This document shows positions 1 to 64,000 of a DNA stretch of 64,000 nucleotides, piece after piece. The stretch comes from Planctomycetota bacterium (GTDB taxonomy: Bacteria; Planctomycetota; Phycisphaerae; Phycisphaerales; UBA1924). The stretch spans positions 62,001 to 126,000 of the forward strand of contig JACTNA010000032.1 of the NCBI GenBank assembly GCA_014584315.1, written 5' to 3'. The translations under genes and the position numbers were made by a program. How positions within the stretch are numbered: the first letter of the stretch is position 1; every line of letters starts with the position of its first letter. Under the pieces are notes generated by a model, which was not told where the DNA came from, ran no database searches, and saw nothing but the letters and a program-made list of their open reading frames with translations.

Positions 1-2
1 TC

Positions 3-377
3 TACCACCGTCGCGCCAATGAGGAGTGGCTCCGCGACCTGCACCCCTTCGGCACGGACGAGCACAAGGACTTTCTCGAAGTCGCACCCTGGCTCATCGT
101 TGTCTTCAAACTCGCGCGCACCGACGACGGCGGCCAGACCTACTACGTCAACGAGAGCGTCGGCATCGCCGTCGGTCTCCTGCTCGCCGCCGCACACCAC
201 GCCGGCCTCGCCACGCTCACGCACACCCCCAGCCCCATGGGCTTCCTCACCCGCGTGCTCCAACGCCCCGACCACGAGCGCCCCTTCCTCCTCGTCCCGC
301 TCGGCTACCCCGCCGACGACTGCACGGTCCCCGACATCCGCCGCAAACCCATCGATGACATCCTCGTCTGGGCGTGA
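3..377 (+). CDS. Nitroreductase-family protein (5' truncated by window edge)
   Basis: The reading frame is open from the first bases of the window and stops at 375-377, so only the C-terminal 124 residues or so are present. They resemble the end of FMN-dependent nitroreductase/iodotyrosine-deiodinase-like proteins: a YYVNESVG stretch followed by a helix (GIAVGLLLAAAHHAGL), then a PMGFL segment and the typical end 'LLVPLGYPADD..VPDIRRKP'. These enzymes use FMN and NAD(P)H to reduce nitro groups, quinones or halogenated aromatics; the substrate here cannot be told. The stop lies 35 nt before the ATG of the BioY gene, which has its own promoter-like hexamer, so the two need not be one transcript. 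Confidence 0.8.
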   Translation, partial: YHRRANEEWLRDLHPFGTDEHKDFLEVAPWLIVVFKLARTDDGGQTYYVNESVGIAVGLLLAAAHHAGLATLTHTPSPMGFLTRVLQRPDHERPFLLVPLGYPADDCTVPDIRRKPIDDILVWA

Positions 378-399
378 GAGTCGCTCGCGCCCGGGCCAC

Positions 400-405
400 T
401 ACACT
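400..405 (+). promoter_or_regulatory. -10 hexamer TACACT of a probable leaderless promoter (bioY)
   Basis: TACACT is followed by a 7-nt spacer and then the ATG at 413. No purine-rich ribosome-binding site lies between. If this is the sigma-70 -10 box, transcription would start at or next to the A of the start codon. The same arrangement is seen at several other genes in the window. Confidence 0.45.
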
Positions 406-412
406 CCGATCC

Positions 413-1009
413 ATGCCATCCGCCGCAACGCAGCCCGTCGCGTCGCACGCCCCGGCCCGCCTCGCGCTGGAACTTCGTCTGGCGGGCGTCCTCCTCTTCA
501 CGCTGTTCACCTCGCTCAGCGCACAGGTCGCCGTCCCCATGCCCCCGTTCGGCGTGCCGCAGACGCTCCAGACGCTCGCCGTCATTCTCGCCGCGCTCTG
601 CCTCGGCCCGCGACTCGGCGCGGCCAGCATGGTCCTCTACTTCGGCATGGGCGCGATCGGCGCGGGCGTGTTCGCCGACGGCAACGCGGGCCTGCGCGTC
701 ATCCTCGGCCAGACCGGCGGCTACCTCATCGGCTTCGTCGCCTGCCAGCCCGTCGTCGCGTCGCTGGCTCGGCGTGCTCGCGGCCCGCTCGTGCTGAACC
801 TCGCCCTCGCCTCGCTCGCCGGGCACGCCGTCATCTTCGCGATCGGCGTCCCCTGGCTCTACGCCGTCCGCAACGCCGACCCAGCCACCGCCGTCACCGT
901 GCGCGAAGCCCTCTTCGGCGGCTTCGTCGTCTTCATCCCCGGGACGATCATCAAGACGGCCCTGGCCATGCTCGTCGGCCTCTCCCTCGTTCCGCGCAGA
1001 CCGCGCTGA
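413..1009 (+). CDS. bioY: BioY-family biotin transporter S component
   Basis: This 198-residue hydrophobic protein has about six membrane segments and the BioY pattern: an N-terminal segment leading to VPMPPFGVPQTLQTL, then LGPRLGA, LGQTGGYLIGF, and a C-terminal FVVFIPGTIIK segment. BioY is the substrate-binding membrane subunit of an ECF-type biotin importer and captures biotin at the cytoplasmic membrane. No EcfT or EcfA gene is in the window, so it would either work alone or share a remote energising module. I chose ATG 413 rather than the in-frame GTG at 374, because 374 overlaps the preceding gene and 413 is placed correctly after the TACACT hexamer. No other biotin gene is adjacent. Confidence 0.9.
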   Translation: MPSAATQPVASHAPARLALELRLAGVLLFTLFTSLSAQVAVPMPPFGVPQTLQTLAVILAALCLGPRLGAASMVLYFGMGAIGAGVFADGNAGLRVILGQTGGYLIGFVACQPVVASLARRARGPLVLNLALASLAGHAVIFAIGVPWLYAVRNADPATAVTVREALFGGFVVFIPGTIIKTALAMLVGLSLVPRRPR

Positions 1010-1041
1010 GCGGCACGCGAGCGTTCCCCCCCGCCTTCCGT

Positions 1042-1069
1042 CTCTGCGTGCTTCGCGCCTCCGCGTGAG
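1042..1069 (+). repeat. Dispersed 28-bp repeat, copy A
   Basis: This copy, ending in CTCCGCGTGAG, differs from the copy at 56756-56783 at a single base although the two are 55 kb apart. It lies between the convergent ends of bioY and the lipoprotein gene. Other copies are at 1434-1461 (inverted), 1953-1980, 56604-56631 (inverted) and 56756-56783. More degenerate versions are seen near 3411-3440 and 35993-36040. Confidence 0.75.
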
Positions 1070-1071
1070 AT

Positions 1072-1380
1072 TCAGAACCCGCTCTTGGTCTTGTAGATCA
1101 CCTTCCCATCCCTGAACTGGATGGTCACCGTGCGCCCGCTCTCGGACCACACGTACTCCGCCCGGCTGTCCTGGCCCGACCGCGACATCAGCCCCGACGA
1201 GTCGACCCCCACGCCGGTCGTCTCCTGACTCTCGCCGTCGCCCAGGATGGAGAACACCTCGTCGATCGTCATCCCGTCCGCGATCGACTCGTAGTTGTCC
1301 TCCGTCAGCCGCTGCTCGCACCCCGTCAGCAACAGCGCGCACGCCGCCGCCAACGCCGCCAGTCCCCGTGAAACACGCAT
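1072..1380 (-). CDS. Small BamE/SmpA-like lipoprotein
   Basis: This 102-residue protein begins with a short signal sequence ending in the lipobox LLTGC, which would make Cys21 the lipidated N-terminus. The mature part carries a GMTIDEVFSILG motif, like the helix of the SmpA/OmlA (BamE) fold, followed by a strand-rich region with a WSESGRTVTIQFRDGKV hairpin. BamE-fold lipoproteins sit on the inner face of the outer membrane, in the Bam complex or in other assemblies, so the specific role is open. The start codon is preceded by AAGGAGG and, further up, by a TATGCT hexamer (1401-1406, minus strand). It converges with bioY, and one dispersed repeat copy separates the two ends. Confidence 0.7.
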   Translation of the reverse strand: MRVSRGLAALAAACALLLTGCEQRLTEDNYESIADGMTIDEVFSILGDGESQETTGVGVDSSGLMSRSGQDSRAEYVWSESGRTVTIQFRDGKVIYKTKSGF

Positions 1381-1400
1381 GGCAGGCCTCCTTTCGGGCC

Positions 1401-1406
1401 AGCATA
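1401..1406 (-). promoter_or_regulatory. -10 hexamer TATGCT upstream of BamE-like lipoprotein
   Basis: On the minus strand TATGCT lies about 20 nt before the ATG at 1380. An AAGGAGG ribosome-binding site lies in between, so this transcript would have a short leader, unlike the leaderless genes nearby. Confidence 0.4.
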
Positions 1407-1433
1407 CCACGGGATCGGGACGACCGAAAGCGC

Positions 1434-1461
1434 CTCACGCGGAGGCGCGGAGGGCGCAGAG
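1434..1461 (-). repeat. Dispersed 28-bp repeat, copy B (inverted; left boundary of GxxExxY unit)
   Basis: It starts CTCACGCGGAGGCGC and is the inverted counterpart of the copies at 1042 and 1953. Together with copy C at 1953-1980 it encloses the GxxExxY gene as terminal inverted repeats. Confidence 0.7.
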
Positions 1462-1508
1462 GGGGAGGGGGGCTTGTGATTCAGAAGGAAGCGGTGCAGG
1501 CCTTTGCA

Positions 1509-1937
1509 TCAGAGGCCGTGGGCGACCCGGGTGATGCCGCTCTTGAGCAGTTCCGCGCCGAAGTTGATCAGCAGTCCCACCCGCTTGTCCGCGAGCCGCA
1601 GGTACGTCAGCAGTTGCTTCTTGTGGACCGGGGCGACCGTCTCCACCGACTTCAACTCCACGATCACCAGGTCGTCAACGATCAGGTCGGCCCGAAACCC
1701 GGCTTCGAGAACAACCCCGTCCCACGCAACCGGGACCGGCGCCTCAGCAACCACGCCCAGCCCCTTCTTGCGCAGTTCGTGCACGAGCGCCGCCTGATAC
1801 ACCGACTCGAGCAAGCCGGGCCCCAGCCCCTTGTGCACCGCCATCGCCGCGTCAACGATCTCCCCCGTGACGCGATTGATACGGTCCCGCATCGCCGGCT
1901 TCATCCCGTCATCGTCACGCGTCCCGCCGATATCCAT
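1509..1937 (-). CDS. GxxExxY protein (PD-(D/E)XK-like fold)
   Basis: This 142-residue protein contains the family-naming motif G-L-L-E-S-V-Y (about residues 41-47) after a helix NRVTGEIVDAAMAVHKGLGPG. A probable nuclease core follows: Asp84 in FRADLIV, then VELK with Glu94 and Lys96, matching the D-(E)xK arrangement. The family is common in environmental bacteria, often in several copies per genome. A PD-(D/E)XK nuclease-like fold is proposed for it, but no function is established. ATG 1937 was chosen; Met12 is an alternative. The gene is bracketed by inverted copies of a dispersed repeat, which suggests that it travels as, or with, a small element. Confidence 0.85.
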   Translation of the reverse strand: MDIGGTRDDDGMKPAMRDRINRVTGEIVDAAMAVHKGLGPGLLESVYQAALVHELRKKGLGVVAEAPVPVAWDGVVLEAGFRADLIVDDLVIVELKSVETVAPVHKKQLLTYLRLADKRVGLLINFGAELLKSGITRVAHGL

Positions 1938-1952
1938 CCGCTTCTCCTCGCC

Positions 1953-1980
1953 TCTCCGCGCCTCTGCGCCTCCGCGTGAG
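1953..1980 (+). repeat. Dispersed 28-bp repeat, copy C (right boundary of GxxExxY unit)
   Basis: It ends in GCGCCTCCGCGTGAG, directly before the stop codon of the cyclophilin gene (which reads the other strand). It is inverted relative to the copy at 1434-1461. Confidence 0.7.
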
Positions 1981-1981
1981 A

Positions 1982-2572
1982 TCATCTGACCCGCCGCGCC
2001 TTCACCACGGTCACCGTCTCCGTGGGCAGGTGCTTGAAGTCCTCGCCCACTTCGTGCGTAGGGACAGCCGCGATCGCGTCCACCACGTCCATCCCCTCCA
2101 CGACGCGCCCGAACACGGCGTACCCCGCGTTGCCGCTCACCTCTCGCGCGATGTCCAGCCGCGTGTTGTCCGCGAGGTTGATGTACCACTGCCGCGTCGC
2201 CGAGTCGGGGTCGGTCTCGCGCGCCATCCCGATGGTCCCGCGCGCGTTCGTCAGGCCGTTGCCCCACTCGTTCACGATCGGCGCGTGCGACGGCAACTCC
2301 GTCAGGTCCGCCGTGTGCCCGCCACCCTGGATCACGAACCCGGCCACCACGCGGTGGAAGATCGTCCCGTCGTACGCCCGCTCGTCCACGTACCGCAGGA
2401 AGTTCGCCGTCGAGGCGGGCGCCCGCTCGGCGTCCAGTTCCAGCACGATCGTGCCCTTGGTCGTCTCCAGCGCGACGCGCGGCGGCCCCGCCGCGCCGCC
2501 GCCCTTGCCGCCCGATGCGCATCCCTGCACGACCGCCGCCGCCATCACCAACGCCATTACGATCGCTCGCAT
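1982..2572 (-). CDS. Lipoprotein peptidyl-prolyl cis-trans isomerase (cyclophilin type)
   Basis: This 196-residue protein has a signal peptide with lipobox VVQGC (Cys18), then a compact cyclophilin domain. Cyclophilin landmarks are visible: an N-terminal strand ALETTKGTIVLEL, NFLRYVDE, the active-site stretch FHRVVAGFVIQGGG, NARGTIGMAR and the YAVFGRVVEGMDVVD segment. The enzyme would isomerise X-Pro bonds in proteins folding in the periplasm and be membrane-anchored through its lipid. The ATG is preceded by AAGGAG. Its promoter region is a 68-bp divergent gap shared with the prephenate dehydrogenase gene; TATCAT on the minus strand (2606-2611) is a plausible -10. The gene ends inside a dispersed repeat boundary. 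Confidence 0.88.
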   Translation of the reverse strand: MRAIVMALVMAAAVVQGCASGGKGGGAAGPPRVALETTKGTIVLELDAERAPASTANFLRYVDERAYDGTIFHRVVAGFVIQGGGHTADLTELPSHAPIVNEWGNGLTNARGTIGMARETDPDSATRQWYINLADNTRLDIAREVSGNAGYAVFGRVVEGMDVVDAIAAVPTHEVGEDFKHLPTETVTVVKARRVR

Positions 2573-2640
2573 GATGCACACTCCTTGTTGCTGCCCCCGC
2601 CGCGCGATGATACCTTCATGCCGCCGCGCCCGAGACACCC

Positions 2641-3408
2641 ATGCCCCTCGACACCGACACCCTCGCCATCGTCGGCTACGGCCGCTTCGGCTCCGCACTC
2701 GCCGAACTCGCCCGCAGCGCCGGCATCCGCCCCATCGCCTTCGACACCACCGCACCCGTGCCGGAGACCCGGCGCGCTGCCTCCCTCGCCGACCTCGCCC
2801 AGCGCGCCGAGTCGATCCTCCTTGCCGTCCCTGTTCCCGCGATCCCCGCTGCCCTGCGCGACCTTGCGCCGCACCTCACGCCCCGCCACCTCGTCCTCGA
2901 CGCCGGCAGCGTGAAACTCGCCCCCATCGCGGCCATGCGCGCTGCGCTCGGCACGCGCGTCCCGTGGATCGGGACGCACCCTCTCTTCGGCCCCATCAGC
3001 CTCGCCCGCGCCGAGCGGCCGCTCCGCGTCGTCGTCTGCCCCAACGACCAGCACCCCGCGGCGTGCGCCCGCGCCCGCGCCCTCTACGAACGCCTCGGCT
3101 GCGAGGTCATCGAGCAGGACGCCGACGCCCACGACCGCCTCATGGCCGAGACCCACGCGCTCGCCTTCTTCATCGCCAAGGGCCTCATCGAGACCCGCGC
3201 CGGCGAGGGGGCGGCCTTCGTCCCGCCCTCCTTCCACGCCATGCGTGCGGCCGTCGATGCCGTCCGAGGCGACGCCGGGCATCTCTTTTCCGTCATCCAG
3301 CGCGACAACCCCCACGCCGCCGCCGCACGCCGGAGCCTCATCGACGCCCTCGAGCGGATCGACCGCGATCTCGCGGGACATGCCGCCCTCGACATCCCGG
3401 CGCCCTGA
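2641..3408 (+). CDS. tyrA: Prephenate dehydrogenase
   Basis: This 255-residue protein begins with a Rossmann nucleotide-binding motif (IVGYGRFGSALAELA) and carries LLAVPVPAI, the DAGSVK segment and the substrate-site motif THPLFGP, all typical of TyrA-type dehydrogenases. The expected reaction is the NAD(P)-dependent oxidative decarboxylation of prephenate (or arogenate) in tyrosine synthesis. There is no fused chorismate mutase or C-terminal ACT domain, so feedback control of the usual kind is not visible. The protein is somewhat shorter than many TyrA proteins. It is divergent from the cyclophilin gene and has no other aromatic-pathway gene beside it. The choice between prephenate and arogenate as substrate cannot be made from sequence alone. 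Confidence 0.85.
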   Translation: MPLDTDTLAIVGYGRFGSALAELARSAGIRPIAFDTTAPVPETRRAASLADLAQRAESILLAVPVPAIPAALRDLAPHLTPRHLVLDAGSVKLAPIAAMRAALGTRVPWIGTHPLFGPISLARAERPLRVVVCPNDQHPAACARARALYERLGCEVIEQDADAHDRLMAETHALAFFIAKGLIETRAGEGAAFVPPSFHAMRAAVDAVRGDAGHLFSVIQRDNPHAAAARRSLIDALERIDRDLAGHAALDIPAP

Positions 3409-3734
3409 CCCCCCTCCGTGCCTCCGCGTCTCCGGGTGAGTCTCCTACTCCCTCCGCATCGGCGGCGACAGGCCCCCGCGGAGCACGAACTCCATCTCTC
3501 GGGAGCACGCGATCTCCGCGTACCGACGCTCGGTCGGCGCTATCCTGGTGGGTCTTTCGCGCTCGAACGCGATGCACTCTCGGGCGCGCCCGTCGGCCCT
3601 GGCGGCGCGACGATCGACAACCCCTTCTCCGTCACGCCGGCGGTTCCCTCCGAAGCGCGCGGACCCCGTCGTGGGCTTGGCGCGTTGCTCCGGCATGTGC
3701 GTGCGACGCCCCGCGGGCCGGCGTGGCGTGCTTC
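3409..3734. other. 326-bp gap with no recognised gene
   Basis: This gap lies between convergent genes. It starts with a degenerate copy of the dispersed CTCCGCG repeat (about 3411-3440) and contains a promoter-like GCTATCCTGG at about 3539-3548 on the plus strand. Open frames of 98-129 codons cross it on both strands, but none shows a recognisable domain, signal peptide or ribosome-binding site. I leave it without a gene; a decayed gene or a short RNA is possible. Confidence 0.4.
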
Positions 3735-6260
3735 TCAGCACTTCGCGATCCAGTCGTTCAGGAACGCCAGTACATCACGCGAGTCGACCACGCCGTCGAG
3801 GGTGTAGTCCGCCGCACCCTTCCCGCTCGTGTACAGGTTCAGGAACTCGATCACATCCCGCGTGTCCACCACGCCGTCCTGATTCGTGTCCGCCCGGCAT
3901 CCGAACGGCGGGGGCGGCATGCTCTCGCGGTGCGCGGTCGCCATCGTGTTCGAGAGTTCCGGTTCCGCCAGCGGGAAGTGCACGTAGTCGTCCCACGCGC
4001 CCCCTTCGCCGATCGCATACTGGATGTTCGCCCAGTCGTTGTGCCCGTGCATCGTTTCGCCGGGCGTGTCGCCGGTCCAGTCCTCGTTCAGATCCGCGAC
4101 GACGCCCGTGTCCGTCGCGTCGCCGTCGCCGTTGTAGTCCGCCTCGGCCGACCCGACCTCATCGATCTTCAGCCAACTCTTGATCTTCGACCCGTCGCCC
4201 CGGTTGACCGTGAACGGCACCCAGTAATCAGTGTAATACAGGCTCGGCGAAGAAATCCCGATCGACTCATCGAGGTTCGACTCGTCGAGCGGCGTCAGCG
4301 ACTCCGCGGAGTACGTGATGGGCGGCGCGATCCGGCTCCCGTTCCCGTCGTCGAGCGCCACGAAATCGAAGTTGTAGTTCATCACGCTCACGTAGTTCGG
4401 CTTGTAGTTGATGACCTTCTCCTGCCCCGGGTTGTCGGGGTCAAGGTCCGTCCCGCCCCCGTGCTCGAGGCCCAGCATGTGCCCCAGCTCGTGCATGAAC
4501 ACGTGCGCGAACCACCACTCGAACGGGCGCAGAGCCGTGATGTTCGCCGCGCTCAGGCTGCCCATCCCGATGTACATGTCGTTCCCGGGAAGTTCCGCTA
4601 TCCCCAGCGTCTCGTCGGCGATCTCATCAACGACGATCGCGTACCGGAGCGCCCTGCGCTTGGCGGCCAGAATGTGCTGGGCGTTGGGGCTGGCCCGCTC
4701 CGTCGGCGTTCCGAAGTAGAACGCTTTCGCGTTGTCGTAGTCCGCGAACTCGTCGTCCCAGACCTGCGCGTACGGGATGTCCAGCTCGTCCACGAAGACG
4801 TGCAGGTTGATGCCCGGCTCACCGTCCGGGTTCTCGACCGGCGAGAACCGGAAACTATCGATCACCATGTCCAGCCCCGCCTGGCTGAACGAGCCTCCGT
4901 CCATCACGTCAACCTCAAGGAACAGGTCCTTGTGATCAGGGCGCGCGCCCAGGGCGTACAGGTCGAGGTCGATCACGCCGTCTCCGTTCGCGTCGATGCC
5001 GCCGCCCTCACGCTCCCAGCGGTCGAGCAGTCCGTCCCCGTCGGTGTCCGTGTCGTCCGGGCACTCGAACACGAACGCAGCGCCCGGCGCGAACCCCGCG
5101 TCGCCGTCGCTCGTGTGCGCACCGACGACCACGAGTTCTCCGTCCGAAGCCATCGCCCAGCCGAACCAGCCGCTGTGCAGCCCGTCCGTCGCCAGCAGTT
5201 TGTCCGTCTCCGCCCACGCCCCGCCGCTGCGGGTGAACACGTACACCGACCCCGATCCGACGCCGTTGTCGTCGTCGTACGAGCCGACAAGGACCCGATC
5301 GCCCCGAACGTGCGTCGCGACCCCGAAGTTGTGCCCGGCCCCCGGGTCCGATGCGATCAGCTTCTGCTCCTGCACCCACGACGAGCCGTCCCACGCGAAC
5401 ACGTACGCGGCGCCTTCGTTGCCCTCGTTCAGGTCGTGCCGGATCGCTCCGAGCACCACACGCGATCCGTCGGTGTACAGACCCACGCCCCCGCGGTCCC
5501 CGGCGGCGGCGTCCGATCCGATCAGCCGCGCCTCTTCGACGAACTGCGAGCCGTCGTGGCGGAAGACGTACGCCGCGCCGGCGTCCGATGCCTGCCCATC
5601 GTGCCGGTACGCCGACACGGCGGCCACGTTCCCCGCCAGGCTTACGTTGAAGCCGAACTCGTCCCCCGAGCCGCCGTTCGACGGCGTCAGTTTCTGGCTC
5701 TGCACCCAAGCCGACCCGTCGTGCTCGAACACGTACGCCGCACCGGACACGCCGTGCCTGCTGGCGCCGACCAGAATCCTGGCGCCGTCGACCGCCACCG
5801 ACAGCCCGAACTCGTCGCCGGACTGTCCGTCGCCGGGCGCGAGTGTCTGCTCGAAGTCCCACGTCGCGCCGTTGTACCGGTAGACATACGCCAGTCCGCC
5901 GGGATCACAGAACTCGCACCCGACGACAAGCACGCCGCCCGACATCGCGATGAAGTCGCCGTACCAGTCGTTCGAGCCTGCTCCCGGCGCAAGGCTCTGC
6001 ACGTGCGCCCACCCGTCGCCCTGACGCCGGAAGAACTCGACCGTTCCGTTCGCCCCTGCGCTCGGCGCACCCACCGCCAGCCCCGCGGGTCCGACCGCGA
6101 CCGATCGGCCGAAGAAATCGGAATCCTCCGCCGCGGGCCTGGTGAGCCTCGCGGTCTGCGTCCCGCACTCCTGTCCGCGCACGACGGGACACACGCACGC
6201 CAGCCACAGCCCGGCCCCAAGAGCGATGGTCGTACGGCCGCTCCCCTGCGCAATGCTCAT
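3735..6260 (-). CDS. Secreted FG-GAP repeat / zinc metalloprotease / dockerin protein
   Basis: This 841-residue exoprotein starts with a signal peptide (hydrophobic stretch IALGAGLWLACVCPVV). Residues about 40-430 contain seven or so FG-GAP-like blades with repeated 'GDEFG.SVA.....ILVGA.....G..G.AYVF..DG' units, expected to fold as a beta-propeller. An acidic calcium-type DTDTDGDGLLD segment follows, then a zincin region with HELGHMLGLEH (residues about 590-600), matching the HExxHxxGxxH zinc-binding motif. The C-terminus (about the last 55 residues) has paired DTNQDGVVDTRDV / DYTLDGVVDSRDV motifs of a dockerin-like calcium domain. The start is preceded by AAAGGAGCG. The role is probably an extracellular protease or adhesin; the dockerin may mediate attachment. 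A C25 protease gene lies directly upstream on the same strand. Confidence 0.85.
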   Translation of the reverse strand: MSIAQGSGRTTIALGAGLWLACVCPVVRGQECGTQTARLTRPAAEDSDFFGRSVAVGPAGLAVGAPSAGANGTVEFFRRQGDGWAHVQSLAPGAGSNDWYGDFIAMSGGVLVVGCEFCDPGGLAYVYRYNGATWDFEQTLAPGDGQSGDEFGLSVAVDGARILVGASRHGVSGAAYVFEHDGSAWVQSQKLTPSNGGSGDEFGFNVSLAGNVAAVSAYRHDGQASDAGAAYVFRHDGSQFVEEARLIGSDAAAGDRGGVGLYTDGSRVVLGAIRHDLNEGNEGAAYVFAWDGSSWVQEQKLIASDPGAGHNFGVATHVRGDRVLVGSYDDDNGVGSGSVYVFTRSGGAWAETDKLLATDGLHSGWFGWAMASDGELVVVGAHTSDGDAGFAPGAAFVFECPDDTDTDGDGLLDRWEREGGGIDANGDGVIDLDLYALGARPDHKDLFLEVDVMDGGSFSQAGLDMVIDSFRFSPVENPDGEPGINLHVFVDELDIPYAQVWDDEFADYDNAKAFYFGTPTERASPNAQHILAAKRRALRYAIVVDEIADETLGIAELPGNDMYIGMGSLSAANITALRPFEWWFAHVFMHELGHMLGLEHGGGTDLDPDNPGQEKVINYKPNYVSVMNYNFDFVALDDGNGSRIAPPITYSAESLTPLDESNLDESIGISSPSLYYTDYWVPFTVNRGDGSKIKSWLKIDEVGSAEADYNGDGDATDTGVVADLNEDWTGDTPGETMHGHNDWANIQYAIGEGGAWDDYVHFPLAEPELSNTMATAHRESMPPPPFGCRADTNQDGVVDTRDVIEFLNLYTSGKGAADYTLDGVVDSRDVLAFLNDWIAKC

Positions 6261-6352
6261 CGGTCGCTCCTTTCGAGTCACGCTCGGAAGCCGCTCGTCC
6301 TCCCTGTACCATCGTGAGCGCTTTCCCCCGCGACATGTGACACTCAGGTCGC

Positions 6353-6378
6353 AAAAAGGGCGACGCTTTCGAGCGCCC
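6353..6378 (-). terminator. Rho-independent terminator of the C25 peptidase gene
   Basis: Read on the minus strand, GGGCGCT-CGAA-AGCG(tcg)CCC forms a stem with a small bulge and is followed directly by TTTTTGCG. It lies about 150 nt beyond the stop of the C25 peptidase gene and before the promoter region of the FG-GAP gene, so it would separate the two transcripts. Confidence 0.6.
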
Positions 6379-6526
6379 AAAGCCGCTTGCGCGAGGACGG
6401 CGCCGTTGGACCACGTCCGCCGGACGCGACGCACTCGAAGGGTCCTCGTCGCGGGTCCCGACCCCGTGGACACTCGGGCGCTCCGATCGCGGCCTCCCCG
6501 CGCATCCGCGCCTCTGCGGCAGGCTC

Positions 6527-7879
6527 TCATCGAGCGCGCACGGGCAGCGACGGATCCCCGAAGAGCATGAACTTCATCCCCTGAAAGAACACGCTCGCCG
6601 GGTACCAACTCTCCGTCGGCGCAATCGTCGCCAGATTCTCTCGTTCGTAGTAGAACGACACCGCGTGCGCCCAGCAGTCCCCGAGCCGCGCCCCCTCGAT
6701 CGTCATCAGGCCGTCCACGAACCCGTCGATCAGCGTCAGCCCGCACGGCTGGCTCCCGGTGTTGCACCCGATGTACGCCACCGCCCCCCCCTCGCCCGCG
6801 CGCACCAGCCGCTCTCCCAGGCCCGTCAGGTTGAACTCGCCCCGCGCGTAGCACGCCGGCGCGGGCGGCGGCCCGGTGAACACCTGCCCGTTGTTCGTCC
6901 CCGCATGGCGGACGCCGTGGGCGTCCTCGTACGCCTCATACGGGGGCAGCGTCGCGAAGCGCGCCGTCGAGCACCCCGCCGACATCATCACCGGGAGCAT
7001 CTCGGCGTTCGTCAGCCGCTCCAGGCTCCCGACGCTCAGGCAGTGCTCCCAGCGGTCGTCGTTCCCGTGCCCCGCGTGCAGCACGAGGCGCACGCCGCCG
7101 TTGATCAGGTCCACAAGCCCCGGCTCGGTCGGCTCCGCGACCCCGTACGCCTCGCCCTCGTAGTACATGCGCTCCACGCCCCACGCAGGCTCAAGCCGCG
7201 ACCGCATTGCCTCGAAGCGCGGCCGCGCATCCACCCATCCGCCCACCATCACCAGCCCCGCCCGCCCGAGCCACTCCCCCTCGCCCCGCTCGACCGCCCG
7301 TTCGTGGCGCATGGACTTGGCGGCCACGAGGCTCGCTTCCTCCGGCGTGCTCACGGGCCACCGCCCCAGCCCGACCTCGGGCCGGTAGTCCACGCCGTCG
7401 AAGTTGATCGGGTCGTCCTTGTTCGTCTCGCCGCGCACTTCGCCGAAGTAGTGCGCGTGAAATCCGTCCGTGCGTCCGTTCCAGTCGTCGAACGACCCGT
7501 CCGCGCGCGCCAGGTCGGCGTAGTACAGGTCGCTCGGGTAGAACGCGTAGTGGAACGCAGGCTCCGTCCACCGGTCGAGGACCATGTACCGCACCGGCAT
7601 CACGTCCGCGTCCCCCACCAGCAGCACATGCCGCACCCCCCCCTCGCGCCACCGCGCGTAGAGATACCGCTTCAGCCTCTCGGCGTCGTCCACGCCCTCG
7701 CCCGCCGCCAGCGCATCCTCCAGCGTCACCAGCGTCGTCACCAGCCGCTCGCGCTTGAACTCGACGAACTCCCCCAGCGCGCCCGCCAACTCCCGCGGCG
7801 CGACGATCAGCAGCCCGTCGTTCGCACAGGCCCCCGCCGCAAGGGTCGCCGCCACCATAACGCCAATCGCTCGCTTCAT
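6527..7879 (-). CDS. Secreted gingipain-type cysteine peptidase (family C25)
   Basis: This 450-residue protein has a signal peptide (VMVAATLAAGACA) and a caspase-like C25 catalytic domain. Landmarks are HVLLVGDADVMPVRY, YPSDLYYADL, VGLGRWPVSTPEE, the histidine motif VLHAGHGND (His271) and the cysteine motif MMSAGCSTARF (Cys303). They are in the order known from gingipains and other C25 peptidases. A C-terminal GDPSLPV motif is also typical. No propeptide, immunoglobulin-like domain or type IX secretion C-terminal domain is present, so it is a minimal form, and lipid attachment at Cys18 is possible. The ATG follows a TATGCT hexamer by 6 nt with no Shine-Dalgarno, so the mRNA is probably leaderless. 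It is divergent from the SDR gene, 84 bp away. Confidence 0.88.
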   Translation of the reverse strand: MKRAIGVMVAATLAAGACANDGLLIVAPRELAGALGEFVEFKRERLVTTLVTLEDALAAGEGVDDAERLKRYLYARWREGGVRHVLLVGDADVMPVRYMVLDRWTEPAFHYAFYPSDLYYADLARADGSFDDWNGRTDGFHAHYFGEVRGETNKDDPINFDGVDYRPEVGLGRWPVSTPEEASLVAAKSMRHERAVERGEGEWLGRAGLVMVGGWVDARPRFEAMRSRLEPAWGVERMYYEGEAYGVAEPTEPGLVDLINGGVRLVLHAGHGNDDRWEHCLSVGSLERLTNAEMLPVMMSAGCSTARFATLPPYEAYEDAHGVRHAGTNNGQVFTGPPPAPACYARGEFNLTGLGERLVRAGEGGAVAYIGCNTGSQPCGLTLIDGFVDGLMTIEGARLGDCWAHAVSFYYERENLATIAPTESWYPASVFFQGMKFMLFGDPSLPVRAR

Positions 7880-7885
7880 GGGTCC

Positions 7886-7891
7886 AGCATA
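7886..7891 (-). promoter_or_regulatory. -10 hexamer TATGCT of a probable leaderless promoter (C25 peptidase)
   Basis: On the minus strand TATGCT is followed by GGACCC (6 nt) and then the ATG at 7879. There is no room for a ribosome-binding site downstream of a normal transcription start. Confidence 0.5.
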
Positions 7892-7910
7892 CCAACCCGT
7901 GCTCGCAACC

Positions 7911-7937
7911 GGTGGCACAGGCGTCCCGCCTGTGCCC
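7911..7937. repeat. Palindromic dispersed repeat (GGCACAGGC hairpin), copy 1
   Basis: GGCACAGGC-GTCCC-GCCTGTGCC is a perfect 9-bp stem with a 5-nt loop, embedded in an ACCGGTGGCAC context. A second copy with one base change lies at 56646-56676. Here it sits in the 84-bp gap between two divergent genes. Confidence 0.75.
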
Positions 7938-7951
7938 ACACTCGCGTGAAG

Positions 7952-7957
7952 TACACT
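7952..7957 (+). promoter_or_regulatory. -10 hexamer TACACT of a probable leaderless promoter (SDR gene)
   Basis: TACACT, a 6-nt pyrimidine-rich spacer and then the ATG at 7964. This mirrors the opposing promoter of the C25 gene in the same 84-bp gap. Confidence 0.5.
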
Positions 7958-7963
7958 GCCCCC

Positions 7964-8905
7964 ATGCCCCCCGCCCCCCTCCACGTCGTCACGGGCGCGC
8001 TCGGCTATACCGGCCGCGCCGTCACCGAGCGACTCCTCGTCCGCGGCGTGCGTGTGCGCACACTCACCAACTCCCCGAACCGCCCCAACCCCTTCGGCGA
8101 GAGGCTCGACATCCACCCCCTCGCCTTCCACGACGCCAACGCACTCGCCCGTTCGCTCGACGGCGCGGCCGTTCTCTACAACACCTACTGGGTCCGCTAC
8201 AACCACCGCCTCTTCAACTTCGAGACCGCCGTCGCGAACACGAAATCCCTCTTCGCGGCGGCCCGCCGCGCCGGCGTCGGACGCATCGTCCACGTCTCCA
8301 TCCTCCACGCCGACAAGGCCGACGACCTCGCCTACTACCGCGGCAAGCACGAGCTCGAAGACGCGCTCCGCGCCCTCGGCACGCCGCACGCCATCGTCCG
8401 CCCCGGCGTCCTCTTCGGGCGCGGCGACATCCTCGTGAACAACATCGCCTGGGCGATCCGGCACATGCCCGTCTTCGGCCTCTTCGGCGACGGCGAGTAC
8501 CGCCTCCGCCCCCTCCACGTCGACGACATGGCCGACCTCATGGTCGAGCACGCCCACCGCGACGGCGCCGCAACCACCGACGCCGTCGGCCCCGAAGCCT
8601 TCACCTATCGCGAACTGGTCCGCACGCTCGCGCGAGTGCTGGGTGTGCGCCGCGCCGTTGTTCGCGTCCCGCCGTCGCTGGGCCTCGCCGTCGCGCACGC
8701 CCTGACCCCCGTTGTCGGCGATGTCATCATCACCCGCGAGGAGATCACCGGCCTCATGCGCGGCCTGCTCGACTCCGACGCCCCCGCCGCGGGCACGACG
8801 GCCCTCACCGCCTGGGCCGAACAGCACCGCGACACCCTCGGGCGCCGCTACGCGAGCGAGGTCGGACGCCGCGTCAAGCGCACGATTGCCTACGAGCACG
8901 TCTGA
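7964..8905 (+). CDS. Atypical SDR NAD(P)-binding protein (NDUFA9/epimerase-like)
   Basis: This 313-residue protein begins with a Rossmann motif VVTGALGYTGRAV (GxxGxxG type). It continues with LYNTYWVRYNHR, a VGRIVHVSIL strand, a YYRGKHELED segment (YxxxK-like), a TPHAIVRPGVLFGRGD substrate-side motif and the HVDDMADLMV helix. This pattern fits extended or atypical SDRs of the NDUFA9/nucleoside-diphosphate-sugar epimerase group, which often bind NAD(P) in membrane-associated or accessory roles. No substrate can be assigned. The ATG lies 6 nt after a TACACT hexamer, suggesting leaderless expression. The stop is only about 9 nt before the promoter hexamer of the thiC riboswitch transcript. Confidence 0.75.
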   Translation: MPPAPLHVVTGALGYTGRAVTERLLVRGVRVRTLTNSPNRPNPFGERLDIHPLAFHDANALARSLDGAAVLYNTYWVRYNHRLFNFETAVANTKSLFAAARRAGVGRIVHVSILHADKADDLAYYRGKHELEDALRALGTPHAIVRPGVLFGRGDILVNNIAWAIRHMPVFGLFGDGEYRLRPLHVDDMADLMVEHAHRDGAATTDAVGPEAFTYRELVRTLARVLGVRRAVVRVPPSLGLAVAHALTPVVGDVIITREEITGLMRGLLDSDAPAAGTTALTAWAEQHRDTLGRRYASEVGRRVKRTIAYEHV

Positions 8906-8914
8906 CCGCCCCCC

Positions 8915-8920
8915 TATACT
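8915..8920 (+). promoter_or_regulatory. -10 hexamer TATACT of the thiC riboswitch transcript
   Basis: TATACT, the best -10 match in this part of the window, ends about 10 nt before the first paired bases of the TPP aptamer. Transcription would therefore start almost exactly at the 5' end of the riboswitch. Confidence 0.55.
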
Positions 8921-8928
8921 GCCCGCGA

Positions 8929-9038
8929 ACGCACGGGGCGCGGCCCCGAGTGCCTGGTGCCCGGTGCCCAGTGCCTCGTCAAGCCGCTGAGACGCACCCG
9001 TTGAACCTGATCCGGTTCGCACCGGCGGAGGGAATGCG
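8929..9038 (+). ncRNA. TPP riboswitch (THI element) controlling thiC
   Basis: The conserved TPP-aptamer segments occur in order: CACGGGGCGC, then CTGAGA (8988-8993), then CCGTTGAACCTGAT, and finally GGCGGAGGGAATGCG. CGCA at the 5' side can pair with TGCG at the 3' end as helix P1. The P3 arm closes with CGGC/GCCG and is capped by four heptamer repeats. The thiC ATG (9039) directly follows P1, and GGAGGGA, the only Shine-Dalgarno-like sequence, is itself part of the conserved aptamer core. Thiamine pyrophosphate binding would thus directly bury the ribosome-binding site, indicating translational control with no separate expression platform. Confidence 0.93.
8950..8977 (+). repeat. Heptamer tandem array in riboswitch P3 loop (GTGCCYN x4)
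   Basis: GTGCCTG, GTGCCCG, GTGCCCA and GTGCCTC follow each other without gaps. The array fills the variable P3 loop of the TPP aptamer, leaving the conserved core intact. It is the reverse complement in type of the array at 10837-10864 in the 3' part of thiC. Confidence 0.75.
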
Positions 9039-11006
<1,968 letters not shown>

Positions 11007-11041
11007 GCATCCGACGACTGGCACAACGCGACCTCCTGCTC

Positions 11042-11647
11042 ATGAAACTCACCCGCCTCACCCGCCTGATCGTGCTCGCCATCGCGGGCGCTCTCCCGGT
11101 CCTCGTCCTCCTCGGCTTCTGCGTCGGCTCGCCGGGCTACTACTCTGCCAAGTACAGCGCTGCGCCGGGGCTGTCCCCTCCCTCGCGCGAGCCGTCGAGC
11201 ATCGTTCCCGAGGGCCAGACGGAACCCCACACCTGCGGCCTGCACAGCCTGCGCAGCATTTACCGCGCTTACGGCGTCGATCCCGACATCGCGCGCCTCC
11301 GCTTCCGCCTCGGAGTCGACAAGCCCGCAACCAACTTCGACCCCGAGTCGCTCGGCGCCATCCACCCCGACATCGTTCGCGTCGCGCGGCAGGACGGGTT
11401 TGACGCGGCCATCGTCCCCACCGGCGGCCCCGAAGCCCTGCCGATCATCCGCGCACACCTCGAATCCGGCCACCCCGCTCTCGCCCTCGTGCGCGCCAAC
11501 TCGCTCCACTGGCTCGTGCTGGCCGCCCTCGACGGCGACGGCGTCATCATCGCCGACTCCCTCGCCGAGCAACCGTACCGCGAGCCGCTCGACACGTACG
11601 TGCGCGACCGCGTCCTCAGCGCAATCCTCCTGCGCCCCCGCGAGTAA
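11042..11647 (+). CDS. Membrane-anchored C39/papain-like protein
   Basis: This 201-residue protein has an N-terminal hydrophobic helix (residues about 8-27; a weak lipobox LLGFC is also possible), then a peptidase C39-like domain. The candidate catalytic set is visible: Gln59, Cys65 in HTCGLHSL, His156 in SLHWLVL and Asp172 in IIADS. The middle part (LGVDKPATNFD..SLGAIHPDI) matches the helix pair of C39-like proteins that bind or cleave peptides. Bacteriocin-processing C39 domains are normally fused to ABC transporters; this stand-alone form would face the periplasm and its substrate is unknown. It lies 35 nt after thiC and 157 nt before bamD, in the same direction, and may be co-transcribed with thiC. 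Confidence 0.65.
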   Translation: MKLTRLTRLIVLAIAGALPVLVLLGFCVGSPGYYSAKYSAAPGLSPPSREPSSIVPEGQTEPHTCGLHSLRSIYRAYGVDPDIARLRFRLGVDKPATNFDPESLGAIHPDIVRVARQDGFDAAIVPTGGPEALPIIRAHLESGHPALALVRANSLHWLVLAALDGDGVIIADSLAEQPYREPLDTYVRDRVLSAILLRPRE

Positions 11648-11791
11648 CCCTCAAGCCCACGCTCACCATTCCTTCGCCGTCCCCGGACAAGCGGGAGCGG
11701 TCGCGTTCTCCCGCGCAGCACCGGACGGCTCGCCACCCCGGCCGGGACGACCGGGGGAGCGAAGGACTCCCCTCCAACTCCACCCTCTGTG

Positions 11792-11797
11792 TATGCT
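11792..11797 (+). promoter_or_regulatory. -10 hexamer TATGCT of a probable leaderless promoter (bamD)
   Basis: TATGCT, a 7-nt spacer TTCCCCC and then the ATG at 11805. The first in-frame ATG (11793) lies inside the hexamer itself, so it cannot be on a transcript made from this promoter. Confidence 0.5.
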
Positions 11798-11804
11798 TTC
11801 CCCC

Positions 11805-12866
11805 ATGCCCCCTCGCAGCCGATTCCCCACGCTCGCGGCCTGCCTGGCCTTGCTTCTCGCGGCCTGCGCCGCCCGCGCCCAGCAGTCCACCTACGAACTC
11901 GACGACTCGGGCGACTGGGTCCGCACCCGTGTCCCCGATCCCGATTCCGACGAGGGCCGCATCGCCGAGGCGCGGCGACTGCTCGCCTCGGGGGACACCA
12001 AGGCCGCGCGTTCGATCGTGACGAAGTGGCTCAACGACAACGAGCGCTCGGACAGCCCCTGGCTCGCCGAGGCCTACCTCCTCCGGGGCGATGTCCTGAC
12101 CGCCGGCGGCGACGAGTACAAGGCCCTTTACGACTACGAGATGGTCATCAACTCCTTCCCCGGCTCCGCGGCCTTCGCCTCCGCCGTCGAACGCGAACTC
12201 GACATCGGCACGCGCTACCTCCACGGCCTGCGCCGCAAGGTCTTCGGCATCCGCATCGACAGCGGCAAGACGATCGGCGTCGAACTCCTGATGCGCGTCC
12301 AGGAGCGGCTGCCGGGGAGCGCGATCGCCGAACGCGCTGCCCTCGAACTCGCCGACTACTTCTACCGCGAGCGCGAACTCGAGATGGCCGCCGAGATGTA
12401 CGGCATCTTCCTCACCAACTACCCACAGAGCCAGCACCGCCGCAAGGCCATGCTCCGGCGCATCTACGCCAATCTCGGACGCTTCAAGGGTCCCGAGTAC
12501 GACGGCACCGGCCTCGTCGAGGCCCGCGCCCTCATCGAGGACTTCCGCGCCGCCTACCCCGCCGACGCCGAGGAAGGCGGGATCACCGAGGCGCTCCTCG
12601 CGCGCATCGACGAGTCCGCCGCGGCCGAGCGGCTCGCCGCCGCCCGCTGGTACATCGCCCGCGGCGACGGCGTGAGCGCACGCATGACACTCAAGCGCCT
12701 CGCCCGTCGGCACCCCCACACCGTTGCCGCGAGCAGGGCCATCGCCGCCCTCGAGCAGTACGGTTGGCTCGAACCCGCCGATCTCGAGGCCGGCGCGGGC
12801 GACCTGCCGTACTACGACGACGAGCCGACCGCCACCGACCCCGAACCGGAGCCCGAGCAACCGTGA
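11805..12866 (+). CDS. BamD-like outer-membrane assembly lipoprotein (TPR)
   Basis: This 353-residue protein has a signal sequence with lipobox LAAC (Cys21), then a run of helical TPR-type repeats: RIAEARRLLASGDTKAA, WLAEAYLLRGD, EYKALYDYEMVINSFPGS, AERAALELADYFYRERELEMAAEMYGIFLTNYP and later units. The 'F..FL..YPqS..a..A' pattern is typical of BamD/ComL, which anchors to the inner leaflet of the outer membrane and works with BamA in beta-barrel insertion. An acidic, Pro/Glu-rich tail (residues about 335-353) is unusual. ATG 11805 was chosen over 11793 because of the promoter position. The next gene, lptE, overlaps the stop (GTGA), so both outer-membrane biogenesis proteins are made from one mRNA. 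Confidence 0.7.
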   Translation: MPPRSRFPTLAACLALLLAACAARAQQSTYELDDSGDWVRTRVPDPDSDEGRIAEARRLLASGDTKAARSIVTKWLNDNERSDSPWLAEAYLLRGDVLTAGGDEYKALYDYEMVINSFPGSAAFASAVERELDIGTRYLHGLRRKVFGIRIDSGKTIGVELLMRVQERLPGSAIAERAALELADYFYRERELEMAAEMYGIFLTNYPQSQHRRKAMLRRIYANLGRFKGPEYDGTGLVEARALIEDFRAAYPADAEEGGITEALLARIDESAAAERLAAARWYIARGDGVSARMTLKRLARRHPHTVAASRAIAALEQYGWLEPADLEAGAGDLPYYDDEPTATDPEPEPEQP

Positions 12867-13384
12867 GTCGCGCGGCCGTCATCGCCCTGGTCCTCGTCGC
12901 GTGCGCCGTTGCGGGCGCCTGCTCTTCCGACCCGCGCTCCGGTTACGCCTTCGCCACGACCCACGACCCCCACGTACGCACCATCGCCGTGCCCATCTTC
13001 GAGAACCGGACCTTCTCTACCGGCATGGAGGCGCGGCTCACGGAGGCCGTCGTCAAGGAGATCCAACGCACGACCCCCTGGCGAATCGTCCGCTCCGGCG
13101 AAGCCGCGACGACGCTCCGGGGCGCGATCACTGGCTCCGACCTCGAGAGCGTCACCCGGCAGCGCGCCACCGGCCTCGTCCAGGAGCAGGGCGTCCGCAT
13201 CACCGTTGAGTTCGAGTGGATCGACAACCGAACAGGACAGCCCCTCGTCAGCCGCAGGAACTTCTCGGCTCTCGCCACGTTCGTTCCCCACCGGGGCGTG
13301 CAGGAACGCCTCGAAGTCGGCCAGAACGAGGCCATCCGCGAACTCTCGCGCGACATCGTCGCGGAACTCCGCGCCAACTGGTAA
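12863..13384 (+). CDS. lptE: LPS-assembly lipoprotein LptE-like
   Basis: This 173-residue protein has a GTG start overlapping the bamD stop by 4 nt. The signal peptide leads to lipobox AGAC (Cys20) and then SSDPRSGYAF. The mature part shows the LptE pattern: IRTIAVPIFENRTF-like strand, a helix LTEAVVKEIQRTTPWRIV, a strand TTLRGAITGSDLESV, then RITVEFEWIDNRTGQPLV and a C-terminal helix NEAIRELSRDIVAEL. LptE plugs the LptD barrel that delivers lipopolysaccharide to the outer leaflet. Its presence, together with BamD, points to a diderm envelope. No lptD is in the window. The next gene, ftsH, follows after 106 bp. Confidence 0.82.
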   Translation: MSRAAVIALVLVACAVAGACSSDPRSGYAFATTHDPHVRTIAVPIFENRTFSTGMEARLTEAVVKEIQRTTPWRIVRSGEAATTLRGAITGSDLESVTRQRATGLVQEQGVRITVEFEWIDNRTGQPLVSRRNFSALATFVPHRGVQERLEVGQNEAIRELSRDIVAELRANW

Positions 13385-13490
13385 GCCCTCCGAACGGTCG
13401 AATCGGCCCGCCCCACCGCCTACCGTTTCCCGTCCAGCGGTGAACCACGAGGCCATCCGGTCCGAAGAAGTTCTCGGAGACCCGCCCCCG

Positions 13491-15578
13491 ATGCGCAACA
13501 ACCCGCGCCACGACCGCGCCGACACCCCGCCGCACCTGATGCTCCCCTTCGCGCAGCAGGGCGGCGGCCAGGACGACCGCTCGCGCGACCAGAAGCCCGC
13601 CGGCCCACCCGGTCAGGGCAAGCCCGGCGGAACGCAGCCCAGCCGCGGCCTCTTCGGCCTCGTCTCGCTCCTGCTCATCGCCGTCCTCCTGTTCATGTTC
13701 CTCAACTCCCCCGGCGGCGGCCAGCAGATCACCCTCGCCCAGTTCGAGACGCACTGGGCCGACGGCCAGATCGTCGAGGACAGCGTCGTCATCCGCAGCA
13801 ACGCCGTCATCGCCCGTCAGAAGGCGGGTCCGGACAGCCGCTCCGAGACCGCGCTCTCCGTCCCGTTCAACACCGCCACGGGCGAGACCGTCACCAAGCG
13901 CGTGCTCGAGATCACCGACAACCGCGCCAAGATCCAGCAGCCCTCCGCCTTCATGCCCTTCTTCCTCACCTTCGGCCCGCTCGTCCTCATCCTGCTCCTC
14001 ATCTGGTTCTTCGTCATCCGCGGCCTGCGCAACGCGAGCGGCGGCCCCGGCGGCATGCTCGGCTCCTTCGGCAAGAGCCGACACCGCGTGATGAACAAGG
14101 AGATGACCGGCGTCACCTTCGCCGACGTCGCGGGGATCGACGAGGCCAAGGACGAAGTCGGCGAGATCATCGAGTTCCTCCGCAACCCGCGCAAGTTCAC
14201 CAAACTCGGCGGGCGCATCCCCCGCGGCGTCCTGCTCATCGGCGAACCGGGCTGCGGCAAGACCCTCCTCGCCAAGGCCATTGCCGGCGAGGCGGACGTT
14301 CCCTTCTTCTCCATCTCAGGCTCCGACTTCGTCGAGATGTTCGTCGGCGTGGGCGCCAGCCGCGTCCGGGACCTCTTCAAGAGCGCGAAGGAGAGCGCGC
14401 CCTGCATCATCTTCCTCGACGAGATCGACGCCGTAGGACGCAAGCGCGGCTCCGGATTCTCTCACGGTGGGCACGACGAGCGCGAGCAGACGCTCAACGC
14501 CATCCTCGTCGAGATGGACGGCTTCACCCCCGTCGACGGCGTCATCGTCATCGCCGCCACCAACCGCCCGGACGTTCTCGATCCCGCCCTCATCCGCCCC
14601 GGCCGCTTCGATCGCCAGATCGTCGTGCCGCTGCCGGACGTCAAGGGCCGACTGGAGATCCTCCGCGTCCACGCCAAGAAGGTGAAACTCGGCCCGGACG
14701 TCGACCTCGAGCGTCTCGCGCGCATGACGCCCATGTTCAGCGGGGCGGACCTCGCCGCCATCATCAACGAGGCCGCCATCGCCGCCACCATGCACAACAA
14801 GGACTTCATCGAGCAGGAAGACCTCGAAGAGGCCCGCGACAAGGTCAAGTTCGGACGCGCCCGCAAGAGCCGCGTCCGCGAAGCGGAAGAGAACCGCGCC
14901 ACCGCCTACCACGAGGCCGGGCACGCCGTCCTTCAGGCCCTCCTCAAGGACGCCGACCCGCTCCACAAGGTCACCATCATCCCGCGGGGCCAGGCCCTCG
15001 GTGCCACCTTCAGTCTCCCCGAAAAGGACCGGCTCGGCTACAGCCTCCGCTACCTCAAGGCCACGATGCGCGTCGCCTGCGGCGGTCGCATCGCCGAACA
15101 GCGCGCCGTCGGCGACGTCTCCTCCGGTGCGGCCATGGACATCTCGCAGGTCACCCGCCTCGCCCGCGTCATGATCGAGGAGTGGGGCATGAGCGAGCGC
15201 CTCGGCTTCGTCCGCTACGGGGCGGACGACCGGCGCGAGTCCTTCATCGCCGAGCGCGGCTACTCCGAGGAGACCGCGCGCATCATCGACGACGAGGTCC
15301 GTCGGCTCGTCGACGAGGCCTACAGCGACGCCGAGCGGATGCTCAACGACAACTGGGAGAAGGTCGAGGCCGTCGCCCAGGCCCTCCTCAAGCACGAGAC
15401 CCTCTCCGGCGACGAGGTGCACCGCCTCATGCGCGGCGAGTCGCTCGGCCGCTCGACCACCGCGGACCTCCTCGCCGCCGAGGCCCGCAAGCGCGCCCCG
15501 GGCGACCGTCCCGCAACCGAGCCGCGCGCCGACACCGAGGGCGACGCCCCCCCCGGCCTGCTCCCGACACCCGCTTGA
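13491..15578 (+). CDS. ftsH: ATP-dependent zinc metalloprotease FtsH
   Basis: This 695-residue membrane protease starts with a Gly/Pro/Gln-rich tail, then TM1 ([19 protein letters not shown]), a short periplasmic domain and TM2 ([20 protein letters not shown]). The AAA+ module follows: Walker A GEPGCGKT (251-258), Walker B IIFLDEID, second region of homology [21 protein letters not shown]. The protease domain has HEAGH (474-478) as the zinc site. FtsH degrades misfolded membrane proteins and short-lived regulators. The Walker A has Cys where FtsH proteins usually have Thr, and Glu where Pro is usual. The periplasmic domain is about 100 residues. A Pro/Ala-rich C-terminal tail ends the protein. 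It follows lptE and may be in the same transcript. Confidence 0.97.
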
Positions 15579-15619
15579 TTCGGCGCGTCAACGAGCCGCG
15601 ACGATGAGGGAGCGGTCCC

Positions 15620-16744
15620 TCACTCCGCGACCGGCACCGAGTTGGCCGCCGAGGCCCCCCCCCGAACGCCGACCGCCCACCGCGTCAGCCCCGTCGCGAT
15701 CAGCGCGTTCCACAGCACCGCGGCGCCGAAGACCGTCACGCCCGATCGGTCCGGCATGATCGCCAGCAGCGAGCACGCCATCGCCCCGAACGCGGCCAGC
15801 AGCAGCACCGTCCCCGACCCCGTGAGCGCGAAGAGCGCCACCGCCATCGCCAGCGCGGTCGTGGCGACGGCGAAACTCACCGGGATCATCGGGATGACCG
15901 CCTCGGGCAGCCCGCCGAGCGGCAGGCTCCAGGTCTGGATCGCCAGTTCGATCGCCCCGACCCATTCCGGGAACCAGATGCCGAACGTCGCCCCCAGCGC
16001 GCCGATCGCCAACGCGGGCGGGTCCAGGAGTCGGCGTGCCACCGTCATCGCCCCGAAGAACACCGCCGCGAAACCCAGCCCGAGCGACATCGCCGCTTGC
16101 TCGGGCGATGCGTAGGTCAGTCCGATCCACCCCGCGTGCGCCACCAGCCCCGCCAGGCTCATCCAGATCAGGGCCAGCGCACAGGACCGCATCGCCGTCG
16201 ACCAGCGCATCTGCCTCGCCGCGCGTCGCGATCGAGCCTCCTCGCGCTCGGCCTGCTGGCGGTAGGGATCGTCCCGCATTTCCTCGATGCGCTTGCGGAG
16301 CCGCTCGCACTCCTCCTCGAGTTCGCTGCACCGCGCCTCCGCACGCTCGGCCTCGCCCGGCGCGGCCTGCCCGTCCGCCGCAGTCTCCGCCGCACGCGCA
16401 CGCGCCGAAGCCAGGTCCGCCCGCGCGGCCTCCAACTCCGCCACCGCGGTCTGACGCTCCGCGTCCAGCGCGGCGCGCCGCTCCTCGAGTTCCCGCGTCA
16501 ACTCCGCGATTCGCTTCGCGCGCTCCGCCAGTTGTCGCTCCCGCTCGGCGGCCTCCGCTTCGCGTTGCTCCAGCGCGGCGCGCTCCGCCTCCTGCCGCTC
16601 GTGGATCCGCCGGACCTCCTCGAGCCGTCCCTCGATCGTCGAGACGACTTCGAGAATGCCTTCGGCGTCCAGCCCGGGCGCACCGTCCTGCGCCTGCTCG
16701 ACGCCATCGATCGCACGGTCGTTGTCGTTGTTCGTTGAAGCCAT
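15620..16744 (-). CDS. Coiled-coil membrane protein of unknown function
   Basis: This 374-residue protein is not recognised as a known family. Residues about 30-165 form an uninterrupted, highly charged coiled coil (Glu/Arg/Ala-rich heptads, from EGRLEEVRRIHERQEAERAAL onward). The C-terminal half (from about residue 185) contains about seven hydrophobic segments, starting with MRSCALALIWMSLAGLVAHA and ending near FGAAVLWNALIATGLTRWAV. The architecture, a cytoplasmic coiled coil followed by a polytopic membrane domain, could serve as a scaffold or as a mechanosensing or partitioning factor, but no catalytic motif is visible. It converges with ftsH (41-bp gap). No strong ribosome-binding site was seen before ATG 16744. 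Confidence 0.7.
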   Translation of the reverse strand: MASTNNDNDRAIDGVEQAQDGAPGLDAEGILEVVSTIEGRLEEVRRIHERQEAERAALEQREAEAAERERQLAERAKRIAELTRELEERRAALDAERQTAVAELEAARADLASARARAAETAADGQAAPGEAERAEARCSELEEECERLRKRIEEMRDDPYRQQAEREEARSRRAARQMRWSTAMRSCALALIWMSLAGLVAHAGWIGLTYASPEQAAMSLGLGFAAVFFGAMTVARRLLDPPALAIGALGATFGIWFPEWVGAIELAIQTWSLPLGGLPEAVIPMIPVSFAVATTALAMAVALFALTGSGTVLLLAAFGAMACSLLAIMPDRSGVTVFGAAVLWNALIATGLTRWAVGVRGGASAANSVPVAE

Positions 16745-16910
16745 CGCGCTCACCCGCGGCCAGGGTTCCCGGTGCGCACCGCCGCCGCCCACTCCGGCCC
16801 GGCGCCTCATCGAGATATCGGCGCGACGCCGTGCATCGAGCACCCAGGGCCGCGGCGAACCCACGCGGACCTTGACGATCGTGCCGGTTGTGCCGATCGC
16901 GCGGGCGGAC

Positions 16911-17936
16911 TCAGGCCAGCGCCCGCGCCATCACCTCGCCCGCCCGCTCGACCTCGTCCGCCGCCACGTCGAGGTGCGTCACCGCCCGGACGCGGTGCGG
17001 CCCCTCCGAGAGCACCGCGACCCCAGCGGCCCCGAGCCTCGCGCACACCGTGTCCGCCCCGCCGAACCGCGGATCGACCTCGAAGTACACGAGGTTCGTC
17101 TCGACCTGCGCCGGATCAATCGTCACGCCCGGCACGCGTGCGAGCCGATCGGCGAGCGCACGCGCCTTCGCATGGTCTTCTGCCAGACGCTCGACATGGT
17201 GATCGAGCGCGTGCAGGCACGCCGCCGCCAGCACCCCGGCCTGTCGCATCCCTCCGCCGAACATCTTGCGGAACCGGCGCGCCCGCGCAATCGTCCGCTC
17301 ATCGCCCGCCAGCGCGCTGCCGACGGGCGCGCCCAGCCCCTTGCTGAAGCACGCCGACACCGTGTCGGTCAGCGACCCGTACTCAGCCAGCGAGACGCCG
17401 GACGCCACGTGCGCGTTCCAGATCCGTGCCCCGTCCAGGTGCATCCGCACGCCGAGCCGCAGGCACTCCTCCCGCACGGCCCGCAACTGCTCGATCGGCC
17501 ACACCCGGCCCCCGCCGCGGTTGTGCGTGTTCTCCACCGTGACGAGCGCGGTCGGGCCGTAGTGGGTGTCCCGCGGGCGGACCAACGCTCGCACCGCCTC
17601 CGCCCCGAACGTGCCCCGCGGCCCGTCCGCGAACCTGAGCGTCACGCCGGAGAGCGCGGCCGGCGCGCCCGACTCGTAATGCACCACGTGGCTCTCAGCG
17701 TGCGCAATCACCTCATCGCCCGGCTCCGTCTGCGCGCGGATCGCCAACTGGTTCGCCATCGTCCCGGACGGCACGAACACCGCCGCCGCCTTCCCGAACA
17801 GCCCGGCGAATCGCTCCTCCAGCCGTCGCACCGTCGGGTCGTCCCCGAACACGTCGTCGCCGACCTCGGCCTCCGCCATCGCCCGGCGCATCGCCGCCGA
17901 CGGGCGGGTGATCGTGTCGGATCGCAGGTCGATCAC
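16911..17936 (-). CDS. ltaE: Low-specificity L-threonine aldolase
   Basis: This 341-residue PLP enzyme cleaves L-threonine or L-allo-threonine to glycine and acetaldehyde. The family start [13 protein letters not shown] is intact. Further landmarks are [60 protein letters not shown] (Asp168 contacting the PLP nitrogen) and [13 protein letters not shown] with Lys199 as the Schiff-base lysine. Length and motif order are typical. The gene is divergent from the aconitase gene (141 bp between starts) and faces away from it. No glycine-cleavage or serine-pathway gene is adjacent. No clear ribosome-binding site precedes the ATG. Confidence 0.95.
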
Positions 17937-18077
17937 GGAACGTCCTCCGGGCCGCGCGGCGGCCGACCGAACGCAGCATATCCCCGGCAGGAGCCTCCAA
18001 GAACAGCCGATACTTTCATCCGCAGCGCTCCCCTCCTAGTGTGAGAGAAACACGCACGATTCGCCGGAGACCCGCCG

Positions 18078-20939
<2,862 letters not shown>

Positions 20940-20959
20940 CTCGTGCCTGCCCGCCTCGT

Positions 20960-20965
20960 TACAAT
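20960..20965 (+). promoter_or_regulatory. -10 hexamer TACAAT upstream of corA
   Basis: TACAAT lies 20 nt after the aconitase stop and about 90 nt before the corA ATG, so corA would have its own promoter and a leader of about 80 nt. No magnesium-sensing riboswitch was recognised in the leader. Confidence 0.35.
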
Positions 20966-21055
20966 CTCCGCTCAATCCCCCTACTCCCGCGCCTGCCCCA
21001 GAAGGGAGCACTGTCACTTGCCTCGGGCGCGGCCCGGGGAAGACGGAGACGCCAG

Positions 21056-22192
21056 ATGACCAGGCTCCCGCTCAGACTCCGCGCCCGTGTCCGTCGGCTC
21101 ACGCGGCCCCCGCGCGGCTCGCCGCCCGGGCTGATCCAGGCCCAGCCGGACGCGCCGCGTCCGAGCCTGCGGGTCATGCGCTTCAGTGAGGCCAATCTCG
21201 AAGAGAGCAGACCCGCATCGGCGGACGTCCCGACGCCGACCCCCGACGCGAGCGTCACCTGGCTCAACATCGACGGCCTCGGCGACGCCGCCGTCATCCA
21301 GCGCATCGGCGAGACCTACCGCTTGCACCCGCTCGCGCTGGAGGACACCGTCAACGTCCACCAGCGGCCCAAGGTCGAGGAGTACACGGATGTCCTCTAC
21401 CTCGTGGTGCGCATGCCCCGCGAGTCCGGCGGCGGCACACTCGACACCGAGCAACTCTCGATCTTCCTCGGCCGGTCGTTCGTCCTCACCTTCCAGGAGC
21501 GCGAGGGCGACTGTCTCGAACCCGTCCGCGAGCGCATCCGCCGCGGCCAGAACCGAGTCCGCCGTTCGGGGCCGGACTTCCTCGCCTACGCGGTCATCGA
21601 CGCCGTGCTCGACGCCTACTTTCCCCTCCTCGAGTCCTTCGACGACCATCTCGAGCGGCTGGCCGAGGAGGCGGCCACGAGGCCGTCCGAGCAGACCATC
21701 GTGCGCCTCCAGCAGGTGAAGCACGACCTGCTGACCATCCGCCGCGCCGTCTGGCCGCTGCGCGATGCGCTCACGCAACTCTACAGGGGCGAGCACGACC
21801 TCATCCGCGCCGAGACGCGGCCGTTCATCCGCGACGCCGCCGACCACGCCTTCCAGATCATGGACCTCGTCGAGACGCAGCGCGAGATCGCCGCAAGCCT
21901 CGTGGACCTCTACCTCTCCACCGTCAACGTTCGCATGAGTGAAGCCATGCGACTCCTCACGATCATCGCCACGATCTTCATCCCGCTGACGTTCATCGCG
22001 GGCATCTACGGCATGAACTTCGACCCCGACGCCTCGCCGTGGAACATGCCCGAACTGCGCTGGGCCTTGGGCTACCCGATCGTCATGCTCGCTATGGGGG
22101 CCATCGCGGTCGCCATGGTCGTCTGGTTCGCGCGCATGGGCTGGCTCCCGAAGCGCCCGCCGAAGCGACGCCGCGAACGCAACGCCCCCTGA
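21056..22192 (+). CDS. corA: CorA-family magnesium/cobalt transporter
   Basis: This 378-residue protein has the CorA plan: a cytoplasmic alpha/beta funnel (VTWLNIDGLGD, FRLHPLALEDTVN-like segment, QRPKVEEYTDVLYLV), a long stalk helix (LVDLYLSTVNVRMSEAMRLLTIIATIFIPLTFIAGIYGMNF) and two C-terminal membrane helices. The signature G-M-N-F begins at residue 319, after Tyr, and the loop that follows is acidic, as in the pore entrance. The second helix is YPIVMLAMGAIAVAMVVWFARM, followed by a basic tail KRPPKRRRERNAP. Pentameric CorA channels import Mg2+ (also Co2+/Ni2+). The N-terminal 40 residues are basic and Pro-rich. It is the last plus-strand gene before the minus-strand SMR gene. Confidence 0.95.
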   Translation: MTRLPLRLRARVRRLTRPPRGSPPGLIQAQPDAPRPSLRVMRFSEANLEESRPASADVPTPTPDASVTWLNIDGLGDAAVIQRIGETYRLHPLALEDTVNVHQRPKVEEYTDVLYLVVRMPRESGGGTLDTEQLSIFLGRSFVLTFQEREGDCLEPVRERIRRGQNRVRRSGPDFLAYAVIDAVLDAYFPLLESFDDHLERLAEEAATRPSEQTIVRLQQVKHDLLTIRRAVWPLRDALTQLYRGEHDLIRAETRPFIRDAADHAFQIMDLVETQREIAASLVDLYLSTVNVRMSEAMRLLTIIATIFIPLTFIAGIYGMNFDPDASPWNMPELRWALGYPIVMLAMGAIAVAMVVWFARMGWLPKRPPKRRRERNAP

Positions 22193-22211
22193 CCGCTCGC
22201 GAGCGCCCCCC

Positions 22212-22246
22212 ATTTGCTATTTGCTATTTGCTATTTGCCATTTGTC
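22212..22246. repeat. Heptamer tandem array (ATTTGCT x3 + ATTTGCC + ATTTGTC) at the end of the SMR gene
   Basis: Five contiguous heptamers, 35 bp, much more AT-rich than the surroundings. The last codons of the SMR gene and its TAG stop (22231-22233) are read from this array, so it defines the C-terminus of that protein. Confidence 0.85.
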
Positions 22247-22551
22247 ACCTGCAGCCCCACGATCCCCGCCACGATCAGCCCGATGAAGCACAACCGCGCC
22301 GGCGTGACCGGCTCCTTCAGGAAGGCGATGCCGAGCGCGACCACGCCGACCGTGCCGATGCCGGTCCACGCCGCGTAGGCCGTGCCGGCGGGCAGGTCCT
22401 TCATGGCCCGCGACAGCAGATAGAAGCTGACGATCATCAGGCCGATGGTGAGCAGGCTGGGGCGCAGGCGCGTCCACCCGTGCGACTGCTTCATGGTGAA
22501 CGCCCACCCTGCCTCGAACAGCCCCGCCACGACGAGCATCGCCCACGCCAT
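22231..22551 (-). CDS. SMR-family multidrug/guanidinium efflux protein (SugE-like)
   Basis: This 106-residue protein with four membrane helices has the small multidrug resistance pattern: an N-terminal helix AMLVVAGLFEAGWAFTMKQS with the essential Glu13 (F-E-A-G-W), then LLSRAMKDLPAGTAYAAWTGIGTVG and a last helix CFIGLIVAGIVGLQV. The G-x-AYA-x-W-x-G-I-G signature is clear. The 'FEAGWA' and 'GTAYAAWTGIG' forms fit the SugE/Gdx guanidinium-exporter branch better than EmrE. These proteins are proton-coupled dual-topology dimers. No guanidine riboswitch is visible upstream. The C-terminal VTNGK and the stop are encoded by an ATTTGCT heptamer array, so the natural end may have been replaced. It is divergent from the DoxX gene. 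Confidence 0.9.
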   Translation of the reverse strand: MAWAMLVVAGLFEAGWAFTMKQSHGWTRLRPSLLTIGLMIVSFYLLSRAMKDLPAGTAYAAWTGIGTVGVVALGIAFLKEPVTPARLCFIGLIVAGIVGLQVTNGK

Positions 22552-22604
22552 CGTTCGCCTCCCCGGACGCCGCGCCGACCGGCGGGCGTGCTTGGAGGAG
22601 AGGC

Positions 22605-22610
22605 TATCGT
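22605..22610 (+). promoter_or_regulatory. -10 hexamer TATCGT upstream of the DoxX-like gene
   Basis: GGCTATCGTGC precedes a 31-nt gap containing GAGGAGG and the ATG at 22642. The same GCTATCGTGC core precedes the permease gene at 27881. Confidence 0.35.
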
Positions 22611-22641
22611 GCGCGCCCAAGCACCGCCGAGGAGGCCGACC

Positions 22642-23091
22642 ATGCCCGGTATCCCGACCCGCCTTGACCGCTTCGACGCCGCGATCGCCGGGTGGATGGA
22701 CCGGCACGGGCACGGCGCGCACCGCGTCACGCTCGGCGTCTACTTCGCGTGGATGGGACTCCTCAAGGTCTTCGGCCTGAAAACCGGCTCCTCGCTGCTC
22801 GCGCACACCATCTACTTCGGCTCGCCGGACGTGATGGTGCCGGCGCTCGGCTGGTGGGAGGCGGCGATCGGGCTGACGCTGATTGTGCGCCGGTTGAACA
22901 GGGTCGCGCTGCTGCTGCTGGCGATCCGCCTGCCGGGGACACTGCTCGCGCTGGTGCTGCGCGCGGACGTCTGCTTCGACCACGTCCCGCTCGGGCCGAC
23001 GCCCGAGGGCCAGTACCTCATCAAGGACCTCATGCTCTTCGCGGCGGCGATGGTGATCGGAGGCACGGTGCGCGCGCACAGGCCCGTGTGA
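22642..23091 (+). CDS. DoxX-like small membrane protein
   Basis: This 149-residue protein with about four hydrophobic segments (VTLGVYFAWMGLLKVFGL, WWEAAIGLTLIV, VALLLLAIRLPGTLLALVL, DLMLFAAAMVIGG) resembles the DoxX/DoxD-like superfamily of quinone-interacting or redox-associated membrane proteins. The motif FAWMGLLKVFGLKTGS is close to the Y-x-W-x-G..K pattern of uncharacterised DoxX relatives. The start follows a strong GAGGAGG site. There is no redox partner beside it, and the substrate or partner is unknown. It is divergent from the SMR efflux gene, with 90 bp between the two starts. Confidence 0.65.
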   Translation: MPGIPTRLDRFDAAIAGWMDRHGHGAHRVTLGVYFAWMGLLKVFGLKTGSSLLAHTIYFGSPDVMVPALGWWEAAIGLTLIVRRLNRVALLLLAIRLPGTLLALVLRADVCFDHVPLGPTPEGQYLIKDLMLFAAAMVIGGTVRAHRPV

Positions 23092-23372
23092 TGTTCGCCG
23101 ACCGTCTTGCGAACGCGCATACGAACGCTCTCCGACCCGTTCATCGAGTCTCCCCGCGTGGCGCGTGCGCCAGCCGCGATCCGCGCCGAACCGGGTAAAC
23201 ACCTTGCCGCGGTGGTGCGTATCGATCGCAACGAGACGGCGAGCAGCGTGCTCGCCCCGGTGTGAGTGGGATCGAGACAGCCAGGGAACTCCGTCGGATG
23301 CGTTTCGGGCGCGATCGGTGCGCGCGTGTCGCACCCGCGGCCGGCCAACGGTCCGGCGACAGGAGACTCGCA

Positions 23373-23882
23373 ATGAAGCGATCGAAAGCGATCACGGGCG
23401 TTCTCGGTGGGGCCGCGATCGGTGCGGCGGTGCTGGCGGGCGTGCCCGAGCCTGCGGGACCCGGCGCGCCGCCTTCGATCGAGGGGACGTACCGCCTCGT
23501 GAAGCGTGAACTGCCCGACGGCACGGTGCTCCGCGCGCCGGAGATCGACGGCCTGCTGACGTTCACGCGGCAGTACCGCAACCTCAACGCCTACTGGACC
23601 ACAAGCGACGGCGAGGTCCACTCGATCTCGTCCATCGCCCGCTACACGATCAACGATGAGAACTACTCCGAGGAGAACATCCACGTCCTGGTCTTCAACT
23701 CGGAGGGCAAGCCCGAACGGGACGCTGAGCGGAACACCGCGACCTCCAGAGTGGAGCGCGAGGGCGACGCGGTCGCCTTCGACCTGCCGCTGCGCGGCGA
23801 GATGCGGCTGACGTTCAAGAACCGCACGATCACGGCGTCGCGCGAGGGTGAGTTCATCGATCACTGGCAGCGCGTCGAGTAG
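23373..23882 (+). CDS. Exported lipocalin-like protein of unknown function
   Basis: This 169-residue protein has a signal-like N-terminus (KRSKAITGVLGGAAIGAAVLAGV, with a VPEPAG segment after it). A beta-rich body follows with the start typical of lipocalin-like small domains: SIEGTYRLVKRELPDGTVLRAPEIDGLLTFT. It continues with RYTINDENYSEENIHVLVFNSEGKPE and EFIDHWQRVE at the end. Such domains bind small hydrophobic ligands or act as structural barrels. No conserved catalytic residue is apparent. The start is preceded by ACAGGAGACTCGCA. The upstream 281 bp contain no recognised gene. The gene is followed after 210 bp by the DUF1080 gene in the same direction. Confidence 0.6.
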   Translation: MKRSKAITGVLGGAAIGAAVLAGVPEPAGPGAPPSIEGTYRLVKRELPDGTVLRAPEIDGLLTFTRQYRNLNAYWTTSDGEVHSISSIARYTINDENYSEENIHVLVFNSEGKPERDAERNTATSRVEREGDAVAFDLPLRGEMRLTFKNRTITASREGEFIDHWQRVE

Positions 23883-23943
23883 GTCCGACTCTCTCCGGGC
23901 TGCCGGGCGCGGGACACTCACCGCGTGTCGGCGGCCCCGGGCG

Positions 23944-23975
23944 GCCCCGGGCACGAGCGGGGCTGCCCCCGGGGC
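23944..23975. terminator. GC-rich hairpin between lipocalin-like and DUF1080 genes
   Basis: GCCCCGGG (23944-23951) and CCCGGGGC (23968-23975) form a perfect 8-bp stem with a 16-nt loop. There is no U-tract, so termination here is only a possibility. Confidence 0.25.
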
Positions 23976-24025
23976 GCGGGCGATCCTTCCCCCGCGCCCC
24001 TTTCGCGCGCGGGCGGCATGTCGGA

Positions 24026-24031
24026 TATGCT
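24026..24031 (+). promoter_or_regulatory. -10 hexamer TATGCT upstream of the DUF1080 gene
   Basis: GGATATGCTCT lies 61 nt before ATG 24093. The leader then includes a GGGAGGAG ribosome-binding site. Confidence 0.4.
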
Positions 24032-24092
24032 CTTCCTCGCGGCCGTCCCGCGAGCACGGGCTTGCGTGCCGGACCGCCGGGAGGAGTCCGCC

Positions 24093-25397
24093 ATGAAGCC
24101 CATGATGTCCGCCGTTCTTGCCGCCGCGATTTGCACACCCCTCAAGGCGCAGCCGGGCGCTGCGGCAGCCGCGGACGCGCTCAACGCGGTCGAGCGTGCG
24201 CAGGGGTGGACGCTGCTGACGGGGCCGGACGGCGCGAAGCACTGGCGCGGGTACCGGCGCGACGCGTTCCCCGGCTCCGGCTGGACGCTCAGCGAGGGCG
24301 TGCTGACGCACGCCGCGGGGGGGGGAGGCGGCGACATCATCACCCGCGAGCAGTTCGGCGACTTCGACCTCACCCTCCAGTACCGGACCGCGCCGCGGGC
24401 GAACAGCGGGATCATCTACCGCGTCGCCGAGCGCGGCGACTACACGTGGCAGACGGGGCCTGAGTTCCAGATTCTCGACGACCACGGGCACAACCTGGCG
24501 GGCGATCATCCGCACTCGGCCGGGGCGATGTACGACCTGTTCATCCCGGGCGAGGGGAAGTTGTCGCGCCCGGCCGGCGAGTGGAACGATGCGAGGGTCG
24601 TCATCCGCAACGGTGTGATCCAGCACTGGCTCAACGGGCTGAAGATCGTCGAGGTGCGGGCCTTCGACGAGGGCGGGTCGCCCACCGCCGAGTGGGCCGA
24701 CGCGATCAAGCGGAGCAAGTTCGCGCAGATGCAGGGCTTCGGCGTGCAGCCGCGCGGGCACCTCGCGCTCCAGGATCACGGGGACGAGGTCGCCTTCCGC
24801 AACGTGCGAGTGCGCGATCTTAACGCGCCGATGCCGGGAGAGATCGCCCTCTTCAACGGTCGCAACCTCGACGGGTGGACGGCGGTCGGGACCGAGGCCG
24901 ACAGCGGCACGTGGACCGTCCGCGAAGGCGTGCTGCACTGCTCCGGCGATCCGGCCGGGTACGTCCGAACGACCGAGTCCTACACGAACTTCGTGCTGCG
25001 GGTCGAGTGGCGATGGGACCCCGAGACCCGTCAGGCCGGCAACAGCGGCGTGCTTGTGCGCGTCGTCGGCGACGACAAGGTCTGGCCACGCTCGGTCGAG
25101 GCCCAGTTGCACGCCGGGAACGCGGGCGACTTCATCTGCATCGGCGGCACCGAGATCGCCGGCGACCCGGCCCGGACGAGCGGCCGGCGGATCGTCAAGT
25201 CCCACGCCGCCGAGCGGCCTGTCGGCGAGTGGAACGAGTACGAGATCATCGTCAACGGCGGCGAGATCACCCTGATCGTCAACGGCGAGGTGCTCAATCG
25301 CGGGACCGGGGCCGAGGTCGTCGCCGGCGCGATCGCGCTGCAATCCGAGGGGACGCCGATCCAGTTCCGAAACATCCGGCTCGTGCCGCTGGAGTGA
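24093..25397 (+). CDS. Secreted protein with two DUF1080 (3-keto-disaccharide hydrolase-like) domains
   Basis: This 434-residue protein has a short signal peptide followed by two tandem concanavalin-like DUF1080 domains. The first (residues about 35-245) has LLTGPDGAKHWRGY, GWTLSEGVLTH, GDFDLTLQYRTAPRANSGIIYRV, GPEFQILDDHGH and GFGVQPRGHLALQDHGDEVAFRNVRVRDL. The second (about 250-434) repeats this as LFNGRNLDGWTAV, GTWTVREGVLHC, FVLRVEWRW, NSGVLVRV, VEAQLHAGNAGDF and GAIALQSEGTPIQFRNIRLVPLE. Proteins of this family are abundant in planctomycetes, and some hydrolyse 3-keto-glycosides in sugar breakdown. The start follows GGGAGGAG. No oxidoreductase partner is adjacent. Confidence 0.88.
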   Translation: MKPMMSAVLAAAICTPLKAQPGAAAAADALNAVERAQGWTLLTGPDGAKHWRGYRRDAFPGSGWTLSEGVLTHAAGGGGGDIITREQFGDFDLTLQYRTAPRANSGIIYRVAERGDYTWQTGPEFQILDDHGHNLAGDHPHSAGAMYDLFIPGEGKLSRPAGEWNDARVVIRNGVIQHWLNGLKIVEVRAFDEGGSPTAEWADAIKRSKFAQMQGFGVQPRGHLALQDHGDEVAFRNVRVRDLNAPMPGEIALFNGRNLDGWTAVGTEADSGTWTVREGVLHCSGDPAGYVRTTESYTNFVLRVEWRWDPETRQAGNSGVLVRVVGDDKVWPRSVEAQLHAGNAGDFICIGGTEIAGDPARTSGRRIVKSHAAERPVGEWNEYEIIVNGGEITLIVNGEVLNRGTGAEVVAGAIALQSEGTPIQFRNIRLVPLE

Positions 25398-25469
25398 GCG
25401 GACGGAACGCCTGCGCCCCGCAACGGTGCCGCGCGACGAGTCGGCGAGGCCGGAGGCGAGCGCAGGTAA

Positions 25470-25496
25470 ACGGGCCTGCGTACGCGGCAGGCCCGT
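25470..25496. terminator. Hairpin between convergent DUF1080 and PEP-CTERM genes
   Basis: ACGGGCCTGC-GTACGCG-GCAGGCCCGT is a perfect 10-bp stem with a 7-nt loop. On the minus strand it is followed by TTTACC, a weak U-tract, so it probably ends the PEP-CTERM transcript and may work in both directions. Confidence 0.55.
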
Positions 25497-25538
25497 CGGG
25501 TGGTTGCGTGGTGCGGTGCGCCCCGGAAGGTGCCGGGA

Positions 25539-26246
25539 TCAGCGGCGTCTGCGGCGGGCGAGGAGGCCGCCAGCGAGGGCGAGTCCGGTCAGCGCGCCGG
25601 GCGCGGGCACGACGCCGATCTTGTAGTTGACCTGGATCCAGTTCACGCCCGAGCCGGGCACCTCGAGTCCGAGGTGGAGGACGTCGATGCCGTTCCAGTG
25701 CGCGCCGCCGATGGGATCTTGGATGGTGGGGTCTGAGTACGCGGTCTGTCCGCCGTCGGTGCTGTAGTTGATGACGTACTCGGTCCAGGAGACGTGGGAG
25801 ACCCAGCCCTTCCAGTCGATGCCGTTCCCGTCGCCGCCGAGTTCGTAGGAGAAGGCCTGAACCGTGTGCCCGTCGACCTGCGTGCCGACCGGGACGAACT
25901 GCTTGCCGTTGCGCGAGCGGATGACGAGCTGGACGAAGTGTCCCTGAGGGTTGACGACCTCGTACCAGGCGGCTTCGAGAACGTCCTCCTGGCTCGGGTT
26001 TGGCACCGTGTTGGTGCCGATGGAGTAGAACTTCGGGTCGTCGAAGGTGCTCACGGGAACCGGGGCGTCACCCTCGGAGTTGAGCGTGCGGAACTGACCG
26101 CCCGCGAACCCCACGAGCGACACGGTCGCGACCGAGTTGTTCGCGACGGCGTCCGAGGTGCGGTCGCCGTAGTGGTCGTCCTGAGCGGATGCGCCGCCGG
26201 CGAAGCAGGCCGCGGCCACGAGGAAGGATGCATGTGTCCGGCGCAT
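25539..26246 (-). CDS. PEP-CTERM-type anchored exoprotein of unknown function
   Basis: This 235-residue secreted protein has a signal peptide (ASFLVAAACFAGGASAQ). The body is beta-rich, with a discoidin-like flavour (VLEAAWYEVVNPQGHFVQLVIRSRNGKQF, WVSHVSWTEYVINYSTDGGQTA, VNWIQVNYKIG). The C-terminal sorting signal is VVPAPGALTGLALAGGLLA followed by five Arg. This is the PEP-CTERM layout: a short P-x-P-G motif, a membrane helix, then a basic cluster. An exosortase would cleave and anchor the protein at the surface; no exosortase is in the window. The start follows AGGAGGTACG. The gene is not recognised beyond this. It ends before a strong hairpin shared with the DUF1080 gene. Confidence 0.8.
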   Translation of the reverse strand: MRRTHASFLVAAACFAGGASAQDDHYGDRTSDAVANNSVATVSLVGFAGGQFRTLNSEGDAPVPVSTFDDPKFYSIGTNTVPNPSQEDVLEAAWYEVVNPQGHFVQLVIRSRNGKQFVPVGTQVDGHTVQAFSYELGGDGNGIDWKGWVSHVSWTEYVINYSTDGGQTAYSDPTIQDPIGGAHWNGIDVLHLGLEVPGSGVNWIQVNYKIGVVPAPGALTGLALAGGLLARRRRR

Positions 26247-26580
26247 GGAGCGTACCTCCTGCCCGATCCGCCCGGCCGAACGCACCGCCGGGGGGAGGAA
26301 GCGCGGGTTGCGGTCCGACGACCGCCGCCCGACGCAGCGGAACGGGTCTGTCTCGGAAGGTACACCACACATCCGGCGCGGCCAGCAAAGGCGCAAGAAA
26401 TCGAACACACGGCACGCGCGCTACGCCCGGAACGACCCGCCACGGGGGGGGCAGAGGACCGGAAAACGCGTGCGGGGGCGATTGCGCGGGGGCGCGGAAA
26501 ATCGCCGCCCCCGCCTTGCATTCCGGCGAACGTGTGGCATGGTTGTCGGGCGGAGAAGGTGCGCGCCGACCGCTTCGCGG
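26247..26580. other. 334-bp gap: upstream region of the PEP-CTERM gene with a large hairpin
   Basis: No gene is recognised between the start of the PEP-CTERM gene and the end of the epimerase gene, both on the minus strand. The gap holds a weak minus-strand promoter (TGTACCTT near 26355), a large inverted repeat at 26472-26514 and a short GACCGC/GCGGTC hairpin next to the epimerase stop (about 26568-26582). Confidence 0.4.
26472..26514. terminator. Large bulged hairpin downstream of the Tat epimerase gene
   Basis: GCGGGGGCGATT (26472-26483) pairs with AATCG(CCG)CCCCCGC (26500-26514): a 12-bp stem with a 3-nt bulge and a 16-nt loop. It lies 67 nt past the epimerase stop and could act as a terminator or mRNA 3' end, although no U-tract follows. 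Confidence 0.35.
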
Positions 26581-27768
26581 TCAACCGCCGTCGCGCTCCG
26601 CCAGCGCCTTGAGCGCGGCGGCCTCGCGGTCGGCGGTGATGCCGGCACGGAGCCGTGCGCGGCGTTCCTCGGGCTGCGCGTTCCACCAGGCGAGCGTGTC
26701 CTTGGCGGTGGCGACGGCCGGGCGGAAAGCGAGGCCCGCTGCCAGCGCGCGGGCGCAACTCCGCTGCCCGAACCCCAATGTTTCACCCTCCGGCGGCAGC
26801 CAGACCGGCATGTCGCTCCACCCGGAGACGCCCTGCTCGCGCAGGAAGGCGGCGTCGGCCCAACGGAAGTTCGCGTCGCTGCCGGATGCTTCCTTGCAGG
26901 CGTCCAGCAGGGCGCCGATGCCCATGCCGCCGGCCGGGCCGAGGGCATTGAAGACGCCGAAGGTCCGCTGCTCGACGAGGTGCACCAGCCACTCGCCCAG
27001 GTCGCGCACGTCGATGATCTGCACCGGGTCGTTGGGCGTGCCTGGGGCGAGGACGTCGCCGCCGCGGGCGACCCGGACGGGCCAGTACGTGAATCGGTCG
27101 GTCGGGTCGCCGGGGCCGACGATCAGTCCCGGTCGGACGATCGTCGCCTTGCCGGGCATCTTCGCCTCGGCGGCCTGCTCGCAGAGCGCCTTGAGCGGGC
27201 CGTAACTCTCCCCCGTCACCTGCTCGACGGTGGCGTCGGGGATCGTGCCGACCGGAGCGTTCTCGTCCGCGTTCGGCTCGGCGTGCGAGGCATAGACGGA
27301 GACGGTCGAGATCAGCATGTACTGCCCGACGCGCCCAGAGAGCAGTTCCGCGGACGCGTTCACAACCCGAGGGAAGTACGCGGACGTGTCGATCACGGCG
27401 TCCCACTCGCCCTCGCGCAGTTGCGTCAGGCCCATCGGATTGTCCGGTCCCGGTTCGCCCGATTCATCGGCGAGCCGGCGAGGATCCCGGTTCCCGTGCC
27501 GTTTCTCGACACGCTCGCGCCCTTCGAACGTGTGCCCCGTGCGCTGCTCCGTTCGACCCCGGTTGAACAGGGTGAGCGAGTGGCCGTGTGCGAGGGCGGC
27601 CTCGACGATCGCGGGACCGAGAAAGCCGGTCCCGCCCAGAATCAGGATGCGCAGCGGCTTGGCGACGACAGCACCTGTGCGCACGCCCAGCGCGGGCGCG
27701 ACCCCGAGGGCGAGGCCGGCCGAGAGCGCGGCCGAGGTTTGCAGGAACTCGCGTCGAGTGGTGGACAT
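26581..27768 (-). CDS. Tat-exported NAD-dependent epimerase/dehydratase-family protein
   Basis: This 395-residue protein starts with a twin-arginine signal, S-T-T-R-R-E-F-L-Q, and a hydrophobic stretch. The Rossmann motif LRILILGGTGFLGPAIV follows. Further features are LFNRGRTEQ, DAVIDTSAYFP, MLISTVSVYA, SYGPLKALCEQAAE (YxxxK-like: Tyr-Gly-Pro-Leu-Lys), IVRPGLIVGPGDPTDRFTYW and VQIIDVRDLGEWLV. This places it among extended SDRs near nucleotide-sugar epimerases and mRNA-binding-type epimerases. An exported SDR must carry its NAD(P) through the Tat pathway already bound, which fits this signal. Substrate unknown. It is divergent from the nucleotide-transporter-like permease gene, and no ribosome-binding site stands out. 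Confidence 0.82.
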   Translation of the reverse strand: MSTTRREFLQTSAALSAGLALGVAPALGVRTGAVVAKPLRILILGGTGFLGPAIVEAALAHGHSLTLFNRGRTEQRTGHTFEGRERVEKRHGNRDPRRLADESGEPGPDNPMGLTQLREGEWDAVIDTSAYFPRVVNASAELLSGRVGQYMLISTVSVYASHAEPNADENAPVGTIPDATVEQVTGESYGPLKALCEQAAEAKMPGKATIVRPGLIVGPGDPTDRFTYWPVRVARGGDVLAPGTPNDPVQIIDVRDLGEWLVHLVEQRTFGVFNALGPAGGMGIGALLDACKEASGSDANFRWADAAFLREQGVSGWSDMPVWLPPEGETLGFGQRSCARALAAGLAFRPAVATAKDTLAWWNAQPEERRARLRAGITADREAAALKALAERDGG

Positions 27769-27850
27769 GGTTCGTCTCCGGATGAGGGCGGACAGCGGGT
27801 GTGTATCGCCCGGCGCGGGCGGGGTTGCATCGTACCGGGTGGCGTGACGC

Positions 27851-27856
27851 TATCGT
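27851..27856 (+). promoter_or_regulatory. -10 hexamer TATCGT upstream of the permease gene
   Basis: GCTATCGTGC lies 24 nt before ATG 27881, with AAGGAGG in between. The core matches the one upstream of the DoxX gene. Confidence 0.35.
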
Positions 27857-27880
27857 GCCCGTTCATGCGAAGGAGGGTTC

Positions 27881-29173
27881 ATGCCCGGCGGCCAGGCCAA
27901 GCCCGAGTCCGAAGCCGAGAGGGACGGTCCCGCGGGCAGGACAACCGTCCGGCGCGGCGAGTGGGCGCCGCTCGTGCTCTCGTGCGGGTACTTCTTCTGT
28001 GTGCTCTGCGGGTACTACTGCGTGCGCTCGGTGCGCGAGGCGATGGGCGTCGAGGGTGGATGGGACCGGCTCGCCTGGCTGATGACGGCGACGCTGGCGG
28101 TCATGTTCGTGGCCAACCCCGGCTTCGCGTGGCTCGTGTCGAGGTTTCCGCGGCGGGTCTTCATCCCCGCGACCTACCGGTTCTTCGCGCTGAACATGCT
28201 GGCCTTCGCCGGGCTGTTCGTGGTGATGGACGAGCAGCATCGGCTGTGGCTCGGGTACGCGTTCTACGTCTGGCTGAGCGTGTTCAACCTGTTCGTGATC
28301 TCGGTCTTCTGGGCGTACATGAACGACGCCTGGTCGCCGGAGCAGTCCAAGCGCCTGTTCGGGCCGATCGGGGTCGGCGGGACGCTCGGCGCGGTGTGCG
28401 GATCGCTGCTCGCGGCGAGGCTGGTGAAGGAGATCGGACCGACCGGGATGATGCTGCTCGCGTGCGGCTTCCTCGAGGGGGCGGTGTGGTTCGCGCGCGG
28501 CGTGCGCGCACGCGCCCGAGACTCCGCGGTCGCCGGCCCCGAGCCGGGGCCGCGCGTCTGGGAGGGGCTGCGGCTGATCGCGCGGTCCCCGTATCTCGCG
28601 TCGATCTGCGTGCTGCTGCTGTGCTTCACGCTCACGTCGACCTTCCTCTACATGGAGCAGGGGCGCATCGTCTCGCAAAGCGTGGAGGGGCGCGACGCCC
28701 GGGCCTCGGCGTTCGCGCACATCGACCTGTACGCCAACATCGGAACGCTGCTGGTGCAGGCGTTCGTGACCTCGCGGCTCGTGCGTCGGCTCGGGCTGGG
28801 GTGGACGCTGGCGATCCTGCCGCTGCTCACGATGGCGGGGTTCGTCGCGCTGTGGGCCGCGCCGACGCTGGCCGTCCTCACCGTCTTCCAAGCGGTCCGA
28901 CGGAGCGCCGAGTATGCGGTCGGCAGGCCGGCGCGGGAGATGCTCTTCGCCCGACTCGGCCCGGACGAGAAGTACAAGTCCAAGCCGTTCATCGACACGT
29001 TCGTCTATCGGGGGGGAGACGCGATCGGGGCGTGGGTTCCGAAACTGCTGGCGAACGCGGGCGTGGCGGTGGGGTTCGTGGCCATCCCGGTCGCGGCGGC
29101 GTGGGCGGTGGTTGCGCTCGCGCTCGGGCGCATGGAACGGAAAGCCACCCCCGCACCGATCCGCCCGCAATAA
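27881..29173 (+). CDS. MFS-fold permease related to ATP/ADP (NTP/NTP) antiporters
   Basis: This 430-residue polytopic protein has 10-12 membrane segments. The first helix reads LVLSCGYFFCVLCGYYCVRSVREAMG, matching the 'YY.LRPVRD' start of the bacterial homologues of ATP/ADP translocases (TLC/AAA family). Other landmarks are VFWAYMNDAWSPEQSKRLFGPIGVGGTLGAVCGSLLA and the conserved YAVGRPAREMLFARLGPDEKYKSKPFIDTFVYRGGDAIGAW. In obligate intracellular bacteria such carriers exchange nucleotides with the host; in free-living bacteria their role is not settled. The N-terminal 25 residues are hydrophilic. The start is preceded by AAGGAGGGTTC. It ends at a strong terminator shared with the OmpA gene. 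Confidence 0.75.
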   Translation: MPGGQAKPESEAERDGPAGRTTVRRGEWAPLVLSCGYFFCVLCGYYCVRSVREAMGVEGGWDRLAWLMTATLAVMFVANPGFAWLVSRFPRRVFIPATYRFFALNMLAFAGLFVVMDEQHRLWLGYAFYVWLSVFNLFVISVFWAYMNDAWSPEQSKRLFGPIGVGGTLGAVCGSLLAARLVKEIGPTGMMLLACGFLEGAVWFARGVRARARDSAVAGPEPGPRVWEGLRLIARSPYLASICVLLLCFTLTSTFLYMEQGRIVSQSVEGRDARASAFAHIDLYANIGTLLVQAFVTSRLVRRLGLGWTLAILPLLTMAGFVALWAAPTLAVLTVFQAVRRSAEYAVGRPAREMLFARLGPDEKYKSKPFIDTFVYRGGDAIGAWVPKLLANAGVAVGFVAIPVAAAWAVVALALGRMERKATPAPIRPQ

Positions 29174-29176
29174 GAA

Positions 29177-29199
29177 AACCGGGGCGGATTGCCCCGGTT
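29177..29199 (-). terminator. Rho-independent terminator between permease and OmpA genes
   Basis: AACCGGGGC-GGATT-GCCCCGGTT forms a perfect 9-bp stem. On the minus strand it is followed by TTCTTATT, making TTTTCTTATT with the stem end, so it is primarily the terminator of the OmpA gene. On the plus strand it directly follows the permease stop and could end that transcript too. Confidence 0.75.
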
Positions 29200-29228
29200 C
29201 GTGCAATGTGCGGGAGTTGGCGCCAACG

Positions 29229-30074
29229 TCACTTCGTCGGGTCGGGCTGGCGCTCGGGCGCGGCCGGGGTCGTCGTCGGCGCGGGGGCGGCCGAGGCGGA
29301 GGCCGTCGAACGCGTGAGGTAGATCTCGACGCGACGGTTCGCGGGCGTGTTCCCGCTCGCGGTGTTGGGGACGGCCGGGCGGAACTCGCCCCAGCCGGAG
29401 GCGTTCACCTTCTGCGCGGGGACACCCATGCCGACGAGTTCGCGCCGGACCGAGATCGCGCGGTGGCATGAGAGGTGCATGTTGGTCGGGTGACGCTCGG
29501 CCGTGCGCGAACTGATCGGCTGCGAATCCGTGTGGCCCACGACGTGGACCTCGTAGGCCGCGGCGGCGCGCGCCTTCAGGATGTCGGCCAGGCGGGCGAG
29601 GCTCGACTTCGCCTCCGACTTCACCGCGTCGGACCCGGAGTCGAAGGTCAGGTCGCTGGCGAAGCGGAGCATGCCGCGGCTCGGGTCGTACTGGATCAGG
29701 TCCGGGTTCGCGGCGGCGAGTTCGCGCAGGGCGCGGTCCGTCTCGGGGTCGAGCGCGCCGAGTTGCAGCGACCGCAACTGCGACTCGAGGTCGCGCAGCG
29801 AGGCGTCGGTTATACCCACCAGCCCGCGGAGCCGTTCGTTCTCGTCGCGGAGCGAGCGGACCGCCTCATCGGCCGCCAGTTGCCGGCTTGTCATGTCGCC
29901 ACTCATGCTCTGGCAGTCGTCGAGACTCGCCTGGAGTTCCTGGTTTCGATTGGTGAGGCTCCGGTTGGCCTCGACGAGGCGGTCGTACTCCGCCTGGCTC
30001 ACGCATCCGCCCAGCGCCCCGCCCATGAGCGCGAGGGCCAGCACGCTCCGAACCCACCTTCTCCCGTGTCGCAT
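29229..30074 (-). CDS. OmpA/Pal-type peptidoglycan-associated lipoprotein
   Basis: This 281-residue protein has a signal sequence with lipobox LGGC (Cys24). A coiled coil follows (residues about 28-105, YDRLVEANRSLTNRNQELQASL and SLRDENERLRGLV). The C-terminal OmpA domain has LTFDSGSDAVKSEAKSSLARLADIL, YEVHVVGHTDSQPI, LSCHRAISVRRELVGMGVP and NASGWGEFRPAVPN..NRRVEIYL; the TD..R motif binds diaminopimelate of peptidoglycan. It would tether the outer membrane to the wall. The coiled-coil stem resembles that of planctomycete OmpA lipoproteins and MotB-like stators, but there is no transmembrane helix beyond the signal. GGAGGT precedes the start, and a strong terminator follows. Confidence 0.9.
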   Translation of the reverse strand: MRHGRRWVRSVLALALMGGALGGCVSQAEYDRLVEANRSLTNRNQELQASLDDCQSMSGDMTSRQLAADEAVRSLRDENERLRGLVGITDASLRDLESQLRSLQLGALDPETDRALRELAAANPDLIQYDPSRGMLRFASDLTFDSGSDAVKSEAKSSLARLADILKARAAAAYEVHVVGHTDSQPISSRTAERHPTNMHLSCHRAISVRRELVGMGVPAQKVNASGWGEFRPAVPNTASGNTPANRRVEIYLTRSTASASAAPAPTTTPAAPERQPDPTK

Positions 30075-30224
30075 GTGCAGACCTCCACGCCGCCGATCGT
30101 TCGGGCGGCCGAATGAGTACCGTGTGCCGTCGGGCGGGTGCGTCGGATCCGTCTGACGCACCCCGTCCAGGCCCGCCCATCCTACCGCCCTTTCCATCGG
30201 CCGACAGCCACGGAGCCGTCCATC

Positions 30225-31589
30225 GTGCGGGAATCCGCGCCGATTCTGCCCGCCATCCCCCACGGGCCGGGTCTGCGCCTGTACACGGCGGAGGCGGGGT
30301 ACGACGCCAGGGGTCTGTTGGCGGCCCCGATCTCGCTCCTGGTGGAGGTCTCGCCCACAGGCCGGGCCGAGGCGTTGGCGGTGGGGACGCCGGGCGAGGT
30401 GGGGCGGCATCCCGGGGCGGCATCAGCACACTCGGTCGCGCTGGCAGGCCATGTGCTCGTGCCGGGCTTCGTGAACGCGCACACGCACCTCGACCTCACG
30501 CACCTGGGGCCGATGGAGCACGACCCGGAAGAAGGGTTCGTCTCGTGGGTCGAGACGGTCCGGGCGGGTCGGCGGCAGGACGACACCGAGATCGCCCGGA
30601 GCGTTCGGCTCGGCGTTGAACTGTCCCTCGCGGGCGGAACGGTCGCCGTCGGGGACATCGCCGGCGCACCCGCGGGGAGGCCGACCATCGCCCCGATGCG
30701 CGCGCTGCGCGAGGGACCGATGGCGGGTGTGTCGTTCGTGGAGTTCTTCGCGGCGGGGGCGCTGCGGGACCGCTCGCTCGCTCGCCTTGAGCGGTTCCTC
30801 GAGGAGCACGAGGGGGAGTTGACGGCCGGGTCGCGCGTGCGCGCCGGATTGCAGCCTCATGCACCGAACACCGTGGAGCCGGTGGCCTACGAGCACGCGG
30901 TTGAGGTTGCGCGGCGGTACGGGCTGGCGCTCTGCACGCACCTGGCGGAGACGGTCGAGGAACGACGGTTCGTCGGGGCCGCGGAGGGGCCGCAGCGCGA
31001 CCTGCTGGAACGCGTCGGAGCGTGGGAGGATCGGCTGCTGGACGTGTTCGGGCGCGGGCTGCACCCGATCGACCACCTCGCGCCGATGCTCGAGCGAGCG
31101 CCGTTCACCGTCGCCCACGTCAACGATTGCCCGGACGACGAGCGTCTGGCGGTCCTCGCGCGGGCCGGCGTGAGCGTGGCGTACTGCCCGAGGGCGTCTG
31201 CGTACTTCGGCGCGACCGCGCGGTTCGGGCCGCACAGGTACCGCGACATGCTCACGGCCGGGATCAACGTCTGCCTGGGGACGGACTCGATCGTGAACCT
31301 GCCCTCGGAGGCCGCGGACGCGTCGCGCGGCGGGATGAGCGTGCTGGACGAGATGCGGCTGCTGGTGCGTCGCGATGGGACGGACGCACGGACGGTTCTG
31401 GCGATGGGGACGACGCACGGCGCCCGCGCGCTCGGGCTTGACGAGGACGGGTTCCTGCTGCGACCGGGCGTGCGGCTGGCGGGGCTGGTGGCTGTGCCGG
31501 TGGGTCGAGGGCCGCACGCCCCCACGCCTACCCTTGAAACGGCGATTCTTCGTGGTGGGGCACCCCGATTGCTGCTGATTGGGAAATAA
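30225..31589 (+). CDS. Amidohydrolase (TRZ/ATZ / aminofutalosine-deaminase-like)
   Basis: This 454-residue metal-dependent hydrolase has the amidohydrolase ligands in order: NAHTHLD (His86, His88), CTHLAETVEE, a VAHVNDC histidine, then VAYCPRASAYFG and LGTDSIVN with the catalytic Asp. This group deaminates purine-like or triazine substrates. Related members include S-adenosylhomocysteine deaminase and the aminofutalosine deaminase of the futalosine pathway, and MqnC of that pathway is encoded at 56790-58256. The link is only suggestive, since the two genes are 26 kb apart. I chose GTG 30225; an upstream GTG at 30138 is possible but would add a segment without family resemblance. It is followed by the cytochrome c assembly pair. 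Confidence 0.75.
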   Translation: MRESAPILPAIPHGPGLRLYTAEAGYDARGLLAAPISLLVEVSPTGRAEALAVGTPGEVGRHPGAASAHSVALAGHVLVPGFVNAHTHLDLTHLGPMEHDPEEGFVSWVETVRAGRRQDDTEIARSVRLGVELSLAGGTVAVGDIAGAPAGRPTIAPMRALREGPMAGVSFVEFFAAGALRDRSLARLERFLEEHEGELTAGSRVRAGLQPHAPNTVEPVAYEHAVEVARRYGLALCTHLAETVEERRFVGAAEGPQRDLLERVGAWEDRLLDVFGRGLHPIDHLAPMLERAPFTVAHVNDCPDDERLAVLARAGVSVAYCPRASAYFGATARFGPHRYRDMLTAGINVCLGTDSIVNLPSEAADASRGGMSVLDEMRLLVRRDGTDARTVLAMGTTHGARALGLDEDGFLLRPGVRLAGLVAVPVGRGPHAPTPTLETAILRGGAPRLLLIGK

Positions 31590-31635
31590 TCCTGTCAGAC
31601 CGGAACGCGGCGGAGTCCGGTGGCCTGGGAGCAGC

Positions 31636-34239
31636 ATGAGCGCGAAGTGGCGCCGAAGCCTGAAGTGGGACGACGAGCACTTCCCGGCGTGGGCGTGGCC
31701 GGTGAAGTTCGTGCTGCGCGCGTTCAGTTCCATCACGCTTGCGGTGATCCTGCTGACGGGCGTGGTGCTGTACGGCGTCGTCGCGAGCGTCCCGTTGGGG
31801 CTGCTCGCCCTCGCGCCGACGTGGCTGCTGTACGGGGCGTCGCTCGTGGTGACGGCGGCGCTGTCTGCGGGCGTGCTGCTGGTCGGCGCGCGCTTGCTGA
31901 TGCGCGGCTCGTCGCGTGGGGCGCGCTTCACCGTTGGGTTCGCGGCTGCTGCGGTCGGGGCGGGGCTTGGGGTGATCGCGTGGAGCACGGCGGTGTGGCC
32001 CGCGATCCACTTCGACCCGGCGACGGGGTCGGGGGTGCGCCTGTTCTCGTCGTTCGTGCGGGAGTACGAGTCGATCACGGTCCGTCGGCTGCCCGGCGTG
32101 GAAATGAGCGAACTGGAGTTCTACTCGGCGTGGCCGATGCGGCTGCTGCTGCTGGCGTTCGTGCTGAACATGGTGGTGGCGACGGTCCGGCGGATCGAGT
32201 TCGTGTTCGTGAACCTCGGCGTGCTGACGGTGCACACGGGGATCGTGATGATCGCGCTGGGGAGCGTGTACTACCAGTCGCAGAAGCGTGAGGGGGACGC
32301 GATCCTGCTCGCGGGCGCGCCGGACGAGCGGGGCGTGCCCCGGCCGGGCGCGCCGGTCGGCGCGTTCTACGACAACACGCACGTCGCGCTCTACGTCAGC
32401 CAGTACCGGGGCTGGGAGCAGCGGCCGGTGCGCGGCATCCCCAGGTACAACGACTACGGGTTGGGCGTGGGCGCGGGCGAGAGCGCGCTGACGGCGGCCG
32501 GGCGCGGCGTGGCGTTGCCCGAAGGGAGCGACCGTGCGCTCTCGATCCCGGTCGCGCCCTCGCCGCTGGGCACGACGGACGAGGACGTGCGCCTGCGCGT
32601 CGTGGGCTACGCGAGCTACGCGGAGCCGATGCAGGACTGGCTCCGCGCTCCCCCCCCCTCAGACCCGGCGCGGGCCAACCCCCTGCGGATCGTCGAGTTG
32701 CACACGGACGTGCCCGACCCGGAGGGGCGCGTGCGCGCGGGGGCGGCCTTCTCCTACACGCTCATGCCCGCGTCGCCCCCGCACCGCGTGGCGGACAACG
32801 GCGTCTTCGGCGTGGAGTACGTGCGGGGAATGGACCCGGCGCGGTGGGCGGACCTGACCGAGGAAGTTCCCGCGGGCACGACGTATGCGCTCTCGGTGGA
32901 ACTGTCGGGCGGGGCGCAGCCGGTGCGCGTGGTGCGCGCGGTGCAACCCGGCGACACGTTCGAGGTCGAGGGGTGGCGCCTGGCCGTCGAGGACGTGACC
33001 CCCGAGCCGCCCTTCCCGATCATCACGCCGGGGTATCGCGGGGCGAGCAGCAGCGTGGCGCTCGTGCGGGTCGAGCCGCCGACGGGGGCGGACGATCCGA
33101 CGCCGTTCACGCGGTACGTGTACCACCGGTACCCGGAGATCGCGCAGGACATCCTGGACGTTGCGCACGATGACGGGCGGCCGATGCGGCGCGACGCCGA
33201 CCCGGCGATCCGACTGGGGCTGATCGACGCGTCGCAGTTGCAGGTTTACTTCGATGAGCCTGATGGGGCGAGCGCGCCCGAGAGCGTGCGCGCGGTCGTG
33301 CGCCTGCCCGGCGGCGTCGTGCGCGTGGTCGGCTCGCTCGGTCCGGGCGGCAGGCTCGAGCGCATCATCCCGGACGCCTACGACGTGACGCTCGTGGTGG
33401 CGGCCGCGTGGGAGCACGCCGAAGCATTCGAGCGGCCGGTCCCGGTGCCGGAGGTCAACCGCGACCGCTCGATGGTGGGGACGCACGACAAGGCGATGCT
33501 CGCGGTGGAAGTCTCGGTGCCCGCGCCGGAGGACCCGCTGTCGGATGCGCCGCCGGCGGTCTGGAGCCGGGTGGTCTGGCTGCCATTCGATCGCTACCCG
33601 CTGGCGGGCGTCTTCCCGGACACGCAGCGCGAGGTGCGGCTGCCGGACGGTCGACGCGTGGTGCTGATCTTCGGCCGACGGCAGCACCCGTTGCCGGGGT
33701 TCGAGGTGTCGCTCGTGGACTTTCAGATGCTGTCGTACGACCACCGGGGCGCGCCGCGGGACTACCAGTCGATCGTGCGCGTCACGCCGACAACACTCGA
33801 CTTCGAGGCGTACGAGCACGTGGCGAAGTTGAACGAGCCGCTGCGCGCGCCCTGGCGGTGGGACGAGCGACGGTCGTGGGCGGCCAACGCGGCGACTCGG
33901 CTCTCGGCCGGGCTTGACCCGCGGCAGTTCAAGTTCAGCCAGGCCGGCTGGGACGCGGAGGGCTGGCGGCGCACCCAGGAGATGGCGGACCGGGGCCTGC
34001 TGCCGCGGCCGTTCGCGCAGTTCACGATCCTCCAGGTGGGGAACAATCCGGGCATCCACGTGATCGCAGGGGGGGGTATCCTGATGGGGGTGGGGATCCC
34101 GTGGGCGTTCTACGTCAAGCCGTTGATCCTCCAGCGTCGCAAGCGCCGCATCCAGCGCGAACTGGCGGAGGGGACGTACCGCCCGCCGGTGCGGCTCGCG
34201 CCGACGGGGGCGGTCCAGCCCGCGGGAGCGGAATCATGA
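31636..34239 (+). CDS. resB: Cytochrome c biogenesis protein ResB/CcsB-like, with long extracytoplasmic domain
   Basis: This 867-residue protein has an N-terminal membrane part (LRAFSSITLAVILLTGVVLYGVV, LAPTWLLYGASLVVTAALSAGVLLVG, a third helix near residue 115 and two more near 170-215). A very large extracytoplasmic region of about 600 residues follows, and a final helix (IHVIAGGGILMGVGIPWAFYV) ends in a basic tail. The SSITLAVIL helix and the C-terminal NNPGIHVIAGG..L..G helix match ResB/CcsB of system II cytochrome c maturation, which delivers reduced apocytochrome and heme to the synthase. Typical ResB has 450-650 residues, so this one is enlarged. Its stop overlaps the ATG of the CcsA gene, so the pair is translationally coupled. 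Confidence 0.85.
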   Translation: MSAKWRRSLKWDDEHFPAWAWPVKFVLRAFSSITLAVILLTGVVLYGVVASVPLGLLALAPTWLLYGASLVVTAALSAGVLLVGARLLMRGSSRGARFTVGFAAAAVGAGLGVIAWSTAVWPAIHFDPATGSGVRLFSSFVREYESITVRRLPGVEMSELEFYSAWPMRLLLLAFVLNMVVATVRRIEFVFVNLGVLTVHTGIVMIALGSVYYQSQKREGDAILLAGAPDERGVPRPGAPVGAFYDNTHVALYVSQYRGWEQRPVRGIPRYNDYGLGVGAGESALTAAGRGVALPEGSDRALSIPVAPSPLGTTDEDVRLRVVGYASYAEPMQDWLRAPPPSDPARANPLRIVELHTDVPDPEGRVRAGAAFSYTLMPASPPHRVADNGVFGVEYVRGMDPARWADLTEEVPAGTTYALSVELSGGAQPVRVVRAVQPGDTFEVEGWRLAVEDVTPEPPFPIITPGYRGASSSVALVRVEPPTGADDPTPFTRYVYHRYPEIAQDILDVAHDDGRPMRRDADPAIRLGLIDASQLQVYFDEPDGASAPESVRAVVRLPGGVVRVVGSLGPGGRLERIIPDAYDVTLVVAAAWEHAEAFERPVPVPEVNRDRSMVGTHDKAMLAVEVSVPAPEDPLSDAPPAVWSRVVWLPFDRYPLAGVFPDTQREVRLPDGRRVVLIFGRRQHPLPGFEVSLVDFQMLSYDHRGAPRDYQSIVRVTPTTLDFEAYEHVAKLNEPLRAPWRWDERRSWAANAATRLSAGLDPRQFKFSQAGWDAEGWRRTQEMADRGLLPRPFAQFTILQVGNNPGIHVIAGGGILMGVGIPWAFYVKPLILQRRKRRIQRELAEGTYRPPVRLAPTGAVQPAGAES

Positions 34240-35987
34240 CCAGGCTCGTGGTGTTCGTGCTGGTTTTAGCGGCGTTGTTGCCCGGACCGGCCGCGCGCGC
34301 GCAGACCGCGCCCGCCGGCAACGCGCACCCAGAAACGCAGCAGGTCGCCGACGATTCGGGTCGTCTGGACAAGCCGTTCGGGTCGTCCGGCGCGCCCGCC
34401 GCCGCGGCGACGCCGGCGGAGAAACTGGCGTTCGAGCGGGCGGTCGATCTGACGCCGCTGCGCGACGTAGCCGTCTTCCACAACGGGCGCGTCAAGATCC
34501 TGGACACGCTGGCGCGCGAGACGGTCTTCGACCTGACCGGGCGGAGCCGGTACGCCGACCCGCTGCCGGACGGCGTGCAAGCCAGGCACGATCCCCTCTT
34601 TACGCTCATCGACCTCGCCGTCTCGCCGGACCACTACGTCGATCGACCCGTGATCCACGTGAACTACCTGCCGCTGCGCCGGGCGATGCTCGAAGCGGCC
34701 TTCCCCGGCGAGCGCGACGAGCAGGAGCGGTGGATGCGCCTCACGCGCGTGTCGCCGAGGATGCTCCTGGTGTTCGGCGACGAGATCCGCGACAAGCACA
34801 TGAGCGAGGCGGGGTTCCGCGACGGGCTGGACCGCGCGGACCGCGCCATGCGCCTGATCGCCTTCGGGGGGTCGAACTTCCTGCTCGTCGCGCCGGAGAG
34901 CCGCGACCTGCCGTGGCGGCACGTCAGCGAGTTGCCGGCGGAGCACCCGGCGAGGGCGGCGGCGACTCGACTCGGTGAGGCGTGGCGCGCCGCCGACGCG
35001 CAAGGCGTGAACGCGGCGGCGGCGGACCTCGCGCGGGAGGCCGCGGCGATCAACCCCGGCACCCACCCGGAGTCGCGCCGAACGCTCGAACTGGCGTACA
35101 ACCGAATGAACGCCTTCGAGTGGGGATACTGGGCCTACGCGCTCTCGCTCGTCGCGCTGCTCATCGCCTTCGGCACCGGCAGGCGGTGGCTCGCGTGGAC
35201 GGGGAGTGCCCTGCTGGTCGGGGCGATGGGCCTGCACGCGACCGGATTCGTGCTGCGCTGCATCGTCGCGGAGCGCTTCGCCATCCAGAACCAGTTCGAA
35301 TCCATGACCGGGCTGAGCCTCTTCGCAGCGGTCGTCGGCGCGGCGATCATGCTGGCACGCCGCCAGTGGCTCTTCGGGGCGGCGGCGGCGGCGACCGGGT
35401 TCCTCGTCCTCATCACCGCGACGCAGACCGACATGCCGGGCCGGCACATCGGGCGCGAAGCGGCGATCCTCAACACTTCCGTGCTGCTCAAGTACCACGT
35501 CACGACGGTGCTCGTCTCCTACGGGCTGATCACGCTCGGGTTCGTCTGCTCGGTGTTCTACCTGTGCACGCACTACCTCGGAAGACTCCGCACGCCCGCT
35601 GCCGAAACGGGCGACGCGGAAGCGGTCGCCGCGGCCGCGCTGAACGCGCCCGACGACACGCCCTTCGGCCGAGCGCGGGTGCTCGCCGATCTCGACACCG
35701 CGCAGATGACGGTGCTGCAACTCGCGTTCTGGACGCTGGGCGTCGGCATCCTCCTCGGCGCGTGGTGGGCGGACCACTCGTGGGGTCGGTGGTGGGCGTT
35801 CGACCCCAAGGAGACCTGGGCGCTGCTCACCTGGATCATCTACCTGATCGTCATCCACCTGCGCCTCACGACGGGGCGCAACCGCGGGCTCGTGACGGCG
35901 TGGCTGAGCGTCGTCGGGTTCTTCGTGATGCTCTGGACCTACTTCGGGGTGAACCTGCTCCTGCCCGGGCTTCACGCCTACGCCTGA
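34236..35987 (+). CDS. ccsA: Cytochrome c biogenesis protein CcsA/ResC-like
   Basis: This 583-residue protein overlaps the resB stop by ATGA. It has a cleavable signal (VVFVLVLAALLPGPAARAQ), then about 270 extracytoplasmic residues, then eight membrane helices. The heme-handling motif W-G-R-W-W-A-F-D-P-K-E-T-W (near residue 520) is the tryptophan-rich signature of CcsA/CcmC/CcmF. Histidines at TGFVLR..AERFAIQN, LKYHVTTVLVSYG and LIVIHLRL can serve as heme ligands. Together with ResB it forms the system II cytochrome c synthase that attaches heme to CXXCH motifs. CcsA proteins are usually about 300-400 residues; the N-terminal extension is unusual. Confidence 0.92.
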   Translation: MTRLVVFVLVLAALLPGPAARAQTAPAGNAHPETQQVADDSGRLDKPFGSSGAPAAAATPAEKLAFERAVDLTPLRDVAVFHNGRVKILDTLARETVFDLTGRSRYADPLPDGVQARHDPLFTLIDLAVSPDHYVDRPVIHVNYLPLRRAMLEAAFPGERDEQERWMRLTRVSPRMLLVFGDEIRDKHMSEAGFRDGLDRADRAMRLIAFGGSNFLLVAPESRDLPWRHVSELPAEHPARAAATRLGEAWRAADAQGVNAAAADLAREAAAINPGTHPESRRTLELAYNRMNAFEWGYWAYALSLVALLIAFGTGRRWLAWTGSALLVGAMGLHATGFVLRCIVAERFAIQNQFESMTGLSLFAAVVGAAIMLARRQWLFGAAAAATGFLVLITATQTDMPGRHIGREAAILNTSVLLKYHVTTVLVSYGLITLGFVCSVFYLCTHYLGRLRTPAAETGDAEAVAAAALNAPDDTPFGRARVLADLDTAQMTVLQLAFWTLGVGILLGAWWADHSWGRWWAFDPKETWALLTWIIYLIVIHLRLTTGRNRGLVTAWLSVVGFFVMLWTYFGVNLLLPGLHAYA

Positions 35988-36087
35988 AAGGCGAACGCGG
36001 AGGTCGCGGAGGTGGCGCGGAGGGCGCGGAGTGGGCCATGGGGTTCAGAGGTCGGTGGTGCAGGGTGACGAGGTCGTCCTGAGCCGA

Positions 36088-36106
36088 CCCGTGTCTTCCA
36101 CACGGG
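36088..36106. terminator. Small hairpin after the cytochrome c assembly operon
   Basis: CCCGTGT-CTTCC-ACACGGG is a perfect 7-bp stem, 100 nt past the CcsA stop and just before the DNA glycosylase ATG. There is no U-tract; it may equally influence translation of the glycosylase. Confidence 0.3.
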
Positions 36107-36114
36107 ACCCCGCG

Positions 36115-36801
36115 ATGGCTTCGCGCGCTCCGCGTTCAGTTCTCGTGTCGCGGCGGTTCTACGCGCGGCCGGCCGATGCGCTCGCGGTCGCGCTGCTCGG
36201 ACGCACGCTCGTGCGGGTGCTCGACGACGGCACGCGGTTGGCCGGCCGGATCGTGGAGACCGAGGCCTACCTGGGGACGGAGGACCGGGCGGCCCACTGC
36301 TTCGCCGGTCGCCGCACGCCGCGCAAGGAGTCCATGTACGCCCGGCCCGGCACGGCGTATGTCTACTTCACCTACGGGATGCACCATTGCTTCAACGTGG
36401 TCTGCGGGCGTGTGGGGACGCCCGCGGCGGTGCTCGTCCGCGCGCTCGAACCTGTGGAGGGGCACGAGGCGATGCGTCGGCTGCGGTCGGCGCGGCGCGC
36501 CGGGTCCGTGCCCGACACCCACCTCTGCTCCGGGCCGGGACGCTTGTGCGAGGCGATGGGCATCGACCTCAAGGACGACGGCGTCGATCTTGCCGATCCG
36601 GCCTCCCGCCTGTTCATCGTGCGGGGCGCCGGGCGGCTCTCGGCCGATGAGAGCGTGCGGAACACGGCGAGGATCGGCGTGGCGTACGCCGGCGACTGGG
36701 CGGATCGGGCGCTGCGGTGGTTCATCGTCGGGAACCCGCACGTCTCGCGGGGCGGGTCGAGGGAGGGTTCCGGCGGATCGGGCCGTCGGCCCCTAGCATG
36801 A
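36115..36801 (+). CDS. mpg: 3-methyladenine DNA glycosylase (AAG/Mpg family)
   Basis: This 228-residue base-excision repair enzyme has the AAG/Mpg fold markers: RRFYARPADALAVALLGRTLVR, the catalytic segment GRIVETEAYLGTEDRAAHCFAGRRTPR with the family Glu, RPGTAYVYFTYGMHHCFNVVCG, VLVRALEP, and GPGRLCEAMGID. It removes alkylated purines and hypoxanthine from DNA. The C-terminal 20 residues are Gly/Ser/Arg-rich. ATG 36115 was chosen; no good ribosome-binding site is visible, and a GTG at 36091 is a possible earlier start inside the hairpin region. The Minf_1886 family gene follows after 33 bp. Confidence 0.92.
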   Translation: MASRAPRSVLVSRRFYARPADALAVALLGRTLVRVLDDGTRLAGRIVETEAYLGTEDRAAHCFAGRRTPRKESMYARPGTAYVYFTYGMHHCFNVVCGRVGTPAAVLVRALEPVEGHEAMRRLRSARRAGSVPDTHLCSGPGRLCEAMGIDLKDDGVDLADPASRLFIVRGAGRLSADESVRNTARIGVAYAGDWADRALRWFIVGNPHVSRGGSREGSGGSGRRPLA

Positions 36802-36834
36802 AGACGCCCCACGAGGGGACGGAAGAGGTCAGGC

Positions 36835-37212
36835 ATGTCGGACGCGATGCAGACAGTGTGGCAGGAGTTGCGCGATAAGGCGGGGCCGTACCCGCGCGAG
36901 GCCTACGACTTCGTGCGCGCGGGGCTGACGCACACCGTGCAGATGATCCACGGCGAAACGCCGGGCGACTCGGAGGACGAGTCGAGGCACATCAGCGGCA
37001 AGCAGCTCTGCCTGGGCCTGCGGGACTACGCGACCCACCGCTACGGGCGATTGGCCCGGACGGTGCTGGGTCGGTGGGGCGTCCGTTCCACCGAGGATTT
37101 CGGGCGGATCGTCTACGCGATGGTGGACGCCGGGCTGATGCGGACGGCGGAGGGGGACTCGTTCGAAGAGTTCCGCGGGGTCTTCGACTTCGACGAGGGC
37201 TTCGCGGACTGA
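36835..37212 (+). CDS. Minf_1886-family protein (Planctomycetes/Verrucomicrobia-restricted)
   Basis: This 125-residue cytoplasmic protein has no known function. The conserved pattern is visible: YPREAYDFVRAGLTHTV, HISGKQLCLGLRDYATHRYGRLARTVLGRWGVRSTEDFGRIVYAMVDAGLM and an acidic tail (DFDEGFAD). The family occurs almost only in the Planctomycetes-Verrucomicrobia-Chlamydiae group and is one of the better lineage markers in this window. The small size, high conservation and absence of a signal peptide suggest a housekeeping or regulatory role. The ATG follows GGAAGAGGT. It lies between a DNA-repair gene and a permease gene, with no operon partner that explains it. Confidence 0.85.
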   Translation: MSDAMQTVWQELRDKAGPYPREAYDFVRAGLTHTVQMIHGETPGDSEDESRHISGKQLCLGLRDYATHRYGRLARTVLGRWGVRSTEDFGRIVYAMVDAGLMRTAEGDSFEEFRGVFDFDEGFAD

Positions 37213-37267
37213 CCGGGGCGCGACCCGCCGGGCTTGCGCCGAGTTGTTCGCTCCCGGGCGGACTCGG

Positions 37268-37273
37268 TACCCT
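37268..37273 (+). promoter_or_regulatory. -10 hexamer TACCCT of a probable leaderless promoter (AI-2E permease)
   Basis: GGTACCCT, then the 7-nt spacer GTCCGCC and the ATG at 37281; no Shine-Dalgarno is present. Confidence 0.4.
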
Positions 37274-37280
37274 GTCCGCC

Positions 37281-38519
37281 ATGGCCGATCCCGAAACCCC
37301 CGAGGCCGATCGCGGCACGGACTGGCGGTCTCTGCACCTGTGGCAGATCCAGCCGCTGCGCGACCTGCTCGTGCTCGCGGCGGTGCTGGGCGTGTTGTAC
37401 CTGGGCTACCTGGTCAGCATCGTCACGGTGCCGCTGCTGCTGGCGACGCTGCTGGCGTACCTGTTCGAGCCGCTGGTCAAGCGGATGACGCGGGTGTCAT
37501 GGATGAGCCGGCAGATGGCGGCGGCGATCATCGTCGTCGTCGCGGCGATCGTCGTCGTGGTTCCCGCGATCGTCGCGACCGCCTTCGCGGCGACGCAGGG
37601 GGTCGCGTTCGCCGGACGGGTCTCGAGTTCGGTCGAGCACGTGTACGCGTCGGTTCAGAACCCGGACGACGCGGACGCGCTGGCGGCCGTGCCGGACGGG
37701 TTCTGGCTCGCGGCGCGACACTTTCTCGTCGAGCGCCGCGACGTGACGGAGGGCGAGGTCGCCAAGCGGCTGCTGGACCTCGTCCGCGCGAACGCGCAGA
37801 CCATCGCCACGCAGGCGCTGGAGACCGGCGCGGGGGCGATCGGAGCGACACTGCGGGGGATCGCGTCCGTGCTTTCGCTGGTGTTCGGGGCGTTCCTCAC
37901 GGCGTTCTTCTTCTTCTTCGTGTGCACGGGCTGGGGCAAGGTACTCGAGTTCTGGGAGGGGCTGATCCCGGAGCGCAAGCGCGGGCGTTGGCTGGAACTG
38001 GTGCGTGCGTTCGACGCGGTGGTGTCGGGGTTCGTGCGCGGGAGGCTGACCATCGCCTTCGTCCAGGCGGGCATCCTGAGCGTGCTGTACTGGCTGATCG
38101 GCACGCCCGCGCCGATCCTCTTTGGGCTGGCGATCGGGCTGCTGTCGATCGTGCCGTACCTCGCGCTGATCGGCATCCCCGCGACGATCCTGGCGATGTG
38201 GCTGGACCCGTCGGGCCCCGAGTGGCAGAACGAGTGGTGGTGGGTCACGTTCGCGCCGATGGTGGTGTACTTCATCGCCCAGGCCGCCGACGATTACGTG
38301 CTGACGCCGATGATCCAGGGCAAGAGCACCGGGATGGACACGCCCTCGATCCTGTTCGCATCGCTGGCGGGCGGCGCGCTGTTCGGCTTCTACGGGCTGC
38401 TGATCGCGATCCCGCTGGCGGCGTGCGTGAAGATCACGCTGCGCGAGGTGTTCTGGCCGCGATTCCGGGCCTGGGCCGAGGGAAGGGAGAAGGACTTCCT
38501 GCCGGTCGGGCGGGAGTGA
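37281..38519 (+). CDS. AI-2E-family membrane transporter
   Basis: This 412-residue permease has about eight hydrophobic segments and the family pattern: LVSIVTVPLLLATLLAYLFEPLVKRM, IIVVVAAIVVVVPAIVATAF, a soluble helical segment, LVFGAFLTAFFFFFVCTGW, VSGFVRGRLTIAFVQAGILSVLYWLIGTPAPILFGLAIGLLSIVPYLALIG, the YVLTPMIQGKSTGMDT loop and FASLAGGALFGFYGLLIAIPLAA. The family was named for the proposed autoinducer-2 exporter TqsA, but most members have other or unknown substrates, including Na+/H+ antiport. The gene converges with ffh, 18 bp away. The start is placed from the -10 hexamer. Confidence 0.88.
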   Translation: MADPETPEADRGTDWRSLHLWQIQPLRDLLVLAAVLGVLYLGYLVSIVTVPLLLATLLAYLFEPLVKRMTRVSWMSRQMAAAIIVVVAAIVVVVPAIVATAFAATQGVAFAGRVSSSVEHVYASVQNPDDADALAAVPDGFWLAARHFLVERRDVTEGEVAKRLLDLVRANAQTIATQALETGAGAIGATLRGIASVLSLVFGAFLTAFFFFFVCTGWGKVLEFWEGLIPERKRGRWLELVRAFDAVVSGFVRGRLTIAFVQAGILSVLYWLIGTPAPILFGLAIGLLSIVPYLALIGIPATILAMWLDPSGPEWQNEWWWVTFAPMVVYFIAQAADDYVLTPMIQGKSTGMDTPSILFASLAGGALFGFYGLLIAIPLAACVKITLREVFWPRFRAWAEGREKDFLPVGRE

Positions 38520-38537
38520 ATCGCGCCGCGCCCGTGC

Positions 38538-40076
38538 TCAGCGCCGCTTCTTGCGCTGCTTGAACTTCCCGGGCGCGCTCGCTCTCGTCGAGCCTTTCGT
38601 GCCGAAACCGGGCATGCCCGTGAGGCCGGGGACCATGCCGCCCATGCCGGCCGAGCCGAGCTCCTTGACGGCGGCGACCTTGGACCTGGCGCTCATGCCC
38701 GCCATCTGCTTCGTCATGCGGCTGATGGCCTCGTGCTGCTTGACGAGTTGGCCGACGGCGTTCTGGTCGGTGCCGCTGCCCGATGCGATGCGGCGGCGTC
38801 GGCTGGTGTTGATGATCTTCGGGTCGCGGCGCTCCTGCTTCGTCATCGAGTTGATGATGGCCTCGACGCGGTCGAGTTGACCCTCGTCGATGTGGGCGTC
38901 CTTGAGGGCCGCGCCGACACCGGGCAACATGCCGAGAATCTGCCGCATGGGGCCGAGGCGGCGGAGCATGCGGAGTTGGGCGAGGAAGTCGTCCATCGTC
39001 ATCTCGCCGCGGGCCATCTTCTCGGCGAGGCGCTCGGCGTCCTCCGCGGAGACCTGCTCCTGGGCCTTCTCGACCAGGCTGACCACGTCGCCCATGCCGA
39101 GGATGCGCCCCGCCATGCGCTCGGCGTGGAACTCCTCGAGCGCGTCGGCCTTCTCGCCGACACCGACAAAGCGGATCGGCGCTCCCGTGACCTTGCGGAT
39201 CGAGATGGCCGCGCCGCCGCGGGTGTCCGAGTCGAACTTGGTGAGGATGACCCCGTCCACTTCGAGGCGCTCGTGGAACGCCTTGGCGCTGTTGACCGCG
39301 TCCTGCCCGGTCATGGCGTCGACGACCAGGAAGACGTGGTGCGGGGTGAGGGCGCGGCGGACCTGCTGCAACTCGCCCATCAGTTCGTCGTTGACGTGCA
39401 GCCGACCGGCCGTGTCCAGGATGAGCACGTCCGCGCCCGCCTTGCGCGCGGCGTCGAGGGCACGCCGGCAGACCTGCACCGCGACGCCGACCGCCTTGCC
39501 GTACTCGGCGCACTTGTCCGGCTCGCCGTGGAAGTGGACGGGCGCGCCGCCGGGCGCTGCCTGGCGGGCCTGGGCGGCGACGATCTCGAGTTGCTCGACC
39601 GCGGCCGGGCGCTGGAGATCGGCGGCGCAGAGCATGACGCTTCGCCCGCGCTTGCTGAGATACGCGGCGAGTTTGCCGCAGGTGGTGGTTTTCCCCGAGC
39701 CTTGCAGGCCGCACATCATCACGACCGTGGGGCCGGGGGAGACGCGCATGATGGCCGGGCCGGCGGCGGCGCGGGCGCGCTCTGGGTCGGCGGCGGCCTC
39801 CAGCGCCTCCTCGCCGCCGAGCAGTTCGACCAGCCGGGCGTGGACGATCCCCACCATTTCCTGCCCGGGTCGGAGGCTCTTCGTGACCTCGCGTCCGACG
39901 GCGTCGGCGACGACCGTCTCGCAGAACTCGTTGACCACGTCGTAGTTGGCGTCGGCGTCCAGCAGCGCAGTGCGCACCTCGTCCATCGCCTCGCGGACGT
40001 TGGCCTCGGTGATCGTGCCCTGGCCGGAGAGCCGCCGGAAGACCTTGCCGAACCCTTCGGAGAGTCGCTCGAACAT
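38538..40076 (-). CDS. ffh: Signal recognition particle protein Ffh
   Basis: This 512-residue protein is the GTPase subunit of SRP, which targets nascent membrane proteins to FtsY and SecYEG. The N domain (FERLSEGFGKVFRRLSGQGTITEANVREAMDEVRTALLDADANYDVV) leads to the G domain with P-loop GLQGSGKTT (123-131), DLQRPAAVEQL, DTAGRLHVND, TKFDSDTRGGAA and IRFVGVGEKADALEEF. The Met-rich M domain follows, with FLAQLRMLRRLGPMRQILGMLPG and the RNA-binding SRRRRIASGSGT loop. The C-terminus is extended by Gly/Met-rich sequence and a basic end KQRKKRR, longer than in E. coli. No SRP RNA gene was recognised in the window. It converges with the AI-2E permease gene. Confidence 0.97.
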   Translation of the reverse strand: MFERLSEGFGKVFRRLSGQGTITEANVREAMDEVRTALLDADANYDVVNEFCETVVADAVGREVTKSLRPGQEMVGIVHARLVELLGGEEALEAAADPERARAAAGPAIMRVSPGPTVVMMCGLQGSGKTTTCGKLAAYLSKRGRSVMLCAADLQRPAAVEQLEIVAAQARQAAPGGAPVHFHGEPDKCAEYGKAVGVAVQVCRRALDAARKAGADVLILDTAGRLHVNDELMGELQQVRRALTPHHVFLVVDAMTGQDAVNSAKAFHERLEVDGVILTKFDSDTRGGAAISIRKVTGAPIRFVGVGEKADALEEFHAERMAGRILGMGDVVSLVEKAQEQVSAEDAERLAEKMARGEMTMDDFLAQLRMLRRLGPMRQILGMLPGVGAALKDAHIDEGQLDRVEAIINSMTKQERRDPKIINTSRRRRIASGSGTDQNAVGQLVKQHEAISRMTKQMAGMSARSKVAAVKELGSAGMGGMVPGLTGMPGFGTKGSTRASAPGKFKQRKKRR

Positions 40077-40085
40077 GATCGAAGC

Positions 40086-40952
40086 CTATGCGCAGACGCG
40101 GCTGGGGTGTGGTCGGTCAAACCCAACGCACTCCGGCGTGAACCGCCCCAGCCGCTTCGCCATGACCGCGACCGCCTCCGGATTGTTGTCGATGAGGACG
40201 AAGCGCCTGCCGTGGGCGGCCGCCGCTTCGCCGGTCGTGCCGCTGCCGGCGAAGAAGTCCAGCACCACGTCGCCCGGTGCCGAGTGAACCCGCACGATGC
40301 GATTGACGATGCCGAGCGGCTTCTGGGTCGGGTATCCGGTCTTCTCGCGCCCGTTGGTCGGGACGATGGTGTGCCACCAGACGTCGGTCGGGGACTTCCC
40401 TCGCGCGGCTTTCTCAGGCGTAACGAGTCCCGGGGCCATGTACGGGATGCGGTCGATCTCGGCCTCGTTGAAAACGTAGTTCGAGGGGTCGAGCGCGTAC
40501 TAGAAGATCGTGTCGTGCTTCGCCGGCCAGCGTCGCGGGGAGCGGCCGCCGAAGTCGTACGCCCAGACGATCTCGTTCATGAAGCGGTCGCGTCCGAGCA
40601 AGTGGTCGAGCGCGACCTTGACATAGTGGACTTCGCGCCAGTCGAGGTGCACGAAGAGGGAGCCGTCCGGCGTCAGGCGACGGACGCCTGATTCCAGACG
40701 GGGCATCAGGAAGTCCAGGTAGTCGGTCCCGAAGTCGTCGCCGTATGAGCCGCTCTCGACGCGTTCGACTCGGTACCGCTTGCCGGCGAATCCGCCCCGC
40801 GTGCCGCCGGTGTCGTCGGCGGTGGTGCGGATGCGATCGCGTTTCTGGACCTTGCCCGTGTTGAAGGGTGGATCGACGTAGATCAGGCGGACCGATCGCT
40901 CGGGCACGTCGTTCAGGGCGTCGAGGCAATCGCCGAGGATGATCCTGTTCAC
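40086..40952 (-). pseudogene. Site-specific DNA methyltransferase interrupted by one TAG codon
   Basis: The frame reads as a beta-class N6-adenine/N4-cytosine methyltransferase of 288 codons. Catalytic motif IV (YVDPPFNTG) is near the N-terminus, and the SAM-binding motif I (VLDFFAGSGTTGEAA) is near the C-terminus, after KTGYPTQKP. The two halves (40500-40952 and 40086-40439) are in the same frame and separated by a single TAG at 40500-40502, in KHDTIF-stop-YALDPSNYVF. Relatives usually have Trp at this place, and TGG to TAG is one G-to-A change. Everything else looks intact, so inactivation is recent, or the stop is read through, or it is a sequencing error. No restriction enzyme gene is adjacent, so it would be an orphan methyltransferase. 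Confidence 0.85.
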
Positions 40953-40995
40953 GCGACGATTGTACCGAGTGCCGTCACGACGCGCGGCGTGGCGC

Positions 40996-41874
40996 CTACT
41001 TCGTCGCGTCCTTGTCGTAGCCCAGGCCGTTGAAGAGGCCGTTGTCCCCCGCGTCGTCCTTGACGAGGCCCGTGCGCTCGTTGAGCACCACGAACCCGAA
41101 GTCGGCGAGCGTCAGGCCCTCGGCGTGCCCGTCCAGGAACGCGGCGTGGGCGACCCGCCCGTGCCGGACTTCGGGGGGAGACTGCCCGGTGGCGTGCGCG
41201 AACCCCTCCGCCCCGTTGTTCTTCGTGTCGAGGCGGGGCGGGTCGAGCGTGTACGAGTGCTCGCGGTAGCCCTCGCCGATGCGCAGGTGCTGGCTGCCGG
41301 AGGAATCGGCGAAGACGACGGTCTTGAACGGAACGTGGATGCGGGACATGCGCACGGGATAGTTCGTGTATCCCCCGGAGGACTTGATGCGGCTGTTGCC
41401 GAGGTAGTGGTAGTTGTAGCCGTAGGACCCGTTGCGCAGCACCTGGATTTCGCCGGTCGCCTTGCTGCGGAACTGCTCGTAGGTCTGCGAGGGGTCGCGG
41501 AAGACCTCGTTGTCGAGACGCTCAAAGTCGTCGGAGTTCTGGAACTTCTGGTACTCCTCCTCGTTGCGCGGCTGGTAGGGCATGCCGACGTACTCGCCGA
41601 CAACCCAGTGCCACCGGGCGGCTTTGCGGCCCGAAGGCTCATGCACCTCGCCGGAGGGGAGCCGCATCGGCGGGAAGGTCTGGCGATCGTTCGAATACAT
41701 CTCGACCGCCTGCCCCATCGAGCGGAGGTTGACCAGGTCGGCCGCCCCACGGGCCGCGCCGCGCGCCTTGCCCAGCGCTGGCAGGAGAATCCCGATGAGC
41801 AGCGCGATGATGGCGATGACCACCAGCAGTTCGATCAACGTGAAGGCGGCAGGTCGGCGGGCGGGCGGTGTCAT
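40996..41874 (-). CDS. Prepilin-like exported protein with H-X9-DG motif
   Basis: This 292-residue protein has a type IV prepilin N-terminus: a basic leader ending in A, then F-T-L-I-E-L-L-V-V-I-A-I-I-A-L-L-I-G-I-L-L-P-A-L, with cleavage expected before Phe and Glu at +5. The body is a large globular region with many aromatic residues. A C-terminal HGRVAHAAFLDGHA contains the H-X9-DG signature that is massively expanded in planctomycetes and is used to recognise this group. These pseudopilins are processed by a prepilin peptidase and may decorate the envelope or assemble with type II-like machinery; their real functions are unknown. GGAGG lies upstream of the start. It is separate from the pseudopilin operon at 50 kb. 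Confidence 0.88.
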   Translation of the reverse strand: MTPPARRPAAFTLIELLVVIAIIALLIGILLPALGKARGAARGAADLVNLRSMGQAVEMYSNDRQTFPPMRLPSGEVHEPSGRKAARWHWVVGEYVGMPYQPRNEEEYQKFQNSDDFERLDNEVFRDPSQTYEQFRSKATGEIQVLRNGSYGYNYHYLGNSRIKSSGGYTNYPVRMSRIHVPFKTVVFADSSGSQHLRIGEGYREHSYTLDPPRLDTKNNGAEGFAHATGQSPPEVRHGRVAHAAFLDGHAEGLTLADFGFVVLNERTGLVKDDAGDNGLFNGLGYDKDATK

Positions 41875-41957
41875 GGAGAGCCTCCGTTCAAATCGGACCC
41901 GCGGGGCGGGTGGATATTGAACCTGAGACTCAGTCGCAAGTCAAGTGCCCGCAAACG

Positions 41958-43769
41958 TCATTCCGGACGCCGGGAGGCCAGCCAGTCGCGCAACTTCTTG
42001 GCCGGCCAGCAGTTGACGCACTGCCCCGGGGGGAGCCAGCCCCGCCGGGCGGTCAGCACGCCGTACCGGAGGTTGTCGAAGTCGGCGGCGCCGTGAACAT
42101 CGCAGTTGATCGCGATCAGGCACCCGGCTTCGACGGCAGCACGGACGTGGGCGTCGCGCAGGTCGAGCCGCATCCAGTGGGCGTTGATCTCGAGCGCGAC
42201 GTTGTGCTCCTTCGCGGCCGCGATGACCTCGCCCATGTCGGGGCTGAGGCCGGGCCTGCGGTTGATGAGGCGGCCGGTGGGGTGTCCCAGGACATTGACG
42301 AACGGGCTCTCGATGGCGCGAATGAGCCGCTTCGTCGCGGCCTGTGCATCCTGCTTGAGCGCGACGTGCGGGCTTGCGACGACCACGTCGAGCGTGGCGA
42401 GCGTGTCATCGTCGAAGTCGAGACGCCCGTCGCCCAGGATGTCCACCTCGCTGCCGCAGAGAATGGCGATGCCCTTCACGCTCGTGCGAAGGGTCTCGAT
42501 CTGTTCGCGCTGCGCTGCGAGGCGGTGCTCGTCGAGGCCCCCGGCGACGACGCTTGACTTTGAATGGTCGGTGACGGCGATGGTGTGGAAGCCCCGGCGT
42601 TTGGCCTCGGCGACGAGTTCCTCGAGTTCGAGCGATCCGTCGGAAGCCGTCGTGTGGGCGTGGAGCTCGGCCTTGACGCCGGACACCTCGACGAGGCGCG
42701 GTGTTTCCGAGAGCGCGAGCTCGCCGTGGTCCTCGCGGATTTCGGGCGGGATGAAGGGCAGGCCGAGTTCGGCGTAGACGTCCCGCTCGGTGCGCGAGGC
42801 GAGCGGCTTTACGCCGCGGCGCTGGGGCGGGGTCGCGCCGTCGTCCTCGGGGAAGAGGCCGTACTCGTTGAGCGTGCAGCCCTTCTTGAGGGCGAGTTCG
42901 CGGAGTCGGACGTTGTGCTCCTTGGAGCCGGTGAAGTACATCAAGGCCGCGCCCCAGGCGGAAGGCTCGACGACGCGCAGGTCCGCCTGCAGGGCGACGC
43001 CGCCGGACTCCCTGCCCTGCTGTCCCTCGAGCGTCCATCGGCCGAGGTCGTGCGCGGCGCGGAGGCGGACGGAACTCTTCGTGCCGCCGCTGGCGAGGAC
43101 CTGCACGACGCCGGGCATCGATGTGAAGGCCTCGTGCGCGGCGTCGGGGTCGGTCGTGGCGACGAGGACGTCCACGTCGCCGATGGTCTCCTTGCCGCGG
43201 CGGAGCGAGCCTGCGAACGCGGCCTCCTTCACGCCGCGGACGGTGCGCATGCGTTCGACGATCTCCTCGGCGATGGGAAGGGCGATGCCGAGCGGGATGC
43301 GCTGCTCGGTCTGCCCGGCGAACTCGATGGACTTCCTGACGTTTTCGACGGTCTTCGCGCCCATGCGGGGGAGGTTGAGGATGGAGCCGTCATCGATGAT
43401 GCGCTTCAGCCCGTGCAGGTCGGTGACGCCGCCCTCGTGCCACAGCATGGCCACGGTCTTCGGGCCGAGGCCGGGGATGCGCAGGAGGTCCAGCAGCCCG
43501 GCGGGCACCCGCGAGCGCAACTCCTCGTGCTCGGCGATGCGGCCGGTCTTGACAAACTCGACGATCTTGTCGGCGGTCTTGGCGCCGATCCCCTCGATCG
43601 CGAGCAGGGCGGCCCGATCGTCGGCCAGCGCGGCCAGGTCGGTCGTGAGGTCGGCGACGACCCGGGCGGCCTTGGCGTTCGCGGCCACGCGGAAGCGGTC
43701 CTCGCCGAGCAGTTCAAGGATCTCGGCGATCTGCCCGAGCCGTTCGGCGATCTGCGCGTTGACGCTCAT
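41958..43769 (-). CDS. polX: DNA polymerase X with PHP domain
   Basis: This 603-residue repair polymerase has an N-terminal helix-hairpin-helix part (LLAIEGIGAKTADKIVEF, LLRIPGLGPKTVAMLW), the polymerase-beta palm with GSLRRGKETIGDVDVLV (residues about 187-203, carrying the metal-binding Asp pair), and a C-terminal PHP phosphoesterase domain. The PHP domain has ELHAHTTASDGS near residue 365, AVTDHSKS, LCGSEVDIL, VVASPHVALKQ and LGHPTGRLI. Bacterial PolX fills short gaps in base-excision repair, and its PHP domain gives 3'-5' exonuclease and AP-endonuclease activities. The length is typical. A cysteine pair (QCVNCWP) near the C-terminus is a small oddity. It is 7 bp from the methyltransferase gene, the likely first gene of the same transcript. 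Confidence 0.94.
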   Translation of the reverse strand: MSVNAQIAERLGQIAEILELLGEDRFRVAANAKAARVVADLTTDLAALADDRAALLAIEGIGAKTADKIVEFVKTGRIAEHEELRSRVPAGLLDLLRIPGLGPKTVAMLWHEGGVTDLHGLKRIIDDGSILNLPRMGAKTVENVRKSIEFAGQTEQRIPLGIALPIAEEIVERMRTVRGVKEAAFAGSLRRGKETIGDVDVLVATTDPDAAHEAFTSMPGVVQVLASGGTKSSVRLRAAHDLGRWTLEGQQGRESGGVALQADLRVVEPSAWGAALMYFTGSKEHNVRLRELALKKGCTLNEYGLFPEDDGATPPQRRGVKPLASRTERDVYAELGLPFIPPEIREDHGELALSETPRLVEVSGVKAELHAHTTASDGSLELEELVAEAKRRGFHTIAVTDHSKSSVVAGGLDEHRLAAQREQIETLRTSVKGIAILCGSEVDILGDGRLDFDDDTLATLDVVVASPHVALKQDAQAATKRLIRAIESPFVNVLGHPTGRLINRRPGLSPDMGEVIAAAKEHNVALEINAHWMRLDLRDAHVRAAVEAGCLIAINCDVHGAADFDNLRYGVLTARRGWLPPGQCVNCWPAKKLRDWLASRRPE

Positions 43770-43776
43770 GATCGGA

Positions 43777-44631
43777 TCACCGCGGTTTGCGGAGGAGCGC
43801 CCGCCACTGGCCTCGCGCGTTGGGGTGGCTGTGCCCGTCCCAGACCTCGGCCCATTCGAGGCGCAGGCCCGCCGCTTCGAGCAGGTCCCTTGCAACGGTC
43901 TCGTCCATCGCGTGCGGGTGAAGATCGTCCGGTTCGTCGAGAACATCCACCAGCACCCATGCCACGCCTCCCGGCGTCAAGAGCCTCGCCATCTCCGTCG
44001 CAACACGGGGGGGGGAGACGACGTGGTCCAGGCAGTTCTCCACGATCACGAGGTCGGCGACGGCGTCGGGGAGCGGGACCGCTTCGCCCGGCGCGGCCAG
44101 AAAGGCGACCCGATCCGCCTCGGGCGGGATCAGCCCCTCGGACACGTAGCCGTCCGCCAGCGGATCCACGGCGATCGCCCGCCGCCAGCGCGCCGCGGCC
44201 ACGGCCGGGTACGGGCCGGAGCCGATCTCGACGGCCGTTCTCTGCGCGCACCACTCGGCCATGCGTCCCGTGATCGGCTCGCCGGGCGCGAAGTCGCCCG
44301 CGAGGCCGAGACGATCCGCGAGTTCGTACAACCGCGTGCGCTGCCACCGGCCGAAGGTGTCGCGGAAGTCGCCCGGGAACTCGGTGTCCGCTCCGCGCGC
44401 GACGGCCGCCCAGTAGGCGAGTTCCTGCCGGAGGCGTCTCGTGTCGTCGGGACTCGCAAGCCCATCACCGGCCGCGGCGTGCCCGTCGAGGCCTCCCCGC
44501 CAGACCGCCGGGGACCCTCGTCGTGCTGCGCTCTCGATGATGCCGTCCAGGCGTTGCTCGATCGGCCGGGCAACCGGGCGGACGGCCCGGGCAAGCAGCC
44601 TTCGCACGGTCTCTCGGGCGGCATTGGGCAA
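43777..44631 (-). CDS. SAM-dependent methyltransferase (class I) of unknown substrate
   Basis: This 284-residue protein has a class I methyltransferase core: motif I RTAVEIGSGPYPAVAA, an acidic strand end AIAVDPLA, AVPLPDAVADLVIVENCLDHVVSPPRVATEMARLLTPGGVAWVLVDV, which is the UbiE/type-11-like block, and a C-terminal ARGQWRALLRKPR. About 110 N-terminal residues are helical and basic (RRLLARAVRPVARPIEQRLDGIIESAARRGSP). No ATG fits; TTG 44631 follows CGGGAGAACCGCC with good spacing and is my choice, and a GTG near 44682 is possible. Such proteins often act on small molecules or glycans. It is divergent from phoU and probably co-transcribed with polX. Confidence 0.75.
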   Translation of the reverse strand: MPNAARETVRRLLARAVRPVARPIEQRLDGIIESAARRGSPAVWRGGLDGHAAAGDGLASPDDTRRLRQELAYWAAVARGADTEFPGDFRDTFGRWQRTRLYELADRLGLAGDFAPGEPITGRMAEWCAQRTAVEIGSGPYPAVAAARWRRAIAVDPLADGYVSEGLIPPEADRVAFLAAPGEAVPLPDAVADLVIVENCLDHVVSPPRVATEMARLLTPGGVAWVLVDVLDEPDDLHPHAMDETVARDLLEAAGLRLEWAEVWDGHSHPNARGQWRALLRKPR

Positions 44632-44683
44632 GGCGGTTCTCCCGTCCGGAGGGCCTTCGACGCCCCCCGGCCGTGCGACCACT

Positions 44684-44689
44684 CTACGC
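44684..44689 (+). promoter_or_regulatory. Possible -10 hexamer TACGCT upstream of phoU
   Basis: TCTACGCTTC lies in the 183-bp divergent gap between the methyltransferase gene and phoU. The leader to GTG 44815 would be about 120 nt. No pho-box-like direct repeat was recognised. Confidence 0.25.
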
Positions 44690-44814
44690 TTCGTCGTGCC
44701 GACGGCGTCGCGTTTGTGCCGCTCCCGGCCGTGGTCGTGCCGATAGAGCCTGATTCGCCGCGGGTCGGCGGGCCGGGGGGGACTCCCCGAGAGCAACGGA
44801 AGGACGGAGCCGAC

Positions 44815-45564
44815 GTGCAATCGAACGAGGTGAGGCATCTTCATCCGACGTCGGACCCGGCCGCCCGCGTGCTGCACACGTTCGATCGCGAGATGCTGAT
44901 CCTGAAGCGCCGGCTGGTGCGTGAGGCGCGCTACGCGATCGCGATGCTCGAGCGTGCGCTGGACGCGCTGTGGCGCCTCGACGCCGAGGCGGCGATGGAG
45001 GTGCGCCTGCGCGACGACCGGGTCGATCAGGAAGAGGTGGCGATCGAGCAGGACTGCTACCGGCTGCTCGCGCTGAAGCAGCCGGTGGCGCGGGACTTCC
45101 GCATCATCGCGTTCATCCTGAAAGTCAACGCGGACATCGAGCGTGTGGCGGACCACGCGTCGTCGATCGCGAAGGTCACGCGGAAGATCCGGCGCGATCC
45201 GCCCCCCCGCTGGCCGCAATCGCTGCGGGAGATGGGCGAGCGCGTGCCGCTGATGTGCTACCAGTTGCTCCGCGCGGTGATGAGCGAGGACGCGGTGTCG
45301 GCGCGCGCGGTCGTGGACATGGACGAGACGATCGACCAGTTGAACCGCCAGTTGTTCGGCGAGACGGTCGAGATGATGCGCCGCGACCCGGAGGCCTGCG
45401 CGGACGGGCTGCTCATCGCGCGGGCGGGGCGGGAACTCGAGCGCGTCGGCGACCTGATGACCAACATCGCGGAGGACGTCGTCTTCCTGGCGACGGGAGA
45501 GATCATCCGCCACCAGAAGCGTCGGGCCGAGGCGCAGGCCGCCCGCGCGCCGCGGACGCCCTGA
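44815..45564 (+). CDS. phoU: PhoU-family phosphate transport regulator
   Basis: This 249-residue all-helical protein has two PhoU repeats. The first reads FDREMLILKRRLVREARYAIAMLERALDAL, DDRVDQEEVAIEQDCYRLLALKQPVARDFRIIAFILKVNADIERVADHASSIA. The second reads MCYQLLRAVMSEDAVSARAVVDMDETIDQLNRQLFGE and LLIARAGRELERVGDLMTNIAEDVVFLATGEIIRH. Both E/D-R-(V/I)-x-D metal-binding motifs (ADIERVADHA and ELERVGDLM) are present. PhoU mediates signalling between the PstSCAB transporter and PhoR and limits phosphate uptake. Neither pst nor phoBR genes are in the window, which is uncommon. GTG 44815 follows GGACGGAG. The gene is followed by the GH2 gene, which has its own promoter-like site. Confidence 0.92.
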   Translation: MQSNEVRHLHPTSDPAARVLHTFDREMLILKRRLVREARYAIAMLERALDALWRLDAEAAMEVRLRDDRVDQEEVAIEQDCYRLLALKQPVARDFRIIAFILKVNADIERVADHASSIAKVTRKIRRDPPPRWPQSLREMGERVPLMCYQLLRAVMSEDAVSARAVVDMDETIDQLNRQLFGETVEMMRRDPEACADGLLIARAGRELERVGDLMTNIAEDVVFLATGEIIRHQKRRAEAQAARAPRTP

Positions 45565-45585
45565 ATCCCATCCCGCGGCCCCGGG

Positions 45586-45591
45586 TAGACT
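45586..45591 (+). promoter_or_regulatory. -10 hexamer TAGACT of the GH2 gene
   Basis: GGGTAGACTCGG lies 22 nt after the phoU stop and 37 nt before ATG 45629. The palindrome at 45594-45615 begins 2 nt downstream, over the expected transcription start. Confidence 0.4.
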
Positions 45592-45593
45592 CG

Positions 45594-45615
45594 GTGCGGA
45601 CGGTGCCGTCCGCAC
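45594..45615. promoter_or_regulatory. Palindromic operator-like site over the GH2 transcription start
   Basis: GTGCGGAC-GGTGCC-GTCCGCAC is a perfect 8-bp inverted repeat with a 6-nt centre. Its place just after a -10 hexamer is that of a repressor site. As RNA it would also form a hairpin, so a terminator for phoU is an alternative, but no U-tract follows. Confidence 0.4.
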
Positions 45616-45628
45616 GAGAGGGTGTGCC

Positions 45629-47869
45629 ATGCGCATTGCAACGGGGTTCGTCGCGGTGGTTCTGGGCGTCGGTGCGGTCCAGGCGCAGGAGTGGCGACCG
45701 GTGGAAGGAAGGCTGATGACGCGTTGGGCCGCCGATGTCGCGCCGGGGAACGCGCTGCGCGAGTACCCGCGCCCGACGATGTCGCGGCAGAACTGGCTAA
45801 GCCTCAACGGGCTGTGGGAATGGGCGGAGGCCCCGGCGGACGCCGGAGCGCCGGCGGCGTATCCGGGGACGATCCTGGTGCCGTTCCCGATCGAGAGCGC
45901 GCTCTCGGGCGTCGGTCGATCCGTCGAGCATCTCTGGTACCGGCGATCGTTCGAGGTCCCGCCCGCGTGGCGCGAGGGTCGCGTGCTCCTGCACTTCGGC
46001 GCGGTGGACTGGCACGCGCGCGTGTGGGTGAACGGTCGGCTCGCGGGCGAGCACGTCGGCGGGTACGACGCCTTCTCGTTCGACATCACCGATGCACTCG
46101 CCGAAGGGGACGAGCAGACGATCGTCGTCAGCGTGTGGGACCCGACGGACGGGCACTGGCAGCCGCGCGGCAAGCAGGTGCGCGAGCCGCACGGCATCTG
46201 GTACACGCCCACCACCGGCATCTGGCAGACGGTCTGGGTCGAGCCGGTGCCGAACGCGCACGTCCGGCGCCTGCACGTGACGCCCGATTTCGACACGAGA
46301 ACCGTCCGGGTGCGCGTCGAATCGGAAGGCGGGACGGGCGTCCGCGCCGCGCTCACCATCGGAACCCGGCGCGTCGCGGAGGTGACGGGCCGTCCCGGCG
46401 AGGAGATCGTGCTCGACATCGCGGGGGACTTCCGGCCCTGGTCGCCGGACCAACCGCGGCTGTACGACCTGGTCGTGGAGTTGCTGGACGGCGACGCCGT
46501 CGCGGATCGGGTGGCGTCGTACTGCGGCGTGCGGAAAGTCGAGGTCCGCCCGGACGCGGAGGGCGTGCACCGCATCCACCTGAACGGCGAGCCGGTGTTC
46601 GTCTTCGGGCCGCTGGACCAGGGGTTCTGGCCGGACGGGCTGTACACCGCCCCGACGGACGCCGCGCTGATGCACGACCTGATCGTGACGAAGCGCATGG
46701 GCTTCAACGCCGTGCGCAAGCACGTCAAGGTCGAGCCGGAGCGGTGGTACTGGTGGTGCGACGTCCTGGGGCTGCTCGTGCTGCAGGACATGCCGAGCGG
46801 CGACGCGTACGTGGGGCCGGGGCGGGGCGAGATCGCGCGCACGCCCGAGTCCGCGGCCCAGTTCGAGCGGGAACTGCGCGCGCTGGTCGAGGGTCGCGCC
46901 CATCACCCGAGCGTCGTCTGTTGGGTGCCCTTCAATGAAGGCTGGGGGCAGTACGACACGGTGCGGATCGCGGCGTGGGTGAAGGAACTGGACCCGACGC
47001 GGCTGGTGATCTGCGCCAGCGGATGGAACGACTACCCCGCGGGAGACCTCATCGACTGGCACGCGTACCCGGGGCCGGCATCGCCGAGGCCGAGCGGCGG
47101 TCGGGCGGCGTTCCTGGGCGAGTACGGCGGGCTTGGGCTGCCCATCTCGGGGCATACCTGGCAGGACGAGAAGAACTGGGGATACAGGAGTTACACCGAT
47201 CGGGACGCGCTCACGGCCGCGTATCTCGCGCTGGCGGACGACCTGCGCCTGCTGATCGCCGATCCCGGCTTGTCGGGCGCGATCTACACCCAGACGACGG
47301 ACGTGGAAATCGAAGTCAACGGCCTGATGACCTACGACCGCGAGGTCATCAAACTCGACGAGACGAAGGTGCTCGGGGCGCACCTTCGCCTGTACGCACC
47401 CCCGCCGAGGGTGCGCGAGATCACGGCGGCGTCGAGCGACGAGGCGCAGGAGTGGGCGTACACCTTCGATCGGCCGGCGGACGGCTGGGAGATGCCGGGG
47501 TTCGACGACTCGTCGTGGCAGCGCGGGCCGGGCGGCTTCGGGCGTGAGGGCACGCCGGGGGCGGCGGTGCGCACGCCGTGGCACACGGGCGAGGTCTGGA
47601 TTCGGCGGCAGTTCATCCTGCCGCGCATCATGCTGCACGATCCGAGGCTGGTGGTGCACCACGACGAGGACGCGGAGGTCTACATCAACGGCGTGCTCGC
47701 CGCCGAACTCTCGGGCTACACGACGGGCTACGTGGTGCGGCGCATGAGCGACGCGGCGCGGGAGGCGCTGATCTCCGGGCCGGTGACGATCGCGGTGCAC
47801 TGCCGGCAGACGACCGGAGGGCAGTACATCGACGTGGGCATCGTGGACGTCGTCGAGGCGGGCGAGTGA
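45629..47869 (+). CDS. Secreted glycoside hydrolase family 2 enzyme
   Basis: This 746-residue protein has a signal peptide (IATGFVAVVLGVGAVQAQ), then the GH2 domain series: a sugar-binding jelly roll (NWLSLNGLWEWAEAP, LWYRRSFEVPPAWREGRVLLHFGAVDWHARVWVNGRLAGEHVGGYDAFSFDIT), an immunoglobulin-like domain and a TIM barrel. The barrel contains VPFNEGWGQYD with acid/base Glu near 437 and AAFLGEYGGLGL with the probable nucleophile Glu near 498. A C-terminal beta domain follows (VWIRRQFILP, YINGVLAAELSGYTTGY). GH2 covers beta-galactosidase, beta-mannosidase and beta-glucuronidase; the W-Y-T-P-T-T-G-I-W-Q-T-V-W motif is common to the family and the sugar cannot be fixed. Genes converge with the DUF2961 gene 6 bp away, another carbohydrate-active protein. 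Confidence 0.9.
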   Translation: MRIATGFVAVVLGVGAVQAQEWRPVEGRLMTRWAADVAPGNALREYPRPTMSRQNWLSLNGLWEWAEAPADAGAPAAYPGTILVPFPIESALSGVGRSVEHLWYRRSFEVPPAWREGRVLLHFGAVDWHARVWVNGRLAGEHVGGYDAFSFDITDALAEGDEQTIVVSVWDPTDGHWQPRGKQVREPHGIWYTPTTGIWQTVWVEPVPNAHVRRLHVTPDFDTRTVRVRVESEGGTGVRAALTIGTRRVAEVTGRPGEEIVLDIAGDFRPWSPDQPRLYDLVVELLDGDAVADRVASYCGVRKVEVRPDAEGVHRIHLNGEPVFVFGPLDQGFWPDGLYTAPTDAALMHDLIVTKRMGFNAVRKHVKVEPERWYWWCDVLGLLVLQDMPSGDAYVGPGRGEIARTPESAAQFERELRALVEGRAHHPSVVCWVPFNEGWGQYDTVRIAAWVKELDPTRLVICASGWNDYPAGDLIDWHAYPGPASPRPSGGRAAFLGEYGGLGLPISGHTWQDEKNWGYRSYTDRDALTAAYLALADDLRLLIADPGLSGAIYTQTTDVEIEVNGLMTYDREVIKLDETKVLGAHLRLYAPPPRVREITAASSDEAQEWAYTFDRPADGWEMPGFDDSSWQRGPGGFGREGTPGAAVRTPWHTGEVWIRRQFILPRIMLHDPRLVVHHDEDAEVYINGVLAAELSGYTTGYVVRRMSDAAREALISGPVTIAVHCRQTTGGQYIDVGIVDVVEAGE

Positions 47870-47875
47870 CCCGGC

Positions 47876-49906
47876 CTACCAGATCGGTTGGAGGACCACG
47901 GCGTCGAGGCCGAAGAAGGCGCGGGTGCCGAGGGCGTTGGGATTGCCGCCGACGACTTCGATGCGCAGCCTGAGCGTACCGTTCTCGGACTTGTGCCAGC
48001 CCGGCAAGTCGATCGGGCCTGTCGGTTCGCACAGGCCGGCGCGGCCCGAGAAGAGGTCGATCGGCTCGCCGACGGGCGTGCCGTTCACGCTCACCCGGAC
48101 GATGCCGTAGTCCCAACTCCGCGTGGCGTGGAGCGCGATCTTCCGCGCTCGTTCGTCCTCGACGGGCACCTCGATCTCGACGAACTCGCCCGGCGCTCGC
48201 CCCTGCACCCACAGGTGGGCGTTGCCGCTCCAGCGGTCGCGTGCGAAGCCGCTCATGTCCTGTTTCACGATCGACATCCCGGGCGTGCCCGCGACGACGC
48301 GGAGGCTCTCGATCTCGATCGCCCCTTCGATCGTGAACGGAGGAGGCAAGGGCGGCGGGTTGATGACGCCGCGCCCGACCTCGTCCTCGGCCGGGATCAC
48401 GTTCGTCGTCGCCCCGGGGCGGGCGTAGAAGTGCGTCGTGGCGGCGTAACCGACCTCGCACTCCTTCCAGTGCCAGACCTCCATGTCGAACGTCAACGAG
48501 CGTCCGAAGGGGATGCCGTCGAGCAGGCGGACGCGCGAGACGGTCGTGTGCCCGTAGTTGCCCGGCCCGTCGCAGCGGGGCTGCGCGTGGAACGGCCCGG
48601 TGAAGAGTTCCGGCGAGCACCAGGCGTAGCCGTAGTAGTCCTCGGTGCCGGTGCCGAAGTGGGAGGGGAAGGTCTCGCCATCGACGTAGATCTTCTCGTC
48701 GCCCTCGCCCCACCAGTCCGGCACGGGGTTGACGACGGCGAGCGTGTCGCCGACGTAGACGCCGCGCCCGGAGATGTCGGCGTAGTTCCAGTCGCGCATG
48801 GGGCGCGTGGGGATCGGGTTCTCCTGGCGCCAGGTGGTGTGGAAGTGCATCGAGCGATCGTCCCACTCCCACCCGCGGGCGCGGACCACGACGCTCAGCG
48901 TGACGGTCTGCGTGCCGAGGTTGGAGATGGCGAGGCGGCCGGCGCGTTCGTAGGGCATGGGCCAGCGCGCGTGGAGCGTGCGACCTTCGTCGGCGACCGT
49001 CCGCCACCAGTCCTCGAACTCGTTGCCGCCCACGCCCGAGCCGAAGAAGTCGCCGAGCGGGCACCAGACGGTGCGCGTGCCGTCGAACTCCGCCTCGAGG
49101 ACGAGCGTGCGCAGCGCGTGGGCGAGGTCGTCGGCGTCAAGAGTGATCGAGAGTTCGTGGACGGCGGCCGGGCCGGCCGAAAGGTCAACGGTGAGCGTGC
49201 GGCCGGGGCGAAGGTCCGACTGGCCACGCGATGCTTGCGCGCGGTACGGCGCAGACGGGTCGGCGAGGGAGCGCTGCACGCGGGCGACCGCGTCGGCCTG
49301 CGCCCGGAGCGTGTCCATCGAGAACGGCTCGACGGCGGTGCCCGGTTCGTACGTGCGATAGTTCACCTGGTAGTAGAAGCCGTCGGCGTCGCTGGTGACG
49401 ATGCACCGGCTCGCGTAGGGGATGGGGAGGTAGAGGTTCCAGCCGCGGGCGCGCGTCGCGGCCAGCGGCGGTGTGAGCACGAACGGGCCGGGCGACCACG
49501 CGCCGCCGAGCAGCGTGTCCATGGGGGCTTCGAGGGCCGGAGTCGCCTGCCCGTCGAGGTAGATCCGCAGCGTCCCCTTCGGGTTTGCGGACCAGATCCG
49601 CACGATCGCGCCCGGCCCCTCGGCGTCCATCATCACGTACTCACGTCGGCCATCGCGCTCCTCGACGCGGATGAACTGGCTCGCGTCGTGGTTGGCGAAC
49701 CAGCCCTCGGAGTCCTCCGGCGAGACGGAGCGGCGGTCGTAACTGCTCGCCTGGGCGCAGGTGTACCAGGGGTCGGGCAGGCGCGCGATGGCCCCCCGAT
49801 CGACCATCTCGCTCAGCAGCGAGCCGAGGCTCACCGGCGGTGGGGCGGCCGACGCCGACACGGACGCCAGCACCGACAGCAGACCGACCATCACGCGGCG
49901 CGACAT
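47876..49906 (-). CDS. Secreted DUF2961 protein (GH172-type glycoside hydrolase candidate)
   Basis: This 676-residue protein has a signal peptide (VGLLSVLASVSASA). The DUF2961 jelly-roll domain has the family marks: SSYDRRSVSPEDSEGWFANHDASQFIRVEE, MMDAEGPGAIVRIWSANPKGTLRIYLDG, LPIPYASRCIVTSD, FYYQVNYRTYE, the VYVGDTLAVVNP..WWGEGDEKIYVDGE block, FPSHFGTGTEDYYGYAW and FGRSLTFDMEVWHWKE. Members of this family include the difructose-anhydride/alpha-fructofuranosidase enzymes of GH172, with acidic residues in the GEGDEK and GTEDYYG motifs. A C-terminal beta domain (about residues 520-676) follows. GAGGAGGTG precedes the ATG. It would act outside the cytoplasmic membrane and lies tail-to-tail with GH2. 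Confidence 0.85.
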   Translation of the reverse strand: MSRRVMVGLLSVLASVSASAAPPPVSLGSLLSEMVDRGAIARLPDPWYTCAQASSYDRRSVSPEDSEGWFANHDASQFIRVEERDGRREYVMMDAEGPGAIVRIWSANPKGTLRIYLDGQATPALEAPMDTLLGGAWSPGPFVLTPPLAATRARGWNLYLPIPYASRCIVTSDADGFYYQVNYRTYEPGTAVEPFSMDTLRAQADAVARVQRSLADPSAPYRAQASRGQSDLRPGRTLTVDLSAGPAAVHELSITLDADDLAHALRTLVLEAEFDGTRTVWCPLGDFFGSGVGGNEFEDWWRTVADEGRTLHARWPMPYERAGRLAISNLGTQTVTLSVVVRARGWEWDDRSMHFHTTWRQENPIPTRPMRDWNYADISGRGVYVGDTLAVVNPVPDWWGEGDEKIYVDGETFPSHFGTGTEDYYGYAWCSPELFTGPFHAQPRCDGPGNYGHTTVSRVRLLDGIPFGRSLTFDMEVWHWKECEVGYAATTHFYARPGATTNVIPAEDEVGRGVINPPPLPPPFTIEGAIEIESLRVVAGTPGMSIVKQDMSGFARDRWSGNAHLWVQGRAPGEFVEIEVPVEDERARKIALHATRSWDYGIVRVSVNGTPVGEPIDLFSGRAGLCEPTGPIDLPGWHKSENGTLRLRIEVVGGNPNALGTRAFFGLDAVVLQPIW

Positions 49907-49993
49907 GCGGGCACCTCCTCGCGGGCGAAGGGCGTCTCGGCCCTCGGCACGAGAGCATACCGGGGCGTCGCCGGGCCGACGCGACCGCGGCAC

Positions 49994-49999
49994 TACAAT
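49994..49999 (+). promoter_or_regulatory. -10 hexamer TACAAT of the pseudopilin operon
   Basis: GCACTACAATGCC lies between the divergent DUF2961 gene and gspG and starts a leader of about 80 nt. No -35 element of good quality is visible. Confidence 0.45.
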
Positions 50000-50005
50000 G
50001 CCCCA

Positions 50006-50056
50006 CGGCAACTCCCGCCGGGCGCGGGCGGTACAGCCCTGGCGGGGGAGTCGCCG
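50006..50056 (+). ncRNA. Long hairpin in the 5' leader of the pseudopilin operon
   Basis: CGGC-A-ACTCCC-GCC (50006-50019) pairs with GGC-GG-GGGAGT-C-GCCG (50041-50056): three helices of 4, 6 and 3 bp in line, interrupted by a 1x1 internal loop and a 2-nt bulge. The apical loop contains a further GGGC/GCCC pair. It begins about 6 nt after the -10 hexamer and ends 14 nt before the AAGGAG site of gspG. It does not match a riboswitch class that I know. Confidence 0.4.
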
Positions 50057-50083
50057 GAACGGTCATCCGGGAAGGAGTCTGCG

Positions 50084-50494
50084 ATGGGGTCTGGGCGTGT
50101 CGCCGTTGGAACGGTTCGGGGCGGGTTCTCGCTGCTCGAGATCATGCTCGTGCTGGTGCTTATCGGGCTGCTGACAGCGGGCGTGGCGGTCAGTCTGAGC
50201 GGGACGGGCACGCGGGCGAAGATCAGGATCACTGAGACGCGCATGGCGTCGATCAAGAGCGCGCTCCAGCAGTACCACATGGAGTACAGCGCGTTCCCGC
50301 CCGTGCTCGAAACGCTCCAGACGATCCGTCCGCCCATGCTCGACGAAGACACCAAGATCAGCGACGGCTGGGACCGTGCGTTCTTCTACGGCACGCCCGG
50401 CCTGAACGCGCGGGACTACGACCTCATCTCCTACGGCCCGGACGGGCAGGCGGGCACGGACGACGACATCAACATCTGGAACATCAAGCGGTGA
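50084..50494 (+). CDS. gspG: Type II secretion major pseudopilin GspG-like
   Basis: This 136-residue protein has a prepilin leader (MGSGRVAVGTVRGG) ending in Gly, then F-S-L-L-E-I-M-L-V-L-V-L-I-G-L-L with Glu at +5 for prepilin peptidase and methylation. The C-terminal part has the GspG features: a helix MASIKSALQQYHMEYSAFPP, then 'DGWDRAFFYGTPG...YDLISYGPDGQAGTDDDINIWN', the Ca2+-binding loop of major pseudopilins. It forms the periplasmic pseudopilus shaft. AAGGAG lies before the ATG. It is the first gene of an operon in which six more genes follow with overlaps or short gaps; the structured leader suggests control at the RNA level. Confidence 0.92.
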   Translation: MGSGRVAVGTVRGGFSLLEIMLVLVLIGLLTAGVAVSLSGTGTRAKIRITETRMASIKSALQQYHMEYSAFPPVLETLQTIRPPMLDEDTKISDGWDRAFFYGTPGLNARDYDLISYGPDGQAGTDDDINIWNIKR

Positions 50495-50513
50495 TCCGGG
50501 GAGGTCGGCGACC

Positions 50514-51089
50514 ATGACCGGCCGCGACGCTCGACACGCACGATCCGCCGGCGCCCGTTCGCGCGGCATCACGTTCCTCGAAGTCGTCCTCTCGACCGTG
50601 ATCCTCGCGATGGCGGTCTCGGCGATGGCGTCGTCGTGCGGGTTCCTGTTCGGCGTGCAGACGCGCCAGCAGCGCACGCTGGGCTGCGCGGAGGTCGCGA
50701 ACCGGCTCATCCTCCAGTACCTCGACGACCAGAAGTCGCTCCCGAACCCGGACCTCCCGGTCGAGTACGGCCCCGCCCAGTACCGATGGCACCTCGAAAA
50801 GTCTCGCGTGCGCGTCGTCACCGATCCCGCGCTCAACCAGGCGGTGCAGGACCGGCGCATCCAGAGCGGCCTCTCGCTCGACCGGCTCGAGCAGATCACG
50901 GTCACCGTCTGGCTCAGCGAGCGTTCGGGCGGCGCCCGCACGCTCGCCGAAGGGCCTCCGAGTGTCACCCTGACGCGCCTCACCGATCCGGTGAAGGTCT
51001 ACCGAAACCCCGATTCCTTCAGCAATCTCATCAACTCCGAGGAGGGGCGGCGCAGCCTCATCAACATGCTGATGGGAGGCGGGCAATGA
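50514..51089 (+). CDS. Minor pseudopilin, GspI-like
   Basis: This 191-residue protein has a basic leader (GRDARHARSAGARSRG) and a prepilin helix ITFLEVVLSTVILAMAVSAMAS with Glu at +5 relative to the Gly-Ile cleavage point. The body is mixed alpha/beta (EVANRLILQYLDDQKSLPNPDLPVEYGPAQYRWHLEKSRVRVV and QITVTVWLSE), resembling GspI, whose domain has the 'A..LA.....E.....Y.W...V' pattern. Minor pseudopilins GspI, J and K cap the pseudopilus tip. The assignment to I rests on gene order (after G, before J and K) and on size, and is weaker than for GspG. GGGGAGG precedes the ATG, and the stop overlaps the next start as ATGA. Confidence 0.75.
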   Translation: MTGRDARHARSAGARSRGITFLEVVLSTVILAMAVSAMASSCGFLFGVQTRQQRTLGCAEVANRLILQYLDDQKSLPNPDLPVEYGPAQYRWHLEKSRVRVVTDPALNQAVQDRRIQSGLSLDRLEQITVTVWLSERSGGARTLAEGPPSVTLTRLTDPVKVYRNPDSFSNLINSEEGRRSLINMLMGGGQ

Positions 51090-52153
51090 CGCGCCGGGCC
51101 TTCACGCTGCTCGAAACCGTCCTCGCGGCCGTCATCGGCTCGCTGGTCGTGCTGTCGGGGTACGCGGTGTTCGCGTCGTTGAACGCCGCGGATCGTTCGC
51201 TCGCCCGTCGTGCGGACGAGCAGGTGCAGATGGCGCAGTTGCAGCGGACGATGCAGCGCGCGTTCTCCTCGTTGCTCCTCGCGCCGACGCCGACCGGCAC
51301 GCAGCAGCCGACGGGCGGCGCGGCCGGCGCGGGCGGCGTCACCGCCGGGGCCGCCCCGGAGACCGCCGAGGAACCGGCCGTCCCGCCGCGATTCATCCTC
51401 GGGCCGGAGACGGACGAGCGCATCTCACGCCTGACGCAACGGGCGAAGTTCGCGGCGGGCGGCGGGGGCGGGAAGGTCGCGTCGCCCCAGCGGCTCGAGA
51501 TCACGCTCCACAAGCCGCCCATCGTCGCGCCGCCATCGCAGCGAGTGCCGGGCCTGACGCTCGTCGAGGCCAGCGAGGCAGCGCAGCAGGACGCCGCGGG
51601 CGGCGTGCGCGGCGCGTTCGTCCTCACGCCCGACGAAGTGAGCGAACTCTCTCGCACCGAGGACGGGCGGACCGGGTGGACGCTCTGGTGGCAGCCGATG
51701 GTCGGGAGCGACGACACCGCGCCCGTCCCGGTCGCCACCGGCCTCGTCTACTGCCAATGGCAGGTCTTCAGGGACCGCGAGATGCACTCGGAGTTGTCCG
51801 CGGGCGTCCCCGGCGATCTGCCCGCCTATGTGCAACTCGAAGTCGAGACCCTCGCGGGCCTGTACGCGAACTTCATGTTCGAACTCGCGTGGACCGTCGG
51901 CGAAGAGCCGGGCACGCTCATCGAAGAGCCGGAGCCGACGCCCAACCTCGGCGGCGCGGGCGGCGCGGCCGGCGGACCGGGCGGCCCCGGACAGCCGGGC
52001 CTCCAGGGCGGCCCCGGAGGACCGGGCGGACCGGGCGGTCCGGGACAGCGCCCCGGACGCCGACGCGACCTGCAGCCCACGCCGACCGGCGTCACGCCGG
52101 GCCAGGCGCCGCCGACGCGCCCCGTGCCGATCGAACGGAGGGAGCAGCCGTGA
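51086..52153 (+). CDS. Minor pseudopilin, GspJ-like, with collagen-like tail
   Basis: This 355-residue protein has a minimal leader (M-T-R-R-A) and prepilin helix F-T-L-L-E-T-V-L-A-A-V-I-G-S-L-V-V-L, Glu at +5. The body matches GspJ in the 'S.A.LAR..DEQVQMAQLQRTMQRAF' helix, PPRFILG, RLEITLHKPP and a long beta part (GLVYCQWQVFRD). An Ala/Gly/Pro linker lies at residues about 70-95. The C-terminus (residues about 290-330) is a collagen-like Gly-Gly-Pro/Gly-x-x run followed by Arg/Pro-rich sequence, which is foreign to GspJ. The tail could expose an elongated rod at the pseudopilus tip or on the cell surface. It overlaps both neighbours (ATGA upstream, GTGA downstream). Confidence 0.75.
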   Translation: MTRRAFTLLETVLAAVIGSLVVLSGYAVFASLNAADRSLARRADEQVQMAQLQRTMQRAFSSLLLAPTPTGTQQPTGGAAGAGGVTAGAAPETAEEPAVPPRFILGPETDERISRLTQRAKFAAGGGGGKVASPQRLEITLHKPPIVAPPSQRVPGLTLVEASEAAQQDAAGGVRGAFVLTPDEVSELSRTEDGRTGWTLWWQPMVGSDDTAPVPVATGLVYCQWQVFRDREMHSELSAGVPGDLPAYVQLEVETLAGLYANFMFELAWTVGEEPGTLIEEPEPTPNLGGAGGAAGGPGGPGQPGLQGGPGGPGGPGGPGQRPGRRRDLQPTPTGVTPGQAPPTRPVPIERREQP

Positions 52154-52989
52154 TCGCGCGACCCGGCACAACCCGGCACGCCCGCGCTTTCGCGATGCCC
52201 GTCGCGCTCATCATCGTCCTCCTGGTCGGCGTGGTCACCGGGCTGATGTTCGAGCGCCAGGCCTCGCAGCGGCGGCTGATCGATCGCCAGTTGTGGTGGT
52301 ACCAGGAGCACCACGCCCGCTTCGGCGTCCAGGAAGTCGTGGACGCCTGGATGACGCAGATCCCGAGCAACCTCCGAATCGAGGACGCGCTCGGCGAGAA
52401 CGGGCACGCCGCCGACCTCATCCTCCCCGACGGCACCATCGCCGTCCTCTTCCTTCAGGAGGCCCAGGGCAGCCTGCTCACCGATTTCACCGCGCTCAAC
52501 GCCTCCGACCAGGAACTCTGCCAGCGCACGCTCGATCAGTTGGCGCTCGTCGAAGAGGGCGCACCCAGGCCGCAGAATCGACGCGCCGTTGGCCCCGCCC
52601 AGGTCAGCGTCAACTCGGCGTCCCTCGACGCGCTCCGCGCGGTCTGCCGCGCCTCGCTCGACGAGAGCCGCGGCGAGATGCTCGCCCGCGAGATCGACGC
52701 CGAACGCGCCAGGCGCGGCATCATCGACTCGCCCAACGCGTTGAGCGAGGCGCTCAGCCGTGTCCAGGTCACCCCCGAGGAGCGCGCCGCCGTGCTCCGC
52801 GCCCTGACCACGAGGGCGTCGCTCTACTACCTCGTCGTCGAGCTCCAGCGCGGGCGCGACGGCGCTCGCCTCGCCCGCTACGGCGGCTACATCCCCATGT
52901 TCGACCGCCGCCGGACCGGCCAGGCGGACGAGCAGGCCTGGGGACGAAGGACGGCATTCCTCACGTGGGACGACCTTGGGGTAGAGTAG
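52150..52989 (+). CDS. gspK: Minor pseudopilin, GspK-like
   Basis: This 279-residue protein has a GTG start overlapping the gspJ stop. An N-terminal leader and helix (AFAMPVALIIVLLVGVVTGLMFERQ) lack the Glu at +5, as is usual for GspK. The periplasmic part has the GspK layout: RRLIDRQLWWYQEHHARFGVQEVVDAWM, LPDGTIAVLFLQEAQGSLLTDFTALN, VSVNSASLDALRAVCRASLDESRGEMLAREIDAERARRGI and a C-terminal strand LYYLVVELQR. The SVNSASLDAL block corresponds to the SAM-like 'N.NTA....L.al' domain of GspK. It sits at the pseudopilus tip. The next gene follows after 38 bp with its own GGAAGAGGAC site. Confidence 0.85.
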   Translation: MIARPGTTRHARAFAMPVALIIVLLVGVVTGLMFERQASQRRLIDRQLWWYQEHHARFGVQEVVDAWMTQIPSNLRIEDALGENGHAADLILPDGTIAVLFLQEAQGSLLTDFTALNASDQELCQRTLDQLALVEEGAPRPQNRRAVGPAQVSVNSASLDALRAVCRASLDESRGEMLAREIDAERARRGIIDSPNALSEALSRVQVTPEERAAVLRALTTRASLYYLVVELQRGRDGARLARYGGYIPMFDRRRTGQADEQAWGRRTAFLTWDDLGVE

Positions 52990-53027
52990 ATGAAGAGCGG
53001 GCCGGAGGCCCGGAAGAGGACACGACG

Positions 53028-53747
53028 ATGGACCGCCCCCGGATGCCCGATCGACGAACGGCCAGGAAGGTCGCCTACGTCGCGCAGGCCGCCGTCGCCG
53101 CTGCGCTCGTGCTCACCACGGCCGTCGCCGCGCTGGGCGTCCCCGGGCTTGAACCTCGGCCGATCGCGCCCCCGGAGCCGCCGCGGGTCGAGGCGGACAC
53201 GCGGGCCGCGCAGGCCGCGGCCTCCGCGCCGCGGATCGACACCGAGGCCGTGTCCTTCATGCTCGGTTCCGTGAGGAACCGTCCCGAGCCGCCGGTCGTG
53301 GCCCAGAGCGACCCCGAGGAAGAGGCCGAGACCATCACGCCTTCGACCGACGGCGAGATCCGCTTTCTGGGCGGCATCATCGAACCGAACCGGGCGGTTG
53401 CGCTGCTCTCCTTCGATGGCGTGCAGAGCATGGTCGCCGTCGGGCGCGAGTACCGGGGCTACCGCGTGCTCCGCGTCGAGCCGGACCACGTCGTCCTCTC
53501 ACGCGGGGGGGACGACATCGTGATCGACAAGTCCGAGCGCCAAGGCTCCGCCGTCAGCGCGGTCACGCCGCGCCCGGGCGCGACAAACCCCGCCAACGCG
53601 ATGGTCATGTCGCAGCCGGGCACGGACGACCCGGCGGTGCTCCGCGCGCGCGCCGCCGAACGCGCCCGCGAGGAGATCGCCCGCCGCCGGGGCGACTTCG
53701 AGCGCGTGCGAGCGGAGCGCGGCGGTCAGCCCGAGGATCAGCGTTGA
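53028..53747 (+). CDS. GspC/PilP-like inner-membrane assembly protein
   Basis: This 239-residue protein has a short cytoplasmic N-terminus, one membrane helix (VAYVAQAAVAAALVLTTAVAALGV), a Pro/Ala/Glu-rich linker (residues about 42-100) and a small beta domain. That domain, reading RFLGGIIEPNRAVALLSFDGVQSMVAVGREYRGYRVLRVEPDHVVLSRGGDDIVID, is the 'homology region' of GspC and PilP, which link the inner-membrane platform to the secretin. A charged helix (RARAAERAREEIARRRGDFERVRAER) ends the protein; no PDZ domain is present. Its place, between GspK and GspL, differs from the usual position at the head of the operon. It overlaps the next gene by TTGA. Confidence 0.72.
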   Translation: MDRPRMPDRRTARKVAYVAQAAVAAALVLTTAVAALGVPGLEPRPIAPPEPPRVEADTRAAQAAASAPRIDTEAVSFMLGSVRNRPEPPVVAQSDPEEEAETITPSTDGEIRFLGGIIEPNRAVALLSFDGVQSMVAVGREYRGYRVLRVEPDHVVLSRGGDDIVIDKSERQGSAVSAVTPRPGATNPANAMVMSQPGTDDPAVLRARAAERAREEIARRRGDFERVRAERGGQPEDQR

Positions 53748-55405
53748 CGACGCGCGTGTGCTACCTGGAGCGTGCGGATCGCGGCGGACGCATCGAGCGC
53801 GTCCGCCTGTTCGGCCCGCGCGACGAGGACTCCTGGACCCTCCGCGCCGCCGACCCATCCGACCCCCTCGCGCTCGGCGCGGCCCTGCGAGAGGCCGCCG
53901 AGTGGGTCCGCGACCGCCTCGCCACCACCGGCGACCGCCTCTCCTCCGTTTGTGTCGATGCGGACGGCTCGCTGTGCGGTTGGGTCACCAGCGCGAGCGC
54001 ATCGCCCGAGGTGGTCGGCGCCATGATCCGGCAGGGCGTCTCAGGCCCCGGAGACGCCGACGAAGGCCCCGCTCCCGTCGGCGGCACCGTCCTCTCGCTC
54101 AGCCCCGACCTCGAGATCGAGGGGGGGGCTTCCGTGCAGCCGCTCGCCGGCGACGCGGAGGATGGCCGTCACCCCGAGCACGAACGCCGCCGGCTCGCCG
54201 TCCTCGCGGTCCCGGACGCCGCCGTTCGGCTCTTCCTCGACCACCTCGACGCCTTCGGGGTCGAAGCGCCGCGCGTGCGTTCGGTCTTCCACGCCGCCGC
54301 CCTCGCCTGGGACCCAGCGGCGCGAGCCGGAGCGGGCGAGATGAGCGATCGCGTCGTCGCTGAGAGTGTCGCCACGTCCGCCGTCGTGTTCACCGACCCG
54401 CGCGGCCGGCTTCTCTGGGCCTGGTCCCGCGGGGGCGACCTGATCGCCGCGGGCGGGATGCGCATCCCGCGCGTCCAGCCCCGTCAGACGAGCGACGACG
54501 ACGAGGGCCAGTCCCGCGCGCCCGAGCGGGCGACGATCGCCGTCGGCAGCCCGGAACTCTCGCGACTCTCGGGCGAGTGGCTCGCCTGGGCCTCGCAACT
54601 CGGCGCGGCGCCCTCACGCATCACGGTCGTCATGCCGGCGGCGTCCTGGACCGAGGGGGGGGGACTCGGCGGGGCGGCCGCGGCCATCGGCGCGGCCTGG
54701 CCCGGCTCGACCATCGACGCCGCCGACGAGGACGACCCCATCGCCGCGACCGTCCGCGTCGTCATGGAGCGCGACGACGCGCCGGGCGATGCACGATCGT
54801 CCACCGCACTCGTCGCGCTCAGCCGCCGCCCCGGCCGAGCGCATCGGACGATGATGCACTGGGCCTCGGCCGCGGTCGCGGCGGCGGGGGTCGGGCTGTG
54901 CGTGCTCGCGGCGCAGGTGTGGCGATCCGCGGGCGTCGCCCGCGAGCACGGGCGAGACGCTCGCGAGCGATGGTTCGAGCGTGCGGCCGCCCTGCACCCC
55001 GTCGTCGCCAACCCGCAGGTGCGAGACCCCATCGACGAACTCGAACGCGAACTCGAGCGCCGACGCCGAGCCTTGCGCCCGCGCGGCTACCGCTCCTTCA
55101 TGCCCGTCATGCAGGAACTCGAGACGCTCTCCTACATCATCGGCAACGACACGGTCGCCCTCGAACGGCTCACAATCTCCAACACGTCCGTGCTGCTCAT
55201 CGTCAACGTCGCCGACACCGCGGCCTACGAGGATCTGCGGGCCTCGCTCGGACGCATCGCCGGGTCGAAGGTCGTGTTCCCGCGCGATCAGGACACGGTG
55301 ACGGAGCAGCCCGCTCGCGCCGGATTGTCCGGCGGCCTGCGCTGCGTCTTCTCGGGCATCTGGCCCGACGAGCCGCGCCCGCCGGCGGGGGGGGGCGGCG
55401 CATGA
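53744..55405 (+). CDS. GspL/PilM-PilN-like assembly platform protein
   Basis: This 553-residue protein uses TTG 53744, overlapping the previous stop. The N-terminal about 370 residues are an actin-fold-like cytoplasmic domain (MTTRVCYLERADRG, AVLAVPDAAVRLFLDHLDAFGVEAPRVRSVFHAAALAWD, SAVVFTDPRGRLLWAWSRGGDLIAAGGMRI, a block like the GspL/PilM nucleotide-fold). A membrane helix follows (WASAAVAAAGVGLCVLAAQVW), then a coiled coil and a PilN-like ferredoxin fold (LERLTISNTSVLLIVNVADTAAYEDLRASLGRI). GspL binds the ATPase GspE and GspM. The ATPase, GspF and the secretin are not in the window. It overlaps the next gene by ATGA. Confidence 0.75.
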   Translation: MTTRVCYLERADRGGRIERVRLFGPRDEDSWTLRAADPSDPLALGAALREAAEWVRDRLATTGDRLSSVCVDADGSLCGWVTSASASPEVVGAMIRQGVSGPGDADEGPAPVGGTVLSLSPDLEIEGGASVQPLAGDAEDGRHPEHERRRLAVLAVPDAAVRLFLDHLDAFGVEAPRVRSVFHAAALAWDPAARAGAGEMSDRVVAESVATSAVVFTDPRGRLLWAWSRGGDLIAAGGMRIPRVQPRQTSDDDEGQSRAPERATIAVGSPELSRLSGEWLAWASQLGAAPSRITVVMPAASWTEGGGLGGAAAAIGAAWPGSTIDAADEDDPIAATVRVVMERDDAPGDARSSTALVALSRRPGRAHRTMMHWASAAVAAAGVGLCVLAAQVWRSAGVAREHGRDARERWFERAAALHPVVANPQVRDPIDELERELERRRRALRPRGYRSFMPVMQELETLSYIIGNDTVALERLTISNTSVLLIVNVADTAAYEDLRASLGRIAGSKVVFPRDQDTVTEQPARAGLSGGLRCVFSGIWPDEPRPPAGGGGA

Positions 55406-55974
55406 ACCCGCGCGATACCGAACGCAGAACGCTCAGCGAGGACGCCCGCTACGAGCTCGCGGGCGCGGCCGCCGCCGCCGAGCGACGCAACCGGCCCACC
55501 GCCCTCCTCGTCGCCTCGCTCCTCGTCCTGGCGATCGGTGCGGGCGCGCTCGTTTCCAGCCTGAGCGCCCGCGCATCCGCTGGGCGTGCCATGCGCCTGG
55601 AGCAGTCCCGCGAGGAGCAGGTCGTCCGCCTCGCCGCACAGTTCGAAGCCATCGAACGCCAACGCCAGGACTCAGGGACCGACACCTTCGCCCCGATCCC
55701 GGACCTCCTCAGCCGCATCGAGACCGCCGCACGCGACGCTGGCCTCTCCGACCGCCCGCCCATCCCCGGCCAACGCAGCGAACGGAGCGAGGACCTCACC
55801 CGTCGCGACTACACCTACACCATGCGCGACGCGAGCCTCGACCGACTCCTCAAGTGGGTGGAACTCTCGACCCAGACCGTCCCCGGCCTTCAGGTCTCCG
55901 CCATCGAACTCCGACCCGAGCAGCGGACCTGGCAGGTGACCGTGACCTTCTCCAGATGGGAGCGACAAGGGTGA
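55402..55974 (+). CDS. GspM/PilO-like assembly platform protein
   Basis: This 190-residue protein has a cytoplasmic N-terminus, one membrane helix (TALLVASLLVLAIGAGALVSSLSA), a coiled coil (SREEQVVRLAAQFEAIERQRQ) and a periplasmic ferredoxin-like domain. That domain has IPDLLSRIETAARDAGLSD, YTYTMRDASLDRLLKWVELSTQTVPGLQVSAIELRPEQRTWQVTVTFSRWE, the 'L..W...L....G..V..l.l......g.v...l.l' pattern of GspM/PilO. It forms the inner-membrane platform with GspL. Start ATG 55402 overlaps the gspL stop, and its own stop overlaps the GTG of the TPR lipoprotein. Confidence 0.78.
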   Translation: MNPRDTERRTLSEDARYELAGAAAAAERRNRPTALLVASLLVLAIGAGALVSSLSARASAGRAMRLEQSREEQVVRLAAQFEAIERQRQDSGTDTFAPIPDLLSRIETAARDAGLSDRPPIPGQRSERSEDLTRRDYTYTMRDASLDRLLKWVELSTQTVPGLQVSAIELRPEQRTWQVTVTFSRWERQG

Positions 55975-56597
55975 ACCGATCGACGAGACTGGCTCTGGTC
56001 CTGACCTGCGCATCAGCGGCCGCGCTCCCCGCGTGCACCGGCGGCGGCTCGCGCACGAAGCAGCGCGCCGACGACCCGTACGCCCAACTCGACGAACGCG
56101 CCCGTCGCGGCCGCGAACTCTTCGCCCAGGCCGAGGCCGCCCAGAACCGCGGCGACGCCGACCGCGCCATCGCCCTGTACCGCGACGCCGTCCGCAATGC
56201 GCCCGACCTCGCCGAAGCCTGGAACAACCTCGGCATCCTGCTGATGGATCGCATGGACTACGCCGGCGCGGCCGAGGCCTTCCGCGTCGCCATGGACCTG
56301 CGCCCGACCGACCCCCGCCCCGCCGAGAACCTCGGCCTCGCCTACCTCGAGGCCGGCTGGGGCGTCGAGGCGCTCCGCTACTACGAGATGGCGCTCGAGC
56401 GCGATCCCAACCGGCGCGAGTCGCTGCGCGGCGCGATCAAGGCCACGCACCTGCTCAACCTCGCCGACCAGAAGGCCCTCGACCGCGTCCGACGCGCGCT
56501 GCTCATCGAAAACGACCCCGACTGGCGCATGATCGCCGAACGCGAACGAGTCCGCATCGAGCACCGCCTCGAGAGCGAGCGAAGCCTCGCACGCTGA
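55971..56597 (+). CDS. TPR lipoprotein in the pseudopilin operon
   Basis: This 208-residue protein starts with GTG 55971, overlapping the GspM stop. It has a signal peptide with lipobox LPAC (Cys22) and at least three TPR units: RRGRELFAQAEAAQNRGDADRAIALYRDAVRNAPDL, AEAWNNLGILLMDRMDYAGAAEAFRVAMDLRPTDP and AENLGLAYLEAGWGVEALRYYEMALERDPN. A lipid-anchored TPR protein at the end of a type II-like operon is in the place where pilotins (PilF/PilW, GspS-like) are found, so it may pilot or stabilise the secretin; that role is an inference. The stop is followed directly by a 180-bp inverted-repeat unit. Confidence 0.78.
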   Translation: MNRSTRLALVLTCASAAALPACTGGGSRTKQRADDPYAQLDERARRGRELFAQAEAAQNRGDADRAIALYRDAVRNAPDLAEAWNNLGILLMDRMDYAGAAEAFRVAMDLRPTDPRPAENLGLAYLEAGWGVEALRYYEMALERDPNRRESLRGAIKATHLLNLADQKALDRVRRALLIENDPDWRMIAERERVRIEHRLESERSLAR

Positions 56598-56603
56598 GCC
56601 GTA

Positions 56604-56631
56604 CTCACGCGGAGGCGCAGAGCACGCGGAG
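56604..56631 (-). repeat. Dispersed 28-bp repeat, copy D (inverted)
   Basis: CTCACGCGGAGGCGC...; it matches the reverse complement of the copy at 56756-56783 at 26 of 28 bases. Confidence 0.75.
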
Positions 56632-56645
56632 GGAGCGATCCGGTA

Positions 56646-56676
56646 GCCGGTGGCATAGGCGTCCCGCCTGTGCCAC
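56646..56676. repeat. Palindromic dispersed repeat (GGCATAGGC hairpin), copy 2
   Basis: GTGGCATAGGC-GTCCC-GCCTGTGCCAC: an 11-bp stem with one T/G position, 5-nt loop, almost identical to 7911-7937. It is nested inside the 180-bp inverted-repeat unit. Confidence 0.75.
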
Positions 56677-56755
56677 ATCCTCCGCGCAACTCGGGGCGCA
56701 GCATCGCACTCGGGGCGGGGCCTATCAGGGCCCGTCTCCAACCCATCGTCTTCTT

Positions 56756-56783
56756 CTCTGCGTGCTCCGCGCCTCCGCGTGAG
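56756..56783 (+). repeat. Dispersed 28-bp repeat, copy E
   Basis: CTCTGCGTGCTCCGCGCC...CGTGAG; it differs from copy A at 1042-1069 by one base. Confidence 0.8.
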
Positions 56784-56789
56784 CCATGC

Positions 56790-58256
56790 TCAGGGCTTCG
56801 CGCTCACCGTCAACGCGGCGTCGGCGTTCGCCGTCGGCTTGCGCTCCACGTGCAGCCGCTTGGTCCGGTGCCGCGACCAGTCGGTCACGCGCAGGTCCGG
56901 GCTGTCCGGCCCGTCGTGCACGCGCAGCACGTCGTACACGTTGTCCCGCTGCGCCGGCACGAAGCCCGCCCCGCGGATGAGCCGGCACAGCAGCGCTTCG
57001 TCCAGGCAGTACGTCGTCCCCGCGGCGGAGACCACGTTCTCCTCCATCATCACGCTGCCCATGTCGTTCGCGCCGTAGAGCAGGGCGACCTGCCCCACGT
57101 GCGGCCCCATCGTCACCCACGACGCGCCGATGGAGTAGATGTTGTCGAGGAAGAGCCGGCTGAGCGCCTGCGTCCGCAGGTAGTCCGTCGAGCCGCTCAT
57201 GCGCACGCGCCGCCCGAACTCGGCGTGCGCCTTCGGGTCGCCTGTCCCGTCCAGCCGCGCCACCGCATCGCCCGGGAACTCGCCCGAGTCCTCCGCCCGG
57301 CTCAGCCAGTCCTTCACACGCCCCAGCGGCGTGTTCTCGCGCTGAAACGGCCACGAGATGAACGAGACGTAGTGCCCGAACGGGACCGAGGGGTCGAGGG
57401 ACCGAGGGTTCGAGGCGGTCGGGCCGCGGGCCTTGATCCCTTGATCCCCTGGTCCCTCGCTCCCTTCGAGCAACGCTCGGTCCTGCCATTCGCGCACCAG
57501 GCGCATGTGGTGGACGCGGTCCGCGTACCCCTCGATGTGCCCGAACATCATCGTCGCGCTCGTGAACATGCCGAGCGTGTGCGCGACGTACATCGTGGTC
57601 AGCCACGCCTCCGCGTCGCACTTGCCCAGTCCGATCTTGCGGCGCACGGCCGGGGCGAAGATCTCGCCGCCCCCGCCGGGGATCGAGTCCAGCCCCGCGT
57701 CGCGCAGCCGCACCATCACCCACCGCAGTTTGTCCTCCAACGTCGAGCCGGGCGGGTCGAAGAAGTGCACGAACTCGATGAACTCGGGCGGGCTGAAGGC
57801 GTGCACGTGAACGCCCGGGAAGCGGTCCTTGATCGAGCGCAGCAGCCGAACGTACCACTCCAGCGGCAACGCGGGGTTCATCCCCCCCTGCATCAGCACC
57901 TGCGTCCCGCCGATGGCGACCAGTTCGCCGATCTTCTCCAGGACCTGCGAGGGCTCCAGCGTGTACGCGTCGTCCTCGTCGCCGTCGCGCCGGAACGCGC
58001 AGAAGGTGCACCGCGCGTTGCACACGTTCGTGTAGTTCACGTTCCGGTCGATCACGTACGTCCGGATCGCGCCGCCGTGCACGGCCCGGCACCGCGCGTC
58101 CGCCCAGCGGCCCAGCGCGGTCAGCGGCATCGTGCGGAACAGGTCGAACGCCTGCTCGGGCGTCAGCCGGGCCTCCCCCCGCACCACGGCCGCCAGCAAC
58201 CCCGGATCGGCGGCGGGCAGGTGCGGATGCTCGATCGGCGGGGCGTAGAGGGGCAT
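56790..58256 (-). CDS. mqnC: Cyclic dehypoxanthinyl futalosine synthase (menaquinone, futalosine route)
   Basis: This 488-residue radical-SAM enzyme of menaquinone biosynthesis closes dehypoxanthine futalosine to its cyclic form. The radical-SAM ligands are Cys79, Cys83 and Cys86 in NYTNVCNARCTFCAFRR. Other family landmarks are TLEPSQVLEKIGELVAIGGTQVLMQGGMNPALPLEWYV, HVHAFSPPEFIEFVHFF, LRDAGLDSIPGGGGEIF, TSATMMFGHIEGYADRVHHM, FISWPFQRENTPL and NIYSIGASWVTMGPHVGQVALLYGANDMGSVMMEENVVSAAG. MqnC is usually near 370-400 residues; about 28 extra residues before the FISWPFQ motif are encoded by two period-8 repeat arrays (57381-57415 and 57433-57470). The start was placed at ATG 58256. It converges with the TPR gene. 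Confidence 0.93.
   Translation of the reverse strand: MPLYAPPIEHPHLPAADPGLLAAVVRGEARLTPEQAFDLFRTMPLTALGRWADARCRAVHGGAIRTYVIDRNVNYTNVCNARCTFCAFRRDGDEDDAYTLEPSQVLEKIGELVAIGGTQVLMQGGMNPALPLEWYVRLLRSIKDRFPGVHVHAFSPPEFIEFVHFFDPPGSTLEDKLRWVMVRLRDAGLDSIPGGGGEIFAPAVRRKIGLGKCDAEAWLTTMYVAHTLGMFTSATMMFGHIEGYADRVHHMRLVREWQDRALLEGSEGPGDQGIKARGPTASNPRSLDPSVPFGHYVSFISWPFQRENTPLGRVKDWLSRAEDSGEFPGDAVARLDGTGDPKAHAEFGRRVRMSGSTDYLRTQALSRLFLDNIYSIGASWVTMGPHVGQVALLYGANDMGSVMMEENVVSAAGTTYCLDEALLCRLIRGAGFVPAQRDNVYDVLRVHDGPDSPDLRVTDWSRHRTKRLHVERKPTANADAALTVSAKP
57381..57415. repeat. Period-8 tandem array inside mqnC, arm 1
   Basis: On the minus strand it reads CTCGAACC CTCGGTCC CTCGACCC CTCGGTCC CG. It is translated in frame and is inverted relative to arm 2, so the two arms could fold back on each other. 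Confidence 0.7.
57433..57470. repeat. Period-8 tandem array inside mqnC, arm 2
   Basis: On the plus strand it reads TTGATCCC TTGATCCC CTGGTCCC TCGCTCCC TTCGAG. Together with arm 1 it encodes the Gly/Pro/Ser-rich insertion of MqnC between WQDRAL and the FISWPFQ motif. Confidence 0.75.
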
Positions 58257-58278
58257 GGCGTCTCCGAACCGGCCGCTC

Positions 58279-58296
58279 TTTCAGCGGCGCCTGAAA
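58279..58296. promoter_or_regulatory. Short hairpin in the mqnC leader
   Basis: TTTCAG-CGGCGC-CTGAAA is a perfect 6-bp inverted repeat between the minus-strand -10 hexamer TATGCT (58305-58310) and the mqnC ATG (58256). It could be a leader hairpin or an operator half. Confidence 0.3.
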
Positions 58297-58304
58297 TCAC
58301 CGAA

Positions 58305-58310
58305 AGCATA
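58305..58310 (-). promoter_or_regulatory. -10 hexamer TATGCT upstream of mqnC
   Basis: On the minus strand TATGCT lies about 48 nt before ATG 58256, giving a leader of about 42 nt with the hairpin at 58279-58296. Confidence 0.35.
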
Positions 58311-58373
58311 CCACGCCGGATCCGACCACGCAGCCCCGGGGGTCGCCTCGCGCCCGAGCCGTCGACCTTCCCA

Positions 58374-59834
58374 TCAAAGCAGCGGGCTGAGCAGGCGCGC
58401 GGTGTTGTCCACCGCGCGTTTCCAGACCGGGCGACCCGCCCAGGAGAGCCGCGAGATCATCTCGCACTCTTCCATGTACTCGCGCTGCAGCCAGCGCACC
58501 ACGCTCGCGAAGTCGTCGTCGTAGATCAGGAGCGTCGACTCGAAGTTCAGCCAGAACGAGCGCATGTCGAAGTTCACCGACCCGATCATCGCCACGCGCC
58601 TGTCCACCGTCAGAATCTTCGAGTGCAGCAGCCCGCGCCCGTGCAGCGCGATGCGGACCCCCGCGTCGAGCAGGTCCTGGTAGTGCGAGCGCGCCGCCAT
58701 CGAGACGACCGGCGTGTCGGTCGCCCGCGGCACGATGAGCGTGACCTCGACGCCGCGCACCGCCGCCGCGGACATCGCGTTGCGGACCGCCTCATCGGGC
58801 ACGAAGTAGGGCGTCGTCAGGATCAACTCCTCCCGTGCCGCGTAAATGGCCGTCAGCAGCAGGTTGTGGATCGAGTCCGGCGCAATGCCCGGCCCGGAGG
58901 GGGCGGCCTGGACGACGGACCCCGGCGCGATCAATCCGAAATCCGGCATGTACCTCCCGATGTCGTCGATGCGTCGTGGAGACTCGACCTGCCAGTCGTG
59001 CAGGAAGGTCACGCCGAGCGCCTGCGCCCCCGGCCCCTCGACGCGCACGGAAGCGTCGATCCACGGCCCGAGGCGGGGGCGGCGCGGGTTGCGGAAGGTG
59101 TCGTCCGTGAGGTTGTGGCTGCCGGTGTAGGCGATCCGCCCGTCGATCTCGACGATCTTGCGGTGGTTGCGCACATCCAGCCGTTCGAAGAGGGCGCGCA
59201 CGGGGTTCACCGGCAGCGCGCTCACGACCTCGACGCCCGCCGAGCGAAGCAACGCGCACCGCGTCGAGCGCAGGAACGCCTTGCTGCCCACCGCGTCGAG
59301 CAGCATCCGGCACTCGACCCCTCGGCGCGCGGCGCGCTCGACGGCGTCGGCGACCTCCAACGCGCGCCCGTCCGGCTGCCAGATGTAGAACAGCAGGTGG
59401 GCGTGGTGGGCGGCCGCGTCGAGGTCGGCGATGATCGCGTCGAGGAACGCGTCGGTGTCGTGCAGCAACGTGACGCGATTGCCGGCGAGCGGCGGCAGGC
59501 CGGTGTACGCCGTGGCCAGGCGGCGCAGCGCCTCGTCGGTGTCGCCCGGCGCGGTCCAGTCCTGCGCGCCCTCACGCCAGAACCGGGCGGCCCGCTCCTC
59601 GATGTCGCGCCCGGCGTCGAGGTAACGCCTCGCGCGCTTCGCGCTCACACGCGTCTCGCCGACGAGCAGGTACACGATCGCGCCGACCACCGGCGCGAAG
59701 AGCAGCAGCACCAGCCACGCCAGCGAGACCGGGACGGCCCGGCGGCGCATCACCACGCGGAACGCCAGCGTCAGCCGGATCGCCCAGTCCGCCGCCAGAA
59801 CCGTGATGGTCAGCCACGCTTCCACCGGGCCCAT
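58374..59834 (-). CDS. cls: Cardiolipin synthase (phospholipase D family)
   Basis: This 486-residue protein has two N-terminal membrane helices (AWLTITVLAADWAIRLTLAF and SLAWLVLLLFAPVVGAIVYLLVG) and two PLD domains. Each carries an HxK(x)4D motif: DVRNHRKIVEIDGRIAYTGSHNL and LLHSKILTVDRRVAMIGSVNFDMRS. It joins two phosphatidylglycerol molecules into cardiolipin at the cytoplasmic membrane. The C-terminal YMEECEMISRLSWAGRPVWKRAVDNTARLLSPLL is the usual Cls end. ATG 59834 was chosen; a GTG one codon earlier is possible. It is divergent from the TetR gene, whose operator-like palindrome lies about 100 bp away, so regulation by that repressor is possible but not shown. Confidence 0.95.
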   Translation of the reverse strand: MGPVEAWLTITVLAADWAIRLTLAFRVVMRRRAVPVSLAWLVLLLFAPVVGAIVYLLVGETRVSAKRARRYLDAGRDIEERAARFWREGAQDWTAPGDTDEALRRLATAYTGLPPLAGNRVTLLHDTDAFLDAIIADLDAAAHHAHLLFYIWQPDGRALEVADAVERAARRGVECRMLLDAVGSKAFLRSTRCALLRSAGVEVVSALPVNPVRALFERLDVRNHRKIVEIDGRIAYTGSHNLTDDTFRNPRRPRLGPWIDASVRVEGPGAQALGVTFLHDWQVESPRRIDDIGRYMPDFGLIAPGSVVQAAPSGPGIAPDSIHNLLLTAIYAAREELILTTPYFVPDEAVRNAMSAAAVRGVEVTLIVPRATDTPVVSMAARSHYQDLLDAGVRIALHGRGLLHSKILTVDRRVAMIGSVNFDMRSFWLNFESTLLIYDDDFASVVRWLQREYMEECEMISRLSWAGRPVWKRAVDNTARLLSPLL

Positions 59835-59914
59835 CACCCCACCCTACCCGCTCGCCGACCTTTCCCGCCCCGCGCCACTCCCAGCCGCCCCGGCGGCCGG
59901 CCCTGGCCAGGCCC

Positions 59915-59943
59915 TTGACTCGAGGCTGCGGAGCGGCTTGAAT
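59915..59943 (+). promoter_or_regulatory. Promoter of the tetR operon (TTGACT - 17 nt - TTGAAT)
   Basis: TTGACT at 59915-59920 and TTGAAT at 59938-59943 are separated by 17 nt. The -10 element is overlapped by the TetR-type palindrome, as expected for autorepression. Transcription would start near 59950, which has consequences for the tetR start codon. Confidence 0.45.
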
Positions 59944-59956
59944 GATCGTTCAATCA
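59938..59956. promoter_or_regulatory. TetR-type operator palindrome
   Basis: TTGAATGATCGTTCAATCA contains TGAA-TGATCG-TTCA, an inverted repeat with one mismatch around a GATC centre. It is the typical spacing and AT-rich character of TetR-family operators and lies on the -10 element of the promoter of the tetR gene itself. Confidence 0.55.
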
Positions 59957-60591
59957 GGCAGAGGAGGGCCGGATCCATCAGTCCATCCGACAGCCGAGCC
60001 CGAATCCTCGACGCCGCTCGCAAGTTGTTCTACGAGCAGGGCTACCACGCCACGGGCGTCGCGACCATCCTGCGCGAGGCGGGGGTCAACTCCGGGACCA
60101 TGTACCACTTCTTCCCGTCCAAGGAGGCGCTGCTCGTCGGCGTCCTGGCCTGGTACCGAGACAACCTGTGGCCTGAGGTGCTGACGCCGGCCGAGCACCA
60201 GGCCGCGGACCCGATCGGGCGGGTCTTCGCGCTCATGGCCCTGTACCGGCTCGGGATGGAGATGACCGGCTGCACGATGGGCTGCCCGATCGGGAACCTG
60301 GCCCTGGAACTCTCCGACAACCACCCGGCCGTCCGCGAGTTGATCGACCTGAACTTCCGGAACTGGATCGCGGGCGTGCGCGGCTGGCTCGAGTCGGCCG
60401 GGGATCGCCTGCCGCCGGGCACGGACCTCGATGCGCTCGCCGGGTTTGTCCTGACGGCGATGGAGGGGGGCATCATGCGCAGCCGCGCGGCGGGCGACCT
60501 TGCACCATTCGACGAGTCCGTTGCGCAACTCCGCGCGTACTTCGACCTGCTCGAACAGGCGGCCTCGGCCGCGAAAGGAAGCCCACGATGA
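59938..60591 (+). CDS. TetR/AcrR-family transcriptional regulator
   Basis: The helix-turn-helix domain is clear: RARILDAARKLFYEQGYHATGVATILREAGVNSGTMYHFFPSKEALLVGVL. An all-helical ligand-binding domain follows (VFALMALYRLGMEMTGCTMGCPIGNLALELSDNHPAVREL). The start is uncertain. No ATG or GTG lies between the operator and the domain; TTG 59938 is the nearest conventional start but overlaps the operator and promoter. A GAGGAGGG site at 59961-59968 is correctly placed for an ATC codon at 59977. CTMGCPIGNLALEL resembles the TetR_C_33-type effector domain. The stop overlaps the DUF1761 ATG. It probably represses its own operon, sensing an unknown ligand. Confidence 0.88.
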   Translation: MNDRSIRQRRAGSISPSDSRARILDAARKLFYEQGYHATGVATILREAGVNSGTMYHFFPSKEALLVGVLAWYRDNLWPEVLTPAEHQAADPIGRVFALMALYRLGMEMTGCTMGCPIGNLALELSDNHPAVRELIDLNFRNWIAGVRGWLESAGDRLPPGTDLDALAGFVLTAMEGGIMRSRAAGDLAPFDESVAQLRAYFDLLEQAASAAKGSPR

Positions 60592-61007
60592 ACATCGACC
60601 TGGCCGGGCTGAACTGGTTCGCGGTGCTCACCGCGGCGGCCGCTTCGTTCGTGATCGGAGGCGTCTGGTACGCCGCGCTCTTCGGCAAGGCCTGGGCGCG
60701 GGCGTACGGGTACACGGAGGAGCAGCTGAAGGCGATGGGCGCGAACCCCGCCCGGACCTTCTCGCTCATGTTCGTCTGCGATGCCGTGTCGGCCGCGGTC
60801 ATCGCCGCGATCGCACAGGCCTCGGGCGTCGCCGGCGCTGTCGAAGGCGTCGTCCTGGGCGTGCTGCTCTGGCTCGGGGTCGCCGCGGCGAACGGCTTGC
60901 AGGTGCAACTCGGTTCGGGCCGGCCGATCGCGGGATTCGTCATCGACACCGGCAAGCAGCTCGTCGCGCTCGCCGTCGTGGGGCTGGTCATCGGCGTCTG
61001 GAGATAG
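60588..61007 (+). CDS. DUF1761 membrane protein
   Basis: This 139-residue protein with four membrane helices has the DUF1761 pattern: an N-terminal W-F-A-V-L-T-A-A-A-A-S-F-V-I-G-G-V-W-Y-A-A-L-F-G-K-A-W segment, FSLMFVCDAVSAAVIAAIAQASG, VVLGVLLWLGVAAANGLQVQL and a final helix. The G-G-x-W-Y-x-x-L-F-x-x-x-W motif of the first helix is the family hallmark. The family has no established function. The ATG overlaps the tetR stop (ATGA), so both are co-translated, and the gene is the most likely direct regulatory target. Its position between a repressor and an SRPBCC protein recalls small inducible clusters handling hydrophobic compounds. Confidence 0.85.
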   Translation: MNIDLAGLNWFAVLTAAAASFVIGGVWYAALFGKAWARAYGYTEEQLKAMGANPARTFSLMFVCDAVSAAVIAAIAQASGVAGAVEGVVLGVLLWLGVAAANGLQVQLGSGRPIAGFVIDTGKQLVALAVVGLVIGVWR

Positions 61008-61030
61008 GGCACGTGCCCGGGAGCGGAATC

Positions 61031-62041
61031 ATGCGAGTTCAAGCGGCATTGGTCGCGGTGTTCGCCGTCGCGGCATGGGCGGGCGGGCGTGCGGAGGCGC
61101 AGGACGCGCGCGTGAAGGACTGGGTTGTCGTGGTGGACGCCCCCGTCGAGGAAGTGTGGGACGCGTTCACGACGAAAGAGGGCATGGAGTCGTGGGCCGT
61201 GCCGCTGGTGGGCGAGTGCGACTTCCGCGTCGGCGGCGTGATGCGCACGAACTACAACCCGGACGCGGGACCGGACGATCCGGGCTGGATCACGCACCAC
61301 ATCCTGGCGTTCGAGCCGCGGCGGATGTACGCGGGGCGGTTCGACGCCCCGCCGAACACGCCGATGGTGAAGATCGCCGAGCAGGTGTGGAGCGTCACGA
61401 CGTTCGAGCCTGTCGGCGAATCGCGCACGCGAGTGCGGCTGGCGATGTGCGGCTGGGGCGAGGGACCGGAGTGGCAGGCCGCCGAGGAGTTCTTCGAGCG
61501 AGGCAACCAGTGGACCTTTGACCGGCTGCGGGCGCGATTCCCCGCCCCGGAGCGGGCGCCCGCGGCCCGCGTCATGGAGGAACTGCATCGCTTCGCGGAG
61601 GGGGAGTGGATTCTCGAGAATCGGCGCGCGGACGGCGGCGTCTTCCGCGTGCGCAACCTGATGACGAAGGGGCCGGGCGGGCAGGGCCTGGTGGCGCGCG
61701 GCTGGCTGGGCGACGAGAACGGCATGTTCGAGCACGCCGCGATGCTCGTGCACGTCGAACCGGGGACCGACGAGGTGCGGTTCGAGGGCATCTACGAGAA
61801 CGCCGCGGTCGCTCGCGGGACGGTGACGCTCGATGCCGCGGGCGCCCTGGTGTGGGAGTGGACGCACCTCGACCCGTCGGGAGCGGCGACACCGTTCCAC
61901 ATCACCATGCGCTTCCTCGACGACGACCGCTACACGCAGACCATGCGGCGCCGGCTGCCCGACGGGACGTGGGCGACCTTCATGGAGGGAGAGTTCCGCC
62001 GCGTCGGCACCGCGCCGGAGGAGTTCCTGAGGATCAGGTAG
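61031..62041 (+). CDS. Exported SRPBCC-domain protein with a second, lipocalin-like/DUF1579-like domain
   Basis: This 336-residue protein has a signal peptide (VQAALVAVFAVAAWAGGRAEAQ). Residues about 28-165 form an AHSA1/SRPBCC domain (WVVVVDAPVEEVWDAFTTKEGMESWAVPLVGECDFRVGGVMRTNY, LAFEPRRMYAGRF, SRTRVRLAMCGWGEG). Residues about 175-336 are a beta-rich domain, HRFAEGEWILENRRADGGVFRVRNLMTKG, RFEGIYENAAVARGTVTLDAAGALVWEW, YTQTMRRRLPDGTWATFMEGEFRRV, similar to DUF1579/lipocalin-like barrels. Both domains are ligand-binding cavities, so a carrier or sensor of a hydrophobic molecule is plausible. It follows DUF1761 after 23 bp in the tetR operon. Confidence 0.7.
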   Translation: MRVQAALVAVFAVAAWAGGRAEAQDARVKDWVVVVDAPVEEVWDAFTTKEGMESWAVPLVGECDFRVGGVMRTNYNPDAGPDDPGWITHHILAFEPRRMYAGRFDAPPNTPMVKIAEQVWSVTTFEPVGESRTRVRLAMCGWGEGPEWQAAEEFFERGNQWTFDRLRARFPAPERAPAARVMEELHRFAEGEWILENRRADGGVFRVRNLMTKGPGGQGLVARGWLGDENGMFEHAAMLVHVEPGTDEVRFEGIYENAAVARGTVTLDAAGALVWEWTHLDPSGAATPFHITMRFLDDDRYTQTMRRRLPDGTWATFMEGEFRRVGTAPEEFLRIR

Positions 62042-62136
62042 GGACCCCCCGCACGCCGCCGTCCGAGTCGATCCGTCGCGGCGCGGATCGAGTCGAAGTC
62101 GAGCGGCCGCCCCAGGTGGCTCAGTCGTGGGGCGGG

Positions 62137-62169
62137 GGTTGGGAAACCGGGGGGGTGGCGTCCTATTGT
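62137..62169 (+). promoter_or_regulatory. Promoter of atpA (TTGGGA - TATTGT)
   Basis: TTGGGA near 62137 and TATTGT at 62164-62169 are spaced somewhat widely (about 20 nt), but TATTGT is a good -10 match. It is followed by a stable hairpin and a leader of about 85 nt. Confidence 0.4.
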
Positions 62170-62175
62170 GCTGGC

Positions 62176-62196
62176 CCCCGGCCGACCGGGCCGGGG
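62176..62196 (+). promoter_or_regulatory. 5'-terminal hairpin of the atpA leader
   Basis: CCCCGGCC-GACCG-GGCCGGGG is a perfect 8-bp stem with a 5-nt loop. It begins 7 nt after the -10 hexamer, so it would be the first structure of the mRNA; such 5'-end hairpins stabilise transcripts against RNase E-type attack. Confidence 0.45.
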
Positions 62197-62260
62197 TTCG
62201 ACCTGCAACCTGCGCGGCCGCCTGGTGTCCGGGCGGTCGGTGCCATCCGAGAGGGCAGCC

Positions 62261-63811
62261 GTGAAGATCAAGACGAACGAGATCGCCAGCGTCATCAAGC
62301 GCGAAATCGAGCAGTTCCACGCCGAGTTGGAGGTGTCCGAGGTCGGGCGGGTCGTCGAAGTGGGCGACGGGATCGCCCGCGTCTACGGCCTGGCGAAGGC
62401 GATGGCCGGCGAACTGGTCGAGTTCCAGACCGACGATGGCGCGGTCATGGGCCAGGTGATGAACCTCGAAGAGGACACCGTCGGCTGCGTCATCTACGGG
62501 GACTACCTGTCGGTGAAGGAGGGCGACCTGGTCAAGAGCACCGGGCGCCTGCTGGAGGTGCCGGTCGGCGAGACGCTGCTGGGGCGCGTGGTGAACCCGC
62601 TGGGCCAGCCGCTGGACGACGGCCCGCCGCTCGAGCCCGCCGAGTTCCGCAAGATCGACATCATCGCGCCCGGCATCGCGGAGCGTCAGCCGGTGACTGA
62701 GCCGCTGCAGACGGGCGTGAAGGCGATCGACGCGATGATCCCGATCGGGCGCGGGCAGCGTGAGTTGATCATCGGCGACCGCAAGACGGGCAAGACCGCG
62801 GTCGCGGTGGACACGATCATCAACCAGAAGCAGTACTGGGGCACGCCGGAGGCCGTGGTGTGCATCTACGTGGCGGTGGGCCAGAAGGAGTCCACCGTCG
62901 CCGGCGTCGTCGAGACGCTGAAGAAGAATGGCGCGATGGACTACACGATCGTGGTGAACGCCGCGGCGTCCGACCCCGCGCCGATGCAGTACATCGCGCC
63001 GTACGCCGGGTGCGCGATGGGCGAGTACTTCATGTGGCAGGGGAAGCAGGGCAAGACGCCGAAGCACGCCCTGTGCATCTACGACGACCTGAGCAAGCAG
63101 GCGGTGGCGTACCGGCAGCTGTCGCTGCTGCTGCGCCGCCCGCCGGGGCGCGAGGCGTACCCCGGCGACGTGTTCTACCTGCACAGCCGCCTGCTGGAGC
63201 GCGCGACGAAACTGAGCGACGACAACGGGGGCGGGTCGCTCACCGCCCTGCCGGTGATCGAGACGCAGGAGGGCGACGTGTCGGCGTACATCCCGACGAA
63301 CGTCATCTCGATTACCGACGGGCAGATCTACCTGGAGCCGGAGTTGTTCTTCGCGGGCGTGCGCCCCGCCATCAACGTGGGCATCTCCGTCAGCCGCGTG
63401 GGCGGGAACGCGCAGGTCAAGGCGATGAAGCAGATCGCCGGATCGCTCCGCCTGGACCTGGCGGCGTTCCGCGAACTGGAGGCGTTCGCCCAACTCGGGA
63501 CGGAACTGGACAAGGCCACGCAGCGGCAGCTGGACCGCGGGGCGCGCATGGTGGAACTGCTCAAGCAGCCGCAGTACGTGCCGTACCAGGTGACGGACCA
63601 GATCGTCTCGATCTACGCGGGAACGAAGGGGCACCTCGACGACGTGCCGCTGAACAGGGTGGCGGAGTTCGAGAAGGGGATGCTCAACTACTTCCACGGG
63701 CCGGGAAAGGCGGTCTGGGACGAACTCAACCAGAAGCGAGCCCTGAACGCCGATCTGGAGAAGAAGATTCAGGACACGCTGGCGGCGTTCAAGAGCACGT
63801 GGAAGGGCTGA
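62261..63811 (+). CDS. atpA: ATP synthase F1 subunit alpha
   Basis: This 516-residue subunit of the catalytic F1 head has an intact Walker A GDRKTGKT (from residue 172), a regulatory-site loop, and the landmarks [104 protein letters not shown] and [22 protein letters not shown] 62261 was chosen from the family start ([10 protein letters not shown]). Unusually, the gene before it is unrelated, so atpH/atpF are not upstream, and no atpG is visible in the 189 bp after it. The promoter and leader hairpin upstream suggest its own transcription unit. Confidence 0.97.
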
Positions 63812-64000
63812 TCGCCAGGGCGCGGCATCCTGCGTTGACGACCTAACCGCATTCGGCTCGCGGCCTCTGTGGTCGGGGCGGGGGTTGACGGTGCGCCCGG
63901 ACCGCGGGGCGGTGGCGTCCGCGCGGGGCAACGTGGGTAAATGGTGGAGTCCAGAACGGCCCCCGACGCCATCGGAGCGGCGGGCCGGTCGGCGTGCCGA
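63812..64000. other. Window end: 189 bp with no recognised gene
   Basis: After the atpA stop there is no open frame with a ribosome-binding site on the plus strand. A TTGACG hexamer at about 63886 has no matching -10. The expected next gene, atpG, does not start here. Confidence 0.4.

Follow-up and report, generated by a model that had tools for sequence, protein, structure and literature searches.

The reading frame of the menaquinone-synthesis gene mqnC in this planctomycete genome contains two arrays of 8-nt units lying in opposite orientation, which raises the question of where such a segment came from and how the encoded enzyme accommodates it. The window (the whole stretch of DNA analysed, 64,000 nt) contains the following relevant features:

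56790..58256, minus strand: mqnC, encoding cyclic dehypoxanthinyl futalosine synthase (488 aa; Radical_SAM domain at residues 73-254, CofH_C at residues 355-445).
57382..57416, plus strand: G-rich octamer arm, reading GGGACCGA GGGGTCGA GGGACCGA GGGTTCGA and then GGC.
57417..57430, no strand: spacer (hairpin loop) between the mqnC arms, about 14 nt.
57431..57466, plus strand: C-rich octamer arm, reading CCTTGATC CCTTGATC CCCTGGTC CCTCGCTC and then CCTT.
57382..57466, minus strand: in-frame insertion of about 29 codons (approximately residues 264-292), defined by comparison with congener G002 (locus L041), which is without it, and congener G001 (locus L040), which has a diverged copy.
9376..9420, plus strand: period-7 array (CTCAGGA) in frame within thiC (8991-11003, plus strand), encoding 17 residues.

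TIGR03699 is the best of all models for the mqnC product (E 8.7e-115), at 383 bits below the curated cut-off of 428 and with its match falling into two stretches, and models related to it break at residue 260. The insertion sits in a variable loop between WQDRAL and HYVSFISWPF. On the coding strand, the arm at 57382-57416 is C-rich and encodes ASNPRSLDPSVP, and the arm at 57431-57466 encodes EGSEGPGDQGIK. TRF assigns the arrays a period of 8 (4.2 and 4.5 copies) as well as a period of 16 (2.1 copies, 94%). The two arms are degenerate, inverted to each other, and 74% complementary over 35 nt. Re-examination bore out the sequence and position of the opposed arrays reported in a preliminary description of this DNA; the two inverted arms stand, but the spacing, put there at about 20 bp, measures about 14 nt. 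By sequence, the solved structure closest to the protein is that of MqnE (6xi9). The MqnC loop presumably lies at the protein surface and would be functionally neutral.

The mqnC array has the top period-8 score of the 64-kb window (22/27), which was reached by one of 200 dinucleotide shuffles, and the paired-arm score at mqnC is 41 against a best of 36 among 200 dinucleotide shuffles of the window. The partial pairing and folding previously suggested for the arms are supported, RNA of both strands folding better than shuffles. For the mRNA strand of the segment the folding energy is -52.5 kcal/mol (z -3.10), equalled or bettered by 2 of 200 shuffles, and for the plus strand it is -61.2 kcal/mol (z -4.45), equalled by none of 200; folded as DNA, the segment gives a z of -2.24. 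Scanning the segment against Rfam 15 returned only hairpin-like matches, far under the gathering threshold.

The mqnC arrays are one copy of an octamer family, here called F1, with the unit GGGATCRA/TYGATCCC in many variants and a layout of G-rich array, spacer, and inverted array. A BLAST search of the mqnC segment against its own genome gave 16 matches, with E values down to 4e-8 once the match to itself is set aside. The unit pattern gave 73 matches at about 20 separate sites, against 19 for a reversed-pattern control, some of the matches at three mismatches being due to chance; a stricter F1 pattern gave 60 matches in this genome and 0 in the control. The figure of about 20 sites is approximate, since the catalogue was compiled from BLAST searches, pattern searches, and chosen stretches of the genome. 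In-frame copies are found in mqnC, mqnE, uvrB, dnaE, and carB, with the mqnE copy occupying the loop that corresponds to the mqnC loop. The remainder are mostly intergenic, adjoining for example groES-, serA-, and secA-like genes (named by eye from translations), and some copies contain pure unit runs such as (TTGATCCC)8. When the G-rich arm of mqnC is compared with that beside groES, 31 of 34 positions are identical in register and 17-24 when shifted. This shared order of variant units suggests that the elements were probably copied as wholes. Within the order, 16 of the 121 genomes have F1-like arrays, as genome-specific variants; with at most one mismatch allowed, and this genome set apart, such arrays occur in two of a phylum-wide sample of 293 genomes.

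Other repeats also lie nearby. Downstream of mqnC, the intergenic DNA contains inverted arms of another unit type at 56600-56633 and 56748-56786, about 115 bp apart, reading CGCGGAGGCGCAGAG... and CTCTGCGTGCTCCGCGCCTCCGCGTGAG with a GTGGCATAGGCGTCCCGCCTGTGCCAC palindrome between them. A heptamer array, (ATTTGCT)4.7, occupies positions 22212-22244 of the window.

The relatives of the host, itself represented by a draft genome, place it in the Phycisphaerales (Planctomycetota). Comparison with relatives, whose genomes are draft assemblies and mostly MAGs, indicates that the loop varies in both length and content. The interval FGHIEG...FISWPF spans 67 residues here, 67 in G001, 46 in G002, and 35 in distant Phycisphaerae, in agreement with the earlier reading of the segment as an in-frame, repeat-derived insertion. 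In mqnC the F1 element is present in G001 as a diverged copy and absent from G002. The mqnC flanks are 91-92% identical among the three congeners, against 72% (67/93) for the loop between this genome and G001. A homologous, non-repetitive segment of equal length was sought within the class Phycisphaerae and none was found. In other members of the order or class the mqnC loop instead contains other arrays, namely (GAGCGACG)n, (CACTCCGT)n, (CTCGACAC)n, and a full hairpin of AGCGACGA units. Single-arm arrays also occur there (L042, L047), so a hairpin is not needed for occupation of the loop. Among the complete reading frames of 104 mqnC genes, 10 of 11 period-7 or period-8 arrays fall in the loop, which makes up 7% of the length. 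On an mqnC tree built without the loop (106 rows, the G001 row L040 being left out), array presence changes state at least eight times. The loop of one further mqnC gene (L106, from SRR2107171_bin.49) has three tandem 33-nt units (LGTPTLRGGSA) beside a period-8 array.

Since eight is not a multiple of three, all three frames of a pure octamer array give the same cyclic 8-residue peptide, three octamers making eight codons; GGGATCAA, for example, yields GIKGSRDQ. With a frame-independent peptide the reading phase hardly matters, and only total length and stops do. Arrays of TTGATCCC have TGA in one of the three phases. Of the 12 units in the C-rich arms that code in mqnC, uvrB, and mqnE, none is of the TTGA type; in mqnC and mqnE the opposite arms, in which TTGA does no harm, retain several CTTGATC units. 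The sample is small, and this bias is the pattern expected from stop avoidance in a translated segment. Because the C-rich arms are free of the stop-prone units that the opposite arms keep, the coding copies of F1 are probably translated. The mqnC orthologue matches in relatives likewise have no internal stops.

The same behaviour extends to other core enzymes, with unrelated octamer or heptamer arrays present at the matching mqnC, uvrB, carB, and thiC loops in other Phycisphaerales. Of the three congeners, one carries F1 in uvrB and the other two carry differing hairpins of the GTGGCAAAG type, while carB hairpins in three other genera are built from GGCACCAA, AGTTCCGA, and AGTACCGC units. The thiC gene had already been singled out as a second cofactor gene with a repeat insertion, and the in-frame CTCAGGA array confirms this; in genome G018, an octamer hairpin occupies the loop in which the window's thiC has its heptamer array. 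In complete reading frames, the studied loop, picked in each gene because this genome has an array there, contains 3/3 of the arrays in uvrB, 3/3 in mqnE, 1/6 in dnaE, and 4/11 in carB, the further dnaE and carB arrays falling elsewhere in those genes.

Several additional sites were observed in these genes. In carB of several genera, octamer arrays occur beyond the studied loop (L254 at nt 2372 and 3170; L268; L253; L263), and in three genomes extra carB arrays lie near nt 2350-2660 of the frame. The thiC loops of other genera (L301, L305) contain stretches, PSPLGRGQGEG and SPALSQGERG among them, which resemble translated copies of other dispersed repeats.

We therefore consider it likely that the mqnC segment is a copy of the dispersed, octamer-phased hairpin repeat F1, similar to REPs and Rickettsia palindromic elements (RPEs) and tolerated in a permissive loop. 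F1 copies would spread by some copying process, and genic copies would survive only where they preserve the frame, are free of stops, and fall in a flexible loop. In MqnC, such a loop would be provided by the stretch that follows the radical-SAM domain and precedes the next conserved segment, and the copy there would act as a linker rich in Gly, Pro, and Ser that takes no part in catalysis. After insertion the segment may drift fast, congeners sharing 72% identity in it and about 91% in its flanks, and its stem may decay. Two differences between congeners are signs of mobility: the hairpin beside groES is not in G001, where 21 bp stand at that position instead, and the mqnC copy is not in G002. 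In the one comparison of an occupied with an empty site, that beside groES, no clean insertion with target duplication was seen; a MITE would have such a duplication together with terminal inverted repeats and be related to an insertion sequence.

Strong hairpins could also reflect selection on structure, with the hairpin serving as a regulatory or nucleoid-binding element (mRNA pausing or stability, or paired IHF/HU-type sites) and the peptide arising as a by-product. Coding copies of several species and families do fold far better than shuffles. RNA-fold z values are -6.1 for mqnC of G001, -7.9 for mqnC of L128, -7.1 for uvrB of G002, and -7.45 and -6.1 for two carB copies in other species, so that coding copies folded with both arms and compared with shuffles range from -3.1 to -7.9. 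The mqnE copy with both arms reaches -90.6 kcal/mol, a raw energy with no shuffle comparison, and with one arm missing gives a z of +1.9. Sites for global regulators have moreover been proposed for the paired octanucleotide repeats of Geobacter (PMC2700814). Nevertheless, the sites vary between congeners, families replace one another, some loop arrays are one-armed (L042, L047), and the mqnC stem is just 74% complementary, the window's copy being a more decayed member of the family. We accordingly regard selection for the structure itself as unlikely. Still less probable is a purely local origin, in which microsatellite slippage acquired an inverted neighbour by chance. The units are short and tandem, and other copies contain pure runs such as that of eight units mentioned above, but around 20 sites share the same units, a common unit order, and two inverted arms, and 200 shuffles of the window produced no such arm pair.

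Movement of F1 as a REP-like element by a REP-associated tyrosine transposase (TnpA-REP/RAYT) would supply a mechanism, and the genome does encode four Y1_Tnp genes; REP hairpins inside uvr and dnaE genes have also been reported (PMC3733652). All four Y1_Tnp genes are, however, flanked by other palindromic repeats with no F1 array, and F1 is octamer-periodic, unlike a single short palindrome, which makes this route improbable, though less so than slippage. Nor does F1 qualify as a GTAG/CGTC REP, a tagged palindrome of 20-40 bp linked to TnpA-REP, since its arms are untagged octamer arrays and none lies by a Y1_Tnp gene. The least credible possibility, which we would scarcely entertain, is that the insert is excised or skipped (as an intron, in an intein-like manner, or by ribosomal bypassing of the hairpin), leaving a protein without it. 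Hairpin insertions in coding sequence do resemble bypassed elements, which occur in some organelles, yet the inserts preserve the frame and are stop-free, and the lack of TTGA units in the coding C-rich arms (0/12) speaks for translation.

Some of these Y1_Tnp genes have repeats of their own. At L276, the Y1_Tnp gene contains an internal stop and has (AAGCCCC)n upstream and a (CCCTTTGG)n octamer array downstream (1262-1350, 2133-2208), and the ATTTGCT unit found in the window recurs near it. The Y1_Tnp genes of L273 and L274 lie amid long palindromic repeats with TTGTAGCCACGGGTGG or TCGTAGCCGGGGGTGG, resembling GTAG-type REP clusters of this genome.

Among known systems, the dispersed hairpin F1 is nearest in behaviour to RPEs and intragenic REPs. 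RPEs are short, dispersed hairpin repeats found both between genes and in frame within unrelated protein genes, and the proteins presumably tolerate intragenic palindromic insertions where these fall in a loop or linker. F1 likewise has dispersed copies, some intergenic and some in frame. Intragenic insertions of GTAG/CGTC REPs have been surveyed, including those in uvr and dnaE genes (PMC3733652), and F1 hits the same kinds of gene. Unlike RPEs and REPs, F1 forms its hairpin from arrayed, degenerate 8-nt units; many unrelated units share this one design, and from genus to genus different families occupy the same enzyme loops. The nearest system in architecture is that of Geobacter metallireducens, in which tandem octanucleotides (class 1 consensus GTTGCTYN) are paired on opposite strands at variable distance and a heptanucleotide family lies within genes, the repeats being interpreted as sites for regulators or as regulatory elements in RNA (PMC2700814). 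F1 shares with these the tandem octamers in two inverted sets, a likeness of architecture alone: unit sequence and phylum differ, and the Geobacter repeats are described as putative regulator sites, not as enzyme-loop insertions. Inverted repeats embedded in protein-coding genes are also described for the mitochondria of Nematomorpha, where, according to the abstract, they are perfect and long, with octamer units not among the features that the abstract mentions (PMC6649704). A search of the open-access literature found no reports of such repeats in planctomycetes. What looks new, as a variant and not as a kind, is that octamer units, inverted arms, numerous unrelated unit families, and reused enzyme loops occur together.

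A wider proposal, possible but offered tentatively, is that Phycisphaerales have a process by which hairpins built from exchangeable 7- or 8-nt units are written repeatedly into preferred sites that include the UvrB, CarB, MqnC, MqnE, and ThiC loops. The architecture would then be what propagates, with unit sequences drifting into a dialect particular to each genome.

For the biology of these bacteria, the F1 copy in mqnC means that a short DNA repeat scattered through the genome can add tens of residues to core enzymes, and such additions recur in the same loops across genera. The recurring insertions amount to experiments replicated in nature that show where a loop can accept extra residues, and they offer a tractable case for asking how hairpin repeats that have no dedicated enzyme become dispersed in bacterial chromosomes.
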